The position numbers and the translations under genes are program-made. The notes below the pieces were generated by a model. That model saw nothing but the letters and a program-made list of their open reading frames with translations, did not search any database and was not told where the DNA came from. Positions 1 through 64,000 of a stretch of 64,000 bases of DNA are shown one piece after another (position 1 is the stretch's first letter; each line of letters opens with the position of its first letter). This DNA is from an uncultured Roseibium sp. (GTDB taxonomy: Bacteria; Pseudomonadota; Alphaproteobacteria; Rhizobiales; Stappiaceae): positions 248,001 to 312,000 of the forward strand of contig NZ_CANMFD010000002.1 of the NCBI RefSeq assembly GCF_947496995.1. The letters are read 5' to 3'.

Positions 1-1
1 T

Positions 2-1018
2 CAGACCACGCTGCAGGAGGCGTTCAAGAAAGGTCTCGTCCAGGCGCTGCAATTTCGCGATCCGGCTCGCTGGGCGACCGGGTTCAATTTTCCCGCCGCC
101 GAGAATGGTGATGTCGTGAAACTCGACGTGCCGCTCGGTGTCCCTGCGGCGATGCAAGGCATCGCCTTCAACACACGGCGGGAGCAGCTGAGCGACCCGA
201 ACGTGCGCAAGGCTTTGCGTATGCTGTTCGATTTCGAATGGGTCAACCGCAATCTCTATCATGGACTCTATACGCGCACGGCCGGCTATTGGGACAATTC
301 AGAGCTGTCGTCGATTGGCCGTCCTGCCAGCGCGCGGGAAAAAGAGCTGCTTGCGCCGTTTCCCGAGGCTGTCGATCCGGAGGTCATGGCCGGAACGTGG
401 CGTCCGGCCGATGCAGATGGCTCCGGACGGGACAGGAAGGTGCTGCGGGCGGCACTGGCTGAATTCAACAAGGCCGGATACGGCTTGAAAGACCGGAAGC
501 TGGTTCACCAAGAAACCGGTGAGCCGCTGGCCTTCGAAATCCTTGCCAAAAACGAGGACGAGGAGAAACTTGCGCTCACCTATATCCGCACGCTGGAACT
601 TCTGGGGATCGACGCGAATGTCCGCAGTGTCGATCCTTCCCAATTCGAAGATCGCAGAACGAAGCGCGATTTCGACATGGTGTTCAACACATGGACCGCA
701 TCGCTTTCTCCCGGGGCGGAACAGTATGGACGCTGGTCGTCAAAGGCCGCGGATGCCGAAGGGTCCTTCAATTTCGTGGGCGCCAAGGACCCGGCCATCG
801 ACGCCCTCATCGATGCGATTGTCGGAGCCCGCAGCCGCGAGGAGTTCGTGGACGCCGTGCGCGCCTTCGATCGTGTTCTGATTTCAGGTGCTTATGCCGT
901 TCCCCTGTATCACGTATCCGACGACTGGGTCGCCTATTGGACCCAGGTTTCACCGCCCCCGACGCATTCCCTCTATGGACACGAATACGACACGTGGTGG
1001 TCTTCCACGGCACGTTAA
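2..1018 (+). CDS. ABC transporter periplasmic solute-binding protein, family 5 (YejA-like), 5' truncated
   Basis: C-terminal part of a family-5 (peptide/nickel type) extracellular solute-binding protein, the periplasmic receptor of an ABC importer. The reading frame is already open at the window edge, so the start and signal peptide are missing. The visible part matches the YejA branch: FDFEWVNRNLYHGLYTR near the start, then PAIDALIDAIVGARSREEF and the C-terminal VPLYHVSDDWVAYW. YejA-type proteins bind oligopeptides, for example in microcin C uptake; the substrate here is unknown. The next gene begins 24 bases downstream on the same strand, so they are probably co-transcribed. Family assignment is confident. 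Confidence 0.85.
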   Translation, partial: QTTLQEAFKKGLVQALQFRDPARWATGFNFPAAENGDVVKLDVPLGVPAAMQGIAFNTRREQLSDPNVRKALRMLFDFEWVNRNLYHGLYTRTAGYWDNSELSSIGRPASAREKELLAPFPEAVDPEVMAGTWRPADADGSGRDRKVLRAALAEFNKAGYGLKDRKLVHQETGEPLAFEILAKNEDEEKLALTYIRTLELLGIDANVRSVDPSQFEDRRTKRDFDMVFNTWTASLSPGAEQYGRWSSKAADAEGSFNFVGAKDPAIDALIDAIVGARSREEFVDAVRAFDRVLISGAYAVPLYHVSDDWVAYWTQVSPPPTHSLYGHEYDTWWSSTAR

Positions 1019-1042
1019 TCGGACCAATGGACGAAAGAAAAA

Positions 1043-2677
1043 ATGAAAGTCACCCAAGAAAGTCTTTCCAAAGAGCATCATGACAGCGGAGCCTGGTCCG
1101 ATTTGCCGCTGGACGAACTCTTTCGGCAAACGGCGGCGGAACACCCGACACGCCTTGCGATTGCGGATGCGCCGGACCGTGAGGTCTGGACCGGGGGAGC
1201 CCCGCGCCAGGTGACCTATGAAGAGGCGGATCGTGAAATCGACCGCCTTGCGGCCTTCTACAGGACAGTGGGTCTTGCCACCGATCATGTCATAGGGGTG
1301 CAGGCTCCCAACACCGTGGACGCCGTGATTGCAATTCTCGCGGCTTTGCGCGCGGATCTGATCATCTCCCCCCTGCCGCTCCACTGGCGCCAGAAAAATG
1401 TGCTTGAGGCGCTCAATTCCATCGGTGCGAAGGGGTTCATTGCCGCCGATCGCGTCGAGACCAGAGACGTTGGTGTCGCTGCGCGGGACGTGGCGGGGGA
1501 CCTGTTTTCGCTGCGCTTCGTCTTTGGCCTCGGCAAGAACATTCCCGATGGTCTGATCGAACTCGGGCCGATGCTGGCGGAAATGGGTGATGGGCTCGAA
1601 TTCGAACCGAGTCAACGACCCGAGCCCGCCAATCACACGGCGACAATCTGCTGGAGCCGGAGCGGCGAGGAAAATGTTCCTGTCACCCGGTGCCACAATC
1701 ACTGGATTTCGGCCGCGCAGATGGTCATCGATGAGGCGCATATCGGCGAAGGGAGCAGCTTTCTGGTCCCTTATTCCCTCAGCGGTCTGACTGGACTTGG
1801 CGGTGGGCTGGTCCCCTGGCTGCGGACCGGAGGGACGTTGCATCTGCATCACCCCACGTCTCTTGCAAACCTGGCTACCCATGCCAACGACGTGAAGGCG
1901 GACGTGGTGATAACGCCCGGCCCGCTTGCCCAGACACTTGACCGGAAGCTGAGCGACCACAAGACCACGATACTGGCGGCCTGGAACATAGCTGCGCCAC
2001 ATCCGACAGCCTTCGTTGCCCGCCGGAGGCTTGTCGACCTTCATATCGCCGATGAATTTGCCCTTTTGGCGAAGGCGCGCGGACCTTCCGCCAAGATGAA
2101 AGCGATGGCGCTGGGAAAGCATTGCGGGCCGAACGGGTGTGAAAGCGGGCCAACCCTTCTGGAAATTTCAGTTACCGACGCGGCGGAGGGCCTCGGGCCG
2201 GCTCTTCTTGTCAAGGGACCAATGGTTCCCGATGTCGGCTGGCATACTATCAACGGAGAAAATCGCAGCGTTCAATGGAATGAGACCGGCTTCCTGAACA
2301 CGAACATCAGCGTGGAACTGGTTGAAGGGGGCATTTCCGGGTTCGGCATTCCCGGAAAATACGCGTTGGGTACGGGCAATCTCGACGCGGTCGATCTCAT
2401 TTACGCCGAGTACGAGGGAGTGAAGGAAGCTGCCGCCTTTGTCGTCGAGGATTCGATCCTTGGCGCCAGGATGTACGCGGCCCTGGTACCTGAGCAGGGT
2501 CAGGTGCCGGATGCCGGTGCCTTCTTTGCTTATCTCGATGCGGAAGGTGTTGACCTTGCCAAGATCCCGCATCGTGTGCTGATTTTACAATCGTTGCCAA
2601 GGAATGCGGATGGGTCGATTTCCCGAGAGCGATTGACCATGCGTACGCAGCGGCTGCCTGCTTCCGCTGTGGCATAG
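1043..2677 (+). CDS. AMP-binding (ANL superfamily) acyl-CoA synthetase-like protein, degenerate active site
   Basis: 544-residue protein with the overall layout of acyl-CoA synthetases/AMP ligases. The N-terminal part (VTYEEADREIDRLAAFYR) and the central GLTGLGGGLVPWLRTGGTL segment match the family. Key motifs have decayed: the phosphate-binding loop normally read as TSGTTGxPKG is WSRSGEENVPVTR, the TGD motif is TGF, and the C-terminal catalytic lysine (usually TGKIxR) is replaced in NADGSISRERL. It may be a pseudoenzyme or a divergent ligase with an unusual substrate. It lies between a peptide-binding protein gene and a receiver-like gene, with short gaps on both sides (24 and 13 bases) suggesting one operon. 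Family membership is fairly sure; activity is doubtful. Confidence 0.7.
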   Translation: MKVTQESLSKEHHDSGAWSDLPLDELFRQTAAEHPTRLAIADAPDREVWTGGAPRQVTYEEADREIDRLAAFYRTVGLATDHVIGVQAPNTVDAVIAILAALRADLIISPLPLHWRQKNVLEALNSIGAKGFIAADRVETRDVGVAARDVAGDLFSLRFVFGLGKNIPDGLIELGPMLAEMGDGLEFEPSQRPEPANHTATICWSRSGEENVPVTRCHNHWISAAQMVIDEAHIGEGSSFLVPYSLSGLTGLGGGLVPWLRTGGTLHLHHPTSLANLATHANDVKADVVITPGPLAQTLDRKLSDHKTTILAAWNIAAPHPTAFVARRRLVDLHIADEFALLAKARGPSAKMKAMALGKHCGPNGCESGPTLLEISVTDAAEGLGPALLVKGPMVPDVGWHTINGENRSVQWNETGFLNTNISVELVEGGISGFGIPGKYALGTGNLDAVDLIYAEYEGVKEAAAFVVEDSILGARMYAALVPEQGQVPDAGAFFAYLDAEGVDLAKIPHRVLILQSLPRNADGSISRERLTMRTQRLPASAVA

Positions 2678-2690
2678 GTGGGGAACTGGA

Positions 2691-3875
2691 ATGGATGTTG
2701 AAACCTCGCTTTCCTGGCGTGGGCCATATTGGTATGCAGGAAGGCGACCGAAACGGAACAGTACTGGCGACGAACCGGAAGATCTGGATGTCGCCCTTTT
2801 AAAGATGTTCGAACGGCGCAGTCCGCTTCCGACCGCTCTGCCGGCAGCGATCGTCGTCGATGTGACCTGCCTGGAACCCGGTCAGGAAGACGAATTTTTC
2901 GATTGGCTGCAGGCACAGATACAGACACTCGTCTGCGAGGTTCCGTTCTACGTGCTCACCGGCAGCGACAGTGCGCTGCCGGAAGGATTGCGCGCGACAG
3001 CCATAATCGACCGTATCGTCCCCGACGACATTCTTTTGATGCTGATCTGCATTCACCAGCGCGCGCTCCTGCGTTCGGAAGAGGCGCAGCTTCGCCGCAG
3101 GATTTTCGGCCGGATTCCGGGTTTTGGGACCGCACCCCATCATTCAGGGTCGAGCAGCCTTCTGGTTGTTGGGTTGAGCGGCCGTTTTCTGGAATGGCAG
3201 GACGCAAGTGATCAGAAGGTCGAAGTCGTCGGTGCCTTTGACGGAAACATGGCCGTGGAGTTCATGTCGAAGCGGGCCTTCGATGCTGTCGTGGTCGATG
3301 CGGCGTTTGACGATGCAATCGACTACATGCAGCAGATCCGCCGGGACGCACGGTTTGCAGGGCTTCCGGTACTGGCCGTCTGCGAGCGGGAAGAGGATCT
3401 GGTGCAGCTGTTCCGCAACGGCGCATCGGATGTTCTGGTGGGCGAGAACCGCAAGGAAACACTGTCCCGTCGGCTGAAGTCCGCCATCCGCTTTGGCAAA
3501 CGCCGTCGTCTGGCGGACAGAATTCTGGCGGAAAGCCACTTGTGGCTCCGGCAACGGATCCATGAAGGTGGTCTCGGCGTGACGGATTACACCGCGTATC
3601 TTGAATCCTGCAGCGATGCGCTTGCCGTGCGCGGTCTGGACCTTTGGGAAATGCGTCTGGAACCGGAAAACTTCGGCCTCTCTATCAACACTTCTCAGGA
3701 GCTCGAAGAATTCAACGCCACCTTGCTGTCGATTGCCGACGCGACGAGCCGCGACGAGGATCTGGTATGTCTGGTGCGCGACTTCGGGCCGGTGGCCGTT
3801 CTCAAGAACGAGGCAGGCATCGCCCGGCTGCAGAAAAGGATCAACGCGATCCTCGCTCATACGGTGCTCCAGTAG
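2691..3875 (+). CDS. Receiver-like (REC-fold) regulatory protein without output domain
   Basis: 394 residues beginning 13 bases after the AMP-binding gene. Two response-regulator-like alpha/beta segments can be seen, roughly residues 50-125 and 155-255. The second has the beta-3 pattern FDAVVVDAAFDDAIDY, with Asp203 where the phosphoacceptor would be, and a later LPVLAV strand, but lacks the acidic pair expected after the first strand. After it comes FGKRRRLADRIL, as in the linker of PleD-type proteins, and a ~110-residue C-terminal part containing no GGDEF, EAL or DNA-binding motif I can recognise. It may be a degenerate signalling adaptor. No specific function is proposed. Confidence 0.5.
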   Translation: MDVETSLSWRGPYWYAGRRPKRNSTGDEPEDLDVALLKMFERRSPLPTALPAAIVVDVTCLEPGQEDEFFDWLQAQIQTLVCEVPFYVLTGSDSALPEGLRATAIIDRIVPDDILLMLICIHQRALLRSEEAQLRRRIFGRIPGFGTAPHHSGSSSLLVVGLSGRFLEWQDASDQKVEVVGAFDGNMAVEFMSKRAFDAVVVDAAFDDAIDYMQQIRRDARFAGLPVLAVCEREEDLVQLFRNGASDVLVGENRKETLSRRLKSAIRFGKRRRLADRILAESHLWLRQRIHEGGLGVTDYTAYLESCSDALAVRGLDLWEMRLEPENFGLSINTSQELEEFNATLLSIADATSRDEDLVCLVRDFGPVAVLKNEAGIARLQKRINAILAHTVLQ

Positions 3876-3977
3876 TTGATCTTGATATCTGCATCCCGGT
3901 GCCGTGGCTTCTGCGGCAAATGCCGCACATGAACCGCCATGTGTCTTGCCCTGATTTCGCCCCGATATTTGGATTGA

Positions 3978-4013
3978 ATCGATCTTTCATGTAATTGTGC
4001 ATGAAAGATCGAT
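3978..4013. promoter_or_regulatory. Perfect 14-bp inverted repeat
   Basis: ATCGATCTTTCATG, an 8-nt loop, then the exact reverse complement. It lies 102 bases after the receiver-like gene and 38 bases before the DsbA-family gene. There is no T tract after either arm, which argues against a simple intrinsic terminator and leaves an operator or a leader-RNA hairpin as options. Confidence 0.5.
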
Positions 4014-4051
4014 GGATATGCATAAGCGCCAGCTCAGACACGGGATCATGA

Positions 4052-4726
4052 ATGACCGAATTTCCTCCTTTGACCGTTGACGTTGTTTCCGATGTCATGT
4101 GCCCGTGGTGCTTTATCGGCAAGAGACGCCTGGAAACGGCCCTGAGATCAGTTCCTCAACTGAACGTCACGGTTCGCTGGCATCCATTCCAGCTGGATTC
4201 GTCCCTGCCTAAAACGGGCAAGGACAGGAAGAAATATCTCAGTGACAAGTTCGGAGTCATTGAAAAGGCGAACAGCTTCTACAGTCAGATCAAGGCTGCG
4301 GGTCTGGAAGAAGGTATCGACTTTGCCTTCGACGCCATCAGGCTTTCGCCGAATACGCTCGATTGCCACCGACTGATCCTGTGGTCACGCGCCGACGATC
4401 TTCAGGACGAAATCGTCGAGCGTCTGTTCGATGCCTACTTCCTCAAGGGAGAGGATCTGACGAAATCGGAGACGCTGGTCCGGATTTCCGAAGAAGCCGG
4501 CATGCAATCCGATCTTGTGGAACAGCTTCTGGAAACCGATACCGACCTCGACAAGGCCGAGGCAGAGATCGCCAATGCGCAGGCAGCCGGCATCACAGGA
4601 GTTCCCTGTTTCATCATCGACGGGCGTTTCGTTCTTGCCGGTGCGGAAAAGGCAGAGACCATTGCTGCCGCACTGCTGCATGCGGAAGAAACCCGGACAG
4701 ACCAGGACGCGCAATCTGCGGTCTGA
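4052..4726 (+). CDS. DsbA family oxidoreductase (FrnE-like)
   Basis: 224-residue thioredoxin-fold protein of the FrnE/2-hydroxychromene-2-carboxylate isomerase-related DsbA branch. The redox motif CPWC is at residues 17-20 (VVSDVMCPWCFIGKRRL), and the cis-proline segment near the C-terminus reads TGVPCFIIDGRFVLAGA. There is no signal peptide, so it should act in the cytoplasm as a thiol-disulfide oxidoreductase; FrnE relatives are linked to oxidative stress. A strong bidirectional terminator follows directly, so this is the last gene of its transcript. The length is normal for the family. Confidence 0.85.
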   Translation: MTEFPPLTVDVVSDVMCPWCFIGKRRLETALRSVPQLNVTVRWHPFQLDSSLPKTGKDRKKYLSDKFGVIEKANSFYSQIKAAGLEEGIDFAFDAIRLSPNTLDCHRLILWSRADDLQDEIVERLFDAYFLKGEDLTKSETLVRISEEAGMQSDLVEQLLETDTDLDKAEAEIANAQAAGITGVPCFIIDGRFVLAGAEKAETIAAALLHAEETRTDQDAQSAV

Positions 4727-4749
4727 TTTTCCGAAACGCTACGGCACAA

Positions 4750-4778
4750 AAAAAGCCCCGGATTGTCCGGGGCTTTTT
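4750..4778. terminator. Bidirectional intrinsic terminator
   Basis: A 13-bp hairpin (AAAAAGCCCCGGA, loop TTG, TCCGGGGCTTTTT) between two convergent genes. It has A/T runs on both sides, so it can end transcription of the DsbA-family gene on the plus strand and of eno on the minus strand. Confidence 0.9.
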
Positions 4779-4800
4779 CGTTTTGAACTCCCTGGAGCGA

Positions 4801-6087
<1,287 letters not shown>

Positions 6088-6200
6088 CTATCGCATGTAC
6101 CTGAACTGACAATCTGCCGGACGGTCGCCCGGCGCTTTTCCTATCCGCCGGAGCGGCTGCACCACATGAGAATGCCGCCCAAATGCGCGGCTTCAAATAA

Positions 6201-7049
6201 CTACCCGGCCGCACCCTCCGGAGCCTTTGTAACATCATCAAGCGCCTTCAGACGCTTCAAAAGGGCTTCAAGGTCTTTCAGCGGAACCATGTTCGGCCCG
6301 TCCGACGGCGCATTGTCCGGATCCGGATGGGTCTCGATAAACAGGCCTGCAACACCGACCGCGACCGCGGCGCGGGCAAGCACGGGAACCATGGTGCGGT
6401 CACCGCCCGTGGAAGCCCCCTGCCCGCCGGGCTGCTGGACGGAATGGGTTGCGTCGAAGACAACCGGGGCACCGGTCGCAGCCATGATCGGCAGCGACCG
6501 CATGTCGCTGACGAGCGTGTTGTAACCGAAACTGGCGCCGCGTTCGGTCAGAAGAACGTTCGGGTTGCCGGACTCGGTCACTTTGGCGAGAACGTTCTTC
6601 ATGTCCCACGGGGCCAGGAATTGACCTTTTTTCACGTTGACGACGTTTCCGGTATTCGCAGCGGCAATCAGGAGGTCCGTCTGGCGGCAGAGAAAAGCCG
6701 GTATCTGCAGGATGTCGACAACTTCGCCTACCGGTGCGCACTGGTCCGGGGCGTGGACATCGGTCAGAACGGGCATGCCATAGGTTTCACGGATTTCGGC
6801 GAATATCGGCAGCGCCTCCTTCATGCCCATCCCGCGCTTTCCCGAGAGGGACGTCCGGTTCGCCTTGTCGTAGGACGTCTTGAATACCGTGCTGATGCCG
6901 AGCCTGTCGGTGATTTCCCTGATGGCCGCAGCGCATTCCATGGCGTGTTCGCGGCTTTCCATCTGGCACGGACCCGCTATGAGGCTGAACGCAGCTCCAT
7001 TGTCAAATGTCACATTTCCAACGGAAACAACGCGGTTTGCCTGGGTCAT
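6201..7049 (-). CDS. kdsA: 3-deoxy-8-phosphooctulonate synthase (KDO-8-phosphate synthase)
   Basis: 282 residues. It condenses phosphoenolpyruvate with arabinose 5-phosphate to make KDO-8-phosphate for lipopolysaccharide inner core. The family motifs are clear: [18 protein letters not shown] near the N-terminus, [21 protein letters not shown]-type segment ([14 protein letters not shown]), [30 protein letters not shown] and the late [18 protein letters not shown]. It is transcribed toward eno. Its upstream side is a 440-base AT-richer gap shared with the divergent galU. Confidence 0.97.
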
Positions 7050-7490
7050 TTTTCACCAATGTTTTCTGGGCGGATTTCGTCCGGACAACAGCCTTTCAGC
7101 ATGCGACCGGGTGCCTGAATGAAGTTGCGTGTTCCATAGCGTTCTTTTCGCCCGCCCGCAACATCCCGCCTGTGTTTGTCGCATAGCCGTTAAATCGATT
7201 TAAATGCCGATTTGCCACATTTTTACTCCTGACCATTGTTTTGCCATGGGTTTGATGATTTTATTGCGTTGCACAAATGAATTACCGGCAAAATCGAAGT
7301 CTGTCGCTGGACATATTTTTATATGGCTTTTTAAACAGTCTTATTTTGCGGGTAATATTTTTTTGAGAGTGCGCAAATTGCCTGTCGGCCGCCGCATTCC
7401 GGATGCATGAATGTAAATTCATGATACGGGTCTGCAATTTAAGGCCAATTGGGTATAGAAGCCGTTAGGTTCGAATTTGGAAGGCGTCAC
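7050..7490. other. Divergent intergenic region kdsA/galU
   Basis: No gene seen in about 440 bases, visibly more AT-rich than the flanking genes, so it should carry promoters for both kdsA and galU. Structures noted: a 14-bp palindrome TTAAATCGATTTAA at 7190-7203 and a hairpin CATGAAT-GTAA-ATTCATG at 7406-7423. TATAGA at 7454-7459 lies 31 bases before the galU start codon and could be a -10 element. A 68-codon open frame at 7204-7410 has no ribosome site or protein-like character. Confidence 0.5.
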
Positions 7491-8384
7491 ATGAACAAAC
7501 CCATCCGCAAGGCGGTGCTCCCTGTCGCAGGACTTGGCACCCGGTTTCTGCCAGCGACGAAAGCTGTTCCTAAGGAAATGCTGACGATTGTCGACCGTCC
7601 GATCATTCAATACGTCGTCGATGAAGCGCGTGCCGGCGGCATCGAGCACATCGTTTTCGTGACCGGCCGCAACAAGCATGTGATCGAAGACCACTTCGAT
7701 ATCGCTTACGAACTCGAAGACACGTTGAGAACACGAAACAAGACTGCCGCGCTGGAACTCCTGGAAAAACACCGACCGCAGCCCGGTTCCACAAGTTTTA
7801 CCCGTCAGCAGGCACCGCTCGGCCTCGGGCACGCCATCTGGTGTGCGCGCGATATCATCGGCGACGAGCCTTTTGCCATTCTTCTTCCCGACGTGATCAT
7901 CAAGTCACAAGTCAGCTGTCTGAAACAGATGGTGGATCTGTATGAACACACCGGCGGCAACATCATTGCCGTTGAAGAAGTTCCGGAAGACCAGACGCAA
8001 AACTACGGCATTGTCGAGCTTTCCGACCGGATCTCGGCGAATGCCAGCAAGATTTCAAACATGGTCGAGAAGCCGGCGCCCGGAACGGCTCCATCCAATC
8101 TGATGATTACCGGCCGGTATATTCTTCAGCCGGAGATTTTCGATCTTCTGTCAAGCCAGGACACCGGTGCCGGTGGCGAGATCCAGCTGACCGACAGCAT
8201 GCTCTCCATGATGAAGGAGCAACACTTCGCGTCGCTCAAGTTCGAGGGACGCAGCTACGACTGCGGCAACAAGGCCGGTTTCCTGAGTGCGAACATTGCC
8301 TTCGGCATGGACGATCCGAAACTGGCCGAGCAGCTCGTTCCGTTCATGGAAGAGATGATCAAGCAGCCACTGGCCGCCGAATAA
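7491..8384 (+). CDS. galU: UTP--glucose-1-phosphate uridylyltransferase
   Basis: 297 residues from ATG 7491. It makes UDP-glucose from UTP and glucose 1-phosphate for envelope polysaccharides. The nucleotidyltransferase signature KAVLPVAGLGTRFLPATKA lies at the N-terminus, followed by KEMLTIVDRPIIQYVVDEA, LGLGHAIWCARD, the metal-site region FAILLPDVI, and GEIQLTDSM. An in-frame upstream GTG at 7449 would add 14 residues before the conserved start, which is unlikely. A 16-bp hairpin terminator follows, then a nucleotide-sugar dehydrogenase gene in the same direction. Confidence 0.96.
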   Translation: MNKPIRKAVLPVAGLGTRFLPATKAVPKEMLTIVDRPIIQYVVDEARAGGIEHIVFVTGRNKHVIEDHFDIAYELEDTLRTRNKTAALELLEKHRPQPGSTSFTRQQAPLGLGHAIWCARDIIGDEPFAILLPDVIIKSQVSCLKQMVDLYEHTGGNIIAVEEVPEDQTQNYGIVELSDRISANASKISNMVEKPAPGTAPSNLMITGRYILQPEIFDLLSSQDTGAGGEIQLTDSMLSMMKEQHFASLKFEGRSYDCGNKAGFLSANIAFGMDDPKLAEQLVPFMEEMIKQPLAAE

Positions 8385-8432
8385 GCACCTCTACGAAGCC
8401 TGAGCCCTTGAAATCAGTCTGTAGAACCGATT

Positions 8433-8476
8433 AGGAGTGGGCCGGATCCTGTGCTGCGATCCGGCCCACTCCTTTT
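8433..8476 (+). terminator. Strong intrinsic terminator or attenuator after galU
   Basis: A perfect 16-bp inverted repeat (AGGAGTGGGCCGGATC at 8433-8448 and its complement at 8458-8473) with a 9-nt loop and a short T run. It ends only 14 bases before the next start codon at 8488, so either a promoter overlaps it or read-through is regulated. Confidence 0.8.
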
Positions 8477-8487
8477 CAGGAAGCTCC

Positions 8488-9792
8488 ATGTCCGAAACCT
8501 CTCTCCTGTCCAAAAAGATCGCCGTGGTCGGCCTCGGCTATGTCGGACTGCCCGTGGCGACCGCCTTCGCGGCCAAGGGTTTCGACGTTCTTGGTTTCGA
8601 CATCAACGAGAACCGGCTGAAGGCACTGAAAGACGGCCACGACAGCACGGCTTCGGTGACTTCAGATGATCTTTCCCAAGCGACCCTCGCTTTTTCCGCG
8701 AACGAGGTAGATCTCAAGGACCGCGATATCCTGATCGTTGCGGTTCCCACGCCTGTCGATCAGGCGAAACGCCCGGACCTGACACCCTTCAGAAATGCAG
8801 CGGCAATTGCCGGCCGCAACCTGAAACACGGCGCGATCGTCGTTTTTGAATCGACTGTGTTTCCCGGCGCGACGGAAGATATCGCCGTCCCGATCCTGGA
8901 ACAGCAGTCGGGCCTGACACTTGGCCAGGGCTTTGAAGTCGGCTATTCCCCCGAACGCATCAACCCTGGCGATACTCAGCGCGGGTTTTCGGACATCACC
9001 AAGATCGTCTCCGCATCATCCGGCGAGGCTGCGCGGACACTTTCCGATCTTTACGGCGCGGTCGTAACAGCGGGCATTCATCTCGCCCCGTCGATCAAGG
9101 TCGCGGAAGCGGCCAAAGTGATCGAGAACACCCAGCGGGACCTCAACATTGCCCTGATGAACGAACTGGCCATGTTGTTCCACCAGATGGGGATCGATAC
9201 CCGTGACGTGCTTGAGGGCGCCGGAACGAAATGGAACTTCCTCCCGTTTCAACCGGGCCTGGTCGGTGGACACTGTATCGGGGTCGACCCCTACTACCTC
9301 ACCCACAAGGCCAACGAGATCGGCATGACCCCGCAGGTCATTCTGGCCGGACGCGGCACCAATGAAGCGATGCCGGCCTTTGTTGCGGGCAAGATCATTC
9401 AGGAATGCGTCAAGCTGGGATTGCCGGTGCCGGCGAAGATCGTGGTTCTGGGCCTCACCTACAAGGCCGATGTGCCCGACACCCGCAATTCCAAGGTGGT
9501 CGACCTGATCGATGAGCTGCGGAAATTCGGTGCCGAGGTTCTGGTACACGATCCGTTGGCAGATCCCGAAGATGTGTCGCGCGAATATGGAATCACTCTT
9601 TCCGGACCGGATGCTCTGACAGGCGCCGATGCTGTTGTTCTGGCGGTTCCGCATCGGCAATTCTTACAGGACGAACCTGTCTGGCGGTACCTGACAGGAA
9701 TGATGAAAAACGGAGCCGGCCTTGTTGCCGACATTCCCGCGCTTCTGGACCGCACTTCCGTGCCCGACGGGATCCGGCTCTGGAGGCTTTGA
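8488..9792 (+). CDS. Nucleotide-sugar dehydrogenase (UDP-glucose/UDP-N-acetylhexosamine 6-dehydrogenase, TviB/WbpA type)
   Basis: 434 residues from ATG 8488; a GTG 51 bases earlier would lie inside the hairpin. The N-terminal Rossmann motif is KIAVVGLGYVGLPVATAFAA. The catalytic-cysteine region reads LVGGHCIGVDPYYLTHKAN, and the C-terminal nucleotide domain begins VVLGLTYKADVPDTRNSK. The enzyme oxidises C6 of a UDP-sugar to a uronate with two NAD+. The GVDPYYLT and FLPFQPGLVGGHC pattern resembles the TviB/WbpO group acting on UDP-N-acetylhexosamines more than classic UDP-glucose dehydrogenase. The galU neighbour would fit UDP-glucose. The substrate is not resolved. Confidence 0.9.
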   Translation: MSETSLLSKKIAVVGLGYVGLPVATAFAAKGFDVLGFDINENRLKALKDGHDSTASVTSDDLSQATLAFSANEVDLKDRDILIVAVPTPVDQAKRPDLTPFRNAAAIAGRNLKHGAIVVFESTVFPGATEDIAVPILEQQSGLTLGQGFEVGYSPERINPGDTQRGFSDITKIVSASSGEAARTLSDLYGAVVTAGIHLAPSIKVAEAAKVIENTQRDLNIALMNELAMLFHQMGIDTRDVLEGAGTKWNFLPFQPGLVGGHCIGVDPYYLTHKANEIGMTPQVILAGRGTNEAMPAFVAGKIIQECVKLGLPVPAKIVVLGLTYKADVPDTRNSKVVDLIDELRKFGAEVLVHDPLADPEDVSREYGITLSGPDALTGADAVVLAVPHRQFLQDEPVWRYLTGMMKNGAGLVADIPALLDRTSVPDGIRLWRL

Positions 9793-9976
9793 CTTTACTG
9801 GGTAATTTCGTCCCCAAGCCTCAAAGGTAAGCTGGGAAATCAGTTTTCCTCTGTGTATTTCGAAGAATACATTCAATCTTTCGAGTGGTCGATTTGGGGG
9901 ATTATTGCGAAATCGGAAAACCGGAAATTGAATTCGGCCGTATAGTATCGGTGTTTCGAGAAAGGAGATACCGATC

Positions 9977-10411
9977 ATGGCTCAGGCTCATTTCCGGAAG
10001 TTGGCTGCCGCAGCAGCTGTCGGCACGTTTTTGCTGACCGGTGCGGCACACAGTGAAGACGGGCTCGATAGCGGCGCGTTTCAGCAAATCATCAAGAACC
10101 AGATGAATGCCTTCGCGACGGACGATGCCGGGGCGGCATTCTCCTTTGCCGCCAATTCCCTGAAGCAGCGGTTCCAGACCCCGGAATTCTTCATGGAGAT
10201 GGTCCGACAAGGCTACCAGCCTGTCTACAAACCCCAAAGCGTTACATTCGGGCGATCCTTGATGACCAAGATCGGACCGACGCAGGAAGTCTATGTGACG
10301 GGACCGAAGGGCAAAAACTGGCTGGCGCTCTACAGCTTTGAGGAGCAGTCCGATGGCTCCTGGCGAATTTCAGGCTGTTATCTCACTGCATCCGACGGCT
10401 TTTCTGCCTGA
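9977..10411 (+). CDS. DUF4864 domain-containing secreted protein
   Basis: 144 residues with an apparent signal peptide (hydrophobic AAAAAVGTFLLTGAAHS, cleavage near residue 25) and then a compact domain. The features FQQIIKNQMNAFATDDAGAAFSFAA and WLALYSFEEQSDGSWRISGC are those of the DUF4864 family, which is common in alphaproteobacteria and of unknown role. It is preceded by a good ribosome site, AAGGAGA, 8 bases before the ATG. It is monocistronic, convergent with tgt, with only 11 bases between them. Confidence 0.8.
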   Translation: MAQAHFRKLAAAAAVGTFLLTGAAHSEDGLDSGAFQQIIKNQMNAFATDDAGAAFSFAANSLKQRFQTPEFFMEMVRQGYQPVYKPQSVTFGRSLMTKIGPTQEVYVTGPKGKNWLALYSFEEQSDGSWRISGCYLTASDGFSA

Positions 10412-10422
10412 ATCGATAGCGT

Positions 10423-11574
10423 TCAGAGAGCCGGAATATCGCCTCGGGCCCAGTCTTCCTTCGTCCGGGCGTAGAAATCCTCGAAGCTTCCGGCATCGAT
10501 CGCATCGCGCATGCCCTGCATGAGCTGCTGATAATAAGCGATGTTGTTCCAGGTCAGCAGCATGCCGGCAAGGCCTTCGCCTGACCGCACGAGATGATGC
10601 AGGTAGGCACGGCTGTAGATACTGGCCGCGGGGCAGCTGTTTTGCTCGTCCAAAGGACGAGGATCGTCCTGGTGTCGGGCGTTTTTCAGGTTCACCTTGC
10701 CGAAACGGGTATAGGCCAGCCCGTGCCGTCCGGCGCGGGTCGGCATGACGCAGTCAAACTGGTCGATGCCGCGCTTCACGCTTTCCAGCAGATCGTCGGG
10801 CGTTCCCACGCCCATCAGATAGCGCGGCTTGTCCACCGGCATGACCGGCGTCGTGATGTCCAGCATCGCCAGCATGACGTCCTGAGGTTCCCCGACAGCA
10901 AGACCGCCCACCGAATAGCCCTCAAACGGCATTTTGCCGAGTTCCTGCGCAGAGCGGATGCGCAGGTCGGGCTGATCGCCGCCCTGGACAATGCCGTAGA
11001 GCCCCTGCCCCTTGCCGGGGCCGCCCATGCGTTCGAACTGTGCTCTTGACCGCTCGGCCCATCGCAGCGACAGCTCCATGGCCCGCTGAACCTCTTCCTT
11101 CGGACTGGGCAGGCGGATGCATTCGTCGAGCTGCATCTGGATGTCAGATCCGAGCAATCCCTGAATTTCGACAGACCGTTCCGGTGTCAGATGGTGTTTG
11201 CTGCCATCGATATGGCTCTGGAAGCGGACACCGTCCTCGTCCAGTTTGCGCAACTGGGCCAGTGACATCACCTGAAACCCGCCGCTGTCGGTCAGGATGG
11301 TGTGCGGCCAGTTCATGAAAGTATGCAAACCGCCCAGCCTTGCCACCCGCTCTGCGGTCGGCCGCAGCATCAGGTGATAGGTATTGCCGAGAACCACATC
11401 CGCGCCGGTCTCGCGCACCTGCCCCGGATACATCGCCTTGACCGTCGCCTGGGTCCCGACCGGCATGAAAGCAGGTGTCCGCACGATGCCGTGAGGCGTG
11501 GTGATTTCACCGCGCCGGGCGTTCCCGTCCGTGGCGAGCAGCTTGAAACCGAAGGTCTTTTCGTTCTCGGACAT
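10423..11574 (-). CDS. tgt: Queuine tRNA-ribosyltransferase (tRNA-guanine transglycosylase), zinc-site ligands missing
   Basis: 383 residues. It exchanges the wobble guanine of GUN-anticodon tRNAs for preQ1 in queuosine synthesis. Conserved segments include [23 protein letters not shown], the catalytic-Asp region [29 protein letters not shown] and [12 protein letters not shown]. The C-terminal zinc site normally has CxCxxC plus a His in an HNLxYY motif. Here the triad reads N-S-C-P-A-A, keeping one Cys, and the His motif reads WNNIAYYQ. So three of four ligands are absent. queA lies immediately upstream in the same direction (11 bases). Confidence 0.95.
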
Positions 11575-11585
11575 AGCGGAATTTC

Positions 11586-12659
11586 CTATAGCGCGCCGTC
11601 TTGCGGAAACAGCAGAGAGGCGTCTCCGTAGCTGTAGAACCTGTAGCCCTCGGCGATGGCATGGGCATAGGCGGCGCGCATGTTGTCCAGGCCGGAAAAC
11701 GCGGAAACCAGCATGAAGAGGGTCGAGCGCGGCAGGTGAAAATTGGTCATCAGGGCATCGATGGCCCTGAAACGGTATCCGGGGGTGATGAAGATCGATG
11801 TCTCTCCGGAAAATGGTGCTATCGAGCCGGTTTCCTGCGCTGCGCTTTCAAGAATGCGCAGCGACGTGGTCCCGACACTGACGACCCTGTTGCCACGTTT
11901 CCTGACTGCGGCAAGCGCAAGCGCCGTTTCTTCCGACACCTCGCCCCATTCCGCGTGCATCTTGTGATCCTGCGTGTCGTCGGCCTTGACCGGCAGAAAC
12001 GTTCCCGCCCCCACATGCAGCGTGACGCGGTGCTGCTCGATGCCGCGCTCATCAAGAGCCTTCATGAGCTGCGGCGTGAAATGCAGGCCCGCCGTCGGGG
12101 CGGCCACCGCCCCGTCTTTTTCTGCATATATCGTCTGGTAGTCCTGCCGATCCTGTTCGTCTTCGGCGCGCTTGTGGGCGATGTAAGGAGGCAAGGGAAT
12201 ATGTCCGACCGCGGCGATCGCGGTATCGAGTTCCGGTCCCGCGCGATCAAAAGCCAGCAGGACCTCCCCGCCGTCGACCTTCTCCGCGACCCTGGCCGTC
12301 AGGACGACATTTTCGTTTTCAAAAACGAGGGTATCTTCCGCCTGGAGCTTTTTGGCCGGGCGCACGAAAGCCCGCCAACTGCCAGGATCAGTGCGCAGAT
12401 GCAGAGTCACGCTGATGCCGGCAACGACTTCGCCGCGCAAGCGCTTGCCTTCGAGCTGGGCGGGAATGACCCGTGTGTCATTGAAGACCAGCGCATCACC
12501 CGGATTCAGGAGCGCCGGCAGGTCGCGCACCCCTCCGTCAGTCAGAAGATCTTGGCTTCCGGGACGCACGACAAGCATGCGCGCAGCGTCACGCGGCCGG
12601 GCGGGCCGGAGCGCGATCCGTTCGTTGGGGAGGTCAAAATCGAACTGTTCGACGCGCAT
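11586..12659 (-). CDS. queA: S-adenosylmethionine:tRNA ribosyltransferase-isomerase
   Basis: 357 residues from ATG 12659. It transfers and rearranges the ribose of SAM onto preQ1-tRNA to give epoxyqueuosine. The start was chosen because family members begin MRVxxFDFxLPxERIA, exactly as here; the longer open frame to 12842 adds a non-conserved 61-residue extension. Other landmarks are [61 protein letters not shown] and [19 protein letters not shown]. It forms an operon with tgt. Confidence 0.96.
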
Positions 12660-12799
12660 GGCGCTTCTGCTCAAGCCGTATCTTCGTGAGGTGAGCGGCT
12701 TCCAATCGGAAAGAGTGCCTTCCGGATCACCGCATTCAAGTGTCAGCGGCTCATAAAGGGCGATCAGGTCAAGGTCAACCGGCGCGGACATGAAGACAA

Positions 12800-12828
12800 A
12801 AAACAGCGCGGATACCGGATCCGCGCTG
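12800..12828 (-). terminator. Intrinsic terminator of the cyclophilin genes
   Basis: On the minus strand a 10-bp stem (CAGCGCGGAT / ATCCGCGCTG, 5-nt loop) is followed by six T residues. It lies 40 bases beyond the stop codon of the cytoplasmic cyclophilin gene and separates it from queA. Confidence 0.85.
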
Positions 12829-12867
12829 CCTGGTCCGGTCATCGCCGGATCTTCCGTCTTTTATGCC

Positions 12868-13341
12868 TCAGGCTGCGTCAGCAGCAACCTTCACCGAGAC
12901 GATATTGTCCGGATCGGCGACCGGTTCGCCGCGCTTGATCTTGTCGACATTGTCCATTCCCTCGATCACCTGGCCCCAGACGGTGTACTGACCGTCAAGC
13001 CAAGGAGCTTCGTTGAAGCAGATGAAGAACTGGCTGTCGCCGGAATTGGGATCAGAGGACCTGGCCATGGAGCAGGTGCCGCGGGTGTGTTTTTCCTTGC
13101 TGAATTCGGCTTTCAGCTTCTGCCCGGAACCGCCGGTGCCAACGCCCTGCGGGCAGCCCGTCTGTGCCATGAAGCCGTCGATCACCCGGTGAAAGACGAT
13201 GCCGTCATAAAAGCCATCGCGGACAAGTTCCTTGATGCGCGCGACATGGGCCGGTGCGAGGTCCGGTTTCATTTCAATGACAACCTGGCCCTGGCTGGTG
13301 TCCATGAGCAAAGTGTTTTCCGCATCCTTGATGTCGGCCAT
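12868..13341 (-). CDS. Peptidyl-prolyl cis-trans isomerase, cyclophilin type (cytoplasmic)
   Basis: 157 residues from ATG 13341, chosen over an upstream ATG at 13368 because AAGGAGA sits 7 bases before it. No signal peptide. Cyclophilin motifs: GFYDGIVFHRVIDGFMAQTG, GTCSMARSSDPNSGDSQFFI, and WLDGQYTVWGQVIEGMDNV. It speeds proline isomerisation in folding proteins. It lies 47 bases downstream of a second cyclophilin gene that is exported, so the pair are paralogues for the two compartments. An intrinsic terminator follows. Confidence 0.95.
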   Translation of the reverse strand: MADIKDAENTLLMDTSQGQVVIEMKPDLAPAHVARIKELVRDGFYDGIVFHRVIDGFMAQTGCPQGVGTGGSGQKLKAEFSKEKHTRGTCSMARSSDPNSGDSQFFICFNEAPWLDGQYTVWGQVIEGMDNVDKIKRGEPVADPDNIVSVKVAADAA

Positions 13342-13388
13342 ATTCAGTCTCCTTGAATTCTTGAACAACGGGCTTGTTTCAGCCGGTA

Positions 13389-13928
13389 TTACTGCGCGTC
13401 CGCGGCAACCTGCATCTTGACGATCTTGTCGGGATTCGCGGGCGGTTCGCCCTTAGCAATCTTGTCGACATATTCCATGCCGTCGGTGATTTCCCCGAAA
13501 ACGGTGTACTGGCCGTTCAGCCAGTCGCCATCGGAGAACATGATGAAAAACTGTGAATTGGCGCTGTCGGGACTGGCTGCCCGTGCCATGCCGAGGGTGC
13601 CCCGTTTGAAAGGCGCCTGGCTGAATTCCGCCTTCAGGTCCGGCTCTTCGGAACCGCCCATGCCTGTTCCGGTGGGATCGCCGGTCTGTGCCATGAAGCC
13701 ATCAATCACGCGGTGGAAGACGATGCCGTCATAAAACCCCTCACGGGTGAGTTTCTTGATCCGTTCCACATGGTTGGGTGCCAGATCCGGACGCAGTTCA
13801 ATGACAACCCGGCCATCCTTGAGATCCAGATAAAGGGTATTTTCCAGATCGGTTCCCTGCGCGCCCGCAGCAACGGGAAGAACGATCAGGGACGCCAGAA
13901 CGGCAAACAGTCTAAAAAGGCGTGACAC
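13389..13928 (-). CDS. Peptidyl-prolyl cis-trans isomerase, cyclophilin type (periplasmic)
   Basis: 179 residues starting at a GTG with GGAG 7 bases upstream. A signal peptide is evident (basic start, hydrophobic LFAVLASLIVLPVAAGAQG). The cyclophilin core follows: GFYDGIVFHRVIDGFMAQTGD, GTLGMARAASPDSANSQFFI and WLNGQYTVFGEITDGMEYVD. It is very similar to the next gene's product apart from the leader, so a tandem duplication with a change of compartment is likely. It probably assists folding of envelope proteins. coaD is upstream, 40 bases away. Confidence 0.95.
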   Translation of the reverse strand: MSRLFRLFAVLASLIVLPVAAGAQGTDLENTLYLDLKDGRVVIELRPDLAPNHVERIKKLTREGFYDGIVFHRVIDGFMAQTGDPTGTGMGGSEEPDLKAEFSQAPFKRGTLGMARAASPDSANSQFFIMFSDGDWLNGQYTVFGEITDGMEYVDKIAKGEPPANPDKIVKMQVAADAQ

Positions 13929-13968
13929 TGGTTACTCCTACGATTCAGGTCAGAGATTGAAGTTCCTG

Positions 13969-14475
13969 TCAGGTGCCGGCGGTTGCCCGGCGGCGCAAGG
14001 GTTCCGTGACCGGCTCAGGTACGAACGCGGAAATTTCCCCGCCCATCCTTGCGATTTGACGCACCAAGGTGGCCGTGATGTGGCGGACGTTCGGAGACGC
14101 GGGCAGGAATACCGTCTTTATGTCCGGCGCAAGAGTTCCGTTCATTCCGGCCATCTGCATTTCGTAATCGAGATCCGTCCCGTCCCTGAGGCCGCGGACG
14201 AGACACGTCGCCCCCTGCTCGCGGGCGGTCTCAATGACGAGATTTGAAAACGAAATGACCTCGATCCGCGAAGCCTCTTGCGGGTTGTATTCCGCATTGG
14301 CGGAAGCATGGATCAGTTCCACCCGTTCCTCGAAGGAAAACAGGGGGGATTTGCCCGGATGAATGCCTATGGCAACCACAACCTTGTCGGCCAGGGCCAG
14401 CGCCTGGCGCAGAATGTCCATGTGGCCGTTGGTAACCGGATCAAAGGACCCAGGATAGAGAGCGATACGATTCAT
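13969..14475 (-). CDS. coaD: Phosphopantetheine adenylyltransferase
   Basis: 168 residues. It transfers AMP from ATP to 4'-phosphopantetheine, the penultimate step of coenzyme A synthesis. The nucleotidyltransferase signature [18 protein letters not shown] is at the N-terminus. It is followed by [46 protein letters not shown] and the late [29 protein letters not shown] precedes the start codon. It is the first gene of a minus-strand run with the two cyclophilins. Confidence 0.97.
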
Positions 14476-14639
14476 GGCCCCTTCCTTACTCCGCCTTCCG
14501 CAAGCTCACAAGGAAAAGCCGGTCGGAAACGGCCATTTCCCACCAACTGACATTGTGTGACGGTCGTCACATCGGGCTTTTCATCAATGGGACAGAGTGG
14601 CGTCATCGAAAATAGATGGCGTGAGCAGGAGCCAGTACG

Positions 14640-15056
14640 ATGAAAGGCTATGATACAATCGACCCGACCGGCAACAGGAGCGGGTTCCAACCGTTTTCAA
14701 TCGCGGTCAACGCAACCGACCCGTCCGCACATCTGAAGGTGGCCATGGTGTTTGTCCTGGCCCTGCTCACGATGATAGCTGCCGGGATGATCACCATGCA
14801 TCCGGGCAACGCTTCCCAGGCGGAGGGCCTGAACAGCCATGCGACACAGGGACTGTCGGCAACCAAGACGGATCGTGTTGCCAGTGCTGCCGTTGAGACG
14901 AGCTGCAAATCGCAGACCTGGGGCGCCTGGAGTGAAGATTGCGCTGCCGCTCTGAGTGGGGCTGGCAAGGTTCGCAACGTGTCCTTCGTGACCGTTGAAA
15001 AACGGGCTCTGACCGTGAATGAAACGATCCTCGCGCGGTATCCGTCAACGAACTGA
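14640..15056 (+). CDS. Small membrane-anchored hypothetical protein
   Basis: 138 residues with a good ribosome site (AGGAG). One transmembrane segment is visible at about residues 34-54 (VAMVFVLALLTMIAAGMIT). A short exported tail then contains two cysteines in SCKSQTWGAWSEDCAAAL, a pattern I associate with small alphaproteobacterial hypothetical proteins and which could form a disulfide. No function can be assigned. It is convergent with gyrA and ends at a shared hairpin. Confidence 0.65.
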   Translation: MKGYDTIDPTGNRSGFQPFSIAVNATDPSAHLKVAMVFVLALLTMIAAGMITMHPGNASQAEGLNSHATQGLSATKTDRVASAAVETSCKSQTWGAWSEDCAAALSGAGKVRNVSFVTVEKRALTVNETILARYPSTN

Positions 15057-15082
15057 CAGCTTTTCCCAATCCCAAAACGGCA

Positions 15083-15113
15083 AACAGCGGCTCAGGTTCT
15101 CCTGGCCGCTGTT
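15083..15113. terminator. Hairpin between convergent genes, likely bidirectional terminator
   Basis: A long stem with one bulge: AACAGCGGC plus CAGG pairs with CCTG plus GCCGCTGTT around a TTCT loop. It lies 26 bases after the small membrane-protein gene and 30 bases after the gyrA stop on the other strand. T content after each arm is modest. Confidence 0.65.
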
Positions 15114-15143
15114 GTCGTTTCAGTATGGGGGAGTTACCGGAAA

Positions 15144-17969
15144 TCAGCTTTCCGGAGCTTCACCCTCTTCCCCTTTCGGGTCTTCGCCTGCGTCGGAAGT
15201 ACCACCCGCTTCAGAGGCTTCGCCACCTTCTGCAGTTGCAGCGCCGTCTTCGTCGAGATCGTCTTCTTCATCGACCTCGGAAAGGCCCTCGACCGCGACG
15301 ACCTTTTCACCTTCCGCCGTCTTGAAGACGATCACGCCTTGCGTCGCGCGGCCGGCGATCCGGATGCCGTGGACGGGACATCTGATCAACTGGCCGCCAT
15401 CGGTAACCAGCATGATCTGATCACTGTCCTCAACCGGGAAAGATGCGACCAGTCCGCCGTTGCGGTCGTTCACAGCCATGGCCGTGATGCCCTTCCCGCC
15501 TCGGCCCGTCACCCGGTATTCGAAGGATGACGTGCGCTTGCCGTAGCCGTTTTCGGAAATGGTGAGGATCACCTGTTCCGCCGCACTCATCTGCGCATAG
15601 CGCTCCTGAGGCAGATCCCCGGCAACCACGCCTTCTTCGTCGGATCCAGTCGCACCGTCGTCGGCTTCGCCGCGCATCGCTCTTGAAAGCTTCAGATAGG
15701 CGGCCCGCTCCTCCGCGTCGACATCGATATGGTGCAGGATCTGCATGGAGATGACATTGTCGCCATCAGCAAGCCTGATGCCGCGCACGCCAACCGAGTT
15801 CCGCCCTGCAAAGACACGGACATCCGTGGCCGGGAAGCGGATGCACTGACCGAAATTGGTGGTCAGCATGATGTCGGAATGTTCGGAGCAGGTATCCACG
15901 CCGACGATCCCGTCACCTTCTTCCAGCTTCATGGCAATCTTGCCGTTCCGGTTGATGTTGACGAAGTCGGACAGCTTGTTCCGCCGCACCGTGCCACGCA
16001 CGGTCGCGAACATCACATCGAGATTTGCCCAGCTGTCCTCGTCTTCGGGCAACGGAAGAATGGAGGTGATCTGTTCGCCCTGTTCAAGCGGCAGCATGTT
16101 GATAAGGGCCTTGCCGCGCGAGGTCGGGCCGCCAAGCGGCAGGCGCCAGACCTTCATCTTGTAGCAGATGCCACGAGAGGAGAAGAACAGTACGGGCGTA
16201 TGGGTGTTGGCCACGAAGAGACGGGTGACGAAATCCTCGTCCTTGGTCGCCATTCCCGACCGGCCCTTGCCGCCGCGCCTCTGGGCACGATAGGTCGCAA
16301 GCGGAACCCGCTTGATGTAACCGCCATGGGAGAAGGTCACGACCATGTCTTCGCGCTGGATCAGATCTTCTTCATCGAAATCCGGGCCGCCCTCGATGAT
16401 CTCGGTCCGGCGCGGTGTTGCAAATTCTTCCTTGATCTCCAGCATCTCGTTGCGGACGATTTCCTGGATGCGGGCACGGGAACTGAGAATGTCGAGAAAA
16501 TCGGAGATTTCCGCACCGATCTTGTTCAGTTCTTCCTCGATTTCGTCGCGGCCCATGGCCGTGAGGCGCTGCAGCCGCAGTTCGAGGATGGCACGCGCCT
16601 GTTCTTCGGAAAGCTTGTAGGTGCCGTCTTCCCGGACCATGTGGCGCGGATCGTCGATCAACAGGATCAGGGCTTCCACATCATGGGCGGGCCAGTTGCG
16701 TTCCATCAGCTGAGACCGGGCGGTCGCCGGATCGGGCGCACTGCGGATCAGCTTGATCACTTCGTCAATATTGGCGACCGCGATACCCAGACCGACCAAA
16801 ATGTGAGCCCGGTCACGCGACTTCTTCAAAAGGAACCGCGTCCGGCGCTGAATGACCTCCTCGCGGAACGATACGAATGCCTGCAGCATATAGGACAGGT
16901 TCATCTGTTCCGGCTTGCCGCTGTTCAGGGCAACGATGTTGGCACCAAACGATGTCTGAAGCTGACTGAAGCGGTAAAGCTGGTTCAGGATGACATCCGG
17001 CACCGCGTCACGCTTCAGTTCGATCACCACCCGCATGCCGGAACGGTCGCTCTCGTCACGAATATCGGAGATGCCCTCGACGCGCTTGTCACGCACCAGT
17101 TCGGCGATCTTCTCGATCATGCTCGACTTGTTGACCTGATACGGGATTTCCGTAACGATCAGCGCGGTCCGATCCTTGCGGACTTCCTCCACGTCGACCT
17201 TGGCACGCATCATGATCGAACCGCGGCCGGTTTCATATGCGCTGCGTATGCCGGACCGGCCGAGGATCATGCCGCCGGTCGGGAAATCCGGACCCGGAAC
17301 GATCTCGAGCAGTTCCTCCAGGGTCATATTCGGGTTTTCCATGATCGCTATGGCTGCGTCGATCACTTCGCCCAGATTGTGTGGAGGAATGTTGGTTGCC
17401 ATGCCGACGGCGATACCGCCAGCGCCATTCACCAGAAGATTGGGGAATTTGGAGGGCAGAACGACAGGTTCGCTCTCGGAGTTGTCGTAGTTCTCCTGAA
17501 AGTCGACCGTGTCCTTGTCGATGTCATCCAGAAGCCTGTGCGCAACCTTTTGCAGACGGCACTCCGTGTAGCGCATGGCTGCAGCCGGGTCGCCGTCGAC
17601 GGACCCGAAGTTGCCCTGACCGTCGATCAGCGGCAGACGCAGGGAGAAGGTCTGCGCCATGCGGACCAGGGCGTCATAAATGGCGCTGTCACCGTGCGGG
17701 TGGTATTTACCCATGACGTCACCGACCACGCGGGCCGATTTCCTGTAGGGCTTGTTCCACTCGTAGCCGTTTTCATGCATCGAATAGAGGATGCGCCGGT
17801 GAACCGGTTTCAGGCCGTCCCGCACGTCGGGAAGCGCGCGGGATACGATCACGCTCATGGCGTAATCGAGATAGCTGCGCTTCATTTCATCGACGATGGA
17901 AATCGGTTTGATATCGGACGGAAGACCGTCGGAAGGGGTGCTGTTGTCCTGGTCAGCCAAGGAAGACAC
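15144..17969 (-). CDS. gyrA: DNA gyrase subunit A
   Basis: 941 residues, GTG start. It is the breakage-reunion subunit that introduces negative supercoils together with GyrB. The catalytic tyrosine is in [11 protein letters not shown]. The quinolone-resistance region reads [17 protein letters not shown], with the sensitive-type Ser and Asp residues intact. The GyrA-box QRRGGKG, diagnostic of gyrase versus topoisomerase IV, is at about residue 580. The C-terminus ends in a long acidic, Gly/Ala-rich tail. The reverse strand holds long open frames that are shadows of this GC-rich gene. Confidence 0.98.
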
Positions 17970-18187
17970 TCATTTCATTGTTATTGCTTGCTCTTTTATA
18001 TCCGATTCAACGTGCCGCTCCAAATTTGGAGCGCTTTTCCGCCTAACTTATAAGTCTTATGAATCAATGCCCTACAAGGAGTATGCACAGGGCGTGAAAA
18101 TGTTTTTCGCCGCGTGGGTCGCTGTGCTGTGAAAACCCCTATAGAAAAGCAAGAATCGCGCCTGAAAACCGGCCCAGAGGATACGAA

Positions 18188-18826
18188 ATGCTCGACTATT
18201 TCATCAATGCCTTCGCGACGCTTTTCGTCACCATAGACCCGGTCGGGCTTGCTCCGATGTTCCTGGCCGTGACCGCGGGAATGAACCGCGCCGACAGGCG
18301 GCGTGTTGCAATCCGCGCGGTGTTCACCGCAGCGGCAATCCTTCTGGTTTTTTACGCCACCGGCCAGACGGTTCTCACCGTTCTGGGCATTTCCGTCACC
18401 GCGTTCCGGGTGTCCGGGGGTATTCTGCTGTTCCTGATCGCGATCGAAATGATTTTCGGCAAACGGCAGGAACGCAAGGCCGAGACAGCCGAAAAGGCCG
18501 TCGAAACCACGGATGCGCATCACCGCACGATCAATGAACTGGCGATCTTCCCGCTTGCCATCCCGCTGATCTCCGGTCCGGCGGCAATTTCAGCAATCAT
18601 ACTTCTGTCCGGCGAAGCTCCTGATACCCTTGCCTATGCCGGTCTCGGCGGTGTCATCGCGGTCATTCTTGCCAGTTGTCTCGGAGCGTTCCTGCTGGCA
18701 GACAAGATCGAACGGCTGCTCGGCGATACGGCCCAACTGGTCATCACACGCCTTCTCGGCGTTCTCCTGGCCGCGCTATCCGTCCAGTTTGTCGCCGACG
18801 GCGTGCTGGCCTTCATGGCCCGGTAA
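18188..18826 (+). CDS. MarC family integral membrane protein
   Basis: 212 residues, six predicted membrane segments, with the family signatures FVTIDPVGLAPMFLAVT at the N-terminus and AIFPLAIPLISGPAAISAIIL in the middle. MarC/UPF0056 proteins are inner-membrane proteins of uncertain function, related to NAAT amino-acid transporters. A ribosome site GAGG lies 7 bases upstream. The gene is divergent from gyrA across a 218-base gap. Confidence 0.9.
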   Translation: MLDYFINAFATLFVTIDPVGLAPMFLAVTAGMNRADRRRVAIRAVFTAAAILLVFYATGQTVLTVLGISVTAFRVSGGILLFLIAIEMIFGKRQERKAETAEKAVETTDAHHRTINELAIFPLAIPLISGPAAISAIILLSGEAPDTLAYAGLGGVIAVILASCLGAFLLADKIERLLGDTAQLVITRLLGVLLAALSVQFVADGVLAFMAR

Positions 18827-18874
18827 ACAGAGACATTTCGCGTGCTTCCAAACGTATCCTGACAAGGTGGCTGT

Positions 18875-19243
18875 TCAGCGCAGTTGCAGCGTGAATTCCT
18901 GTGGCGACACGCCGTGAACGCTATCGCGCGCCCGGATGACAACTTCGTCGATACCTTCGGGAACCTCTACGCCTGACAGGGACCGCGTGAAGGGTTGCTC
19001 ATCGACATGGGGATGCAGGAGCACGCGTTCTCCCAGAAGGTCGCCTTCGGGAGACACGACCTGCCAAAGATCGGCATAGTGATCCCAGCCGGTGTCTGCG
19101 TGTCTGAGGGTTACCGAAAAGGTCCAGCCACTTCCTGACTTCTTCGCGGTTGCTCCGACAATTTCGACCTCGTCGGCGAGAACCGGCTGCCAGCTGAAAA
19201 CAATCGCGAGAAGCGTGAACGGCAAAACGGCCTTGCGATACAT
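18875..19243 (-). CDS. Secreted hypothetical protein
   Basis: 122 residues with a clear signal peptide (hydrophobic LPFTLLAIVFSWQPVLA, cleavage near residue 23) and a good ribosome site AAGGGGA. The mature part is predicted beta-rich: VEIVGATAKKSGSGWTFSVT, then TGWDHYADLWQVVSPEGDLL and a final strand. It reads like a small immunoglobulin-like beta sandwich, but I do not recognise the family. It is convergent with the MarC gene and divergent from the cation-efflux gene, so it is transcribed alone. Confidence 0.65.
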   Translation of the reverse strand: MYRKAVLPFTLLAIVFSWQPVLADEVEIVGATAKKSGSGWTFSVTLRHADTGWDHYADLWQVVSPEGDLLGERVLLHPHVDEQPFTRSLSGVEVPEGIDEVVIRARDSVHGVSPQEFTLQLR

Positions 19244-19382
19244 TTGAAATTCATCCCCTTTTTATTGAACTGATGGGTGCTTGAAGAGTTTGCGAAGGAT
19301 ACCAGCTTGATCAAAGTCACGAATGCGTCATAGGCTTCGGCGCAACAGTTGTATTGAAACATTCAATTCTCGGGAGACGTTA

Positions 19383-20345
19383 ATGGCCGGACATGGGTCT
19401 AAAAAGGTGATCTACGCTGCGCTTGTCGGTAATTCCCTGATTGCCGTCACCAAATTTGCCGCGGCCGCCTATACCGGTTCGTCCGCAATGCTCTCGGAAG
19501 GTATTCACTCTCTCGTCGATACCGGCAACCAGGGACTGCTGCTCTACGGCTTGAAAAAAGCGAAGCAGCCTGCCGACCAGAGACACCCCTTCGGCTATGG
19601 GGCCGAGCTGTATTTCTGGTCTTTCGTCGTTGCGATCCTGATCTTTGCGGTCGGCTCCGGAGTGTCGATCTACGAGGGGATTCAGAAGGTTCTTCACCCT
19701 CACCCGGTCTCCAGCCCTTATGTCGCCTATATCGTGCTCTCGCTGGCGATGTGCTTCGAGGCTGTGGCCTGGTGGATCGCCTACAAGGAATTCGATCAGG
19801 TACGCGGCAAGAAGTCGATCATGGCCGCTGTGCGCGACAGCAAGGACCCTACGGTCTTTACGGTGCTGTTCGAGGACAGCGCCGCCATGCTCGGGCTTGT
19901 GGTGGCATTCCTCGGGCTGCTGGGCGTGCAGTATCTCGGCCTTGCATGGCTTGACGGGGCAGCGTCGATCACCATTGGTGTTATCCTTGCGGCCACCGCG
20001 GCCCTGCTTGCCTATGAAACCAAGGGGCTGCTGATCGGAGAAGGAGCCGCTCCGGAAGTTCTTGCGAAGATCGAGGCCATCATCGGCGCAACGCCGGCCA
20101 TCAAGAACCTCAACGAAATCCGCACGCTCCACCGGGGCCCGAAGGATGTTCTGCTTGCCCTGTCGGTGGATTTCATCGACGAAGTGACGGCGGGAACCGT
20201 CGAGGAAACCATCTATTCGCTGGAGCGGACAATAAAGATGGAAATGCCGGAGGTGACACGGCTGTTCATCGAGGTTCAGGCCCAGGAACACCATGAAGAA
20301 ATGCTGGAAGAGGAAAAGGCGGCGATCGAACCTCTCACAAAGTAA
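19383..20345 (+). CDS. Cation diffusion facilitator family transporter
   Basis: 320 residues from ATG 19383, just after GGGAGACG. It is an inner-membrane metal/proton antiporter of the CDF family. Family hallmarks are the first membrane helix region VIYAALVGNSLIAVTKFAAA, SEGIHSLVDTGNQGLLLYG (an HxxxD-type site) and HPFGYGAELYFWSFV. The second metal-site helix carries DSAAMLGLVVAFLG. The soluble C-terminal domain runs from about residue 215. Metal specificity cannot be read from sequence. The upstream in-frame extension to 19323 is not conserved. Confidence 0.88.
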   Translation: MAGHGSKKVIYAALVGNSLIAVTKFAAAAYTGSSAMLSEGIHSLVDTGNQGLLLYGLKKAKQPADQRHPFGYGAELYFWSFVVAILIFAVGSGVSIYEGIQKVLHPHPVSSPYVAYIVLSLAMCFEAVAWWIAYKEFDQVRGKKSIMAAVRDSKDPTVFTVLFEDSAAMLGLVVAFLGLLGVQYLGLAWLDGAASITIGVILAATAALLAYETKGLLIGEGAAPEVLAKIEAIIGATPAIKNLNEIRTLHRGPKDVLLALSVDFIDEVTAGTVEETIYSLERTIKMEMPEVTRLFIEVQAQEHHEEMLEEEKAAIEPLTK

Positions 20346-20430
20346 CGCTCTGCGAAACGCGCGCCTCCGACAGCCCCGCTTGCACTGGCATACCTCCGCC
20401 GTCATTCTCCTTCATCGGAGGTGACGAGCG

Positions 20431-20757
20431 ATGGATGAGAAGACGGTACGAGCGGAGCTTTTGAAGCTTAAGGCCGAACTGATGTCTCTGAGCGAGATTT
20501 CCGAAGAGGCCCGGGCAACGGTGACGCTCGATCAGCAATCGGTCGGAAGACTGTCGCGCATGGACGCCCTTCAGGGTCAGGCCATGGCGCAAGCCGCGGA
20601 GCGACAACGCCGCACCCACATCCAACGTATCGACTCTGCTTTGCAGCGTCTCGAAAACGGCGAATACGGATATTGCGCCCAATGCGGCGAAGTCATTGCC
20701 GAGAAACGCCTGAAAGCCGATCCCGCCGCTGCGTTCTGCATCAATTGCGCTCGTTAG
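20431..20757 (+). CDS. DksA/TraR family zinc-finger protein
   Basis: 108 residues with a strong ribosome site GGAGGTGA. An N-terminal coiled-coil (residues 1-60, including EISEEARATVTLDQQSVGRLSRMDA) is followed by the C4 zinc finger CAQCGEVIAEKRLKADPAAAFCINC. Short DksA relatives like this bind RNA polymerase through the secondary channel and alter promoter responses to stress. The GRLSRMDALQ pattern is that of the YbiI/TraR-like group rather than full-length DksA. Confidence 0.88.
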   Translation: MDEKTVRAELLKLKAELMSLSEISEEARATVTLDQQSVGRLSRMDALQGQAMAQAAERQRRTHIQRIDSALQRLENGEYGYCAQCGEVIAEKRLKADPAAAFCINCAR

Positions 20758-20811
20758 GGTCTCGTGTGTGCAATTGATTGCGGGCAAGGTGTTCAAGCGC
20801 TTTAAAATTGA

Positions 20812-21342
20812 TCAGTTTCCGGATCCTGCCGCACCATCCACATGGTGTCGGAGACTGCGCAGGAACGTCGCGATTGCACGGGAGACCGCATCGATTTCGA
20901 ACCCCCTCAGACTTTCTTCCGTCCAGCCCTCTGCGGGAGACAGGCGCTCTTCAAGGGAGCGGGCGGATTTGCGTTCCTCCGGCTCCAGCGGGAAATTGCC
21001 TGCCGTCCTGAGCATCACAAGTTGCTCGTGAATTCGGCGCATGACCGACAGGGCCGCGCCCATTCTCACCGTCAGCCCGGCATCGTCCCGCCAGCTTCTG
21101 CCACCGAAGACTTCCTGGGTAACACGCTGCCCGGCCCCATAGCAGTCATAGGCGATGCAGCCCTTGAAACCGAGCTCCTGCCGCTTTGCAAAGACCCGGC
21201 ACTGTCCACAGTCATCAAGATTGACGCAGATTTCTCCTGCGGCCTTGTCGAGCGCGAAGGATTCCGATTTGTCGAAAGCGAAGACGACGCAGCACAGTGC
21301 GGCACAGTTCGAACAATCCGGCGTCAGCGCTTGTTTGACCAT
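20812..21342 (-). CDS. Cysteine-rich hypothetical protein
   Basis: 176 residues with nine cysteines packed into the first 67 residues (C10, C13, C17, C18, C39, C45, C48, C62, C67). They sit in the motifs DCSNCAALCC, DDCGQC and GCIAYDCYGAGQRVTQE. The pattern resembles a small family in which such a module can precede pentapeptide repeats; it probably binds zinc or an iron-sulfur cluster. The rest is helical. The role is unknown. It is convergent with the DksA-like gene and is followed upstream, 32 bases away, by another uncharacterised gene on the same strand. Confidence 0.6.
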   Translation of the reverse strand: MVKQALTPDCSNCAALCCVVFAFDKSESFALDKAAGEICVNLDDCGQCRVFAKRQELGFKGCIAYDCYGAGQRVTQEVFGGRSWRDDAGLTVRMGAALSVMRRIHEQLVMLRTAGNFPLEPEERKSARSLEERLSPAEGWTEESLRGFEIDAVSRAIATFLRSLRHHVDGAAGSGN

Positions 21343-21374
21343 TTCTCAGCGTACATCCAGAAGGTGTCCAATTC

Positions 21375-22406
21375 TCAATAGGGGTCCGCTCGACCGGTTC
21401 GGCTGGCCTTGCATGCTTCAAGCCCCTTGGCGCCTGGAATATGTGGCAAGGAACCATAGGGTTTCAGCACTGTCGTGCGTTCGGCGCGGTTTTCAGGCGA
21501 GACGATGTTGTCGTAGAGCAGTTCGAGGACGCCTTCCTTCCACCCGAGCGCGGGAAGGACTTTCTCGATCGCTCCGGAGGACGTCGCCTCGGGAAGATGT
21601 CTGCCCTTTGCCGGAACCGCGCTCACCGAATAGATTTTTCCGTCGACTTTCAACGGACCGAAGCAGGAAATATAGACCTGCATCGCCTCCGGGTCCGGAC
21701 CCTCGAAAGCATATTTCGCACCGGCAATCGTCGTTTGCACATAGAGCGGCCGTTCGGTGACGTTCGAATGCTCCGAATCTCCCATGATCTTGAGTTCTTC
21801 GCTGTTCAGCCACGTAACCCATACATCGACGACAGTCCCGGGAGACGGGGTAATCGTCGAGGGCATGGATCCGTAGGAAACGAACGCCGGCGTCCAGACG
21901 ACATCGAAATCCTGCAGCGTTCCCTTCATGACCGGGATCACGACATCTGCCTCGAAGTTCTTCGCTTCGAATTTCCTTGCCAACTGGCTCGGAGCGGGAT
22001 TGGAACCGAAACCGATCACCGGTGTGATCTTGTCATCCGCCTTGACCGGAATGCCGAGCGCTTCCAACAGCGCGGAGGCGGCCATGACCGAATTGTCCGG
22101 CAGCCTGACTGTCGAGTCGCCAAGCAGATCGTCGGTCACATCCACATACGGATAAATGCCATCATTCACATAAAGATAGGAGCCGTCTTCCCGCGCGTAT
22201 GGATAGGTGAAGCCCCGATAGACCAGATTGGCACAACTGAAGCCCTGCTTCATGCACTCTGCTTCCGTGGCCTCGGCTTCACGTGGCGCGAAGGTCGCGA
22301 TGATCAATCCAACCACAGCGACAGCGAGAACATAGGTGAACTTGCGCAATCCGCTCGAGCTACGAAGGCAGCGGTTGTTTTTGATGGCAGCTGGATTCGA
22401 TGTCAT
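21375..22406 (-). CDS. Hypothetical secreted or membrane-anchored protein
   Basis: About 343 residues if started at ATG 22406; the frame extends to 22484 with no better ribosome site. A hydrophobic segment (FTYVLAVAVVGLIIATFAP) followed by an Ala-Glu-rich stretch suggests export. The mature domain contains YVNDGIYPYVDVTDDLLG, a repeated Y/V-rich beta pattern and VIGFGSNPAPSQLARKF, which recalls the start of gamma-glutamylcyclotransferase-like folds. I cannot assign a family. A C-terminal PYGSLPHIPGAKGLEAC carries one of few cysteines. Confidence 0.55.
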   Translation of the reverse strand: MTSNPAAIKNNRCLRSSSGLRKFTYVLAVAVVGLIIATFAPREAEATEAECMKQGFSCANLVYRGFTYPYAREDGSYLYVNDGIYPYVDVTDDLLGDSTVRLPDNSVMAASALLEALGIPVKADDKITPVIGFGSNPAPSQLARKFEAKNFEADVVIPVMKGTLQDFDVVWTPAFVSYGSMPSTITPSPGTVVDVWVTWLNSEELKIMGDSEHSNVTERPLYVQTTIAGAKYAFEGPDPEAMQVYISCFGPLKVDGKIYSVSAVPAKGRHLPEATSSGAIEKVLPALGWKEGVLELLYDNIVSPENRAERTTVLKPYGSLPHIPGAKGLEACKASRTGRADPY

Positions 22407-22584
22407 AGAGAATTGGTAGCGGCCGTGCTTGGTCAGATCAACAACATTGCCGATCAATGTCTCGTCGTGGTCCGGACAGCGCATTCGTTCGCGCCGTCCC
22501 GCGTTCGGGCGCGCTCACTGAAGGTCTTCTCCGCAAAGACACTCGCCCGTTTCGAAATCAGGAGGGACCGTGAGCCCAGTCGGG

Positions 22585-24156
22585 TCATTCCCACTCGATG
22601 GTGCCCGGAGGTTTGGAGGTTATGTCGTAGGTCACCCTGTTGATCCCTTGCACCTCGTTGATGATGCGGGTCGCGGTCTCGCCGAGAAACTCATGAGAGA
22701 AGGGGAAATAATCGGCGGTCATTCCGTCCACTGACGTTACCGCCCGCAGTGCGCAGGCGTAATCATAGGTACGGCCGTCACCCATGACGCCAACGGTGCG
22801 CACCGGCAGAATGGCAACGAAGGCCTGCCAGATGTCGTCATACAGACCATGCTTGCGGATCTGATCGATATAGACCGCATCCGCCTTGCGCAAAATTTCC
22901 AGCTTCTCACGTGTGATTTCACCCGGGCAGCGGATGGCGAGACCCGGTCCGGGGAACGGGTGGCGTCCGATGAAATGATCCGGCAGGCCGAGTTCCCGGC
23001 CAAGCGCCCTCACCTCGTCCTTGAAAAGTTCACGCAGCGGCTCGACCAGCTTCAGGCCCATCTTTTCCGGCAGGCCACCGACGTTGTGGTGCGACTTGAT
23101 GGTTACGGACGGTCCACCGGAGAAACTGACGCTTTCGATCACATCCGGATAGAGCGTTCCCTGGGCGAGGAATTCAGCGCCCTCGATCGCGTTGGCGTGT
23201 TTCTGGAAGACGTCGATGAACAGCCGGCCGATGATCTTGCGCTTGGTTTCCGGGTCGGACTGGCCGTCCAGTTCCCCAAGGAACAGGTCCTTTTCATCGG
23301 CGTGGATCAGCGGGATGTTGTAGTGATCCCGGAACATGGAGACGACTTCGTCCGCCTCGTTCAAACGCAGCAGTCCGTGGTCGACGAAAACGCAGGTGAG
23401 CTGGTCTCCGATTGCCTCGTGTATCAGGACGGCCGCCACCGAACTGTCGACACCACCGGAAAGCCCGCAGATGACCTTCTTGTCGCCGACCTGTTCGCGG
23501 ATCTTCGCGATTGCGTCCTCCCGATAGGCGCCCATGGTCCAGTCGCCGGTGAAACCGGCCAACCTGACGAAGTTCTCGTAGATGGTCTTGCCGTTGGGGG
23601 TGTGATGCACTTCGGGGTGGAACTGGACCGCGTAGAAGTTGCGGCTCGTGTCGGCGGTTATGGCGAAAGGTGCGTTCGGCGAGGTTCCGAAGACCTCAAA
23701 CCCCGGAGCAAGCCGGCTCACATGGTCGCCGTGGCTCATCCACACCTGTTCCCGGCCCTCGGAAAACCAGCCCTTGAGAATATCTAGCGGCTGGCCGGCC
23801 GGGGTCACAAAGGCCCGGCCGAACTCGGCCGTCCCGCCGCCGCCGGAAATCTTGCCGCCTTCGACCTGTCCGCCAAGCTGTTGCATCATGACCTGTTGGC
23901 CGTAGCAGATACCCAGAACGGGAACGCCCAGATCATAGACGGAAGCAGGTGGCCGCGGCGCGTCCTTCCTGGTGACGGTGTCGGGGCCACCGGAGAAAAT
24001 CACGGCCTTTGGCGCGAATTCGCTCAAAAACGCGTCCGTGACATTCTGATAGGGATGTATCTCGCAATAGACGTTCAACTCGCGCAGGCGACGCGCGATC
24101 AGTTGGGTCACCTGAGAACCGAAATCGATGATGAGAAGACGATCATGCTGGGTCAT
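22585..24156 (-). CDS. guaA: GMP synthase (glutamine-hydrolysing)
   Basis: 523 residues, full length. It converts XMP to GMP using glutamine and ATP. The N-terminal class I amidotransferase has [20 protein letters not shown], the nucleophile region [18 protein letters not shown] and FHPEVHHTP. The ATP-pyrophosphatase domain has the P-loop [19 protein letters not shown]. The dimerisation domain ends GTIEWE, as is standard. guaB lies 3 kb away on the same strand, separated by a TPR gene and rsmB. Confidence 0.98.
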
Positions 24157-24418
24157 GGCCAGCTTCTAACCGGTCTTTCCGTCAAATTGAACCTCAAATT
24201 CACGCTGTTGCCGGTCTCTCACAGCATTTTTTGAGCACTGCGGGCCAGCGCGTGGTTCGTCGGCGAATTGCCTGTCCGGCAAATAAATCGGCGGACAAGC
24301 TGTGCACGATCGAATTTCGCTTTTGACCCGTGCGGCCGCGCTCCCTAGGCTGACCTTTGCCCTGCGTCTCATACCTTGGGACGAGACGGGAGCAGGTGCT
24401 CTAGGAACCGAATATCGA

Positions 24419-25648
24419 ATGACAGCAGCTGCCCGACAAGCGTTTGAAGAAGCCCAGGCGCTGGAAAATGCCGGCGACCTCGACAAAGCGCTGGTTTCCT
24501 ACCTCAAGGCGCAGGAACTCTCGCCCCAGGACATGGAAATTGCCTACCGGACCGCCAGTGCGCTTCTCCAGGCAGGTTATCTGGAAGAAGCCCAGTCACA
24601 ATTGCGCCGGATCGTCTTCGCAGAACCCGATCACCTGAGCGCCCGTGCGAGCCTCGGCAATTGCCATCTTCTTCTCGGCGACATCGCCAATGCCAGGCAG
24701 AACTTCACGGAAGTTCTTGACCAGGCGCCCGACAACCGAAATGCGCTCTTCGGGCTGGCGAGTGTTCTTCTCAAGGACGACAAACCTGCCGAAGCCGAAG
24801 CTCACGCCAGGCATCTGCTGAGCCTGCTGCCGGACTCGGCACCGGTTTTGACGCTGTTTGCGGAAACACAAGACAAATCCGGCCAGACCTCTGCGGCGAT
24901 CGCCGCCTATCGCAAGGCGCTCAAATCCGCGCCCGATCATGTCCCCGCTCTGCTGGGCTTGTCGGAAACCCTGCTGCGCCGCAAGCGCTTCGATGAAGTC
25001 ATCGAGCTGACCATCAGGGCAAACAGCCTGATACCAGCAGATCCGCTCCCCATGGAAATGCTGTCGGATGCGCTCGCGGGAAAGGGTGACCTTGAGGATG
25101 CCCGCGAAGCGGCAGAAGAAGCGCTCAGGCTCAGCCCCCGCTCCGTAGCGGTACTGGTCCGGCTCAGCGTGCTGTCGCGCAAACTGGGACGTCCCGTTAC
25201 TGCACTGAAACATGCGGTCACCGCGCATGACCTGGACGAGACAGCCCAGGGACCGCTCAACGCATTGGGCGCGGGTCTTGCAGCCCTTAAATATTCCAAC
25301 CAGGCTCGATCCGTCCTGACGGCGCTATCGGCGGGCAAGGGTCTTGAGCCTGATATAAAACGCTTCGTCGAAGCTCTGATTGAAAATGAAGCGGCCCGAT
25401 TGTCAGAAGAGGCCGCGCAATCTTCCGACACGGCTCAGGAAAACGGCGGAAAGCTTGCGAAGGCACCGCTGACAGCGGCCTCCAATGAGACCGAGCTCGA
25501 CGAGCCCGGATCAAAAGATCCGAGCCCTCCTAAAGGGAAAACCACGCTCCGGTCGAACAAGATCGAGGCACCCGCTGTGGAAGGCCTGACTGGCGCAGAT
25601 GACCAGGTTCCGAATGTGCTCGGCCTTCAACGTCAGGACCGGTCGTAA
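24419..25648 (+). CDS. Tetratricopeptide-repeat protein
   Basis: 409 residues from ATG 24419; an upstream in-frame start would add 39 unconserved residues. There are about seven to eight TPR units from residue 5 to 330, for example LENAGDLDKALVSYLKAQEL, AYRTASALLQAGYLEEAQSQL, and GDIANARQNFTEVLDQAPDN. After these comes a low-complexity Ala/Ser/Glu/Lys tail. No signal peptide is obvious. TPR arrays are protein-binding scaffolds; no partner is suggested by the neighbours, which are guaA (divergent) and rsmB (convergent). Confidence 0.75.
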   Translation: MTAAARQAFEEAQALENAGDLDKALVSYLKAQELSPQDMEIAYRTASALLQAGYLEEAQSQLRRIVFAEPDHLSARASLGNCHLLLGDIANARQNFTEVLDQAPDNRNALFGLASVLLKDDKPAEAEAHARHLLSLLPDSAPVLTLFAETQDKSGQTSAAIAAYRKALKSAPDHVPALLGLSETLLRRKRFDEVIELTIRANSLIPADPLPMEMLSDALAGKGDLEDAREAAEEALRLSPRSVAVLVRLSVLSRKLGRPVTALKHAVTAHDLDETAQGPLNALGAGLAALKYSNQARSVLTALSAGKGLEPDIKRFVEALIENEAARLSEEAAQSSDTAQENGGKLAKAPLTAASNETELDEPGSKDPSPPKGKTTLRSNKIEAPAVEGLTGADDQVPNVLGLQRQDRS

Positions 25649-25670
25649 GCCCGCTTTAATGAAGCTGCGG

Positions 25671-26963
25671 TCAGTGGCTGCGTTCAAAGATCGCCACGAA
25701 GAACCCATCCGTTCCCGTGGATGCCGGTGTCATCAGCAGGTCTCCGCGCTCGGTGACGTAGCGCGGTTCCGGCGCCTTCGGCAGCACTGCTTTCCAGGCT
25801 TCCAGCGCCGACACCGGTTTGAAGTCGGGCGTGGTTTCCAGGAACCATTCAGCCTGGTCCTCATTCTCCGCCGGTAATACGGAACAGGTCACATAAACGA
25901 GGCGGCCACCCGGTTTTACATAACGGCTGGCATTTTCCAGGACGTGGCGCTGATCCTCGATGCGGTCTGCCAGAGCCTTTTCGGCCAGACGCCATTTCGA
26001 ATCGGGCCTGCGGCGCCAGACGCCGGTTCCCGTGCAAGGCGCGTCCATGAAGACAAGATCCATCTGACCCACGAGGTCTTCCAGATTGGTGCTTGCCGGA
26101 TCGCGCACCTGAATATTGCGGGCGCCGGCCCGTTGAAGGCGTTCATGGATCGGTGCCAGGCGCAGCCTGTCGGCGTCATAGGCGTAGAGCTGCCCCTTGT
26201 TCTGCATGGCAGCCGCGAGCGCGAGCGTCTTGCCCCCGCCGCCGGCGCAGTAGTCCAGCACCTGTTCGCCCGGTTTTGCCTGCGCAAGGAGGGCGGCAAG
26301 CTGGCTGGCCTCGTCCTGAAGTTCGAACCAGCCCTTGCGATATCCTTCCTCGGCCTGAACATGCGGCACGCGGCCGGATCCGGGTTTGGCTTCTATGCGC
26401 ATGCCGACAGGTGACAGGGCCGTCGCCTGGGCGCCCGTATGCGCGAGGCGTTTGAGAAGCTTCTCGCGATCGGATTTCAGGGTGTTGGTCCTGAGGTCGA
26501 CCGGCGCGCGCTGTGCAAGCGCTCTGCCCTCCTCGACGGCCCGGTCACCGAATACGGACTGAAAGCCAGGCCAAAGCCATTCGGGGACGTCAGCTTGTGC
26601 ATGCTCCGCCGGTACACCGTTTCCGGGAGCTGCGAGCCTGCCCTGTTCTTCATCCGTCAGGGCGTCCGGCGCGTGCTGGTCCTGCGCCAGCGCCTCGGCA
26701 AGAGCCGCAACACCTTTTTCCCACGTGAGGGCATAGGTTGCCAGAATGAGGGAGCGCGGTGTGCCGTCCTCGACGGCGGCCGCGAGCGACGCCTTGTTGC
26801 GCAGGGCATCGAAGACGAGATTGCCGATGGCGGTTCTGTCGCCGGAACCGGCGAAACGGTGTGCCGCTCCCCAGTCGCGCAGGGCAATCTGAACCGGCCT
26901 GTGGCGGGTTTCGACCTCGGTTAAGACTTCTATTGCCGCCGCGAGGCGTCCGCCATCTTTCAT
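25671..26963 (-). CDS. RsmB/NOP family RNA cytosine-C5 methyltransferase
   Basis: 430 residues. The N-terminal NusB-like helical domain (to about residue 150) is followed by a SAM-dependent methyltransferase with FELQDEASQLAALLA, the SAM loop VLDYCAGGGGKTLALAA, DAPCTGTGVWRRRPDSKW with the motif-IV cysteine, and VYVTCSVLPAENEDQAEWFL with the motif-VI cysteine. This is the RsmB class that makes 5-methylcytosine in 16S rRNA, although exact site specificity is inferred. It lies downstream of guaB on the same strand with a 51-base gap. Confidence 0.9.
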   Translation of the reverse strand: MKDGGRLAAAIEVLTEVETRHRPVQIALRDWGAAHRFAGSGDRTAIGNLVFDALRNKASLAAAVEDGTPRSLILATYALTWEKGVAALAEALAQDQHAPDALTDEEQGRLAAPGNGVPAEHAQADVPEWLWPGFQSVFGDRAVEEGRALAQRAPVDLRTNTLKSDREKLLKRLAHTGAQATALSPVGMRIEAKPGSGRVPHVQAEEGYRKGWFELQDEASQLAALLAQAKPGEQVLDYCAGGGGKTLALAAAMQNKGQLYAYDADRLRLAPIHERLQRAGARNIQVRDPASTNLEDLVGQMDLVFMDAPCTGTGVWRRRPDSKWRLAEKALADRIEDQRHVLENASRYVKPGGRLVYVTCSVLPAENEDQAEWFLETTPDFKPVSALEAWKAVLPKAPEPRYVTERGDLLMTPASTGTDGFFVAIFERSH

Positions 26964-27014
26964 ACTGATCCCTTGGGGTTGGACCGCAATCGGTCCGCAC
27001 CGAATATAATGCTA

Positions 27015-28616
<1,602 letters not shown>

Positions 28617-28636
28617 TCAATAACACGCAGGTGACA

Positions 28637-28669
28637 GAATGAAAAGAGCCCTGGCCTTGCTTTTCATTC
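28637..28669. terminator. Inverted repeat between rlmE and guaB
   Basis: GAATGAAAAG and its exact complement CTTTTCATTC separated by 13 nt, about 60 bases beyond the rlmE stop on the minus strand. The right arm provides a short T-rich run on both strands. It could be a weak terminator of rlmE or part of the guaB leader region. Confidence 0.4.
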
Positions 28670-28726
28670 GGTTTGCTTGCCATGAACACAAATCAGCTGG
28701 ATTGCATCCAGGCAAAGTGCTGCCGT

Positions 28727-29431
28727 TCAATCCTGTTCAAGGTCGCTGCCGCGGAACCCCTTGGCGATCACATAAAGCTCCGGACTTTCCTTGCGGCTGG
28801 CCGGGGGCTTGAGGTGCGAAACGGTCTTGAACTCGCGCTTGAGATCCAGCAGCAGGGAATTTTCGGTCCCGCCTCGGAAGACCTTCGCCAGAAAGGACCC
28901 GCCGGGCACCAGGTTTCGGCGGGCGAAATCGATGGCGATTTCAAACAGGTGAGTCGTGCGCAGATGATCCGTCTGCTTGTGCCCGGTCGTGGGGGCCGCC
29001 ATGTCCGACAGGACCACGTCCGGTTTGCCGCCCAGAGCTTCCATCAGCGCCGCCGGTGCGTCGTCGTCGAGAAAGTCCTTTTTCAGAAAGGTGACACCGC
29101 GCACGTGATCCATGTCGAGATAATCAATGCCGACCACCTTGGGCGCGTCGAGGCTGGATTGCACCCGATGCGCGGCCACCTGGCACCAGCCGCCTGGCGC
29201 GCAGCCGAGATCGACAACCCTGTAACCGGGCTTCAGAACCTTGTGCCGGTCGTCGATTTCGATGAGCTTGTAGGCTGCCCTTGACCTGTAGCCGTCAATT
29301 TTCGCACGCCGCACATAGGGGTCGTTCAACTGGCGCGACAGCCAGCGGGTGGACGATTCGCGCCGGCCGGCCGATGTCTTCACCTTGACGTGCAGCCCCC
29401 GGTCACCGGTGCCTTTTTTAGACCCGCTCAT
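28727..29431 (-). CDS. rlmE: 23S rRNA (uridine-2'-O)-methyltransferase
   Basis: 234 residues from ATG 29431; the frame continues upstream to 29638 but only overlaps the previous gene. RlmE (RrmJ/FtsJ) methylates U2552 of 23S rRNA at the ribose. Family segments: [51 protein letters not shown] for SAM binding, the catalytic Asp in [13 protein letters not shown], and [12 protein letters not shown]. The start codon overlaps the stop of the Ppx/GppA gene (ATGA), so the two are translationally coupled. Confidence 0.96.
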
Positions 29432-31149
29432 GCTCTGTTCCTTTGACGGCCGCGATCCTGACGGTTGCCGCACTTCCTGTGGGTCCAGACGCCGTCGGCC
29501 GACATCAATTCCGTTAAAATTCCCTCGCGCAATCCCCTGTCGGCGACGCGCAGCCGCGAGCAGCTCCAGCGGCGGCGGATGGCTTCCAGGATGGCGCAGC
29601 CGGCCAATACGAGATCGGCACGATCCGCGCCGATGCACGGGTTCTCGACGCGCGCCTCATAGGGCATATCGCGAAGCTGATCAATCATTCTGCCGACATC
29701 GCCGTCCTCGAGCCAGGTTCCGTCCACCCGGCGCCGGTCATAGCGCTTCAGTCCGAGATGCACGCCGGCAAGGGTCGTGACGGTCCCAGAAGTGCCGAGC
29801 ATATGCACCTTTCCGGAGGAAATGGCTTCCGTGAGACTGCTGGCGAGGTTGAAGGACGCCAGATGCCCGGCGGCATCCTCGACCATGTCTTCGAAAACAT
29901 CCGGCGTGACATGCACACCGCCGTGGCGTTCGGCAAGATTGACCACACCGACCGGCAGCGAAATCCAGGAACGGATAAAGCGCGTCAGGGCGTAGCCGCG
30001 CGCGCCGCAGCGATTGCGCAGGTCCAGCCAGACGATTTCCGAGGAGCCGCCGCCGATATCGAATAGGATGACACCGTCCGCGTCGTGATCGACCAGCGAC
30101 GCACAGCCGGCAACCGCCAGACGAGCCTCCGTTTCGCGGTTGACTACCTCCAGTGCGAGCCCTGTTTCGGACTGGACGCGCTCGATGAATTCGGCCCCGT
30201 TCTCTGCGGCCCGGCAGGCTTCCGTCGCAATCAGGCGCGAGCGGGAAACTCCCCTGTCCGCCAGTTTGCGATGACAATTCGCCAGCGCATCGATTGCCCT
30301 GTCCATGGCGGCCTCACCGAGGCGTTTGTTGGACCCGACCCCCTCGCCCAGCCGGACGATGCGGGAATAGGCGTCCACGACCCTAAATCCGCGTTCTTCA
30401 GGACGGGCAATCAGCAGCCGGCAATTGTTGGTTCCAAGATCCAGCGCCGCATAAAGCGATCCACGGTGATGCCCGTTTCTGGCTCGGTCTTTCGCAACGC
30501 CATTCCAGTTCGTGCGAGGTTGTTTTTCCTGGCTTTTCGCCAGGCGGATATCGGCGTCCCGGGCGGACGGCTCACGCACTGCATTTGCCGGGCCTCCAGC
30601 ATGGGAAGGTTTGTCACGCAAAGATCCGGTGTCCGGCGTGGCGCGGGCCTCGGAAGGAGCACCGTCCGCAGCGCCGTTCACGGATTGCCGTCTGCGCCGC
30701 CCCCTGCGCCGCGCCGCTTTCTTGCCTTTCAGGCTGGTCGCAGCGTCAGTGCCTTGTGCCGCGTCTCCATCATCGCTCGCTGACAGCGGACGCCGGTTGA
30801 CCGCGCCGTCATTTCCGGCATGCGCGGGATTGCGCCCGCGACGGCGTTTCTTGCGGCGTTTTCCCGGATTGGACGCGGTTCCGCCGTCCGCGACAGGCTG
30901 CGCCGGCGGCTGGCTGGTGGTTTCGACGGTTCCGGATACAGCTTGGGCCTGAACAGGTCCTGCCCCCTGGGGCGTTCCCGTTGCGGCGGCATTTTCCTGC
31001 GCTGCCGCCTTGCCCTTGGGGCCCTGGCCTGAGCGACGCTTGCGGCGCCGTCTGCCCGGTCCCTTGAACTCCTGCGGAGTTCCGCTGTTGCCGGACACGT
31101 CAGCGGTACGACGCCCGTTCTCGGGCGGTTCCTGACCTGACTGAGTCAC
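29428..31149 (-). CDS. Ppx/GppA family phosphatase with long basic N-terminal extension
   Basis: About 573 residues if read from GTG 31149, which has GAAAGG 8 bases upstream; ATG 31206 is an alternative. The C-terminal ~340 residues are a Ppx/GppA exopolyphosphatase/guanosine-pentaphosphatase domain: [48 protein letters not shown], and [16 protein letters not shown]. The first ~230 residues are low-complexity and rich in Gly, Ala, Lys and Arg, with clusters such as [10 protein letters not shown]. They are probably disordered and able to bind nucleic acid or polyphosphate. It overlaps rlmE by four bases. Start position is uncertain. Confidence 0.85.
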
Positions 31150-31438
31150 TTTGTGCCTTTCAGGTCCCGGCGTACCGGCCGTAAACGGGGCGCTGCCGGG
31201 GACCATGTCTTTCGTTGACAAAACTGTAACAGGTTGGCCGCCGATGGAAAAGCACATAACAGCCGACGAAAGATCCTGGCTTTTGCGAAACTGGCCTGAG
31301 GGCTGCAATTTCACAAAAAAGTCGAAACCGGCCCTTGCAATCGGGAATATGATGGATGTATATGCGGCACACTCGTTGCTGCAGAGGGCTTCCAGCCTGA
31401 CAACTGCCGTAACAGCTCGCCCGGTTCCCGGGCCGCGT

Positions 31439-31512
31439 TGGGGAATAGGTTAACGGTAGACCCACGGACTCTGACTCCGTTAGTCCTGGTTCGAATCCAG
31501 GTTCCCCAGCCA
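31439..31512 (+). tRNA. tRNA-Gln (anticodon CTG)
   Basis: Complete cloverleaf: acceptor stem TGGGGAA pairs with TTCCCCA, followed by discriminator G and an encoded CCA. The D arm contains GGTTAACGGTAGACC. The anticodon stem ACGGA/TCCGT encloses the loop CTCTGAC with anticodon CTG. The T arm is CCTGGTTCGAATCCAGG. The last 17 bases of the gene lie inside the 24-bp repeat that recurs at 36110, so this gene is the attachment site of the island that follows. Confidence 0.95.
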
Positions 31513-31519
31513 AACTTTT
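31496..31519 (+). repeat. attL-like direct repeat within tRNA-Gln
   Basis: TCCAGGTTCCCCAGCC followed by AAACTTTT. It covers the 3' half of the T arm, the acceptor strand and CCA of tRNA-Gln, and matches 36110-36133 exactly. The tRNA stays intact at this end, as is usual for integration at tRNA 3' ends. Confidence 0.85.
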
Positions 31520-31730
31520 TCTCAAGTCATTGATATCATTGAGATAATCGAATCAATAGATCCACATTCTCAGTCGATTCGACCAACTGATGCCAAAACT
31601 GGTCCCTGGAACTGGTGCCCAAGAGCGCCGTCCGGCAAAAGGAATATGGGCAATGGTTCGTCAACATACTAGAACTATCGGCCGATTGATGATGGCGACT
31701 ACATAAATGTAACAAAAGACGAAAAAACTT

Positions 31731-31961
31731 TCATACGACCTGCTGGGTAGGCGGTGTTTGAAATTCGGGATGTAGGTCACTGCGAATTCTTTGGAAAATA
31801 CGTGAAATAAAAGCCCAAAGTGCCTCGCAATACTTATCGGAAGATCTCGGTATCCGCCGCACCTCACCGAGGTTTCGTAGCCGATCCCATCGGTGGCCAT
31901 CTGAGTTTGAGTGTTCGCCAATCAGCCACTTGGCCCAATCCTGTCGCGAATGGTCTTTCAA
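31731..31961 (-). CDS. Possible small protein, TTG start
   Basis: A 76-codon open frame starting at TTG 31961 with a good ribosome site, AAGGAG, 7 bases upstream. The product starts KDHSRQDWAKWLIGEHS after the initiator, is rich in Trp, Arg and Asp/Glu, and contains WAFISRIFQRIRSDLHPEF. It looks more protein-like than the other small frames of the island but matches nothing I know. It diverges from the gasdermin gene with 49 bases between the starts, so a regulator or small inhibitor would be conceivable. Could be spurious. Confidence 0.35.
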   Translation of the reverse strand: MKDHSRQDWAKWLIGEHSNSDGHRWDRLRNLGEVRRIPRSSDKYCEALWAFISRIFQRIRSDLHPEFQTPPTQQVV

Positions 31962-32010
31962 TCGAATTCTCCTTCTGGTAGTAAATTGCAATGTTTTCTG
32001 GAGGTAATGC

Positions 32011-32826
32011 ATGTTTGAATGCAACAGGAATTCTGCCGACCCTGTCCTAAGAGTATTTGTTCAGGAGCATAGCCTCAACCTATTGAAGTGGCCACGCACG
32101 GGGATTCAAATCGGAGATTTGGTGATCTCAAGAAATGACCGGACATTTTCTCCCGTGAATATTGAGGAAATTTTCGCATCAGACCGTCCGTTCGACGTGG
32201 AAAAGAAGCAGGTTGACCTCGCTCCCTTTGACACCTCGTTTTCATCTGCCGTGAAAATTGGCACAGTTGTCTCATTTATTGAGGGGCTTGCTTCTAGATT
32301 GGGCATGAAGGCATCGGGGAAACTTAAGTCGGCTTACGCGACTGCTAGTTCCGCCAAGGTGAAAGTGAAGGGTGGTAGAAAAACGTCGGGCAAACTGAAA
32401 GCCGTTTCGGAATGGCTTAAATCTAGTACCGTGGATCCACAACAATCGTTGATGAGAGAGGGAGACAAGCTCTACCTCGTCACAGCACTTGTAAAGTCCA
32501 ACAAACTAGAGGTTGTTGCGACGAACGCCGATAACAACAACATTGAGGTCGATGTATCTTCGACCGAGCTGGCCGACGCCTCAGCAACACTTTCAACCAA
32601 GAAATCCGTGGGCACTTCCATCATTTACAAGTCCAAGGAATTACTCACTATTGGAGTGGAGCTTCACGAGCTTGTCGCTGATGGAGACTATTGGCGTCTC
32701 AACCTGCCGAGCGGATGGGTCGATGTCCGAGGTGATGATGAAATCGGCAAGAAAGGTCCGCGCACTATCTTCCTCGAAGAGGCCGAGTCCACAGGGAATG
32801 CGTTCATTTCCTTCGTGGACGACTAG
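32011..32826 (+). CDS. Bacterial gasdermin-like pore-forming protein (bGSDM)
   Basis: 271 residues; GGAGG lies 6 bases before the ATG. The N-terminus reads MFECNRNSADPVLRVFVQEH then LNLLKWPRTGIQIGDLVISR. This matches my recollection of bacterial gasdermins: a cysteine within the first few residues (Cys4 here, palmitoylated in characterised members), a DPxLxFL-type segment and an xxxPRxxIxPxxLL segment. The middle has IGTVVSFIEGLASRLGMKAS, LKSAYATASSAKVKV and KLYLVTALVKSNKLEVVA, again as in bGSDMs. Length is typical. Known bGSDMs are held inactive by a short C-terminal peptide and released by an adjacent protease. The tail after WVDVRGDDEIGKKGPR would be the peptide here. The gene is convergent with the protease operon. 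Confidence 0.8.
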   Translation: MFECNRNSADPVLRVFVQEHSLNLLKWPRTGIQIGDLVISRNDRTFSPVNIEEIFASDRPFDVEKKQVDLAPFDTSFSSAVKIGTVVSFIEGLASRLGMKASGKLKSAYATASSAKVKVKGGRKTSGKLKAVSEWLKSSTVDPQQSLMREGDKLYLVTALVKSNKLEVVATNADNNNIEVDVSSTELADASATLSTKKSVGTSIIYKSKELLTIGVELHELVADGDYWRLNLPSGWVDVRGDDEIGKKGPRTIFLEEAESTGNAFISFVDD

Positions 32827-34259
32827 ACCACGAGTTCTTGTCGACTGATCCATCTGTTGTCGACGAAGAAATCAAAAAATAGCTTGTTTACTCCGAATTC
32901 AGGGACATTGCATTTGAGCAAGGCCTTGGCATGATCTGTGCCCTTTTCCTCAGACCAGTCGATCTTAGTATCCTGCGCCCCGGTAACAACTACGTTGAAC
33001 TTGGGTTCCCGGATTAGCCAAGCCGGGTTATCGACGCGTGCAGGTTTGCCATCCAATTCGAACGGCAACTCCGGGCTCAGGCGTAACTCGATGACAACAT
33101 CCTCGCCTTTGCGCTGAACCGTGTCCGCATAAGTGAAGCAAAGGACACCTTCTTCTCGTAGAACCTGCTCAACATCGATCCTGACTTTGTAAAGATATGC
33201 ATCCTCTAAGCTGACGGCATCTTCGCTGAAATTGGTATAGTGATGGGGGTAAACTACCCTGGCTAGCGTGACTGCAGCCTCCTTTGCCTCTGCAAAATTG
33301 TCTGATAGCAGAACCGGCAGAAGACGCGCCTTTAGATCGGACTTGTTGAATTTACTCGGACTGGCGACCAACGTTTTCATGGCTTCCCTCCGTGCTGAAA
33401 TTTCCTCACTAGCGAGGTCCAATAGAACCTTGGCAGGAGATTTCCTGCCAACTTCAGCGGATTTGCGTTTATCTCGGCTGTGCTCACGTTTGACTGTGGA
33501 ACGACTCTCCCGAGGTTTTTGCTCTGTGCCGCTCCCCTTGCTTGGTACTTTTGGTACACGTACAGAATCAGGAAGCTCGGCTGGGCGCGAACTCCAGGCA
33601 CTAGTACCCCAAAACCTCTCATCCAAATGTTCCACTGCCTCTCGCGATAGCAACAAGCGTTCATGGTTCAATATATCGTAGACATTGAGACCGCCGACAG
33701 GAAGCAAATCGACGTTATGAATGTTTCGAGTGGCTAACGCGAAATTAAGATCGACATGATTTCCAAATACGATCAAGCAGCGCTTCCCTTCGACACCCAA
33801 TCGTCGGAGCGCTTCCTTGCCTACCTTCGTCTTATGCTCTGAGATAGCGAGATTCTGCACGATTATGAGTTCGCCTTCTAGCGCCTTAGACGAGAGGGCA
33901 TGGCGCAGGCCGGCCGCGCGAATTTTCTTGGGTAGGCCGCTCTCAGCTTGCACTACAACACCACCGAACGCTCTGCCGCCACCTCGGAACTGTGGTGCTT
34001 TTGCTGAAGAGTGACGTGCCTTCCCGGTACCCTTCTGCTTATGCATCTTCTTGCCAGTACCGGCGACGTCCGATCTGCCAAGTATTTCTTTAGACGCGTT
34101 AAAACGTTTGGCCATCTGCCATCGAACAACTCGGTGGATGATGTCCGTCCTTGGTGTTTCTCCAAACACGTGTTCGTCGAGTTGAACGCGACCCGCCGCC
34201 TCTCCAGCTGCGACATCGAAAACAGGTAAGTTGCAGGCAGTGTTGAAATGCACATTCAT
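32823..34259 (-). CDS. Ribosomal protein L4 homologue fused to a novel C-terminal domain
   Basis: 478 residues. Residues ~10-217 are a full L4 (uL4) homologue of alphaproteobacterial type: LPVFDVAAGEAAGRVQLDEH, TDIIHRVVRWQMAKR, the exit-tunnel loop GTGKKMHKQKGTGKARHSS plus APQFRGGGRAFGG, LPKKIRAAGLRHALSSKA, and LNVYDILNHERLLLSREAVE. Residues 218-275 are a charged linker. Residues 276-340 are helical and HEAT-like (VLLDLASEEISARREAMKTL), and 345-478 are beta-rich with VRIDVEQVLREEGV, ELRLSPELPFELDGKPARVD and a final FFVDNRWISRQELVV. It is not the housekeeping rplD: no other ribosomal genes are near and the tail is foreign. Its ATG overlaps the CHAT stop (ATGA), so the two are translationally coupled. 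I know of no described protein of this architecture. Confidence 0.85.
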   Translation of the reverse strand: MNVHFNTACNLPVFDVAAGEAAGRVQLDEHVFGETPRTDIIHRVVRWQMAKRFNASKEILGRSDVAGTGKKMHKQKGTGKARHSSAKAPQFRGGGRAFGGVVVQAESGLPKKIRAAGLRHALSSKALEGELIIVQNLAISEHKTKVGKEALRRLGVEGKRCLIVFGNHVDLNFALATRNIHNVDLLPVGGLNVYDILNHERLLLSREAVEHLDERFWGTSAWSSRPAELPDSVRVPKVPSKGSGTEQKPRESRSTVKREHSRDKRKSAEVGRKSPAKVLLDLASEEISARREAMKTLVASPSKFNKSDLKARLLPVLLSDNFAEAKEAAVTLARVVYPHHYTNFSEDAVSLEDAYLYKVRIDVEQVLREEGVLCFTYADTVQRKGEDVVIELRLSPELPFELDGKPARVDNPAWLIREPKFNVVVTGAQDTKIDWSEEKGTDHAKALLKCNVPEFGVNKLFFDFFVDNRWISRQELVV

Positions 34260-35458
34260 GCTGCGGGTTGCTCCATTTCAGCCCGAAACCCACATTTGGA
34301 TGAGAACTCTTGCCTTTCTCCAGCGGGCACACTGGTTACCGGAAGGAGTCGGTCTCGAAAGGCGTACATCGTATAAAAGAGAGCCGATGGATTGCGATGG
34401 TGGTTGAGCACCCATTTCCGCGCCTCCATCAACGCGGCCGCGACGGATTTTCCGGTTGACGCACAAGCGTAAAACGCTCCCGCGAACATCGCAGCAAAAC
34501 CGTCGCCTATTTTTGTCTCGCTGGTCACAACACAGCTTGCGCCGTTTTGTCGGAATAGTGAAGCGTAGCTCTCAAGCGACACTGACTGGACGGAGCCCCC
34601 ATAGCAAACATTGAAGAAGACAAAAGGGCCGTTCGTCAGCGGCATTGACGCAAAGTCGTTGTAGTGAATAAGTACCTTTTCTGTGACACGAACCTTCGAG
34701 TGTTGGATGACAGGAGTGTCAGCATGGACTCTGACTTCAAGATGGCAATCAAAGTGAACGATCTGCTTAGGTTGATCCTCGCTCGCCAAAAAGTTTGCCA
34801 TAGGCAAAATACAATTACTCTGCTCTAGCTTTCCAAGGTGCAATTCTTTGATCGCAGTGCCCTTTCGCGCCACATTCAGTATCTGAGAATCGTTGTTTAC
34901 CCCGACACTGTCGAGCTGATCGTCCTCGACGATCCCCATTCCGATCTGACCATTACTCAGCACGGAGTCGCCGGGAGCAAATGGCTGCTGGCCCTTGTTG
35001 AACGCATTTCGGATTAGACGCGATTTGTACCCAAGAAACTCTTCAACGTGCGCGATGCCGCTAAGCTCTTCTGCCAAATATAGCGCTTCCCAAGGTACTG
35101 AGACTGCCGTACTCATGACCTGGATTATGGTATCTCCATCCTTAATCTCATTTCGAAACCAATCCCGGTGAGCAGGTTCCGGCATTAGCGCCTTGAAAAG
35201 GCTTCGTCCAATCTGTGCCACTTCAAGCAAAGCCGCTTCTCGATCTGGGAGCGGCTCATCGACGAAGTCGTAGCCGCGTCTGCAAATGTCCGCTAGAGAT
35301 CCTCGCAACAGACTACTTAGTGATTTGACCTGATCGGACTTTGCACTGATTTCGAGTGGTTCGGAGTGTGAAGACGTGATTAGATAGTTCGTGCTTTCGC
35401 CCAGTTGAATGATCTGATGTGTCGCGTCGGCGATTGGAAATACTGCTAATGCATTCAT
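34256..35458 (-). CDS. CHAT-domain caspase-like protease
   Basis: 400 residues from ATG 35458, which has GGGGG about 10 bases upstream; a TTG at 35500 gives 14 more residues but a weak ribosome site. The C-terminal ~260 residues form a CHAT domain. It has SVPWEALYLAEE (the PWE motif), catalytic His in QIVHFDCHLEV (His239), the catalytic Cys in FVFFNVCYGGSVQ (Cys285), and the trailing GASCVVTSETKIGDGFAAMF and KSVAAALMEARKWV. The N-terminal ~100 residues have no recognised domain. CHAT proteases are clan CD cysteine proteases related to caspases and separase, and in bacteria some cleave and activate gasdermins. It is first in a two-gene operon with the L4 fusion. Confidence 0.88.
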   Translation of the reverse strand: MNALAVFPIADATHQIIQLGESTNYLITSSHSEPLEISAKSDQVKSLSSLLRGSLADICRRGYDFVDEPLPDREAALLEVAQIGRSLFKALMPEPAHRDWFRNEIKDGDTIIQVMSTAVSVPWEALYLAEELSGIAHVEEFLGYKSRLIRNAFNKGQQPFAPGDSVLSNGQIGMGIVEDDQLDSVGVNNDSQILNVARKGTAIKELHLGKLEQSNCILPMANFLASEDQPKQIVHFDCHLEVRVHADTPVIQHSKVRVTEKVLIHYNDFASMPLTNGPFVFFNVCYGGSVQSVSLESYASLFRQNGASCVVTSETKIGDGFAAMFAGAFYACASTGKSVAAALMEARKWVLNHHRNPSALFYTMYAFRDRLLPVTSVPAGERQEFSSKCGFRAEMEQPAA

Positions 35459-36109
35459 TCGAACGTTGCCCCCAACATCGCTGTCATAAATTTCTGACAA
35501 TTTCTTGCTGGTTGCATAATGTCAACCTTCAACTGGGGTGCCTAATGGTAATTTTTGAATACTCAACTGGACGTAGTTAGCTAAAGACGATTCGTCCCAG
35601 GCGACACTAGGAAGTTTCGGCTGTGTCTGATTCTTCCACGGAAAACTGCTGAAAACCGATCAGGCGCGTAGTTGGGTCACCAATGCCTGCATCTTCTACG
35701 CTGCGCCGGAAAAGGTGCGTGTTTTTTCCGGAGCAAGGCACTCACCTCATCGGCATAGAATGCGCCTCGGCGCTCTCCCTCCAACTAAAAACGATAACCT
35801 GCTCGAGTGTGATTATTTCTTTCATCAACGTGCAAATCGGACAATTTTCGCTCAGATTACCACGAGGTGGGGAGATTTCGGCCGATGTTTGCGACAGAAT
35901 TTGAAATAGGTCAACAGAAGACCCAATAAACGCTTTGGTTGAGTAATGTCGACAACGCCGATCGAAATGATGCTCCAGTGGGGTGTTGTCTCCTATTAGC
36001 CCTTGCTATCGACGAAATGTTGACAACCCCACAGTCTTCCCCCACTCTGGGAAGGCGACCTAGCCTAACTTATTGAAATTTTTACACCATCTTATTTTCT
36101 CTTTGAGAT
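35459..36109. other. Right-hand non-coding part of the island
   Basis: No convincing gene in about 650 bases. Near the CHAT gene, reading on the minus strand, there is TTGACA at 35520-35525 and an 8-bp direct repeat CCAGTTGA (complements at 35529-35536 and 35563-35570), 34 bases apart; these are possible promoter and regulator-binding elements. Small open frames at 35683-35909 on the plus strand lack ribosome sites and family features. No integrase remnant is recognisable. Confidence 0.5.
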
Positions 36110-36133
36110 TCCAGGTTCCCCAGCCAAACTTTT
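36110..36133 (+). repeat. attR-like direct repeat
   Basis: Exact second copy of the tRNA-Gln 3' terminal sequence with the following AAACTTTT. Only the tRNA end is duplicated; no rest of a tRNA precedes it. CATTGATA follows at the same distance (32 bases from the repeat start) as at the left end. Confidence 0.85.
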
Positions 36134-36487
36134 CCATAAGACATTGATACGTAGAAGAGAAGTACAGGCTTTCTGCATTTTGAACTCACTTGCTTCCATC
36201 ATCTGATGAATCAAATCAGGTCCATAGATCGCCAGTGACTGGCGAACGCGTTATTCCTGGTAGCTGTGTACGTGTGCATCAGCCTATTGCACAGCTCTCG
36301 TTTTCTTTGCTCAACGACTTGATTGCCCCCATGAAATGCCTGTAGTTCATAATATGAGGTACGCTCCTCATTCTTGGGCTGAGTGGCATTTGAAAATTGT
36401 TTGCGCACCCGGAACGCAGCTGCGTTCAAATTGTGCCATGCTGATGGAGTTGAGCCGTCCGGGTCCAGAGTTTCGAAAGGCAGCATC
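36134..36487. other. Intergenic stretch right of the island
   Basis: About 350 bases with no gene seen. This would be the original chromosomal sequence downstream of tRNA-Gln. The open frame of the PPOX gene extends back to 36383 but its ribosome site places the start at 36488. Overlapping minus-strand frames are shadows. Confidence 0.4.
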
Positions 36488-37138
36488 GTGAAGAAGTTCA
36501 AGGGTGATCCCGAGTTTGTCATTTCGGATGAGGAATCGCTCCGAAGCCTGTTTCCGGAAGTCTCTCCCCTCGCTGCCATAAAGTGCCAGACCTCTCTCGA
36601 TGAGCATGCGCAAGCCTTCATCAGGCGGTCGCCGTTCATATGTCTCGGTACCCAGAATGCGGACGGGAGAGCCGATGTCAGTCCGCGCGGCGATCCTGTG
36701 GGATTTGTTCAAATTCTTGGGCCGAACACGCTGGCGATACCGGAGCGACCCGGCAACAATCGCCTCGACAGTCTGGTGAATATTGTCGCCAACCCCAGCG
36801 TGGGACTGCTGTTCATCGTGCCGGGGTTTGACGACACGCTGCGCGTCAATGGGCAAGCCAGTCTGGTGACTGACCCGGAGTTGCTCAAGAGCATGAGCGT
36901 CCAGGACCGGCTTCCCAAACTTGCGATCGTGGTCGAGGTGAAGGAGGTCTTCCTGCATTGCGCCAAGGCATTCCGGCGCTCTCAGTTGTGGGATCCGAAA
37001 CAATTCCAGGACCGAAGCGAATTGCCGTCGCTTGCAAGGATCATTCTCGATCAGACGACAGGCGCTCCCGATGATGATCATGAGATGCGCAGGATAGAGG
37101 ACAATCTGGAAACCGATTACAAGCGAACACTTTACTGA
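36488..37138 (+). CDS. Pyridoxamine 5'-phosphate oxidase (PPOX) family FMN protein
   Basis: 216 residues from GTG 36488, with GAAAGG 7 bases upstream. Family landmarks: LDEHAQAFIRRSPFICLGTQ, the FMN-site segment NADGRADVSPRGDPVGFVQI, LAIPERPGNNRLDSLVNIV, and VGLLFIVPGFDDTLRVNGQA. This matches the MSMEG_1061-like group of FMN-binding split-barrel proteins, whose substrates are mostly unknown. The C-terminal part includes FLHCAKAFRRSQLWDP, typical of the same group. It is a single gene next to the island's right end and is probably core, not cargo. Confidence 0.82.
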   Translation: MKKFKGDPEFVISDEESLRSLFPEVSPLAAIKCQTSLDEHAQAFIRRSPFICLGTQNADGRADVSPRGDPVGFVQILGPNTLAIPERPGNNRLDSLVNIVANPSVGLLFIVPGFDDTLRVNGQASLVTDPELLKSMSVQDRLPKLAIVVEVKEVFLHCAKAFRRSQLWDPKQFQDRSELPSLARIILDQTTGAPDDDHEMRRIEDNLETDYKRTLY

Positions 37139-37354
37139 ACTGAGATTTGGCAAGGAAAGCGGTGAGCCTAGTCTCAGGAGCCCTCGGGTTTTCTGTTTTC
37201 AAGGATCAGAGCACCGTTGAACCGTGACAGTTCTCCGCGGACCAGCGTGGCTTTCGTCCTTCTCTCCCGACGCGGCTCCGGCCTTTCAGGACGATAACAG
37301 GCGTTCGGTGCGTAAGCGCGCATCTGAAAGCTCACAGCAAGGGCGTTGCCCGGC

Positions 37355-37846
37355 TCAGTCTTTTCCCTTGGTGAGCGACTTGATCAACAACGTCAGGATC
37401 GGGGTCAGCAGAGCGTGAATTGTTCCATCGAGCGGATTGCGGGAAAAATTCACCAGGCTGTTCTTTACCGCCAGCAATTCGTCCCGGACGGCCTCAACCT
37501 CGTCCTGAATGTCACCTGCCCTGGCCTCCAGTTCCTGCAGGCCTGCGTCCCGGACCTCCCGGGCCAGATCAAGTTCGGGTCCGGTCGACAACCGCGAAGC
37601 CCACAGAACAAGAAGGGCGGCGATCAGGAAATCGGCAACCGCGACACCTAGGGCGGCATAGACCGGCCCCCATTTTTCTTCCAGCGCGAAGAAACCGGCG
37701 ACATTGAGCATTCCGAGGCCGAAGACGCAGATCAGACCGGCAAAAGCCGTGGCTCCGATCCGCTTGGTGGCGACGCTGATCTTCGCTTCGATAATCAGAA
37801 GCTCCGCGCGCCAGATGATCCGCATGGTGCGAACGAAACTGTCCAT
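37355..37846 (-). CDS. Holin-X/YqjE-like membrane protein
   Basis: 163 residues; the start is set by GGAGGGCTTC before the ATG. Two membrane helices are visible (FAGLICVFGLGMLNVAGFFAL and VYAALGVAVADFLIAALLVLW) followed by a coiled-coil-like acidic/basic segment (LARE through LLAVKNSL). It belongs to the phage-holin-family/YqjE-type small membrane proteins, which in bacteria are usually chromosomal and unrelated to lysis. It is downstream of a YqjD-like gene, with 9 bases between, as in the yqjD-yqjE pair of enterobacteria. Confidence 0.75.
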   Translation of the reverse strand: MDSFVRTMRIIWRAELLIIEAKISVATKRIGATAFAGLICVFGLGMLNVAGFFALEEKWGPVYAALGVAVADFLIAALLVLWASRLSTGPELDLAREVRDAGLQELEARAGDIQDEVEAVRDELLAVKNSLVNFSRNPLDGTIHALLTPILTLLIKSLTKGKD

Positions 37847-37855
37847 GAAGCCCTC

Positions 37856-38146
37856 CTATCGTTTAAGAAGCGCGCCGATCACGACCCCGAGAGCGAGCGC
37901 TCCCAGAACGGCGGTGACCGGGCGTTCCCTGATTTCCTCACCCGCGTTTTCGACGAGATCCGACAGTTTATGCGCGAGTTCTCCGAGTTCGTCCTTCCCG
38001 GGCATTTCGTCCGGTTCAGGTTCGTGCGGAGTTTCGGGAATTTCAGCCGACGGTTTTTTCGCGCGCTGGCGACGCGGCTTGCGCTTTGTCTCGGAGTCCA
38101 CCTTCAATTGTGAAATTTCGTCCCTCAGAACGGAAGCGCGGGGCAT
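37856..38146 (-). CDS. YqjD/DUF883-like small membrane protein
   Basis: 96 residues from ATG 38146 (an ATG 18 bases upstream is also in frame). A charged N-terminal half (KRKPRRQRAKKPSAEIPE) leads into an amphipathic helix (ELGELAHKLSDLVENAGEE). A C-terminal membrane anchor ending in ALALGVVIGALLKR has the glycine pattern and terminal Arg typical of YqjD/ElaB/DUF883 proteins. Some of these tether ribosomes to the inner membrane in stationary phase. It pairs with the YqjE-like gene. Confidence 0.7.
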   Translation of the reverse strand: MPRASVLRDEISQLKVDSETKRKPRRQRAKKPSAEIPETPHEPEPDEMPGKDELGELAHKLSDLVENAGEEIRERPVTAVLGALALGVVIGALLKR

Positions 38147-38256
38147 GGATAATTTCCTTCGCAATCAAGCGTCGACATTACCTTAGGGTTCCTGGCGAAA
38201 AAAGGTTAAACTTCAGAATATTCCGTGTGTTCGGACGCGAGGGGGAACACTGCACG

Positions 38257-39477
38257 ATGGAAAGTGAGCGCGTCATGCCGGACGCAAAACAGGGCGACAA
38301 GGCACACTTCCAGCTGTTCCTGATCGGGTTGCTCGCCCTGGCGACAGGCGCTGCCTTTCTGGGCTTGATCTGGGACTATCTGATCGCTCTTTTTCTGGCA
38401 GCCGTTTTCAGCGCAATGTCAGCGCCGCTTTATCGCTGGATTTATGAGCGCACCGGACACAGCAAGGGCGTAGCGGTCGGCATCACGCTCATTCTCCTGT
38501 CGGTTGGTGTGCTTTTGCCGCTCGGCGCGGTGATCGTCCTGGGGGTGCAGCAAGCGGCAGGCGTTGCCCAGACAACATCTGTCTGGCTCGAGACCGTCGA
38601 TATCGGAGCAATCGAGAAGGCCCTGCCGGGCTGGCTCCCCTTCGAGGTCGATGTCGCCGGGCTTGGTGCGACGATTGCTCAAAAGGTCGGGCAAGCGGCA
38701 GGCCAGATCGCCGATTTTTTCGTAACGGCCCTGTCTCAGGTGACCAGGGGCACTGTCACATTCTTTCTGAACATCTTCATCATGCTCTATGCGATGGTGT
38801 TTTTCCTGCCACAGACATCGAACATGTTCCAGCAGATGCTGATCCATTCCGGACTGCCATCGGACGTCCAGCATAAACTGGCCGACAGGGTTGTCTCGAT
38901 CAGCCGGGCGACCATCAAGGGAACATTCCTGATCGGTGTCGCCCAGGGCGTTCTGGGCGGTCTCGGCTTCTGGATCGCCGGGTTGCCGGGCGCGGCGTTC
39001 TGGGGATGCGTCATGGCGGTGTTTTCCGTGATCCCCGGCATCGGCCCGACGCTGGTTCTGATCCCGGGCATAATCGTGCTGGTGGCGAACGGGCACCTGG
39101 TCGCGGCTGCAGGACTCGCCATTTGGACGGGGCTGGTGGTGACGACCGTCGACAATCTGTTGCGGCCCATCCTGGTCGGGCGCGACACGCGGATGCCCGA
39201 CCTTCTTGTTCTGATCAGCACCTTTGGCGGCCTTGCAACCTTCGGAGCTGTCGGGCTGGTGGTCGGTCCCGTGATAGCAGGTCTGTTCCTGACGGTCTGG
39301 GCCGTGTTCGAACAGTCCCTTCGCACACGTGGACTTGCCGAGGAGGCCACCGCGGACGCTGCAATCTCCGATACTGCTTCTGCCAAGCCCGACACTGCAC
39401 AACCGGAACAAACGCATCTTGCCCGGGAACTGGAAACACTGCGCGCCGACCTGGACGTCTTGAAAAAACAGAGGTGA
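38257..39477 (+). CDS. AI-2E family transporter (TqsA/PerM-like)
   Basis: 406 residues from ATG 38257; ATG 38275 is an alternative. About eight membrane helices. Family landmarks include LFLAAVFSAMSAPLYRW near the start, the long central soluble loop, FFLNIFIMLYAMVFFLPQ, SRATIKGTFLIGVAQGVLGG, and FWGCVMAVFSVIPGIGPTLV, then VDNLLRPILVGRDTRMPDLL. These permeases transport varied substrates, so an autoinducer-2 role is not implied. The C-terminal ~60 residues are a soluble tail ending in a short coiled coil. Confidence 0.88.
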   Translation: MESERVMPDAKQGDKAHFQLFLIGLLALATGAAFLGLIWDYLIALFLAAVFSAMSAPLYRWIYERTGHSKGVAVGITLILLSVGVLLPLGAVIVLGVQQAAGVAQTTSVWLETVDIGAIEKALPGWLPFEVDVAGLGATIAQKVGQAAGQIADFFVTALSQVTRGTVTFFLNIFIMLYAMVFFLPQTSNMFQQMLIHSGLPSDVQHKLADRVVSISRATIKGTFLIGVAQGVLGGLGFWIAGLPGAAFWGCVMAVFSVIPGIGPTLVLIPGIIVLVANGHLVAAAGLAIWTGLVVTTVDNLLRPILVGRDTRMPDLLVLISTFGGLATFGAVGLVVGPVIAGLFLTVWAVFEQSLRTRGLAEEATADAAISDTASAKPDTAQPEQTHLARELETLRADLDVLKKQR

Positions 39478-39565
39478 CATCCGGCCGGGAACATAGGTCT
39501 TTTGCGAACCAGCCGGTGACAACCACGGGCTATTGCCAATGAAAGTCTGGCGGACGGGAGGTGGA

Positions 39566-41515
39566 ATGGAGTGGTTGGGACGGGGGCTGGCGGTTCTCTT
39601 AGGGCTTGGTTGCACAATGGCCACGGCCGTCGCCGCCGAGCCTTCACCTTCCTTTGTCGGCTCCGCATCCTGCGGCACCTGCCATTCGGCTGAGTACAGT
39701 TCCTGGAAATCCAGTCACCATGCCGAAGCCTGGCGACCGGCGTCCACCGAGAGCGTCGCAGGCGATTTCGATGAAGCGGTCTTTGAGCATGCCGGACGCA
39801 CGACACGCTTCTTTCACCGGGACGAACGCTTTTTTATCGAGACCGAGGACTTTACCGACGGGCCAAAGGTGCTTGAGGTCAAAGGTGTCGGCGGGATCGA
39901 GCCCCTGCAACAGTATCTTGTCGAAACGGAACCGGGAAAACTCCAGTCTTTCGATGTTGTCTGGGATCAGGAAAAAAAGAGCTGGTTCCACCTCTATCCC
40001 GATCAGGTTCTTCCTCCGGATGACGGCTTTCACTGGTCCGGTCCCTACAAGAGCTGGAATGCCCGTTGCGCCGAATGCCACGCGACGGATTTCCGCAAGA
40101 ATTACGATGCCCGCACCCGGCAGTATAGCAGCACACAGGCCGAGAGCGGCGTCGGCTGCGAGGCCTGTCACGGCCCCGGCGAAGCCCATGTCGCATGGGC
40201 TGAAAACGAGGAGTCCGTGTTGCGGAGTTCCTTTCCCGGTACAGACGGTCATGGACTTCTGCTGAGTTTCAGGGAGACGATTGCAGAAACCGAAATTCAG
40301 CAGTGCGCCGGGTGCCATTCAAGGCGGGAGCCTCTCGAGGACGGGAGCCCCATGCCCGGCACGCCGTTTCACGACAGCTACCGGCTCGCGCTGCTGCGCG
40401 ACGGGCTTTATCACCCGGACGGGCAGATCCTGGACGAAGTCTATGTCTACGGCTCCTTTCTTCAGTCGAAGATGTACGCCAAGGGTCTCCGGTGTTCAGA
40501 CTGCCATGACCCGCACAGCGCCCGGCTGAAAGCTGATGGCAATGCTGTTTGCACGCAGTGCCATTCAAGCGCGGGCAACCCCGCCTTCGCCTCGCTTCCC
40601 AAAAAATCCTATGACGACCCAACTCACCACTTTCATGAGCCGGACAGCGCGGGGGCAGCCTGTGTCTCCTGCCACATGATCGAGCGAACATACATGGGTG
40701 TCGACGGCAGAAGGGATCATTCCTTCCGCGTGCCCCGCCCCGATCTCAGCGTGAAGATCGGCACGCCGAATGCCTGCACCGATTGCCACACAGACAAAAC
40801 CGCTGGCTGGGCCGCCGAAGTCCTGGAAAACCGTTATCCCGACAGCCGGCACAGGGGACCGCATTTTGCCGAGGTTTTTGCCAATGCCAGAGCCGATGCG
40901 AGCGGCGTCGGTGAAGACCTCCTCGATATTGCCCTTCACGAATCTTTTCCCGGCATCGTCCGTGCATCGGCTCTCAACCTGCTTGGAAATCGAAGCGGGC
41001 CGGAGCAACGCGCTCTGGCAGCCGGTCTTCTGCGGGATCCGGATCCTCTTGTTCGCGCCGCCGCCGTGCCGTTCGCCGGGCTCGATACGGATGGAAACGG
41101 GATTGCCCTCCTGACAGATGCCCTGGAGGATCCGGTCAAATCCGTGCGCATCGCCGCGGCGCGTCAGATGCTCCGCGTTCCGTTGGACAACACGCCGGAA
41201 CGAACCCGGTTGTCGGCGCGGTCGGCTCAACGTGAATGGCAGGAAACTCTCTCTGCCAAGCTGGATTTTCCGGAAACCCATATGGCGATTGGCGGGACTG
41301 CGCTGGTGCTACGAAACTCCAGAGCCGCGATCCGCGCCTTTCAGGAGGCGACGAGCCTTGATCCGCAACTGGCGGAAGCCTGGATCATGCAGGTTCGGCT
41401 GCACATGGCCGAAGGCGATCTGGCAGCTGCCGAAGTTGCTCTTCAAAGAGCCCTGCAGAATGTTCCCGACAACGCGGCGCTTCTTGATCTGAAGCGACAG
41501 TTTACCTCAAGATGA
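39566..41515 (+). CDS. Octaheme c-type cytochrome with HEAT/TPR C-terminus
   Basis: 649 residues from ATG 39566, with GGGAGG just upstream; signal peptide LAVLLGLGCTMATAVAA. Eight CxxCH heme sites: CGTCH, CAECH, CEACH, CAGCH, CSDCH, CTQCH, CVSCH and CTDCH. The first resembles cytochrome c554-type domains (SCGTCHSAEYSSWKSSHHAEA). After about residue 440 come HEAT-like repeats (ALLTDALEDPVKSVRIAAARQ) and a TPR pair. It is a periplasmic electron-transfer protein. The combination with TPR is common in marine and planctomycete-like multiheme proteins. Redox partner unknown. It starts the run leading to the sulfatase. Confidence 0.82.
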   Translation: MEWLGRGLAVLLGLGCTMATAVAAEPSPSFVGSASCGTCHSAEYSSWKSSHHAEAWRPASTESVAGDFDEAVFEHAGRTTRFFHRDERFFIETEDFTDGPKVLEVKGVGGIEPLQQYLVETEPGKLQSFDVVWDQEKKSWFHLYPDQVLPPDDGFHWSGPYKSWNARCAECHATDFRKNYDARTRQYSSTQAESGVGCEACHGPGEAHVAWAENEESVLRSSFPGTDGHGLLLSFRETIAETEIQQCAGCHSRREPLEDGSPMPGTPFHDSYRLALLRDGLYHPDGQILDEVYVYGSFLQSKMYAKGLRCSDCHDPHSARLKADGNAVCTQCHSSAGNPAFASLPKKSYDDPTHHFHEPDSAGAACVSCHMIERTYMGVDGRRDHSFRVPRPDLSVKIGTPNACTDCHTDKTAGWAAEVLENRYPDSRHRGPHFAEVFANARADASGVGEDLLDIALHESFPGIVRASALNLLGNRSGPEQRALAAGLLRDPDPLVRAAAVPFAGLDTDGNGIALLTDALEDPVKSVRIAAARQMLRVPLDNTPERTRLSARSAQREWQETLSAKLDFPETHMAIGGTALVLRNSRAAIRAFQEATSLDPQLAEAWIMQVRLHMAEGDLAAAEVALQRALQNVPDNAALLDLKRQFTSR

Positions 41516-41702
41516 AATATACCTAATTCATTCGGCTTATAAGCTACTTAGCTATACTATAAACCCAAAAAGAGTGAATAATCCTCTCACAGCTTTTCCA
41601 TTGACGCAGAGAGAATTCTAATTCTTGATGACTTTTACATCTGGGAAAACTGCGGACCAAATTGGATGCATTGATAAATTGTGCAATTGGGAGGATCACA
41701 CC
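41516..41702 (+). promoter_or_regulatory. AT-rich leader upstream of the sulfatase gene
   Basis: A strikingly AT-rich 187 bases after the cytochrome gene. It contains the palindrome GCTTATAAGC (41535-41544) and TATACT (41553-41558), which may form a promoter for the sulfatase. No good -35 element was found, so this is tentative. Confidence 0.3.
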
Positions 41703-43271
41703 ATGTTTACGGGAATGAGATCGATTACCGGCAGACTATCTGCCTGTGCTGCGGGGGTATTGCTTCTGGCAATCGCCACGCCTTCTTTTGCACAAGAGGA
41801 CGCCAAGCCGAACATCCTCGTCATCTGGGGAGATGACGTCGGTCAATCCAATATCTCGGCCTACACTTTCGGTCTGATGGGATACCGGACAGAAAACATC
41901 GACAGGATTGCCAAAGAAGGCATGATGTTCACCGACTATTACGGCGAGCAGTCCTGCACCGCCGGCCGGTCTTCCTACATCATGGGTCAGAGCGTCTTCA
42001 GGACGGGCCTGTCCAAGGTCGGGCTACCGGGTGCGGATCTCGGGATGCAGGTGGAAGATCCGACCATCGCCGGCCTGTTGAAACCGCACGGCTACATGAC
42101 CGGTCAGTTCGGCAAGAACCATCTGGGCGACAAGGATTCAATGCTCCCGACCAACCATGGGTTCGATGAATTCTTCGGAAATCTCTATCACCTGAACGCG
42201 GAAGAAGAGCCGGAAAACCCGGACTATCCGAAAGACCCGGCCTTTCGGGAAAAATTTGGCCCACGTGGCGTTATCAAATCATCTGCTGACGGGGCGATCG
42301 AAGACACCGGTCCTCTGACCAAGAAGCGGATGGAAACCGTCGATGATGAAACGGTCACCGCCGCCATCGACTTCATCCGCCGCGCCAACGATCAGGGCAA
42401 ACCGTTTTACGTCTGGTGGAACGGCACACGGATGCATTTCCGCACGCACATAAAGGACGAAGTGCGCGGCATTTCCGGACAGGACGAATACAGCGACGCC
42501 ATGCTGGAGCATGACGGCCATGTCGGCCAGTTGCTTGCGGTGCTGGACGAACTCGGCATCGCGGACAACACCATCGTTCATTATTCGACCGATAACGGTC
42601 CGCATATGAACACATGGCCGGATGCGGCGTCTTCTCCGTTCTACGGCGAAAAGAACACCAACTGGGAAGGCGGCTGGCGCGTGCCGTCCATGGTTCGCTG
42701 GCCGGGCAAAGTCGAAGCCGGATCTATTTCCAACGAAATCATGCATCACATGGATTGGCTGCCGACATATCTGGCTGCCGCCGGCGATCCGGACATCAAG
42801 GAAAAGCTGAAGGATGGCGGCGTTCAGGCGATCGGCCGCGACTACAAGGTTCATCTCGATGGCTATAATTTCCTGCCGCATCTTCTTGGCGAAGAGGAAG
42901 CAGGACCGCGCAAGGAAATCTTCTATTTTGCGGACACCGGAGAACTCACAGCTCTGCGTTATGAAGACTGGAAGGCGATATTCCTTGAACAGAAAGAGTT
43001 CGCCACGTTGCGTGCCTGGATCGAGCCCTGGACGGTCTTGCGCATTCCGCTGATCACCAACTTGCGGCGGGATCCTTATGAACGCGCGCATGTGACCTCG
43101 AACACCTATTACGATTGGATGATCGACCGGGTGTTCTTCCTCGTGCCGGCGCAGGCCTATGTCGCCGAATTCCTGAAAACGTTCCAGGAATTCCCGCCAC
43201 GCCAGAAACCGGCCAGCTTCTCCATCGACCAAGTCATGGAAATGATGACCGACTCGACGGGATCGAAGTAA
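41703..43271 (+). CDS. Arylsulfatase (type I, formylglycine-dependent)
   Basis: 522 residues from ATG 41703, preceded by GGGAGG; signal peptide ending LLLAIATPSFAQ. The catalytic core begins NILVIWGDDVGQSN with the metal-binding Asp pair. The modification motif is SCTAGRSSYIMGQ: the CxAxR variant in which Cys is converted to formylglycine. Further active-site segments are GQFGKNHLGD and YSTDNGPHMNTWPD. It hydrolyses sulfate esters, probably in the periplasm; the substrate is unknown. A terminator follows, and a PafA-type phosphatase lies beyond it. Confidence 0.92.
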   Translation: MFTGMRSITGRLSACAAGVLLLAIATPSFAQEDAKPNILVIWGDDVGQSNISAYTFGLMGYRTENIDRIAKEGMMFTDYYGEQSCTAGRSSYIMGQSVFRTGLSKVGLPGADLGMQVEDPTIAGLLKPHGYMTGQFGKNHLGDKDSMLPTNHGFDEFFGNLYHLNAEEEPENPDYPKDPAFREKFGPRGVIKSSADGAIEDTGPLTKKRMETVDDETVTAAIDFIRRANDQGKPFYVWWNGTRMHFRTHIKDEVRGISGQDEYSDAMLEHDGHVGQLLAVLDELGIADNTIVHYSTDNGPHMNTWPDAASSPFYGEKNTNWEGGWRVPSMVRWPGKVEAGSISNEIMHHMDWLPTYLAAAGDPDIKEKLKDGGVQAIGRDYKVHLDGYNFLPHLLGEEEAGPRKEIFYFADTGELTALRYEDWKAIFLEQKEFATLRAWIEPWTVLRIPLITNLRRDPYERAHVTSNTYYDWMIDRVFFLVPAQAYVAEFLKTFQEFPPRQKPASFSIDQVMEMMTDSTGSK

Positions 43272-43286
43272 AGCGCGGAACGACCC

Positions 43287-43318
43287 AACCTAGGCGGCGA
43301 ATCCTCCGCCTGGGTTTT
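43287..43318 (+). terminator. Intrinsic terminator after the sulfatase gene
   Basis: Stem AACCTAGGCGG / CCGCCTGGGTT (one T-G pair, 8-nt loop) ending in a TTTT run, 15 bases after the stop codon. It separates the sulfatase transcript from the PafA gene, unless read-through occurs. Confidence 0.75.
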
Positions 43319-43406
43319 GCGAGCGATATTCCCCGGCAAAAAAAGCCCCCCCTTCGTGGGGCGTTCGAATTGCGGTCTTTTCCCGGATTCTCAAGGAGAG
43401 GTTCAG

Positions 43407-45104
43407 ATGAAATTGCGGGCAAAGCAGCTGTGCTTGACCACCGGCGCCCTTCTGACAGGCCTCTGGTCCGGAACCGTTCTCGCCGAGACCCAGGCTCCGC
43501 GTCTGGTGCTGCAGATCACGGTGGACCAGTTGCGCGGTGATTTGCTCGACCGGAACCGTGAGCATTTCGGCGAAGGCGGCTTTGCCTATCTTCTGGAGAA
43601 TGGCGCTGTCTACTCCGACGCCCACCACAGGCACGCCAATACCGAGACGATTGTCGGTCATGCGACCCTTGCCACCGGAACCGATCCCGCGGTCCACGGC
43701 ATGGTCGCCAACCTCTGGTTCGACCGCAAGACCGGCCGCCCCTATTACAACGTTCAGGATGCGGATTACCCCTTGCTCAGCCAGGGCGGCGTGGATCAGT
43801 CTTCCGAGATAGACCCAACGCAACGGGCCGCGACCACGGACGGCCGTTCGCCAAGTGCGATCCTGTCGTCCACAATCGCGGACGAGATCTCGCTGGGTGT
43901 CGCGGGCGGACCCAAGGTCTTCGGAGTTTCGGTCAAGGATCGCGGCGCAATTTCCATGGCCGGGCACAGCGGCAAGGCCTTCTGGTTTTCGAAAAGCGAA
44001 GGCCGTTTCATAACGTCCAGCTACTACATGGATCGGTACCCGGACTGGGTGAGCGCCTGGAATGACAACGGGCTGGCAGGCTCTTATGCAGATGGTGCCT
44101 GGGAACTTTCAGACGCCAAAGCCTCCTACCGTTTCGGCGATGCCGACGACATGGAATGGGAGACCGATTTCCCCGGTTTCGGCCGTGCGTTTCCGCACCC
44201 ATACGGCGCCGGCGACGGCAAATACTATACGACGCTGCTGACCCTCAGTCCCGCCGGAGACGAGTTGACGGCCGATTTTGCAAAGGCCCTGATCGATGCG
44301 GAGCAGATCGGGGCGGACGAGGTGACCGATTATCTTTCAGTCAGCTTTTCTTCCACGGATTATGTCGGGCATATCTTCGGGCCTTCCAGTCTGGAGACGG
44401 AAGACAATCTGCGCCGGCTGGACCGCACCCTTGCCGGTTTTCTCAAATACGTCGACGAGCATGTCGGCCTCGAGCGCACTCTGGTGGTGCTGTCGGCCGA
44501 CCATGGCGCCGCGGAAGTCCCGGGCTATCTGACCTCTCTGGGGATCCCTGCGAGCTATTTCAATTTCGAGGATGTCGACAAAAGGCCCGCGATAGAGGCA
44601 ATGAAAGCCGAGTTCGGCATTGCCGAGGAACTGGTGGAAAGTTTCTCCCAGCCATACGTCTATCTCGATCAGGCCGTGCTGGATGAAAAGGGGCTGGACA
44701 AGCCGGCCGTTTCCCGCAGGCTTGCCGAGGAACTGCAGAAAATGCCCGGCATTGCCTATGCGATTTCAAGCGATGATCTGCGGTCGGGGAATGTCGCCAG
44801 GACAGCGGTCAGTGAGGCGGTCCTGGCCAATTTTCATCCGGATCGGTCCGGCGATATTTACATCGTCTTCGAACCGCACTGGTTCGTTGGTGAATTCGAC
44901 GGATTGACCGTCGCGGCGACCCACGGTTCTCCCTGGTCCTACGACACACATGTTCCCATCATCTTCTCCGGGCCGGGCATCGCTCCGCAAAGGATCGCAA
45001 GGCGGGTGGAGACGGTCGATGTTGCCGCGACCATTGCAGCCTATCTGAAGATCAAGCCGCCGAGCGGTTCGCGCGGTCAGGTGCTGACAGAGGCCCTCCC
45101 CTGA
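43407..45104 (+). CDS. PafA-type alkaline phosphatase
   Basis: 565 residues from ATG 43407, with AAGGAGAGG upstream; signal peptide ending TVLAETQ. The fold is that of type I phosphodiesterases/phosphatases. LQITVDQLRGDLLDR has the first metal Asp, and NTETIVGHATLATGT holds the threonine nucleophile. ANLWFDRKTGRPYY carries the Asn, and SVKDRGAISMAGHSGKAFW has the Lys-Asp-Arg group seen in PafA, the calcium- and phosphate-insensitive monoesterase. VVLSADHGAAEVPGY supplies further metal ligands. It is exported and likely releases phosphate from organic monoesters. moxR follows after 33 bases. Confidence 0.88.
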   Translation: MKLRAKQLCLTTGALLTGLWSGTVLAETQAPRLVLQITVDQLRGDLLDRNREHFGEGGFAYLLENGAVYSDAHHRHANTETIVGHATLATGTDPAVHGMVANLWFDRKTGRPYYNVQDADYPLLSQGGVDQSSEIDPTQRAATTDGRSPSAILSSTIADEISLGVAGGPKVFGVSVKDRGAISMAGHSGKAFWFSKSEGRFITSSYYMDRYPDWVSAWNDNGLAGSYADGAWELSDAKASYRFGDADDMEWETDFPGFGRAFPHPYGAGDGKYYTTLLTLSPAGDELTADFAKALIDAEQIGADEVTDYLSVSFSSTDYVGHIFGPSSLETEDNLRRLDRTLAGFLKYVDEHVGLERTLVVLSADHGAAEVPGYLTSLGIPASYFNFEDVDKRPAIEAMKAEFGIAEELVESFSQPYVYLDQAVLDEKGLDKPAVSRRLAEELQKMPGIAYAISSDDLRSGNVARTAVSEAVLANFHPDRSGDIYIVFEPHWFVGEFDGLTVAATHGSPWSYDTHVPIIFSGPGIAPQRIARRVETVDVAATIAAYLKIKPPSGSRGQVLTEALP

Positions 45105-45137
45105 AACTGAACTTCCTCCGCATCGGATACCGCCCGC

Positions 45138-46139
45138 ATGACAGATACGCTTGATCAGGTTCTCGATCTGAAAGCCCGGATGCAGCAGTCGATCATTGGC
45201 CAGGAGGGCGTCATCGACCGGCTGGTGATCGGCTTGCTTGCCAATGGTAACCTTCTGGTCGAAGGCCTGCCGGGTCTTGCCAAAACCCGTGCGATCAAGG
45301 CGTTGGCAAAAAACATCGACGCGCATTTCAGCCGAATCCAGTTCACGCCTGACCTGCTGCCGTCCGACGTGACCGGGACGGAGGTCTATCACCAGTCGGG
45401 CGGAACCGGCACGTTCCGCTTCGAAAAGGGACCGATCTTCGCCAATATCGTGCTGGCCGACGAGATCAACCGCGCGCCGGCGAAAGTGCAGGCTGCGCTG
45501 CTTGAGGCCATGGAAGAACGCCAGGTGACGGTGTCGGGAACCACGCATGTGATGGAGCCCCTGTTCATGGTCATGGCAACGCAGAACCCGGTCGAGCAGG
45601 AAGGAACCTATCCCCTGCCCGAGGCCCAGATGGACCGCTTCCTGATGCATGTGATGATCACATATCCGCCGGTGGAGGATGAGGTGAAGGTCATCCGTCT
45701 GGTGCGCGGCGAAGAACAGGCGGCGCTTGCAAAAAACGATGATGGCGAGACCGCTCCCGCCAAGGAGCGCCCTGCGCCGATATCAAGAGATGTCGTATTC
45801 GCCGCCCGTGCCGAAATCGCCGGATTGCATGTGTCCGAAGCCATCGAACGCTATATGGCCGATCTTGTTCAGGCGACCCGCACGCCGGAGCTTTATTCGG
45901 AGGACCTTGCCCGCTGTATTGAAATCGGTGTCAGTCCGCGCGCGTCCATCGCACTCGACAAATGCAGCCGGACCCATGCCTGGTTGAAGGGCCGTGATTA
46001 TGTCGATCCCGTCGACGTCCGGTCCATCCTGAACGATGTCTTCCGGCACAGGCTCTCCCTCAGTTTCGAAGCAGACGGTGACGGCCTGTCCCCGGACAGG
46101 GTCATTGAGGACATTGCGGCGCAAGTCGCCATGACCTGA
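45138..46139 (+). CDS. MoxR family AAA+ ATPase
   Basis: 333 residues. Walker A is LLVEGLPGLAKTRAI, Walker B is NIVLADEINRAPAKVQAALL, sensor-1 is MATQNPVEQEGTYPLPEAQMDRF. MoxR ATPases act as chaperones that insert metal or assemble partner complexes, usually with VWA-domain proteins encoded next to them. Here it heads the run moxR-DUF58-DUF4381-batA-batB-batD, whose genes overlap or nearly abut. The length is standard. Confidence 0.95.
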   Translation: MTDTLDQVLDLKARMQQSIIGQEGVIDRLVIGLLANGNLLVEGLPGLAKTRAIKALAKNIDAHFSRIQFTPDLLPSDVTGTEVYHQSGGTGTFRFEKGPIFANIVLADEINRAPAKVQAALLEAMEERQVTVSGTTHVMEPLFMVMATQNPVEQEGTYPLPEAQMDRFLMHVMITYPPVEDEVKVIRLVRGEEQAALAKNDDGETAPAKERPAPISRDVVFAARAEIAGLHVSEAIERYMADLVQATRTPELYSEDLARCIEIGVSPRASIALDKCSRTHAWLKGRDYVDPVDVRSILNDVFRHRLSLSFEADGDGLSPDRVIEDIAAQVAMT

Positions 46140-46150
46140 AGGCAAGGAAG

Positions 46151-47155
46151 ATGCGAGATCATGCCGCCAGAACCCGTGTTGGCCTGACCGTCAGGCAGGA
46201 CACCGTTCGTGCGGACGACGATCCACGCATCCACGTCACCCGATCCGGCCTGCGCGCGCTCGAGTTTCAGGGGCGCAGCCTGCGTCTTTTGCCTGAGCAG
46301 CCGGCCGCCAGCGTGTTGAACGGCAGGCATGCCTCCCGGCTACGCGGCCGGGGTCTGAACTTCGAGGAACTGCGCGGATACCTGCCGGGCGACGATCCCA
46401 GAACGATTGACTGGAATGTGACGGCCCGCACCGGATCTCCGCATATCCGGGTCTTCACCGAAGAACGCGACCGCCCGGTGCTGCTCCTGGTCGACCAGCG
46501 CATGTCGATGTTTTTCGGTACACGCCACAACATGAAATCGGTCACCGCAGCCGAGGCCGCTGCACTGATCGCATTCAGGGTTCTCGATCAGGGAGACCGT
46601 ATCGGCGGTATCGTCTTTGGCGATGAGACCGTGGGGGAACTGCGGCCAAGGAAAAGCCGTCAGGCGCTTGACCGGTTTCTGCTGGCCCTTGAGCGGGCAA
46701 ACCATGCGCTTGCCGCGGATGCACCTGCCGTGGACCCGGCCATGTCGCTCAATCAACCGCTCGCATCCGCGCTCCGGATCGCCAGGCGGAACCACCTCAT
46801 CGTCATCATCAGTGATTTCGACGAGATCGATGCACTGACGGAGAAATTGATCGGAACGCTGTCACGACACAACGACGTGGTTCTGTGCCCCGTCACCGAT
46901 CCGATCTCCCGTGATATCCCTGAAGGGGTCAAACTGGTTGTCTCGGACGGAAGCCTGCAGGCGGAACTCGACACCTCAAGTCACCAGACCAAGCAGTCGC
47001 TCAAGACATTCGCCAGCGAACGGCTGAGCAAGCTGCTTTCCTGGCAACGGCGCTTCGGGGTGCCCATTTTGCCGCTCGACAGCGGGGAAGATACCCTTCC
47101 CCAGATCCTTCGCCTGACCGGTCATCGCGTTTCAATCCGGAAACGCCGTAGATGA
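46151..47155 (+). CDS. DUF58 domain-containing protein
   Basis: 334 residues, 11 bases after moxR. The diagnostic DUF58 block is GLNFEELRGYLPGDDPRTID plus WNVTARTGSPHIRVF, followed by a VWA-like fold beginning RPVLLLVDQRMSMFFGT. DUF58 proteins are standard partners of MoxR. It ends in basic residues and overlaps the next gene by four bases (ATGA), so the two are translationally coupled. Confidence 0.93.
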   Translation: MRDHAARTRVGLTVRQDTVRADDDPRIHVTRSGLRALEFQGRSLRLLPEQPAASVLNGRHASRLRGRGLNFEELRGYLPGDDPRTIDWNVTARTGSPHIRVFTEERDRPVLLLVDQRMSMFFGTRHNMKSVTAAEAAALIAFRVLDQGDRIGGIVFGDETVGELRPRKSRQALDRFLLALERANHALAADAPAVDPAMSLNQPLASALRIARRNHLIVIISDFDEIDALTEKLIGTLSRHNDVVLCPVTDPISRDIPEGVKLVVSDGSLQAELDTSSHQTKQSLKTFASERLSKLLSWQRRFGVPILPLDSGEDTLPQILRLTGHRVSIRKRRR

Positions 47156-47622
47156 AGGACGATTGGAAAAGCCTGAATCTGGTCGATCTGATGGATCTGC
47201 TTGAGCCCGTGCAAGAACCTCCAACGATCTCCATGTTTCCCCAGACCGCCGGTTGGATCTGGCTGGGATTGGCCCTTCTGCTTGGTCTGTCCGCCCTTGT
47301 CTGGCAATTCCTGAGACATCGTCGGAAAAATGCCTATCGCCGTCAGGCCCTGCGCGAACTGCGGGACTACCCGGACGATGCGGCCCACCTGGCAACGCTT
47401 GTACGCCGGACGGCGCTGGTTGCCTTCCCGCGAAACGAAGTCGCGTCATTGCACGGCAGGACTTGGCTGACGTTTCTGGACCGCGCTTATGGCGGCAGCG
47501 GGTTTTCGGCGGGCCCGGGGCAACAACTGGCGAGCGCGCCCTATGCTGCGGGTCAAAAGGAAACTTCCCTGAAGGCTCTCGTTCGCACCTGGATACGCAA
47601 GCATCGCGGGCCCAGAGCATGA
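47152..47622 (+). CDS. DUF4381 domain-containing membrane protein
   Basis: 156 residues. An N-terminal segment (LVDLMDLLEPVQEPPTISMF) is followed by one membrane helix (GWIWLGLALLLGLSALVW) and a helical cytoplasmic domain with LRRDYPDDA-like content and WLTFLDRAYGG. This is the usual third gene of the MoxR/VWA cluster. Its stop overlaps the start of batA (ATGA). Confidence 0.9.
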   Translation: MKDDWKSLNLVDLMDLLEPVQEPPTISMFPQTAGWIWLGLALLLGLSALVWQFLRHRRKNAYRRQALRELRDYPDDAAHLATLVRRTALVAFPRNEVASLHGRTWLTFLDRAYGGSGFSAGPGQQLASAPYAAGQKETSLKALVRTWIRKHRGPRA

Positions 47623-48602
47623 TCGACCTCGCCTTCCCGCTCGTCCTGTTGCTGCTGCCGCTCCCGCTCGCGGTTTTCTACCTCCTGCCTGCGCACAGGA
47701 AACAGGTTCCGGGGACACGGTTTCCATTTTTCCGCAAGATCGTTGTCGCCACCGGCCTCACCCCCTCCACCGGATCGGTCATCTTTCGTCGTTCGATCCT
47801 GCAGATGATATCGGCGGCGGCGATCTGGGGTCTGCTTGTGGTGGCATTGGCACAGCCCGAAAAGGTCGGTGACCCCGTCGTGGTGGAAAAATCCGCCCGC
47901 GACATCATGCTGTCCATCGACTTGTCCGGTTCGATGGACCAACGGGATTTCCCTGCGCTTGACGGCACTCGCACCCAACGGCTGGAGGCGGTGAAGGCCG
48001 TGGTGGGAGAATTTATCTCTACCCGCGAGGATGATCGTGTTGCTCTCATCGTGTTTGGAACCAAAGCTTTTGTGCAGGCCCCCTTCACCGAGGATCTGGG
48101 ATCCGTACGGGCGCTGCTGGACCAGACCGAAGTCGGCATGGCCGGGCCGCATACCGCGCTCGGCGATGCGATAGGTCTTGCGATTGCGACCTTTCAGGCC
48201 AGCGAAATAGACGAACGCCTTCTGATCGTCCTCAGCGATGGCGGCGATACCGGCAGCCGGATGACACCGGTAAATGCGGCGTCCATCGCCGCACAATACG
48301 GCATCGATATTCTGACGATCGGTGTAGGTGACCCGGAAGGGAGCGGCGATCAGAGGCTCGACGAGAAGACGCTTGAGGCCATTGCGTCCGCAGCCGGTGG
48401 AACATATCAGTTCGCCGGCAGCGAGGAGGCCCTGGCGGAGATCTACACCAGAGTCGCCGAACAGCTTCCGCGCGAGGTCGAAACACAAAGCTATCGCCCG
48501 AGGCAGTCTCTCAGTCATCTTTTGCTGGCGGCCGCTGCGCTTGTCGGGTTTCTGACTGTCGCCTTTCTCCAGATTTCGGCGTATCGGCGGAGGGAGGCAT
48601 GA
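47619..48602 (+). CDS. VWA-domain membrane protein, BatA-like
   Basis: 327 residues from ATG 47619, overlapping the previous stop; the longer frame back to 47253 is an overlap artefact. N-terminal hydrophobic segments precede a von Willebrand A domain with an intact metal-ion site: IMLSIDLSGSMDQRDFP (DxSxS). TAL- and D-containing segments follow at MAGPHTALGDAIGLAI and VLSDGGDTGSR. A C-terminal membrane helix anchors it. BatA proteins are thought to work with MoxR and BatB in envelope complexes. Confidence 0.92.
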   Translation: MIDLAFPLVLLLLPLPLAVFYLLPAHRKQVPGTRFPFFRKIVVATGLTPSTGSVIFRRSILQMISAAAIWGLLVVALAQPEKVGDPVVVEKSARDIMLSIDLSGSMDQRDFPALDGTRTQRLEAVKAVVGEFISTREDDRVALIVFGTKAFVQAPFTEDLGSVRALLDQTEVGMAGPHTALGDAIGLAIATFQASEIDERLLIVLSDGGDTGSRMTPVNAASIAAQYGIDILTIGVGDPEGSGDQRLDEKTLEAIASAAGGTYQFAGSEEALAEIYTRVAEQLPREVETQSYRPRQSLSHLLLAAAALVGFLTVAFLQISAYRRREA

Positions 48603-50137
48603 TGCCGGATCAGCTTTCCGACGCCTTGTCGCTTTTTCATTTCATCCGTCCCTGGTGGTTGGCCGGATTGCCCTTCATTGCCGTACTATGGTGGACCGTG
48701 CGCCGCTTCGGGAAGACAAGGGAGACCCTGCCGGCCGGTATCGCGCCTCATCTCGCAGAAGCCTTGAGCGTGGGCGCCGAGCCGGGTGTGCGCCTGCTCC
48801 CCATTGACGGTGTCAGTGCCGCGATCATGCTGATGCTGCTGGGAGCGGCTGGCCCGACGTGGTCTCGTCTGCCCGATCCACTGGTCGCGGACACTGCACC
48901 TCTGGTCGTGGCGCTGAAGGTCACCGGCAGCATGATGCAATCGGATATTCCACCCAATCGGCTGGAACGCGCCAAACAGAAGATAAGCGACCTTCTTGAA
49001 CGCCGTTCCGGCGCCAAAACCGCGCTGATCGCCTATGCCGGAACAACCCATCAAGTCGTGCCCCTGACGGAAGACCCGGCCGTGCTCAAGCCGTTTCTTG
49101 AAGGGCTGTCTCCCGATGTCATGCCGCGAGACGGTGAATCCGCCTCCCCGGCCCTTCTCATGGCCAACGACATTCTCGGCAAACAGGACATGCCAGGTTC
49201 TGTCCTGTTTGTTCTCGACCGATTGACGGATGCCGACGGACCTTTGTTCGCGGAACAATCGACTGATGGCGGCGCTCCGGTCGTTTTCTGGCAGATCGGA
49301 CGGGATGAGGCCACCCGCTCCGCATTGGAAGCAGTCCCCGCAGCCACCCTTGTCGACCTCACAGTCGATAGTTCCGACGTCAGTCAGGTCATGCGCCGGA
49401 TCGAGGCTTCCTACAGGGAAGCTCTTTCCAGGGACGAACGGCAGAACTGGAAGGATCAGGGCTGGGTATTCGCGGTCCCGGCGGCTTTGATCGCTCTGTT
49501 GTGGTTCCGGCGTGGCTGGACAATGCAGTGGTCTGCCTGGTTCATCGCCGCCCTGATCGCGTTTTCTCCCGGGATTGTGCGTGCCGATGGATGGCGGGAC
49601 TGGTTCCTGACACCGGATCAGCAAGGACGTCTGGCGTTTGAAGCCAGGGATTTCGACAAGGCGGCGAGCCTGTTCGAGGATCCCAAATGGAAAGCCTACG
49701 TTCTTTTCCGCGCCGGACGCTATGAAACCTCGGCCGAGCTGTATGCATGGCAGGAAGGTTCCAATGCCGCCATGGGCGAAGGCCTGTCGCTCATCCGCTC
49801 GCGCAAATATAGAGAAGCGATTACCGCCTTCGAAAAGGCCGTGGAAAGAGACCCTGACAATGCTGCGGCTCAGAACAATCTGGAACTCGCGAAACACATT
49901 CTCGATTATATCGAGACAACACGCGAACAGTCGGATACCGGCGAAGAAAGCGGCATGGGCGCCGACGATGTCGTGTTCGACAATCACGCCGGGCGCGGTG
50001 CGCAGAGCGAAGCGCAACAGCCAACCGGCGAGATCGTTCCTGAAACCGCGGAAGCCTGGATGCGCACCGTGGACACGCGCACCGGCGATTTCCTGAAGTC
50101 CCGTTTCGCCCTGGAAGCTGCCAGGAGCACCCGATGA
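48599..50137 (+). CDS. VWA/TPR membrane protein, BatB-like, with degenerate metal site
   Basis: 512 residues. Membrane segments flank a VWA domain (about residues 80-280), and a C-terminal TPR region (YREAITAFEKAVERDPDN) gives the BatB-C type architecture. The metal-ion motif that should read DxSxS is KVTGSMMQSD, so the metal Asp is replaced by Lys. The following LERAKQKISDLLERR and LIAYAGTTHQVVPLTEDP segments are well conserved. It overlaps batA by four bases and batD by four bases. It may be a structural partner that no longer binds metal. Confidence 0.88.
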   Translation: MMPDQLSDALSLFHFIRPWWLAGLPFIAVLWWTVRRFGKTRETLPAGIAPHLAEALSVGAEPGVRLLPIDGVSAAIMLMLLGAAGPTWSRLPDPLVADTAPLVVALKVTGSMMQSDIPPNRLERAKQKISDLLERRSGAKTALIAYAGTTHQVVPLTEDPAVLKPFLEGLSPDVMPRDGESASPALLMANDILGKQDMPGSVLFVLDRLTDADGPLFAEQSTDGGAPVVFWQIGRDEATRSALEAVPAATLVDLTVDSSDVSQVMRRIEASYREALSRDERQNWKDQGWVFAVPAALIALLWFRRGWTMQWSAWFIAALIAFSPGIVRADGWRDWFLTPDQQGRLAFEARDFDKAASLFEDPKWKAYVLFRAGRYETSAELYAWQEGSNAAMGEGLSLIRSRKYREAITAFEKAVERDPDNAAAQNNLELAKHILDYIETTREQSDTGEESGMGADDVVFDNHAGRGAQSEAQQPTGEIVPETAEAWMRTVDTRTGDFLKSRFALEAARSTR

Positions 50138-51483
50138 GACGGCTGTTTGCCTTCACGTTACCGCTGTTTTTCCTGATTTTCGGTCATGCTCAGGGCCAGG
50201 AACAGGCCCAGGAACAGACCAAGACGCCGGTCGCGCCGATTGTCAGAACGGATCTGAACGAGACGCGCACGATACCCGGTCAGGCACTGGTTCTCCGGAT
50301 CACCATTCTCGTGCCGACCTGGCTTCCCGAACCGGCCGTCTTTCCGACCTTCGAAGTGCCTAATGTCATCGTGCGTGTGCCCTCGCGAGGAACCGGGCCG
50401 ACGAGTGAAACGGTGGATGGGGAAACCTGGTCCGGCGTGACGCGAGCCTATCACATCTCACCGATGCTTCCCGGGCGGTTCAAAATCCCGGAGGACACGC
50501 TGACGGTCACTTATGCGGATCCGCAGACGCGCGAACCGGTTCGTGTGGAGGTAGAAACGCCTGCCTTGGAGATCTCCGGTGTCGTTCCGTCAGAGGCGCA
50601 GAACCTGTCCCCCTTCATCGCCGCCCGCTCCCTTACGCTTGAGCGAACAGTCGAGGGCGATCCTTCGAACCTTGCCGCCGGGGACGCGCTTATCCTGAAA
50701 ACGGTCGCCAGGGTCTCCGGCGTATCTCCGATGTTCCTGCCCCCGTTGGCGCCGTTCACCCGTCAGAATGGCCTGGCGGACTACGCGCAAAGCCCCATGT
50801 TGGAGGAAACCGAAGACCGCGGCGTCATCAGCGGCAGCAGAAGCGAGGCCGTGACACTCATGGCCGAGTTTGCCGGGAGCTATACGATCCCGGCAGCGTC
50901 TCTGGACTGGTACAATCTCGATAGCGGCGAGGTTGAAACGGTCACGCTGCCCGAAATCGATCTCATAGTATCGGGCGGGCCGATTGCGGAGCCGCAATCT
51001 GCGGACGACAGCAACACCGGTTTCTGGAAATCGGCTGGCGTCTGGTTGAGCGCACTGGCCCTCTTCGTTGTTGTTGTCGTTTCCGTCCGAAGGTTCCTGC
51101 GATCGGCTAGGTTTCTTGAATTGCGAGACCGGATAATCAACTCCGAACCATACGCTTACCGGCAATTCAAGCGCGATCTAGGCACCAGAAATTTCAGTCG
51201 CGCAATGCTTTCCGCCGGCACATGGAAGCGCCGTGTCGACCGTCTTCACCCGAATGTCGACTGGCAGGAGTTCACCATAGCCATGACCCGGCTGGGCTCC
51301 GGGTTCTTCGGTCCCGACGCGAAGGGACGCCCGCGCGACAGGATTGCACATTGGCAAGCCGTCGCCCTGGCAGCGAGAGCCGTCAGACGCAGGACTGCGA
51401 AGGCTGTTCGATCCGGGCACCGGGACAAGCTCCCGCCCATGAATCCTGTTGCCCAAGGTGTGAACGGACCCGAGCCCGATTGA
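50134..51483 (+). CDS. BatD-like oxygen-tolerance protein
   Basis: 449 residues with a signal peptide (LFAFTLPLFFLIFGHAQGQE). A series of beta-sandwich repeats follows (LVLRITILVPTWLPEPAVFP; LERTVEGDPSNLAAGDALIL), typical of BatD, then a membrane helix (VWLSALALFVVVVVSVRRFL) and a cytoplasmic tail. It completes the moxR/bat operon. Its stop lies only seven bases from the end of the convergent kefC. Confidence 0.88.
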   Translation: MRRLFAFTLPLFFLIFGHAQGQEQAQEQTKTPVAPIVRTDLNETRTIPGQALVLRITILVPTWLPEPAVFPTFEVPNVIVRVPSRGTGPTSETVDGETWSGVTRAYHISPMLPGRFKIPEDTLTVTYADPQTREPVRVEVETPALEISGVVPSEAQNLSPFIAARSLTLERTVEGDPSNLAAGDALILKTVARVSGVSPMFLPPLAPFTRQNGLADYAQSPMLEETEDRGVISGSRSEAVTLMAEFAGSYTIPAASLDWYNLDSGEVETVTLPEIDLIVSGGPIAEPQSADDSNTGFWKSAGVWLSALALFVVVVVSVRRFLRSARFLELRDRIINSEPYAYRQFKRDLGTRNFSRAMLSAGTWKRRVDRLHPNVDWQEFTIAMTRLGSGFFGPDAKGRPRDRIAHWQAVALAARAVRRRTAKAVRSGHRDKLPPMNPVAQGVNGPEPD

Positions 51484-51490
51484 TCAGCCC

Positions 51491-53488
51491 TCATTCGGGC
51501 TCGGCCTTTTGCGTCTGGCTGGCGATGAGGTCTTCAAGATCTTCCGATGACGGCGGCAACCAGCCCCGGTGTTCGCGGGTATCATAGGCGCGGCTCTTGC
51601 CGAATATCTGCGCCTCGTGTTCGGCCATCAGCGTTCTGGATTTTTCGACATAGGCTGCATTCTTGTGGTTCGGGATGTCCGGGTCATAGACCTCGGCCAT
51701 TTCGCGCAGGATATGGCGGTCATCTTCGGCGAACTTGCGGGCGAGCAGTTCGGCGTCGAAGGGATGCATGCCCATTGCTTCGTAGGCGGTGCGGCCGGTT
51801 CGGACACTGGAATCGAAGGTATCGCGAATGATGTCGCTGCACCCGGCCGCGAAAAGATCGTAAACGTGGCTCCTGTCGACCGCGCGGACAATGATGTGGA
51901 CGTGCGGGTAGGTCTTGCGGACATAGTCCACCAGCGCGTTGATCTGCTCCTTGCCGTCAATTGCCACGACCAGCAGACGGGCTTTTTCTATACCCGCGGC
52001 ATGCAGCATATCCGGGCGCGTAGCGTCGCCGTAGAAGACCTTGAAGCCAAGGGCCCGCAAGAATTCGAGATGCGAGGCGTTGTGATCAAGCACGGTCGTG
52101 GAATAGCCAGCCGCTCTCAGCATGCGATTGACGATACCGCCGAACCGTCCGTGACCTGCAATGATGACGTCGCCTGCTTCGTCGATCGTATCGGCTTCAC
52201 GTTCCTGAATTTTCGTGAAGCGCGGCGAGATCAGTTTTTCATGCAGGATGAACAAAGCCGGCGTCAGCAGCATCGAAAGGGCAACAATCAACAACAACTG
52301 ATCGGCAACCGATTGCGGAATGACCTTGTTGGCTACGGTGAAGGACAACAGTACGAACCCGAACTCACCGGCCTGTGCAAGGCCGAGGCTGAACAGCCAG
52401 CGGTCGCGGCCCGGCAACCCGAACAGCAAGCCCAGCAGCATCAGTATCGCGAATTTCAGTCCGATAAGCCCCAGGGTGAGCGCCAGAATCATGCCGGCGT
52501 TGTCTAACAGCAGACCGAAATCGATCCCCGCACCCACGGTGATGAAAAACAGCCCGAGAAGCAGTCCCCGGAACGGATCGATATCGGATTCCAGCTCATG
52601 CCGGTACTCACTGTTGGCAAGCACGACGCCAGCCAGAAAGGTGCCGAGCGCGGGCGACAGTCCAACTGAAATCATCAGCAGCGCAATGCCGATCACGAAC
52701 AGGAGCGCCGTTGCAACGAAGAGCTCTCGCAGGCCGGCCGAGGCAACAAACCGGAAGACCGGGCGCGTGAGATAGATACCGCCAAGGATCACCGCGCCGA
52801 TGGCACCGATGGTCATCAGCGCGGTCTGCCAGGTGTTCAATCCCGCAACGAGACTGAAGGCTCCACCATGGTCACTGCCCTCGCTTTCCGCCACCAGACG
52901 ACCGTCGCCTGCCTGCACAGCATCGGAAAGATGTGCGGATGCATCCGTCAGACCTTGGGACGCTTCCATCAGATCCGGCATTGCCAGCAGGGGAATGAAC
53001 GCGAGCATGGGTATGACCGCGATGTCCTGGAACAGGAGCACGGCAAATCCCGACTGGCCTCCCTCTGATCGCATAAGCCCCTTCTCGTTGAGGGTCTGCA
53101 GGACGATGGCTGTTGATGAAAGCGCGAGGACAAGGCCGATGGCGAGCGAGATTTTCCAGGGCTGCTCAAGAGCCATCGCAATGCCCATGACCGCCGCCGT
53201 TGTGCCTGCAACCTGAAGCCCGCCCAGACCCAACAGTTTCGACCGCATGGCCCAGAGCACCTTCGGCTCAAGTTCGAGGCCGACAAGAAACAGCATCATG
53301 ACCACACCGAGTTCGGCAAGATGCTGGACCGAAATTACATCGACATGAAGCGCAGCCAGAACCGGGCTGATCACGATTCCCGCGATCAGGTAGCCGAGGA
53401 CCGAACCGAGACCCAATCTGGTGGCGATCGGTACCGCCACGACCCCCGCGACCAGAAATACAAATGAAACAAGGAGGAAATCGGCCAT
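51491..53488 (-). CDS. kefC: Glutathione-regulated-type potassium efflux antiporter (KefC-like)
   Basis: 665 residues: a CPA2 membrane domain of about 12 helices (residues 1-385, starting FLLVSFVFLVAGVVAVPIAT), then an RCK/TrkA-N domain with VIIAGHGRFGGIVNRMLRAA and FKVFYGDATRPDMLHAAGIE. The GDATR and HGRFGQ-type loops are those of Kef. K+/H+ exchange lowers cytoplasmic pH during electrophile stress. kefF lies three bases upstream, a conserved pairing that supports the assignment. Confidence 0.88.
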   Translation of the reverse strand: MADFLLVSFVFLVAGVVAVPIATRLGLGSVLGYLIAGIVISPVLAALHVDVISVQHLAELGVVMMLFLVGLELEPKVLWAMRSKLLGLGGLQVAGTTAAVMGIAMALEQPWKISLAIGLVLALSSTAIVLQTLNEKGLMRSEGGQSGFAVLLFQDIAVIPMLAFIPLLAMPDLMEASQGLTDASAHLSDAVQAGDGRLVAESEGSDHGGAFSLVAGLNTWQTALMTIGAIGAVILGGIYLTRPVFRFVASAGLRELFVATALLFVIGIALLMISVGLSPALGTFLAGVVLANSEYRHELESDIDPFRGLLLGLFFITVGAGIDFGLLLDNAGMILALTLGLIGLKFAILMLLGLLFGLPGRDRWLFSLGLAQAGEFGFVLLSFTVANKVIPQSVADQLLLIVALSMLLTPALFILHEKLISPRFTKIQEREADTIDEAGDVIIAGHGRFGGIVNRMLRAAGYSTTVLDHNASHLEFLRALGFKVFYGDATRPDMLHAAGIEKARLLVVAIDGKEQINALVDYVRKTYPHVHIIVRAVDRSHVYDLFAAGCSDIIRDTFDSSVRTGRTAYEAMGMHPFDAELLARKFAEDDRHILREMAEVYDPDIPNHKNAAYVEKSRTLMAEHEAQIFGKSRAYDTREHRGWLPPSSEDLEDLIASQTQKAEPE

Positions 53489-53491
53489 GGA

Positions 53492-54100
53492 TCAGGATCT
53501 TTGCAAAACAGGTAGATCGTCAGATTGAACGATTTTCCGGCTCTCTGCTGAGGTGAAGTCGTAGAGATTGTCCCGGATTGCGCAGAGCAAGGCCGAATAG
53601 CCCCTGGCGTGTTCTTGAATTTCCTCGTTCTTCGGTTCCCTGACTGCACCATAGAGCACATAGGGTGCCGCGAAGGACATCCCGCAAAGACGCGCGGTTT
53701 GCTCAAGTGGTGTCAAGAAGACCCTGAGCGGAAAGTTCTGATACCCCTCAGGTGTATAGGCCTCCTCCGGCCCGCCCGCCGTGATCGCGAGCATCATGGT
53801 CTTTCCGGAAAGCCTGTCGCCTTCGTGCCCATAGGCAAAGCCGTGCTGCAGAACCAGATCCTGCCATTCCTTCAGGAGACTTGGCGTCGAATACCAGTAG
53901 AGAGGGAACTGAAAGAGGAAGACGTCATGATCAAGCAGTCTCTGCTGCTCTCGGTTCACGTCGATATCGTGACGTGGATATTCGGCATAAAGATCCACGA
54001 AGGTAATGCCTCCGACCGCGCGCGCAGCCTTTGCCATTGCAGTGTTCACCCGGCTGAAGCGTTGCCCCGGGTGCACGTAGTACACGATGAGTCTGGCCAA
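53492..54100 (-). CDS. kefF: KefF-like NAD(P)H oxidoreductase, ancillary to KefC
   Basis: 202 residues of the flavodoxin-like NQO1/MdaB/KefF family: RLIVYYVHPGQRFSRVN, FVDLYAEYPRHDIDVNREQQ, the sequence FLFQFPLYWYSTPSLLKEWQ and GKTMMLAITAGGPEEAYTPEG. KefF binds the antiporter and increases its activity, and can reduce quinones. It is just upstream of kefC on the same strand. Confidence 0.88.
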   Translation of the reverse strand: MARLIVYYVHPGQRFSRVNTAMAKAARAVGGITFVDLYAEYPRHDIDVNREQQRLLDHDVFLFQFPLYWYSTPSLLKEWQDLVLQHGFAYGHEGDRLSGKTMMLAITAGGPEEAYTPEGYQNFPLRVFLTPLEQTARLCGMSFAAPYVLYGAVREPKNEEIQEHARGYSALLCAIRDNLYDFTSAESRKIVQSDDLPVLQRS

Positions 54101-54226
54101 TGGTCTCTCCTGCGCAGGGCGAAGTTCAATGCCCCCAACCGAAGGTCCTCCAATACCTCATTGCCGGTCAATCAGGGTGGGTCATTTTTGTGCGGACCAA
54201 GGCTGACGCTTCGGAAGAGACGTGTT

Positions 54227-54257
54227 GCTTCATGCTGCCCAAACGACAGCATGAAGC
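54227..54257. promoter_or_regulatory. Perfect 11-bp inverted repeat
   Basis: GCTTCATGCTG, a 9-nt loop and its exact complement, in the 203-base gap between kefF and the upstream oxidoreductase gene, both on the minus strand. There is no T tract. It could be an operator or a weak terminator of the oxidoreductase transcript. Confidence 0.4.
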
Positions 54258-54303
54258 GGGCATTGGTACAGGTGACCGGCACCGATATCTTCCCCGGCGC
54301 GGT

Positions 54304-55290
54304 TCAGATTTCCACGACAACCTTGCCGATAGCGTTGCCGCTGGTCAGCCGGCCGTAGGCGGCTCCGACGTCGGAAAATCCAAAAGACTGGTCATCAAGC
54401 AACGGTTTCAAGGCACCGCTATCGGCGATTTCCGCAAGGCTGGCAAGAATAGCACCGTGGTCTTCCCGCTTGAGATTGTGCAACATCGGTATCAGCATGA
54501 AGACAACGTGAAGCGACAGTCCCTTGAAATGCGCGGGCGTCAGATCCAGCTCCACAAGGGATACGGTTGTGGCAACGTTGCCGTTGAGCGCCGCGGCTTC
54601 AAAGGAACTGGTCAGGTTGGCTCCACCAACAGTGTCGAACACAATCCCGAACCCTGCCCCATCCGTGTATTCCGCTACATATTCTTCAACTTTCCGGGCC
54701 GCGTAATCAATGGGTGTTCCGCCAAACCTTTCTATGGCGGCGAGCTGCCGTTCGCCGCTTCCTGTAGCATAGACATCAGCTCCGAAATGTTTGGCGAGTT
54801 GTACGGCCACGTGACCAACGCCGCCCGCGCCGCCTTGCACCAGAACCTTGCTGCCGGTGGCCACACCGGCGCGCTTCAGGCCTTCAAAGGCGGTGATGCC
54901 GACCAGCGGCAAGGCAGCAGCTTCACGCATTGACAGAGTTTTCGGCTTGTGTGCAATCAGACGCACGTCCGCGAGCATATATTGTGCGAGGGCTCCCTGC
55001 AGGTCGGCCAGGCCGCCCGCACAACCATAGACGTCGTCTCCAACCGCGAAGTCCGAAATTCCCTCCCCTATTTCGGTGATCGTCCCTGCGAAATCCATGC
55101 CGAGCACTGCGGGCAAGGCTGGAGAAAGAGGCAAATCCGTCCCCATCTGGCGGATCATCGTGTCGACCGTGTTCACGCTGGTCGCGGCAATGCGGACAAC
55201 GACGTGTCCAGGCTTTACCGCAGGTTCGGGCAGATCGGCGGGTTGAAACCGGGCGCTCTCACCATATTCGTTGAGGATCATTGCTTTCAC
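54304..55290 (-). CDS. Quinone-oxidoreductase-like zinc-free alcohol dehydrogenase (MDR family)
   Basis: 328 residues, GTG start with GGAG 7 bases upstream. GroES-like N-terminal part (VVVRIAATSVNTVDTMIRQM, LGMDFAGTITEIGEG) and Rossmann domain KVLVQGGAGGVGHVAVQLAKHF. The zinc-binding Cys/His set of true alcohol dehydrogenases is absent, as in NADPH:quinone oxidoreductases. It probably reduces quinones or enones. It is upstream of kefF/kefC, consistent with an electrophile-defence group, but lies in its own transcript. Confidence 0.88.
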   Translation of the reverse strand: MKAMILNEYGESARFQPADLPEPAVKPGHVVVRIAATSVNTVDTMIRQMGTDLPLSPALPAVLGMDFAGTITEIGEGISDFAVGDDVYGCAGGLADLQGALAQYMLADVRLIAHKPKTLSMREAAALPLVGITAFEGLKRAGVATGSKVLVQGGAGGVGHVAVQLAKHFGADVYATGSGERQLAAIERFGGTPIDYAARKVEEYVAEYTDGAGFGIVFDTVGGANLTSSFEAAALNGNVATTVSLVELDLTPAHFKGLSLHVVFMLIPMLHNLKREDHGAILASLAEIADSGALKPLLDDQSFGFSDVGAAYGRLTSGNAIGKVVVEI

Positions 55291-55436
55291 AGGACTTCTC
55301 CAGGATAGGATTGTTTGGTCAGCCCTATTTAAAAATTTCCCCTATGAATATAAACGGCCGAATATCCAATTCAGTATTCTGATATGAAATATAATCAGAT
55401 CCCGTTCCGCCGTTCTTTCCGAGTTTCGACGTACCA

Positions 55437-56183
55437 TCAACGCAACAGGAAGGAGAGCGTCAGGACGAGACCGATGCCGGCAACGCCATAGCGGACCACG
55501 GGTTCAGGCAGTCGCCTGGTCACGCTTGCGCCGACATAGCCCCCGACGACACCGCCCACGAGAACGCAGACGGCCGCCACCCAGTCGACCAGACCCGAAA
55601 ACATCATCGGCACGACCGCAACGGACTGGATCGCTGCCGCAAAGAGGTTCTTGGCGCCATTCACATGGCTGACCCCCATCCCCGAGGAGACTGACAGAAC
55701 AGCCAGAAGCATGAAGCCCAGACCGGCGCCGAAAAAACCGCCATAGAAGCCGAAAATCGCCAGCAATACCGCGACGGCCGTCTCAAGCCGTTCGCCGGGG
55801 AAGGCACGACGCATCAGCACGGTTGTCCTGGGGCCCAACACGATGGCTACCACAGCGATGATCAGCAGGAACGGCACGACCCTGACGAAGGCTTCATTGC
55901 TGGAATTGACCATGACGAGCGAGCCGAGCAGAGCGCCGGCGAGTGCCGGGATCATCTGGCGCCAGAGGCGTTTCATCTCGCCTGCAAGTTCACGGCGATA
56001 AACCCAGATTGCCGGCAATTGCGCCGGCCAGAGCGCAACGCCCTGGGTGACATTCGCCGCAATAGGCGGCAATCCGGTCGCCAGAAGAAGCGGAAAAACG
56101 AAGAGCTTGGCCCCGCCCGCAGCCGCGTTGACAGCGCCACCCACAAGACCCGCAATCAGAAACAGAAACACAGACCCTGTCAT
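55437..56183 (-). CDS. TauE/SafE family (sulfite exporter-like) permease
   Basis: 248 residues from ATG 56183, overlapping the stop of the GntR gene (ATGA); the longer frame to 56273 is an overlap artefact. About eight membrane helices. Family landmarks: LIAGLVGGAVNAAAGGAKLF at the start, LPPIAANVTQGVALWPAQL, and in the second half FYGGFFGAGLGFMLLAVL with VSHVNGAKNLFAA. TauE/SafE proteins export sulfite, sulfoacetate or other organic anions. Co-translation with a GntR regulator and the divergent FAH/Tct genes suggests an organic acid. Confidence 0.85.
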   Translation of the reverse strand: MTGSVFLFLIAGLVGGAVNAAAGGAKLFVFPLLLATGLPPIAANVTQGVALWPAQLPAIWVYRRELAGEMKRLWRQMIPALAGALLGSLVMVNSSNEAFVRVVPFLLIIAVVAIVLGPRTTVLMRRAFPGERLETAVAVLLAIFGFYGGFFGAGLGFMLLAVLSVSSGMGVSHVNGAKNLFAAAIQSVAVVPMMFSGLVDWVAAVCVLVGGVVGGYVGASVTRRLPEPVVRYGVAGIGLVLTLSFLLR

Positions 56184-56908
56184 TTTTTGTCCCGTTCGAC
56201 TGTGCCAGCGTTTTCCCGGCTGGCGGCAAGCGCCGACGCGGTCAGTGCAAAATGTTCCTCGATCAGACGGCATGCCAGATCGGCGTTTCGGGCCAGCGTG
56301 GCGTCAACGATTGCGGCATGTTCCGCGGTCAGGTCGCGGGCGCCTATTTTCTGATAGACGGATGCCCGGCGGTAACGCTCGCACAGATCGTGCAGACCGC
56401 CACGCAGCTTGAGCAGCCAAGCGGATCCGCAGGCTGAGACCAACGCCAGGTGCAATCCGGAATTCGCGCGCTCCCAGCTGTCCGGCACATGTCCCTGTGC
56501 CTTCATCAGGGCGGCATCCTCCTTTGCCATGATATAGCCCGCAGCCACGACCCGGGCCTCCCAGGCGTCGTCCCCCTGTTCGATCGAAAGCCTGAGCGCC
56601 TCCTTCTCGATCACGGTGCGCGCCAGATTGAGGTCCTTGAACTCGGCCGGGTCGAGCGGTGCGACGGTGAACCCGCGATTGCCCTCGCTGACAACCAGCC
56701 CGTCCTGAGCGAGTTTCTGCATTGCCTCGCGCAGCGGTGTCGGTCCGATCTGGTAAATCGACTTGAGTTTTTCGATCCTCAAGCGCTCACCCGGAGCCCG
56801 CACGGACGTGATGATATCGCGTCTCAACCGTCCGTAGGCGGCGTCGGCGAGTGTCGCTCCATCGGCCACGTCCTGTTCGCCAGTTTCTGCATAACGTTCT
56901 GTTTTCAT
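56180..56908 (-). CDS. GntR family transcriptional regulator (FadR/FCD subgroup)
   Basis: 242 residues. The winged-helix domain is at residues 25-95 (AYGRLRRDIITSVRAPGERL, then QIGPTPLREAMQKLAQDGLV). The FCD ligand domain follows, with DLNLARTVIEKEALRLSIEQ and metal-site histidines in SGLHLALVSACGSAW and LTAEHAAIVDATLARN. It is probably the repressor of the divergent FAH-Tct operon and of its own operon with the permease. The 90-base shared promoter region carries several palindromes. Confidence 0.9.
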   Translation of the reverse strand: MKTERYAETGEQDVADGATLADAAYGRLRRDIITSVRAPGERLRIEKLKSIYQIGPTPLREAMQKLAQDGLVVSEGNRGFTVAPLDPAEFKDLNLARTVIEKEALRLSIEQGDDAWEARVVAAGYIMAKEDAALMKAQGHVPDSWERANSGLHLALVSACGSAWLLKLRGGLHDLCERYRRASVYQKIGARDLTAEHAAIVDATLARNADLACRLIEEHFALTASALAASRENAGTVERDKK

Positions 56909-56936
56909 TTGTCTATCACGGTTCTTGGCGCTTTGA

Positions 56937-56978
56937 TTGACACTTGGGATTTTCTATGATCATAATTATTATCGATAA
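56937..56978 (+). promoter_or_regulatory. Promoter and palindromic operator for the FAH operon
   Basis: TTGACA (56937-56942) and CATAAT (56961-56966) with an 18-bp spacer make a good sigma-70 promoter toward the FAH gene. Overlapping palindromes TATGATCATA (56955-56964) and TTATCGATAA (56969-56978) cover the -10 and start region, where the GntR protein would block transcription. Operator identity is inferred. Confidence 0.55.
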
Positions 56979-56998
56979 AACCTAACAATGTCGAGAAA

Positions 56999-57868
56999 AT
57001 GAAACTCATAACCTTTAATACCGGCCAGACCCTTGCCGCCGGATATATCGATGGCGGCGAAGCGGTGATATGTGCTGAGGGCGAAACCGCACAGCGAGCC
57101 GTACTGAATGTAATTTCGGGCGGAAAAAATGCTGTTGCGGAATGGGCATCCAGTGGCGGGAGACGCTTGCCGCTGAGCGAGGTTCATCTGCTTGCGCCTG
57201 TTCCGGAGCCGTTGCGCGACATCTTTTGCGTTGGCAAGAACTATTACGCCCATGCGGCGGAGTTCCATTCCAGCGGCTTTGATTCCAGTGCGAAGGAAGC
57301 CGTGCCGTCCCACCCGGTCATTTTCACCAAAGCGACGACGAGCGTTTGCGCTCCGGGAGATGTCGTCAAGGCGTCGCTCGATCATACGGACAGCACCGAC
57401 TACGAAGGCGAGCTTGGCGTGGTGATCGGCAAGCGCTGCTTTCAGGTTTCCAGGGAAGAAGCACTCGATCACGTGTTCGGCTATGTGGCCGTGAACGACG
57501 TTACTTCGCGGATACTGCAGAAGAACCATAATCAGTGGGTCATCGGCAAGGGCATCGACACGTTTTGTCCGCTGGGACCGTGGATTGCCACTGCGGACGA
57601 GATCGGCGATGTGGGCTCGCTCGAACTTGTCACCGAGATCAACGGCGAGGAACGGCAGCGAGCGAAGGTCGCCGACCTGATCTTCGACATACCGACACTC
57701 ATCGAGACCATGTCACGCACCATGACGCTTCTGCCGGGCGACATCATCGCCACCGGCACGCCCGTCGGAGTGGGCATCGGTTTCGATCCGCCGAAATACC
57801 TGAAGAGTGGCGACACGATGCGCGTCACCATCACGGGGCTTGGAACGCTCGAGAATACGATCGGCTGA
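56999..57868 (+). CDS. Fumarylacetoacetate hydrolase (FAH) family protein
   Basis: 289 residues. Catalytic-domain landmarks: IFCVGKNYYAHAAEFHS, SHPVIFTKATTSVCAPGDVV, the metal ligands in DYEGELGVVIGKRC, and the later VNDVTSRILQKNHNQWVIGK plus LPGDIIATGTPVGVGIGFDP. Members cleave C-C bonds or decarboxylate/hydrate keto acids. Substrate unknown, probably the compound imported by the TctABC genes that follow. It is first in the plus-strand operon. Confidence 0.9.
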   Translation: MKLITFNTGQTLAAGYIDGGEAVICAEGETAQRAVLNVISGGKNAVAEWASSGGRRLPLSEVHLLAPVPEPLRDIFCVGKNYYAHAAEFHSSGFDSSAKEAVPSHPVIFTKATTSVCAPGDVVKASLDHTDSTDYEGELGVVIGKRCFQVSREEALDHVFGYVAVNDVTSRILQKNHNQWVIGKGIDTFCPLGPWIATADEIGDVGSLELVTEINGEERQRAKVADLIFDIPTLIETMSRTMTLLPGDIIATGTPVGVGIGFDPPKYLKSGDTMRVTITGLGTLENTIG

Positions 57869-57903
57869 GCCAGAACTGCATCTGCCAAGGGAGGAATAAA
57901 ATC

Positions 57904-58977
57904 ATGCAAAATCGGAGGTTAACAGTTGCGGCCGCCATCGTTCTGGGGAGCACCCTGGCCGCAGGAGCCCAGGACGGACTATTCGCCGGCAAGACCATCG
58001 AAGTGGTCGTGCCGTTCGGCGAAGGCGGCGCGACATTCGTGTCGGCCAAATTCCTGGAGCCCTATCTCGAAAAGCATCTGCCCGGGAATCCTGACCTCGA
58101 TGTGGTGTCACGCCCCGGCGGCGGTTCGATTCTCGGCGCCAACTGGTTCGAGCAGAACGCCAAATCGGATGGCACGACAATCCTGTTCACCACGTCCTCG
58201 ACCGCGAACCCATTCGTTCTCGGTCAGAAAGGCGTCGAATACAAACTCGCCGACTACCGTGTCGCCTATAGCCACCCCTTCAGCGCCGTTGCCTATGTGT
58301 CGCCCGATACGGGTGTCACCAGCGCGGCCGGCATCAGGGACTCAAGCGTACCGCTGATCTACGGCGGGATCGCTGCAGCGGCCTCGGACCTTCCAGGTCT
58401 TCTGTCGTTCGAAGTGCTCGATGTCGATGTGAAGTCCGTTCTCGGTTTCAACGGCCGCGGTCCGGTCCGGCTCGCCTTCGAACAGGGTGAACTGAACATC
58501 GATTACCAGTTCACGCCGGTCTATCTGACACAGGTCGTTCCTTCCGTTGCCGAAGGCCGTGCGGTCCCGCTGTGGACAGGTGGTGCAATGGAGGACGGCG
58601 TCCTGAAAGCGCGTGATCCGATCGCGCCGGAACTGCCGTCGGTCTATGAAGTCTATGAGGAACTCAACGGCAAGGCGCCGTCAGGCATCGAATGGGACGC
58701 CTTTCAGGGCATTGCCTCGGTGACCTATGCCTACGGCCTGACCGGCTACATGCATCCGGACACACCGCAGGAGGTTCTCGACGCCTTCGCCGAAGCGGTC
58801 GCCGCGATCAATGCGGATCCGGAGTTCCAGGAGGAAAGCCAGAAAGTGACCAATGGTGCGCGGCTCAATGCCGGGCCGGACACAGAAGCCGCGGTCAAGG
58901 CTGCGCTGTCTCCGAGCGCCGAGGTGAAGGACTACCTGCGCAACCTTCTTTCCAGCAAGTTCGGCGTCACATTCTGA
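57904..58977 (+). CDS. Tripartite tricarboxylate transporter substrate-binding protein (TctC family)
   Basis: 357 residues from ATG 57904, with GGGAGGAA 8 bases upstream; signal peptide TVAAAIVLGSTLAAGAQ. The mature part starts GLFAGKTIEVVVPFGEGGAT, the TctC/Bug hallmark, then VVSRPGGGSILGANWF and QFTPVYLTQVVPSVAEGRAV. It is the periplasmic receptor for a carboxylate. It is a little longer than typical Bug proteins and has an insertion near YSHPFSAVAYVSPD. The permease gene follows 66 bases downstream. Confidence 0.88.
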   Translation: MQNRRLTVAAAIVLGSTLAAGAQDGLFAGKTIEVVVPFGEGGATFVSAKFLEPYLEKHLPGNPDLDVVSRPGGGSILGANWFEQNAKSDGTTILFTTSSTANPFVLGQKGVEYKLADYRVAYSHPFSAVAYVSPDTGVTSAAGIRDSSVPLIYGGIAAAASDLPGLLSFEVLDVDVKSVLGFNGRGPVRLAFEQGELNIDYQFTPVYLTQVVPSVAEGRAVPLWTGGAMEDGVLKARDPIAPELPSVYEVYEELNGKAPSGIEWDAFQGIASVTYAYGLTGYMHPDTPQEVLDAFAEAVAAINADPEFQEESQKVTNGARLNAGPDTEAAVKAALSPSAEVKDYLRNLLSSKFGVTF

Positions 58978-59043
58978 TCCCTGCCGATGTCTGGGCCATG
59001 CTGACATGGCCCAGACGCGGTTTCCTTTCCCCGGGACCTTTTC

Positions 59044-60978
59044 ATGATCGATAATGCGCTTATCGCGCTTGAAGCGCTCTTTGACCCTGTCCGTCTGGCC
59101 GCGCTGTTCACGGGTATGATTGTCGGAATGGTCTTCGGAATGCTGCCCGGCCTTGGCGGCGTCGCGGCGGTGTCGATCCTTCTGCCTTTCATCTATTATC
59201 TCGACCCCTATTCTGGTCTCGCCATGCTTCTGGGCGCGGTTTCGGTTGTCTACACCTCCGACACGATAACCTCCGTCCTGATCGGCGCGCCGGGCTCTCC
59301 CGCCTCCGCCCCGACCGCGATCGAAGGCCATGCACTTGCCAAGCAGGGACAGGCATCGCGGGCGCTCGGCGTCGGGTTCCTTGCGTCCATGGTCGGCGGT
59401 CTCACCGGCGCGGCGATCCTCTTCGTCGCTATCCCGGTCGCCGGACCGATCGTGCTGATGCTGTCGACGCCCGAACTCTTCATGTTCGCGCTCGTCGGCC
59501 TGTATTATGCTGCATCGATGATCGGCAAGGATCTCGCCAAAGGGCTGGCCGCTGCCTGTCTCGGGGTTCTCCTGGGGGTTGTCGGCCCGGCCCAGGCGGC
59601 AGCCGATTTCCGCTACACATTCGATCAGGTCTATCTGCTCGATGGATTTTCACTGACCATTGTCGCTCTCGGGCTTTTCGGCGTTGCCGAGGTGATTTCG
59701 ATGCTCGCCGCCGGCGGAGGCATCAGCCATGAACGCGTGAAAGTCGATCACTGGGGCGAAGGTTTCCGGGACTTCTGGAAGGCCAAGTGGCTGGTCTTGC
59801 GCGCGGCGGTGATCGGCGTTTTCGGCGGTTTCGTGCCGGCCGTCGGGGCATCCGCCTCTACCTGGGTGGCCTATGGGCATGCCATTCACTCGACAAAAGA
59901 CAAATCGCGCTTCGGCAAGGGCGAGATCCGCGGCATCGCCGCGTCGGAGGGCGCCAACAACGCCACGGTGATTTCCGACCTGGTGCCGACACTCCTGTTC
60001 AGCGTTCCGGGAGGACCGGCGGCTGCCATATTCCTCGGTGCCCTGTTCTCGTTCGGCTATTATCCCGGACCGCGCATGATTACCCAGAACCCGGACCTGA
60101 TGTTCCTGATCGTCTGGTCGGTGGCCCTGACTTCCGTGGTGGGTGCCGGATTGTGCTTTGCGATCACCCCTGCCCTTGCGCGTCTTACACGCATTCCGTT
60201 CGCGATCATTGCCGCCCCGCTCGTCCTGATCATGGTGATCGGCGCTTATCAGTCCACCTCGACGATGGGCGATATCTTCATGCTGTTCCTCCTGGGCGGT
60301 CTGGGCTGGTTGATGAAACACGGGGGCTGGCCCCGTGCGCCGGCTCTCGTCGGCTTCGTGCTCTCCGGGCCGATGGAGCAGTATTTCTGGCTGACCAACC
60401 AGATCTACGGCTGGTCATGGCTCACGCGCCCCGGCGTGCTGATCATCGGTTCGGTCATTGTCATTCCCATGCTGATCTCGTCCGTGCGCTGGCTGAGAGC
60501 CAGAGGCCGAAAAGCCGAGCCGGCGCCTGAGAATGCGCTGCCGACGCTGAACGCGCCGAGCCACGGCATCGCGCTGGTCCTGGCCGCCATCGTCTCGGTA
60601 ATGTTCGCCTACGCGCTTTGGGAAACCTTCTCCTTCAATCCGGCATCGCGCCTGATGCCGGGACTGGCAATCCTGCCCGGACTGCCGCTCGCACTCTATC
60701 TGCTCGTGCGCGGTGCCCGTGGCTACCGCAACGACTTCAGCCGCGATGCGAATGAGCTTTGGGTCCTGGTTGCGCTGTTCCTTTACGCCGTGGCGGTCTG
60801 GGCCATCGGTCTCAGCCTCCCGACCGTCGCCCTGATTGCCTGGATGCTGCTGGTGAAGGCGCGCATGCGGATCTGGACCGGTCTGATTTACGGTACGGCC
60901 GTCTTCGCGGTGATCCGGCTGCTTTTCGATCTCCTGCGAGGCGACGCGCCCGTTGGAGCCCTTATTCCCTTTAGCTGA
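59044..60978 (+). CDS. Tripartite tricarboxylate transporter permease, TctA fused to TctB
   Basis: 644 residues. The first ~500 residues are TctA, with GMIVGMVFGMLPGLGGVAAV, VLIGAPGSPASAPTAIEGHA and GIAASEGANNATVISDLVPT. From about residue 510 a TctB-like four-helix part is joined (IALVLAAIVSVMFAYALWETF, ANELWVLVALFLYAVAVWAI). In most tct loci these are two genes. It forms the membrane part of the importer with the TctC protein just upstream. Confidence 0.88.
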   Translation: MIDNALIALEALFDPVRLAALFTGMIVGMVFGMLPGLGGVAAVSILLPFIYYLDPYSGLAMLLGAVSVVYTSDTITSVLIGAPGSPASAPTAIEGHALAKQGQASRALGVGFLASMVGGLTGAAILFVAIPVAGPIVLMLSTPELFMFALVGLYYAASMIGKDLAKGLAAACLGVLLGVVGPAQAAADFRYTFDQVYLLDGFSLTIVALGLFGVAEVISMLAAGGGISHERVKVDHWGEGFRDFWKAKWLVLRAAVIGVFGGFVPAVGASASTWVAYGHAIHSTKDKSRFGKGEIRGIAASEGANNATVISDLVPTLLFSVPGGPAAAIFLGALFSFGYYPGPRMITQNPDLMFLIVWSVALTSVVGAGLCFAITPALARLTRIPFAIIAAPLVLIMVIGAYQSTSTMGDIFMLFLLGGLGWLMKHGGWPRAPALVGFVLSGPMEQYFWLTNQIYGWSWLTRPGVLIIGSVIVIPMLISSVRWLRARGRKAEPAPENALPTLNAPSHGIALVLAAIVSVMFAYALWETFSFNPASRLMPGLAILPGLPLALYLLVRGARGYRNDFSRDANELWVLVALFLYAVAVWAIGLSLPTVALIAWMLLVKARMRIWTGLIYGTAVFAVIRLLFDLLRGDAPVGALIPFS

Positions 60979-60992
60979 CGGAAGGATCTTTC

Positions 60993-61520
60993 ATGTCCGA
61001 TATGATCGACGCAGACATCATCGAACCGAGCATCGACCCGCAAACACGCAAGATCGGCGTCCGCCATGTGAAGGCAACCAACGCCGCAGGCACCCGCACC
61101 AAGATCCAGGTCAGGGACTTCGCGGCGACCTACACCGACGAGCCCGCCTCGCTCGGCGGAACCAACTCCGCCCCAAGCCCGCTCGAAACCGTGTTGATCG
61201 CCCTGGTCGGCTGTGACGGCGTCATCATCAACGGTGTCGCCAAGGCAATGAGTTTTGACTATGCTGGCGTCGATTTTACCTGCGAAAGCCAGATCGACGT
61301 GCGCGGTCCGAAAGGCGTGCCGGGCATCCGCCCCTATTTCGAAAGTGGCAAGCTCGACATCACCGTCTATTCCGACGAATCTGAAGACCGGTTCCGAAAG
61401 CTTTGCAAGAATGTCGAATTCCGCTGTCCGGTCATGAACCTGTTCGCCGCAGCCAAAGTCGATATGGATGTGACATGGATACAGAAACCGGCTTCAGAAT
61501 ACGGCGGGAACGTCGACTGA
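60993..61520 (+). CDS. OsmC family protein
   Basis: 175 residues, with GGAAGGA before the ATG, 14 bases after the permease gene. OsmC/Ohr fold: GGTNSAPSPLETVLIALVGC holds the first redox cysteine, and KLCKNVEFRCPVMNLFAAAK holds the second (RCPV motif). Members are thiol peroxidases or accessory proteins. Its place in the operon suggests a role linked to the imported compound, but it could also be stress-related. A terminator follows about 170 bases later. Confidence 0.87.
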   Translation: MSDMIDADIIEPSIDPQTRKIGVRHVKATNAAGTRTKIQVRDFAATYTDEPASLGGTNSAPSPLETVLIALVGCDGVIINGVAKAMSFDYAGVDFTCESQIDVRGPKGVPGIRPYFESGKLDITVYSDESEDRFRKLCKNVEFRCPVMNLFAAAKVDMDVTWIQKPASEYGGNVD

Positions 61521-61692
61521 TCTCTGCTTGTGTCCTCGGGTGGTCCAGCACCGGTTGGTAACGCAGATATGCCGGAAGAGATTGGGGGCGTTGCCAATGC
61601 CTTTTACCGGAAACAAGGAGCGGGTGAACTTTAGTTCGATCCTGCGCGGGAGCAGCCCTCGCGCCGGACGGGTGCCGCCGACAGGCGGTTTG

Positions 61693-61731
61693 CGGGGAAG
61701 GTCTCAACCAGTGACCCTCCCCGTCTTTTTT
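61693..61731 (+). terminator. Intrinsic terminator of the FAH-Tct-OsmC operon
   Basis: An 11-bp stem with one mismatch (CGGGGAAGGTC / GACCCTCCCCG, 9-nt loop) and a run of six T residues. It lies between the OsmC gene and the convergent glycosidase gene. Confidence 0.75.
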
Positions 61732-61743
61732 AGCTAAGGCCGG

Positions 61744-63267
61744 TTACCGGCGACGGCGCACGCGCACGCACAGATACGGATTTCCCGGCAGTTCGACACC
61801 GAAGGCCGCGTCTGGTTTTCCGCCGCGCGTGATGGCGCCATGGCGGGTGGCCACCGGCACGGGCGCCGGAACCTTTTTGCCCGGTGTGATGGTCATGTTC
61901 CAGCCATCGATGATATCGATCTCGTAGTCGCCGTCTTCCATGGGAAGGCCGGTGGACAGGACGACCGGCCGGTGCTCGCCGAGATAGACGTAGGTCAGGT
62001 CGCCCTCCTTCGACGCGGCGACGAGCCGGTGAGAGCGGAAACCGGGGATCTCGTCGACCGGGGTCAGGCCTTCCTTGACGTCCTCTTCGATGATCTTGCG
62101 CAGGAAGGCGATGCGTTCCGGGCTCTGGCCGCGCAGTTCTCCGCCCTTGGCCCACCACAACAGGTCCTGGGGATGCACATAGGTTTCACCATGCCCTGCA
62201 TAACCGCCCTTCAGAACGGTCATCCAGAAGCGGTGCACCATGGTCTCGGCCGTGATGTTGCCCCAGAACTGCAGGATGTTGCCTTCATAGTGCATTTCGT
62301 CATTGAGCACCGGCTTGCCGTATTGAGTCCGCCATTCCGGTGTTTGCGACACATCGGAATGCTGGATGCTGACGTGGCTGACCCAGGGTTTTCTGTGGTC
62401 GTAGCACAAGTCCGGATTGCCCTGGTGGATCGACTTCGGGTGCAGATACGGATCGGTTTCCTCGATGATCTGGAAGAAACGATCCCAGCGGTCCATCGGC
62501 TTCACGTCGAGCATGAAGTCGTATTCGTTGGCCAGTGACCACCAGACATTGCGATAGGCGGCGATGCGGGCGACCAGATATTGCAGGTATCGATAGTCCT
62601 GCTCTTCCGTCCACATGCAGTGATCCCAGCGATCATAGGGATGGAAGATGATGACATCCGCCTCGATATTCATCTCGGCCAGACGCGCAATCTGGTTCTC
62701 GAAATGCCGGAAAGCCTCGAAGTTCGGACGGTCCGGGTCGTATTTGCCATCTGCGCGAAGTTCATAAACGTCGTGCAGCGGCTCATTCTGGTTGTAGGGA
62801 TAGGATTTCGGCATGACGCACATGCGCAGCTTGTTGAACGCGCCCGTGTCCTCCAGCGACTTGAGGGTCTGTTCCTGCATCTCCAGCGGCTGATGGGTCC
62901 AGGCGTAACAGGTTGTCGTGAAGGGGAAATACGGCGTTCCGTCCGCATAGGCGAAATGGAACCGGTTGCGCACATGGACCGGACCGCGCACCCCTTCACG
63001 CGGCCCCGTCGCGGTAAAGCTTGCCGTTTGACCGTTGAGCGCGGCGGTCTCCGACTCGGTCGTCAGCGTCCAGTTGCCGGGATGATCCGGGCTGAAACGC
63101 ACCTTGAAGACGCCATCGCCATCGTAGAACCCGGGGACCCTGATCTTGCGGTTGTTCAGGGCGAAGACACCCCAGAACTCGTTGTCGAGATAAGGATTGC
63201 CGGGTATGTCGGCCTTAATCTCGTGTTCGAAGATATCGTATTGTGCGATCGTGGTTGCGCTGGACAT
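61744..63267 (-). CDS. DUF5060/DUF4038-type glycoside hydrolase-like protein
   Basis: 507 residues, no signal peptide. An N-terminal beta domain of DUF5060 type (residues ~10-95, IRVPGFYDGDGVFKVRFSPD) precedes a TIM-barrel-like domain with PYFPFTTTCYAWTHQ, DVIIFHPYDRWDHCMWT, and the probable acid/base site WWSLANEYDFML. KPVLNDEMHYEGN has the probable nucleophile Glu. A C-terminal beta domain follows (LTYVYLGEHRPVVLSTG). This is the layout of apiosidase-like and DUF5605 glycosidases. The ABC transporter gene 55 bases upstream suggests intracellular cleavage of an imported glycoside. Confidence 0.8.
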   Translation of the reverse strand: MSSATTIAQYDIFEHEIKADIPGNPYLDNEFWGVFALNNRKIRVPGFYDGDGVFKVRFSPDHPGNWTLTTESETAALNGQTASFTATGPREGVRGPVHVRNRFHFAYADGTPYFPFTTTCYAWTHQPLEMQEQTLKSLEDTGAFNKLRMCVMPKSYPYNQNEPLHDVYELRADGKYDPDRPNFEAFRHFENQIARLAEMNIEADVIIFHPYDRWDHCMWTEEQDYRYLQYLVARIAAYRNVWWSLANEYDFMLDVKPMDRWDRFFQIIEETDPYLHPKSIHQGNPDLCYDHRKPWVSHVSIQHSDVSQTPEWRTQYGKPVLNDEMHYEGNILQFWGNITAETMVHRFWMTVLKGGYAGHGETYVHPQDLLWWAKGGELRGQSPERIAFLRKIIEEDVKEGLTPVDEIPGFRSHRLVAASKEGDLTYVYLGEHRPVVLSTGLPMEDGDYEIDIIDGWNMTITPGKKVPAPVPVATRHGAITRGGKPDAAFGVELPGNPYLCVRVRRRR

Positions 63268-63322
63268 GGAACGTCCCTCCCTTGGCGTATTGATGTTGAT
63301 TGTCCGAGGCCCTTTAGGGCCG

Positions 63323-64000
63323 TCAGTTCAAGGTGGCCGGCGCGACGTTGCGAGGACGCCAGCGCTGACGGGTTGTGGGAATGGAATTGAGTAGAAGGCG
63401 GGTGTAGTCGTGCTGCGGATCGGACATGACGGCCTGCGCCTTGCCGAACTCGACGACCTGCCCCTTCTTCATCACGGCGATGAAATCGCTGATGTAATAG
63501 GCGGTTGCCAGATCGTGGGTGATGTAGAGGAAGCTGCGGCCCTCCTCGTCGCGCAGTTTCCTGAACAGGTTGATGATGATCATCCGGCGCGATGCGTCGA
63601 TCATGCTCACCGGTTCGTCGGCCACGATAAGGCTGGGTTCGGGTATCAGGGCCCTGGCGACGGAAATCCGCTGCAGTTCACCGCCCGAGAACTGGTTGGT
63701 GTATTTGCCGACCACGTCATTGTATTCCAGACCGACCGACGACAACGCATGGGCAACCGCATCCCTGGCGTCCTCTGCCGAAAGCCCCGCGACGCGAATG
63801 GCGGTCTCGTGAAGGTAGGCGTCGACGTTCCGGTAGCGGCTGAATGCCTCGAAAGGGTTCTGGAAAATCGGCTGGATCGATTGCAGGAACTCCCGCCGCG
63901 AGGGCCGTGAGCCTGCGCCGGCGACTTCCTTGTCGTAGACGATGGCCGAGCCGGATGTCGGCACTTCCAGCCGCAGCAAGGTCTTGGCCAGGGTCGTCTT
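63323..64000 (-). CDS. Oligopeptide/dipeptide-type ABC transporter ATP-binding protein, 5' truncated
   Basis: 226 codons visible; the start lies beyond the window. The end of Walker A (KTTLAKTLLRLEVP) is at the window edge. Q-loop SIQPIFQNPFEAFSRYR, signature NQFSGGELQRISVARALI, Walker B PSLIVADEPVSMIDAS and H-loop SFLYITHDLATAYYIS follow. The C-terminal PQHDYTRLLLNSIP is the DppD/OppF family mark, so the importer belongs to the peptide/opine/nickel class that also carries oligosaccharides. It is transcribed toward the glycosidase gene. Confidence 0.93.
   Translation of the reverse strand, partial: KTTLAKTLLRLEVPTSGSAIVYDKEVAGAGSRPSRREFLQSIQPIFQNPFEAFSRYRNVDAYLHETAIRVAGLSAEDARDAVAHALSSVGLEYNDVVGKYTNQFSGGELQRISVARALIPEPSLIVADEPVSMIDASRRMIIINLFRKLRDEEGRSFLYITHDLATAYYISDFIAVMKKGQVVEFGKAQAVMSDPQHDYTRLLLNSIPTTRQRWRPRNVAPATLN

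What the first reader, a model, noticed from the sequence alone, without database searches (positions are those of the whole stretch)
31496..36133. Tiny tRNA-Gln island encoding gasdermin + CHAT protease + ribosomal protein L4 fusion: candidate new cell-death/defence system
Seen: an exact 24-bp direct repeat bounds 4.6 kb, with three main genes and visibly different base composition. One gene matches bacterial gasdermins and one is a CHAT protease with intact Cys/His motifs. The third, translationally coupled to the protease, is an L4 homologue with an unrelated C-terminal half. Known: bacterial gasdermins are pore formers cleaved by neighbouring proteases, including CHAT caspase-like ones, to kill phage-infected cells. 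Inference: the L4 fusion is the sensing or adaptor component, so the trigger may be free L4, ribosome-assembly failure or a phage factor that targets L4. I know of no described gasdermin system with a ribosomal-protein module.
Basis: partly seen in the sequence, partly recalled or inferred. Interest (0 to 1): 0.96.

Follow-up and report, generated by a model that had tools for sequence, protein, structure and literature searches.

The report
Ribosomal-protein alarm for gasdermin suicide
A small genomic island carries a bacterial gasdermin, a caspase-like CHAT protease and a second copy of ribosomal protein L4 joined to a conserved extra domain, and relatives carry five other ribosomal proteins on the same domain, so this is likely a suicide alarm that uses a copy of the cell's own ribosomal protein to sense attack, which would then let the protease open gasdermin pores.

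Summary
The 24-bp repeat is exact, a same-genus genome shows the empty tRNA-Gln site, and the genes are a bGSDM (PADLOC 2.1e-30), a CHAT protease with its His/Cys and a full-length uL4 (1.4e-56) with a 209-aa C-terminal domain ("C-ext") that no Pfam, NCBIfam or PADLOC model matched. The genome has a separate L4.

The arrangement recurs. Just downstream of CHAT, C-ext is fused to bL21, uL13, uS3 or uL3 in Bradyrhizobium; database proteins of unrecovered context fuse it to uL29 or uL4. Four locus types (window, L21, L13, S3) pair an intact CHAT with a tail-to-tail gasdermin. Four L3 loci show no gasdermin in the stretch held, a CHAT without His/Cys, and a STAND/endonuclease set. The L13-locus gasdermin is identical to solved structure 7n50.

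L3 fusions and the window's L4 keep nearly all universally conserved residues, and most modules resemble the host lineage's own protein. I infer a ribosome-status sensor that would release CHAT to cut gasdermin. A decoy for phage proteins is a close rival; no function was tested.

The parts
31439..31512 (+). tRNA-Gln (CTG), integration target
   Evidence: ARAGORN; same tRNA borders the empty site in L088
31496..31519 (+). direct repeat, copy 1 (in the tRNA 3' end)
   Evidence: exact 24-bp match
36110..36133 (+). direct repeat, copy 2 (right end of island)
   Evidence: exact 24-bp match
32011..32826 (+). bacterial gasdermin (271 aa; Cys4 near the N-terminus)
32823..34259 (-). uL4::C-ext fusion protein (478 aa)
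33612..34259 (-). complete uL4 module (residues 1-216)
   Evidence: TIGR03953 residues 25-213; 54% identical to the genome's other L4 over residues 18-216
33453..33611 (-). linker between uL4 and C-ext
   Evidence: sequence; low confidence in the model
32826..33452 (-). C-ext: helices (residues 275-369) then a beta-sandwich (372-478); adaptor role inferred
34256..35458 (-). CHAT protease (400 aa from the ATG; a longer TTG start at 35500 is possible)
   Evidence: PF12770; His239 and Cys285 codons
34742..34744 (-). CHAT His239 codon (predicted catalytic)
34604..34606 (-). CHAT Cys285 codon (predicted catalytic)
34256..34259 (-). ATGA start/stop overlap of uL4::C-ext and CHAT
32823..32826 (.). 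CTAG: tail-to-tail overlap of the two stop codons

Best explanation
The island encodes a gasdermin, a CHAT protease and a copy of ribosomal protein L4 joined to a conserved C-terminal domain, and it likely works as a suicide alarm in which the L4 part is predicted to dock on ribosomal RNA and report damage to the ribosome. SHOWN by sequence: the three genes and their overlaps; the same C-terminal domain on six different ribosomal proteins, next to a CHAT gene for L4, L21, L13, L3 and S3 (context of L29 not recovered); near-complete retention of universally conserved residues in the L3 fusions and the window's L4; an intact CHAT His/Cys pair in the locus types with a gasdermin. INFERRED: in a healthy cell the ribosomal-protein module sits on rRNA, a ribosome or an assembly intermediate, and this keeps the C-terminal domain, acting as adaptor, from switching CHAT on. 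When phage takeover stops rRNA supply, cuts or occupies ribosomes or displaces the module, the adaptor would activate CHAT, CHAT would clip the short inhibitory tail of the gasdermin, and the freed gasdermin would form membrane pores and abort the infection. Any ribosomal protein that tolerates a C-terminal extension could serve, which would explain the swapping among L3, L4, L13, L21, L29 and S3.
For: Recurrence: an L4-fusion homologue and a CHAT homologue with the same reported contig length, 207293; L21 type L003 and L004; L29 type; L13 type; L3 type in four genomes; S3 type. C-ext homology reaches beyond the rows used: the L4/L21/L29 profile finds L13 at 3.2e-9 and L3 at 9.4e-6 and 2.3e-5, and the enlarged profile finds S3 at 1.3e-11, each just downstream of a CHAT-like gene. 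Modules like the host lineage's own protein: L13 83% to its own host and 89% to three other Bradyrhizobium, L21 81-83%, S3 73-74%, L3 69-77%, against 60-66% to the window genome's copies of L13, L3 and S3; the L3 fusions form one clade (100/100) inside the Bradyrhizobium L3 clade (100/99). A separate copy of the fused protein exists in each genome checked: L4, L21 in 2 of 2, L3 in 4 of 4, L13, S3. Conservation: L3 fusions keep 53-55 of 56 columns conserved in 33 natives and 9 of 9 conserved K/R; window L4 keeps 24 of 28 and 8 of 8. Purifying selection: dN/dS 0.04-0.12 on the L3 module. Effector logic: His/Cys present in the 4 gasdermin-bearing locus types and missing in the 4 L3 loci, which show no gasdermin in the stretch held.
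Against: No functional data. Docking on rRNA is not shown; conserved residues also fit a decoy that must look like the real protein. Window L4 is only 54% identical to the genome's other L4, and P0001's L4 keeps only 21 of 28 conserved columns (0.75), below the lowest native left out (0.83). Retention was not measured for L13, L21, L29 or S3. Gene X, found upstream of CHAT in 8 of 8 Bradyrhizobium loci (split in L004), is missing from the window, so the island could be a reduced or inactive form. The gasdermin is convergent, not in the CHAT operon. The S3-locus gasdermin is divergent (NCBIfam 27.9 bits against a cut-off of 100; 7n50 at 0.0044) and has no Leu or Arg in the tail stretch checked. 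No gasdermin fold model was obtained and no complex could be modelled. The same sensor set occurs without gasdermin (L3 loci), so the link to gasdermin is not fixed. The system is rare.
Confidence: 0.46

Rival explanations
1. Integrated decoy: the ribosomal-protein module is bait for phage proteins that bind, modify or cut that ribosomal protein. Binding or damage to the bait triggers CHAT directly, without docking on ribosomes, and the swapping of six baits follows an arms race over different targets.
For: Modules resemble the host lineage's own protein, and the L3 modules are under purifying selection. Swapping between subunits fits different phage targets. Phages do target ribosomes early: phiKZ014 binds the 50S subunit at 5S rRNA (PMC10914614, passages seen).
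Against: I know of no phage factor for most of the six proteins. A bait would not obviously need the complete protein with its most conserved residues, as the L3 fusions and the window's L4 have.
Confidence: 0.33
2. Housekeeping-loss switch: the fused ribosomal protein competes with or is displaced by the normal copy during assembly, so the system fires when synthesis of new ribosomal proteins or rRNA collapses, as after host shut-off, rather than on damage to existing ribosomes.
For: A separate copy of the fused protein was present in each genome checked, and several of the modules are early assembly proteins (recalled, no call).
Against: S3 is a late-assembling small-subunit protein (recalled), and nothing here measures expression or competition.
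Confidence: 0.1
3. The L4 part is structural ballast or a localisation tag and the real sensor is CHAT itself or a host factor; L4 has no sensory role.
For: The window lacks gene X, and some bGSDM-protease pairs kill when co-expressed in E. coli (PMC9612521, passages).
Against: Six different ribosomal proteins on the same domain, in the same place behind CHAT where the context is known, are hard to explain as ballast.
Confidence: 0.08
4. Ordinary genomic debris: a stray L4 duplication that happens to lie next to a gasdermin locus.
For: The system is rare: 1 of 385 class genomes for C-ext and 1 of 397 order genomes for gasdermin, and one decayed relative exists.
Against: Recurrent architecture in several lineages with open frames, and low dN/dS in the L3 relatives.
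Confidence: 0.03

Closest known systems
Bacterial gasdermin-protease systems (Runella, Bradyrhizobium tropiciagri, Vitiosangium, Lysobacter)
   Same: A bGSDM next to a caspase-like/CHAT protease; Cys at position 3 or 4; short C-terminal tail. The L13-locus gasdermin is identical over 258 aligned residues to PDB 7n50, which I recall as the B. tropiciagri structure.
   Different: The reviews opened at passages do not speak of a ribosomal-protein partner ('ribosom' 0 hits in PMC9079055 and PMC10999458, 2 unrelated hits in PMC10989679). Here a ribosomal-protein::C-ext gene is translationally coupled to CHAT and the gasdermin is convergent.
CARD-NLR gasdermin systems (Lysobacter; Wein et al. 2025, original paper not held)
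   Same: Proteolytically triggered death; effectors can be gasdermins, phospholipases or endonucleases (PMC13236601 passages). The L3-type locus L020 carries a trypsin-like protease, a STAND NTPase and an NS endonuclease, which resembles this.
   Different: The window has no NLR and no trypsin; the proposed sensor is a ribosomal protein with C-ext.
Canu caspase-nuclease systems (PMC12799240)
   Same: Caspase-family protease coupled to a killing effector; Ig-like folds occur (passages).
   Different: Effector and components differ; 'ribosom' 0 hits and 'chat' 0 hits in that paper.
Craspase (type III-E gRAMP with TPR-CHAT)
   Same: CHAT protease switched on by a sensor (PMC9729208, listing and start of abstract only).
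   Different: No CRISPR component among the island's three main genes; the proposed sensor is not RNA-guided.
Integrated decoys of plant NLR receptors (recalled)
   Same: A copy of a host protein fused to an immune receptor and swapped between relatives.
   Different: Bacterial; ribosomal proteins; CHAT and gasdermin output.

Membership tests
Bacterial gasdermin (bGSDM) | Matches the bGSDM profile | tested here: met
   PADLOC 2.1e-30; NCBIfam 99.8 bits against 100, 100.6
Bacterial gasdermin (bGSDM) | Cysteine at position 3/4 for palmitoylation | tested here: met
   Cys4 in window and L003, Cys3 in L019 and L033; role from PMC9612521, PMC9079055 and PMC10999458 passages; palmitoylation itself untested
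Bacterial gasdermin (bGSDM) | Leu or Arg cleavage site about 20 aa from the C-terminus | tested here: inconclusive
   Window Arg and Leu 21 and 17 from the end; L033 has none in the stretch checked
Bacterial gasdermin (bGSDM) | Gasdermin fold | tested here: inconclusive
   AlphaFold pLDDT 39 with 3 rows; sequence homology to solved bGSDMs
Bacterial gasdermin (bGSDM) | Pore formation and killing after cleavage | not testable with these tools
   needs experiment
CHAT protease | CHAT profile | tested here: met
   PF12770 3.1e-12, 47 bits against cut-off 24
CHAT protease | Catalytic His and Cys | tested here: met
   His239 and Cys285; missing in the L3-type relatives
Ribosomal protein uL4 | Full-length L4 profile above cut-off | tested here: met
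   TIGR03953 190.8 bits against 130.1
Ribosomal protein uL4 | Serves as the cell's L4 | tested here: inconclusive
   A separate 207-aa L4 frame is present; use in ribosomes untested
CARD-NLR gasdermin system | NLR-like NTPase and trypsin-like protease in the locus | tested here: not met
   By ORF list the island's main ORFs are only gasdermin, L4 fusion and CHAT; L020 of the L3 type has both
CARD-NLR gasdermin system | CARD-like domain | not tested
   no structural comparison to CARD was run
tRNA-targeted genomic island | Terminal repeat of the tRNA end and an empty site elsewhere | tested here: met
tRNA-targeted genomic island | Own integrase | tested here: inconclusive
   No further ORF of integrase size between the repeats; no integrase profile was run; mobilisation in trans possible

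The most novel reading that the evidence does not exclude
Bacteria turn copies of their own ribosomal proteins into interchangeable immune receptors: a common adaptor carries L3, L4, L13, L21, L29 or S3, rides on ribosomes, and when a phage disturbs the ribosome it fires a CHAT-gasdermin pore or a nuclease. This ribosome-reading receptor class would include the locus of a gasdermin whose crystal structure (7n50) is solved.
Probability: 0.4. Interest if true: 0.97.

Novelty: new variant of a known kind. Interest (0 to 1): 0.93.

Why it matters
What activates bacterial gasdermins was an open question in the 2022 review PMC9612521 (passages). Here the candidate sensor is recognisable: a whole ribosomal protein on a conserved domain, swapped six ways between relatives. 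That makes the question directly testable by swapping modules. It would show bacteria using ribosome-borne or decoy self proteins as immune receptors, as plants do with integrated decoys (recalled), and would tie innate immunity to ribosome surveillance. It also puts a gasdermin with a solved structure (7n50) in a locus whose ribosomal-protein partner I did not find discussed in the passages I could read; the original papers were not held.
Full report
OBSERVATION. The island 31496-36133 is real. The two 24-bp repeats are exact and the first covers the end of tRNA-Gln. GC is 0.497 inside against 0.625 and 0.587 in the flanks. A genome of the same genus, G286, has the tRNA and both flanks but no match to the island; the right flank was found in 23 of 45 genus genomes, own genome included, and of the 11 foreign loci held only that one has the tRNA beside it. 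The genes are gasdermin, CHAT and uL4 with a C-terminal extension. CHAT and the L4 fusion overlap by ATGA; the L4 fusion and the gasdermin end tail to tail on CTAG. The genome holds a separate 207-aa L4 frame.

THE FAMILY. A protein search with residues 225-478 of the fusion found 1 relative among 2645 candidates, P0001, an L4 fusion. A CHAT search found 4 proteins among 5280 candidates: the window's own, P0003 (79%, on a 4278-base contig), P0004 (48%, same reported contig length as P0001, 207293) and P0005 of Bradyrhizobium (30%). A genome scan with the CHAT alignment found B. cajani and B. forestalis (2 loci). There the next gene is bL21 (PF00829 2.4e-32) fused to a domain homologous to the window's extension, here called C-ext, followed by a convergent gasdermin (149 bits). 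A profile of C-ext found 4 proteins among the 7997 candidates that were scored: the L21 fusion, P0001 and two uL29 fusions (TIGR00012 4.8e-20 and 5.3e-18). The context of the L29 fusions could not be recovered.

Scanning the genus of the B. cajani genome with C-ext gave 5 of 265 and, with a larger profile, 9 of 262 (overlapping samples). The nine are two L21, one L13 (TIGR01066 7.2e-53), four L3 (TIGR03625 3.7e-69 to 3.6e-74), one S3 (TIGR01009 4.9e-85) and one L3-type remnant of 98 aa. Elsewhere it is rare: 1 of 385 genomes of the class, the window's own, and 1 of 149 of the B. cajani family sample, that being the centre genome itself. The CHAT profile met 3 of 397 order genomes, the own one and two weak partial hits; the gasdermin family met 1 of 397.

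ARCHITECTURE. In the 8 Bradyrhizobium loci the order is X - CHAT - ribosomal-protein::C-ext. X matched no Pfam or PADLOC family in the three members scanned and no PDB sequence. In B. forestalis X appears as two overlapping frames; in the S3 locus it is distant (1.3e-10). X is absent from the window. The L21, L13 and S3 loci and the window have a gasdermin tail to tail with the fusion, overlapping by 23, 41, 23 and 4 nt. The four L3 loci show none in the stretch held. In them a STAND-like protein and an endonuclease-like protein precede X; only L020 was scanned by Pfam (AAA_16 3.7e-5 and Endonuclease_NS 7.1e-48, and upstream Trypsin_2 1.1e-6), the others are alike by eye, the L031 homologue of the endonuclease gave no NCBIfam match, and in L031 and L032 the held stretch starts within or after the protease gene. 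In the alignment of eight CHATs the His and Cys are present in 5 of 5 rows from gasdermin or unknown-context loci (P0002, P0004, P0005, L019, L033) and missing in 3 of 3 L3-type rows (L020, L031, L032); L021 reads the same by eye and is 98% identical to L020. Whether P0004 has a gasdermin is unknown. The pattern suggests that the CHAT activity serves the gasdermin.

A SOLVED GASDERMIN IN THIS SYSTEM. The L13-locus gasdermin matches PDB 7n50 without a difference over 258 aligned residues. I recall 7n50 as the Bradyrhizobium tropiciagri bGSDM; reviews confirm that a B. tropiciagri bGSDM structure exists (passages). The profile hit of 6.7e-96 is therefore by construction and is not counted as evidence for the window; the window protein alone matches solved bGSDMs at 7e-6 to 2e-5.

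ORIGIN OF THE MODULES. Identities to native ribosomal proteins: L13 fusion 83% to its own host and 89% to three other Bradyrhizobium, 64% to the window genome; L21 81-83% to two Bradyrhizobium (no window-genome copy compared); L3 69-77% against 60-64%; S3 73-74% against 66%; L29 65-71% against 51-57%; window L4 54% to its own genome and 49-51% to Bradyrhizobium; P0001 L4 48-50% to either. The L3 fusions form one clade (100/100) inside Bradyrhizobium L3 (100/99); the two L4 fusions are sisters (100/99), but their place among natives is unresolved and that tree has long branches. So modules look captured from a related host: clear for L3, supported by identity for L13, L21 and S3, unclear for L4. 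Separate native copies: L4, L21 in 2 of 2, L3 in 8 of 8 with a second copy only in the 4 L3 loci, L13 in 5 of 5 with a second copy only in G1030, S3 of G922 in L049. L29 was not checkable.

DOCK OR DECOY. Against 33 natives, L3 fusions keep 53-55 of 56 columns conserved at 90%, and 9 of 9 conserved Lys/Arg; the window's L4 keeps 24 of 28 and 8 of 8; P0001 keeps 21 of 28 and 7 of 8. Natives left out one at a time keep at least 0.90 (L3) and 0.83 (L4). So the L3 fusions and the window's L4 (0.86) are within the native range; P0001 (0.75) is below it. dN/dS is 0.04-0.12 in the L3 module, 0.09-0.17 in C-ext, 0.07-0.13 in CHAT and 0.12-0.16 in X; five of six pairs in each set have dS near or above 1, so these are rough. 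The long loops that in L4 and L3 meet rRNA (recalled) lie in retained stretches. This leans to a module that can still bind rRNA, but a faithful decoy would look alike. I commit to docking at modest odds.

MECHANISM PROPOSED. Sensor: ribosomal-protein module on rRNA or ribosomes (inferred). Relay: C-ext, modelled as helices followed by an Ig/ear-like sandwich, to CHAT (inferred from coupling and co-occurrence). Output: gasdermin cut in its tail, then pores (established for other bGSDM-protease pairs, PMC9612521 passages; untested here).

HOST. One genome told to be of the same order, G035, has an L3 identical to a Bradyrhizobium copy and an L4 at zero distance in the tree, so Hyphomicrobiales is likely (inference).

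LITERATURE. Searches pairing gasdermin, CHAT or defence with ribosomal protein listed no paper about such a fusion (in full; one search showed 12 of 45); two papers among them were opened at the matching passages and were incidental. The founding gasdermin papers could not be read.

On rereading I corrected the L29 context, the L3 E-value range, some identities and the reach of the L3-locus annotation; the best explanation went from 0.47 to 0.46 and the ballast rival from 0.07 to 0.08 because CHAT context is known for five, not six, of the ribosomal proteins.

Noticed in passing
L019 10603-11382: Gasdermin of the L13-type locus is identical over 258 aligned residues to PDB 7n50, and a PADLOC trypsin-like protein (3e-257) follows on the same strand.
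   Followed up: partly
L020 7113-17307, L021 654-10881, L031, L032: L3-type loci: STAND-like protein, NS-endonuclease-like protein, X, CHAT without His/Cys, L3::C-ext, with a trypsin-like protease upstream where the sequence reaches; a form of the sensor set without a gasdermin in the stretch held.
   Followed up: partly
L003 8530-9978, L019 6654-8132, L020 13425-14717, L033 9436-10767: Gene X upstream of CHAT, no Pfam or PDB match; missing from the window.
   Followed up: partly
L030 1378-1674: Remnant of an L3-type C-ext (98 aa) beside a downstream gene like that in L018; a decayed locus, described only.
   Followed up: no
L004 8127-9978: X in B. forestalis is split into two overlapping frames that repeat part of the same sequence.
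   Followed up: no
L006 1501-1785 and L007 1315-1617: Weak CHAT hits in long frames (1274 and 541 aa) from two genomes of the same order.
   Followed up: no
window 31520-32010 and 35501-36109: About 0.5-0.6 kb at each island end without a convincing gene and no integrase-sized ORF; how the island moves is unexplained.
   Followed up: no
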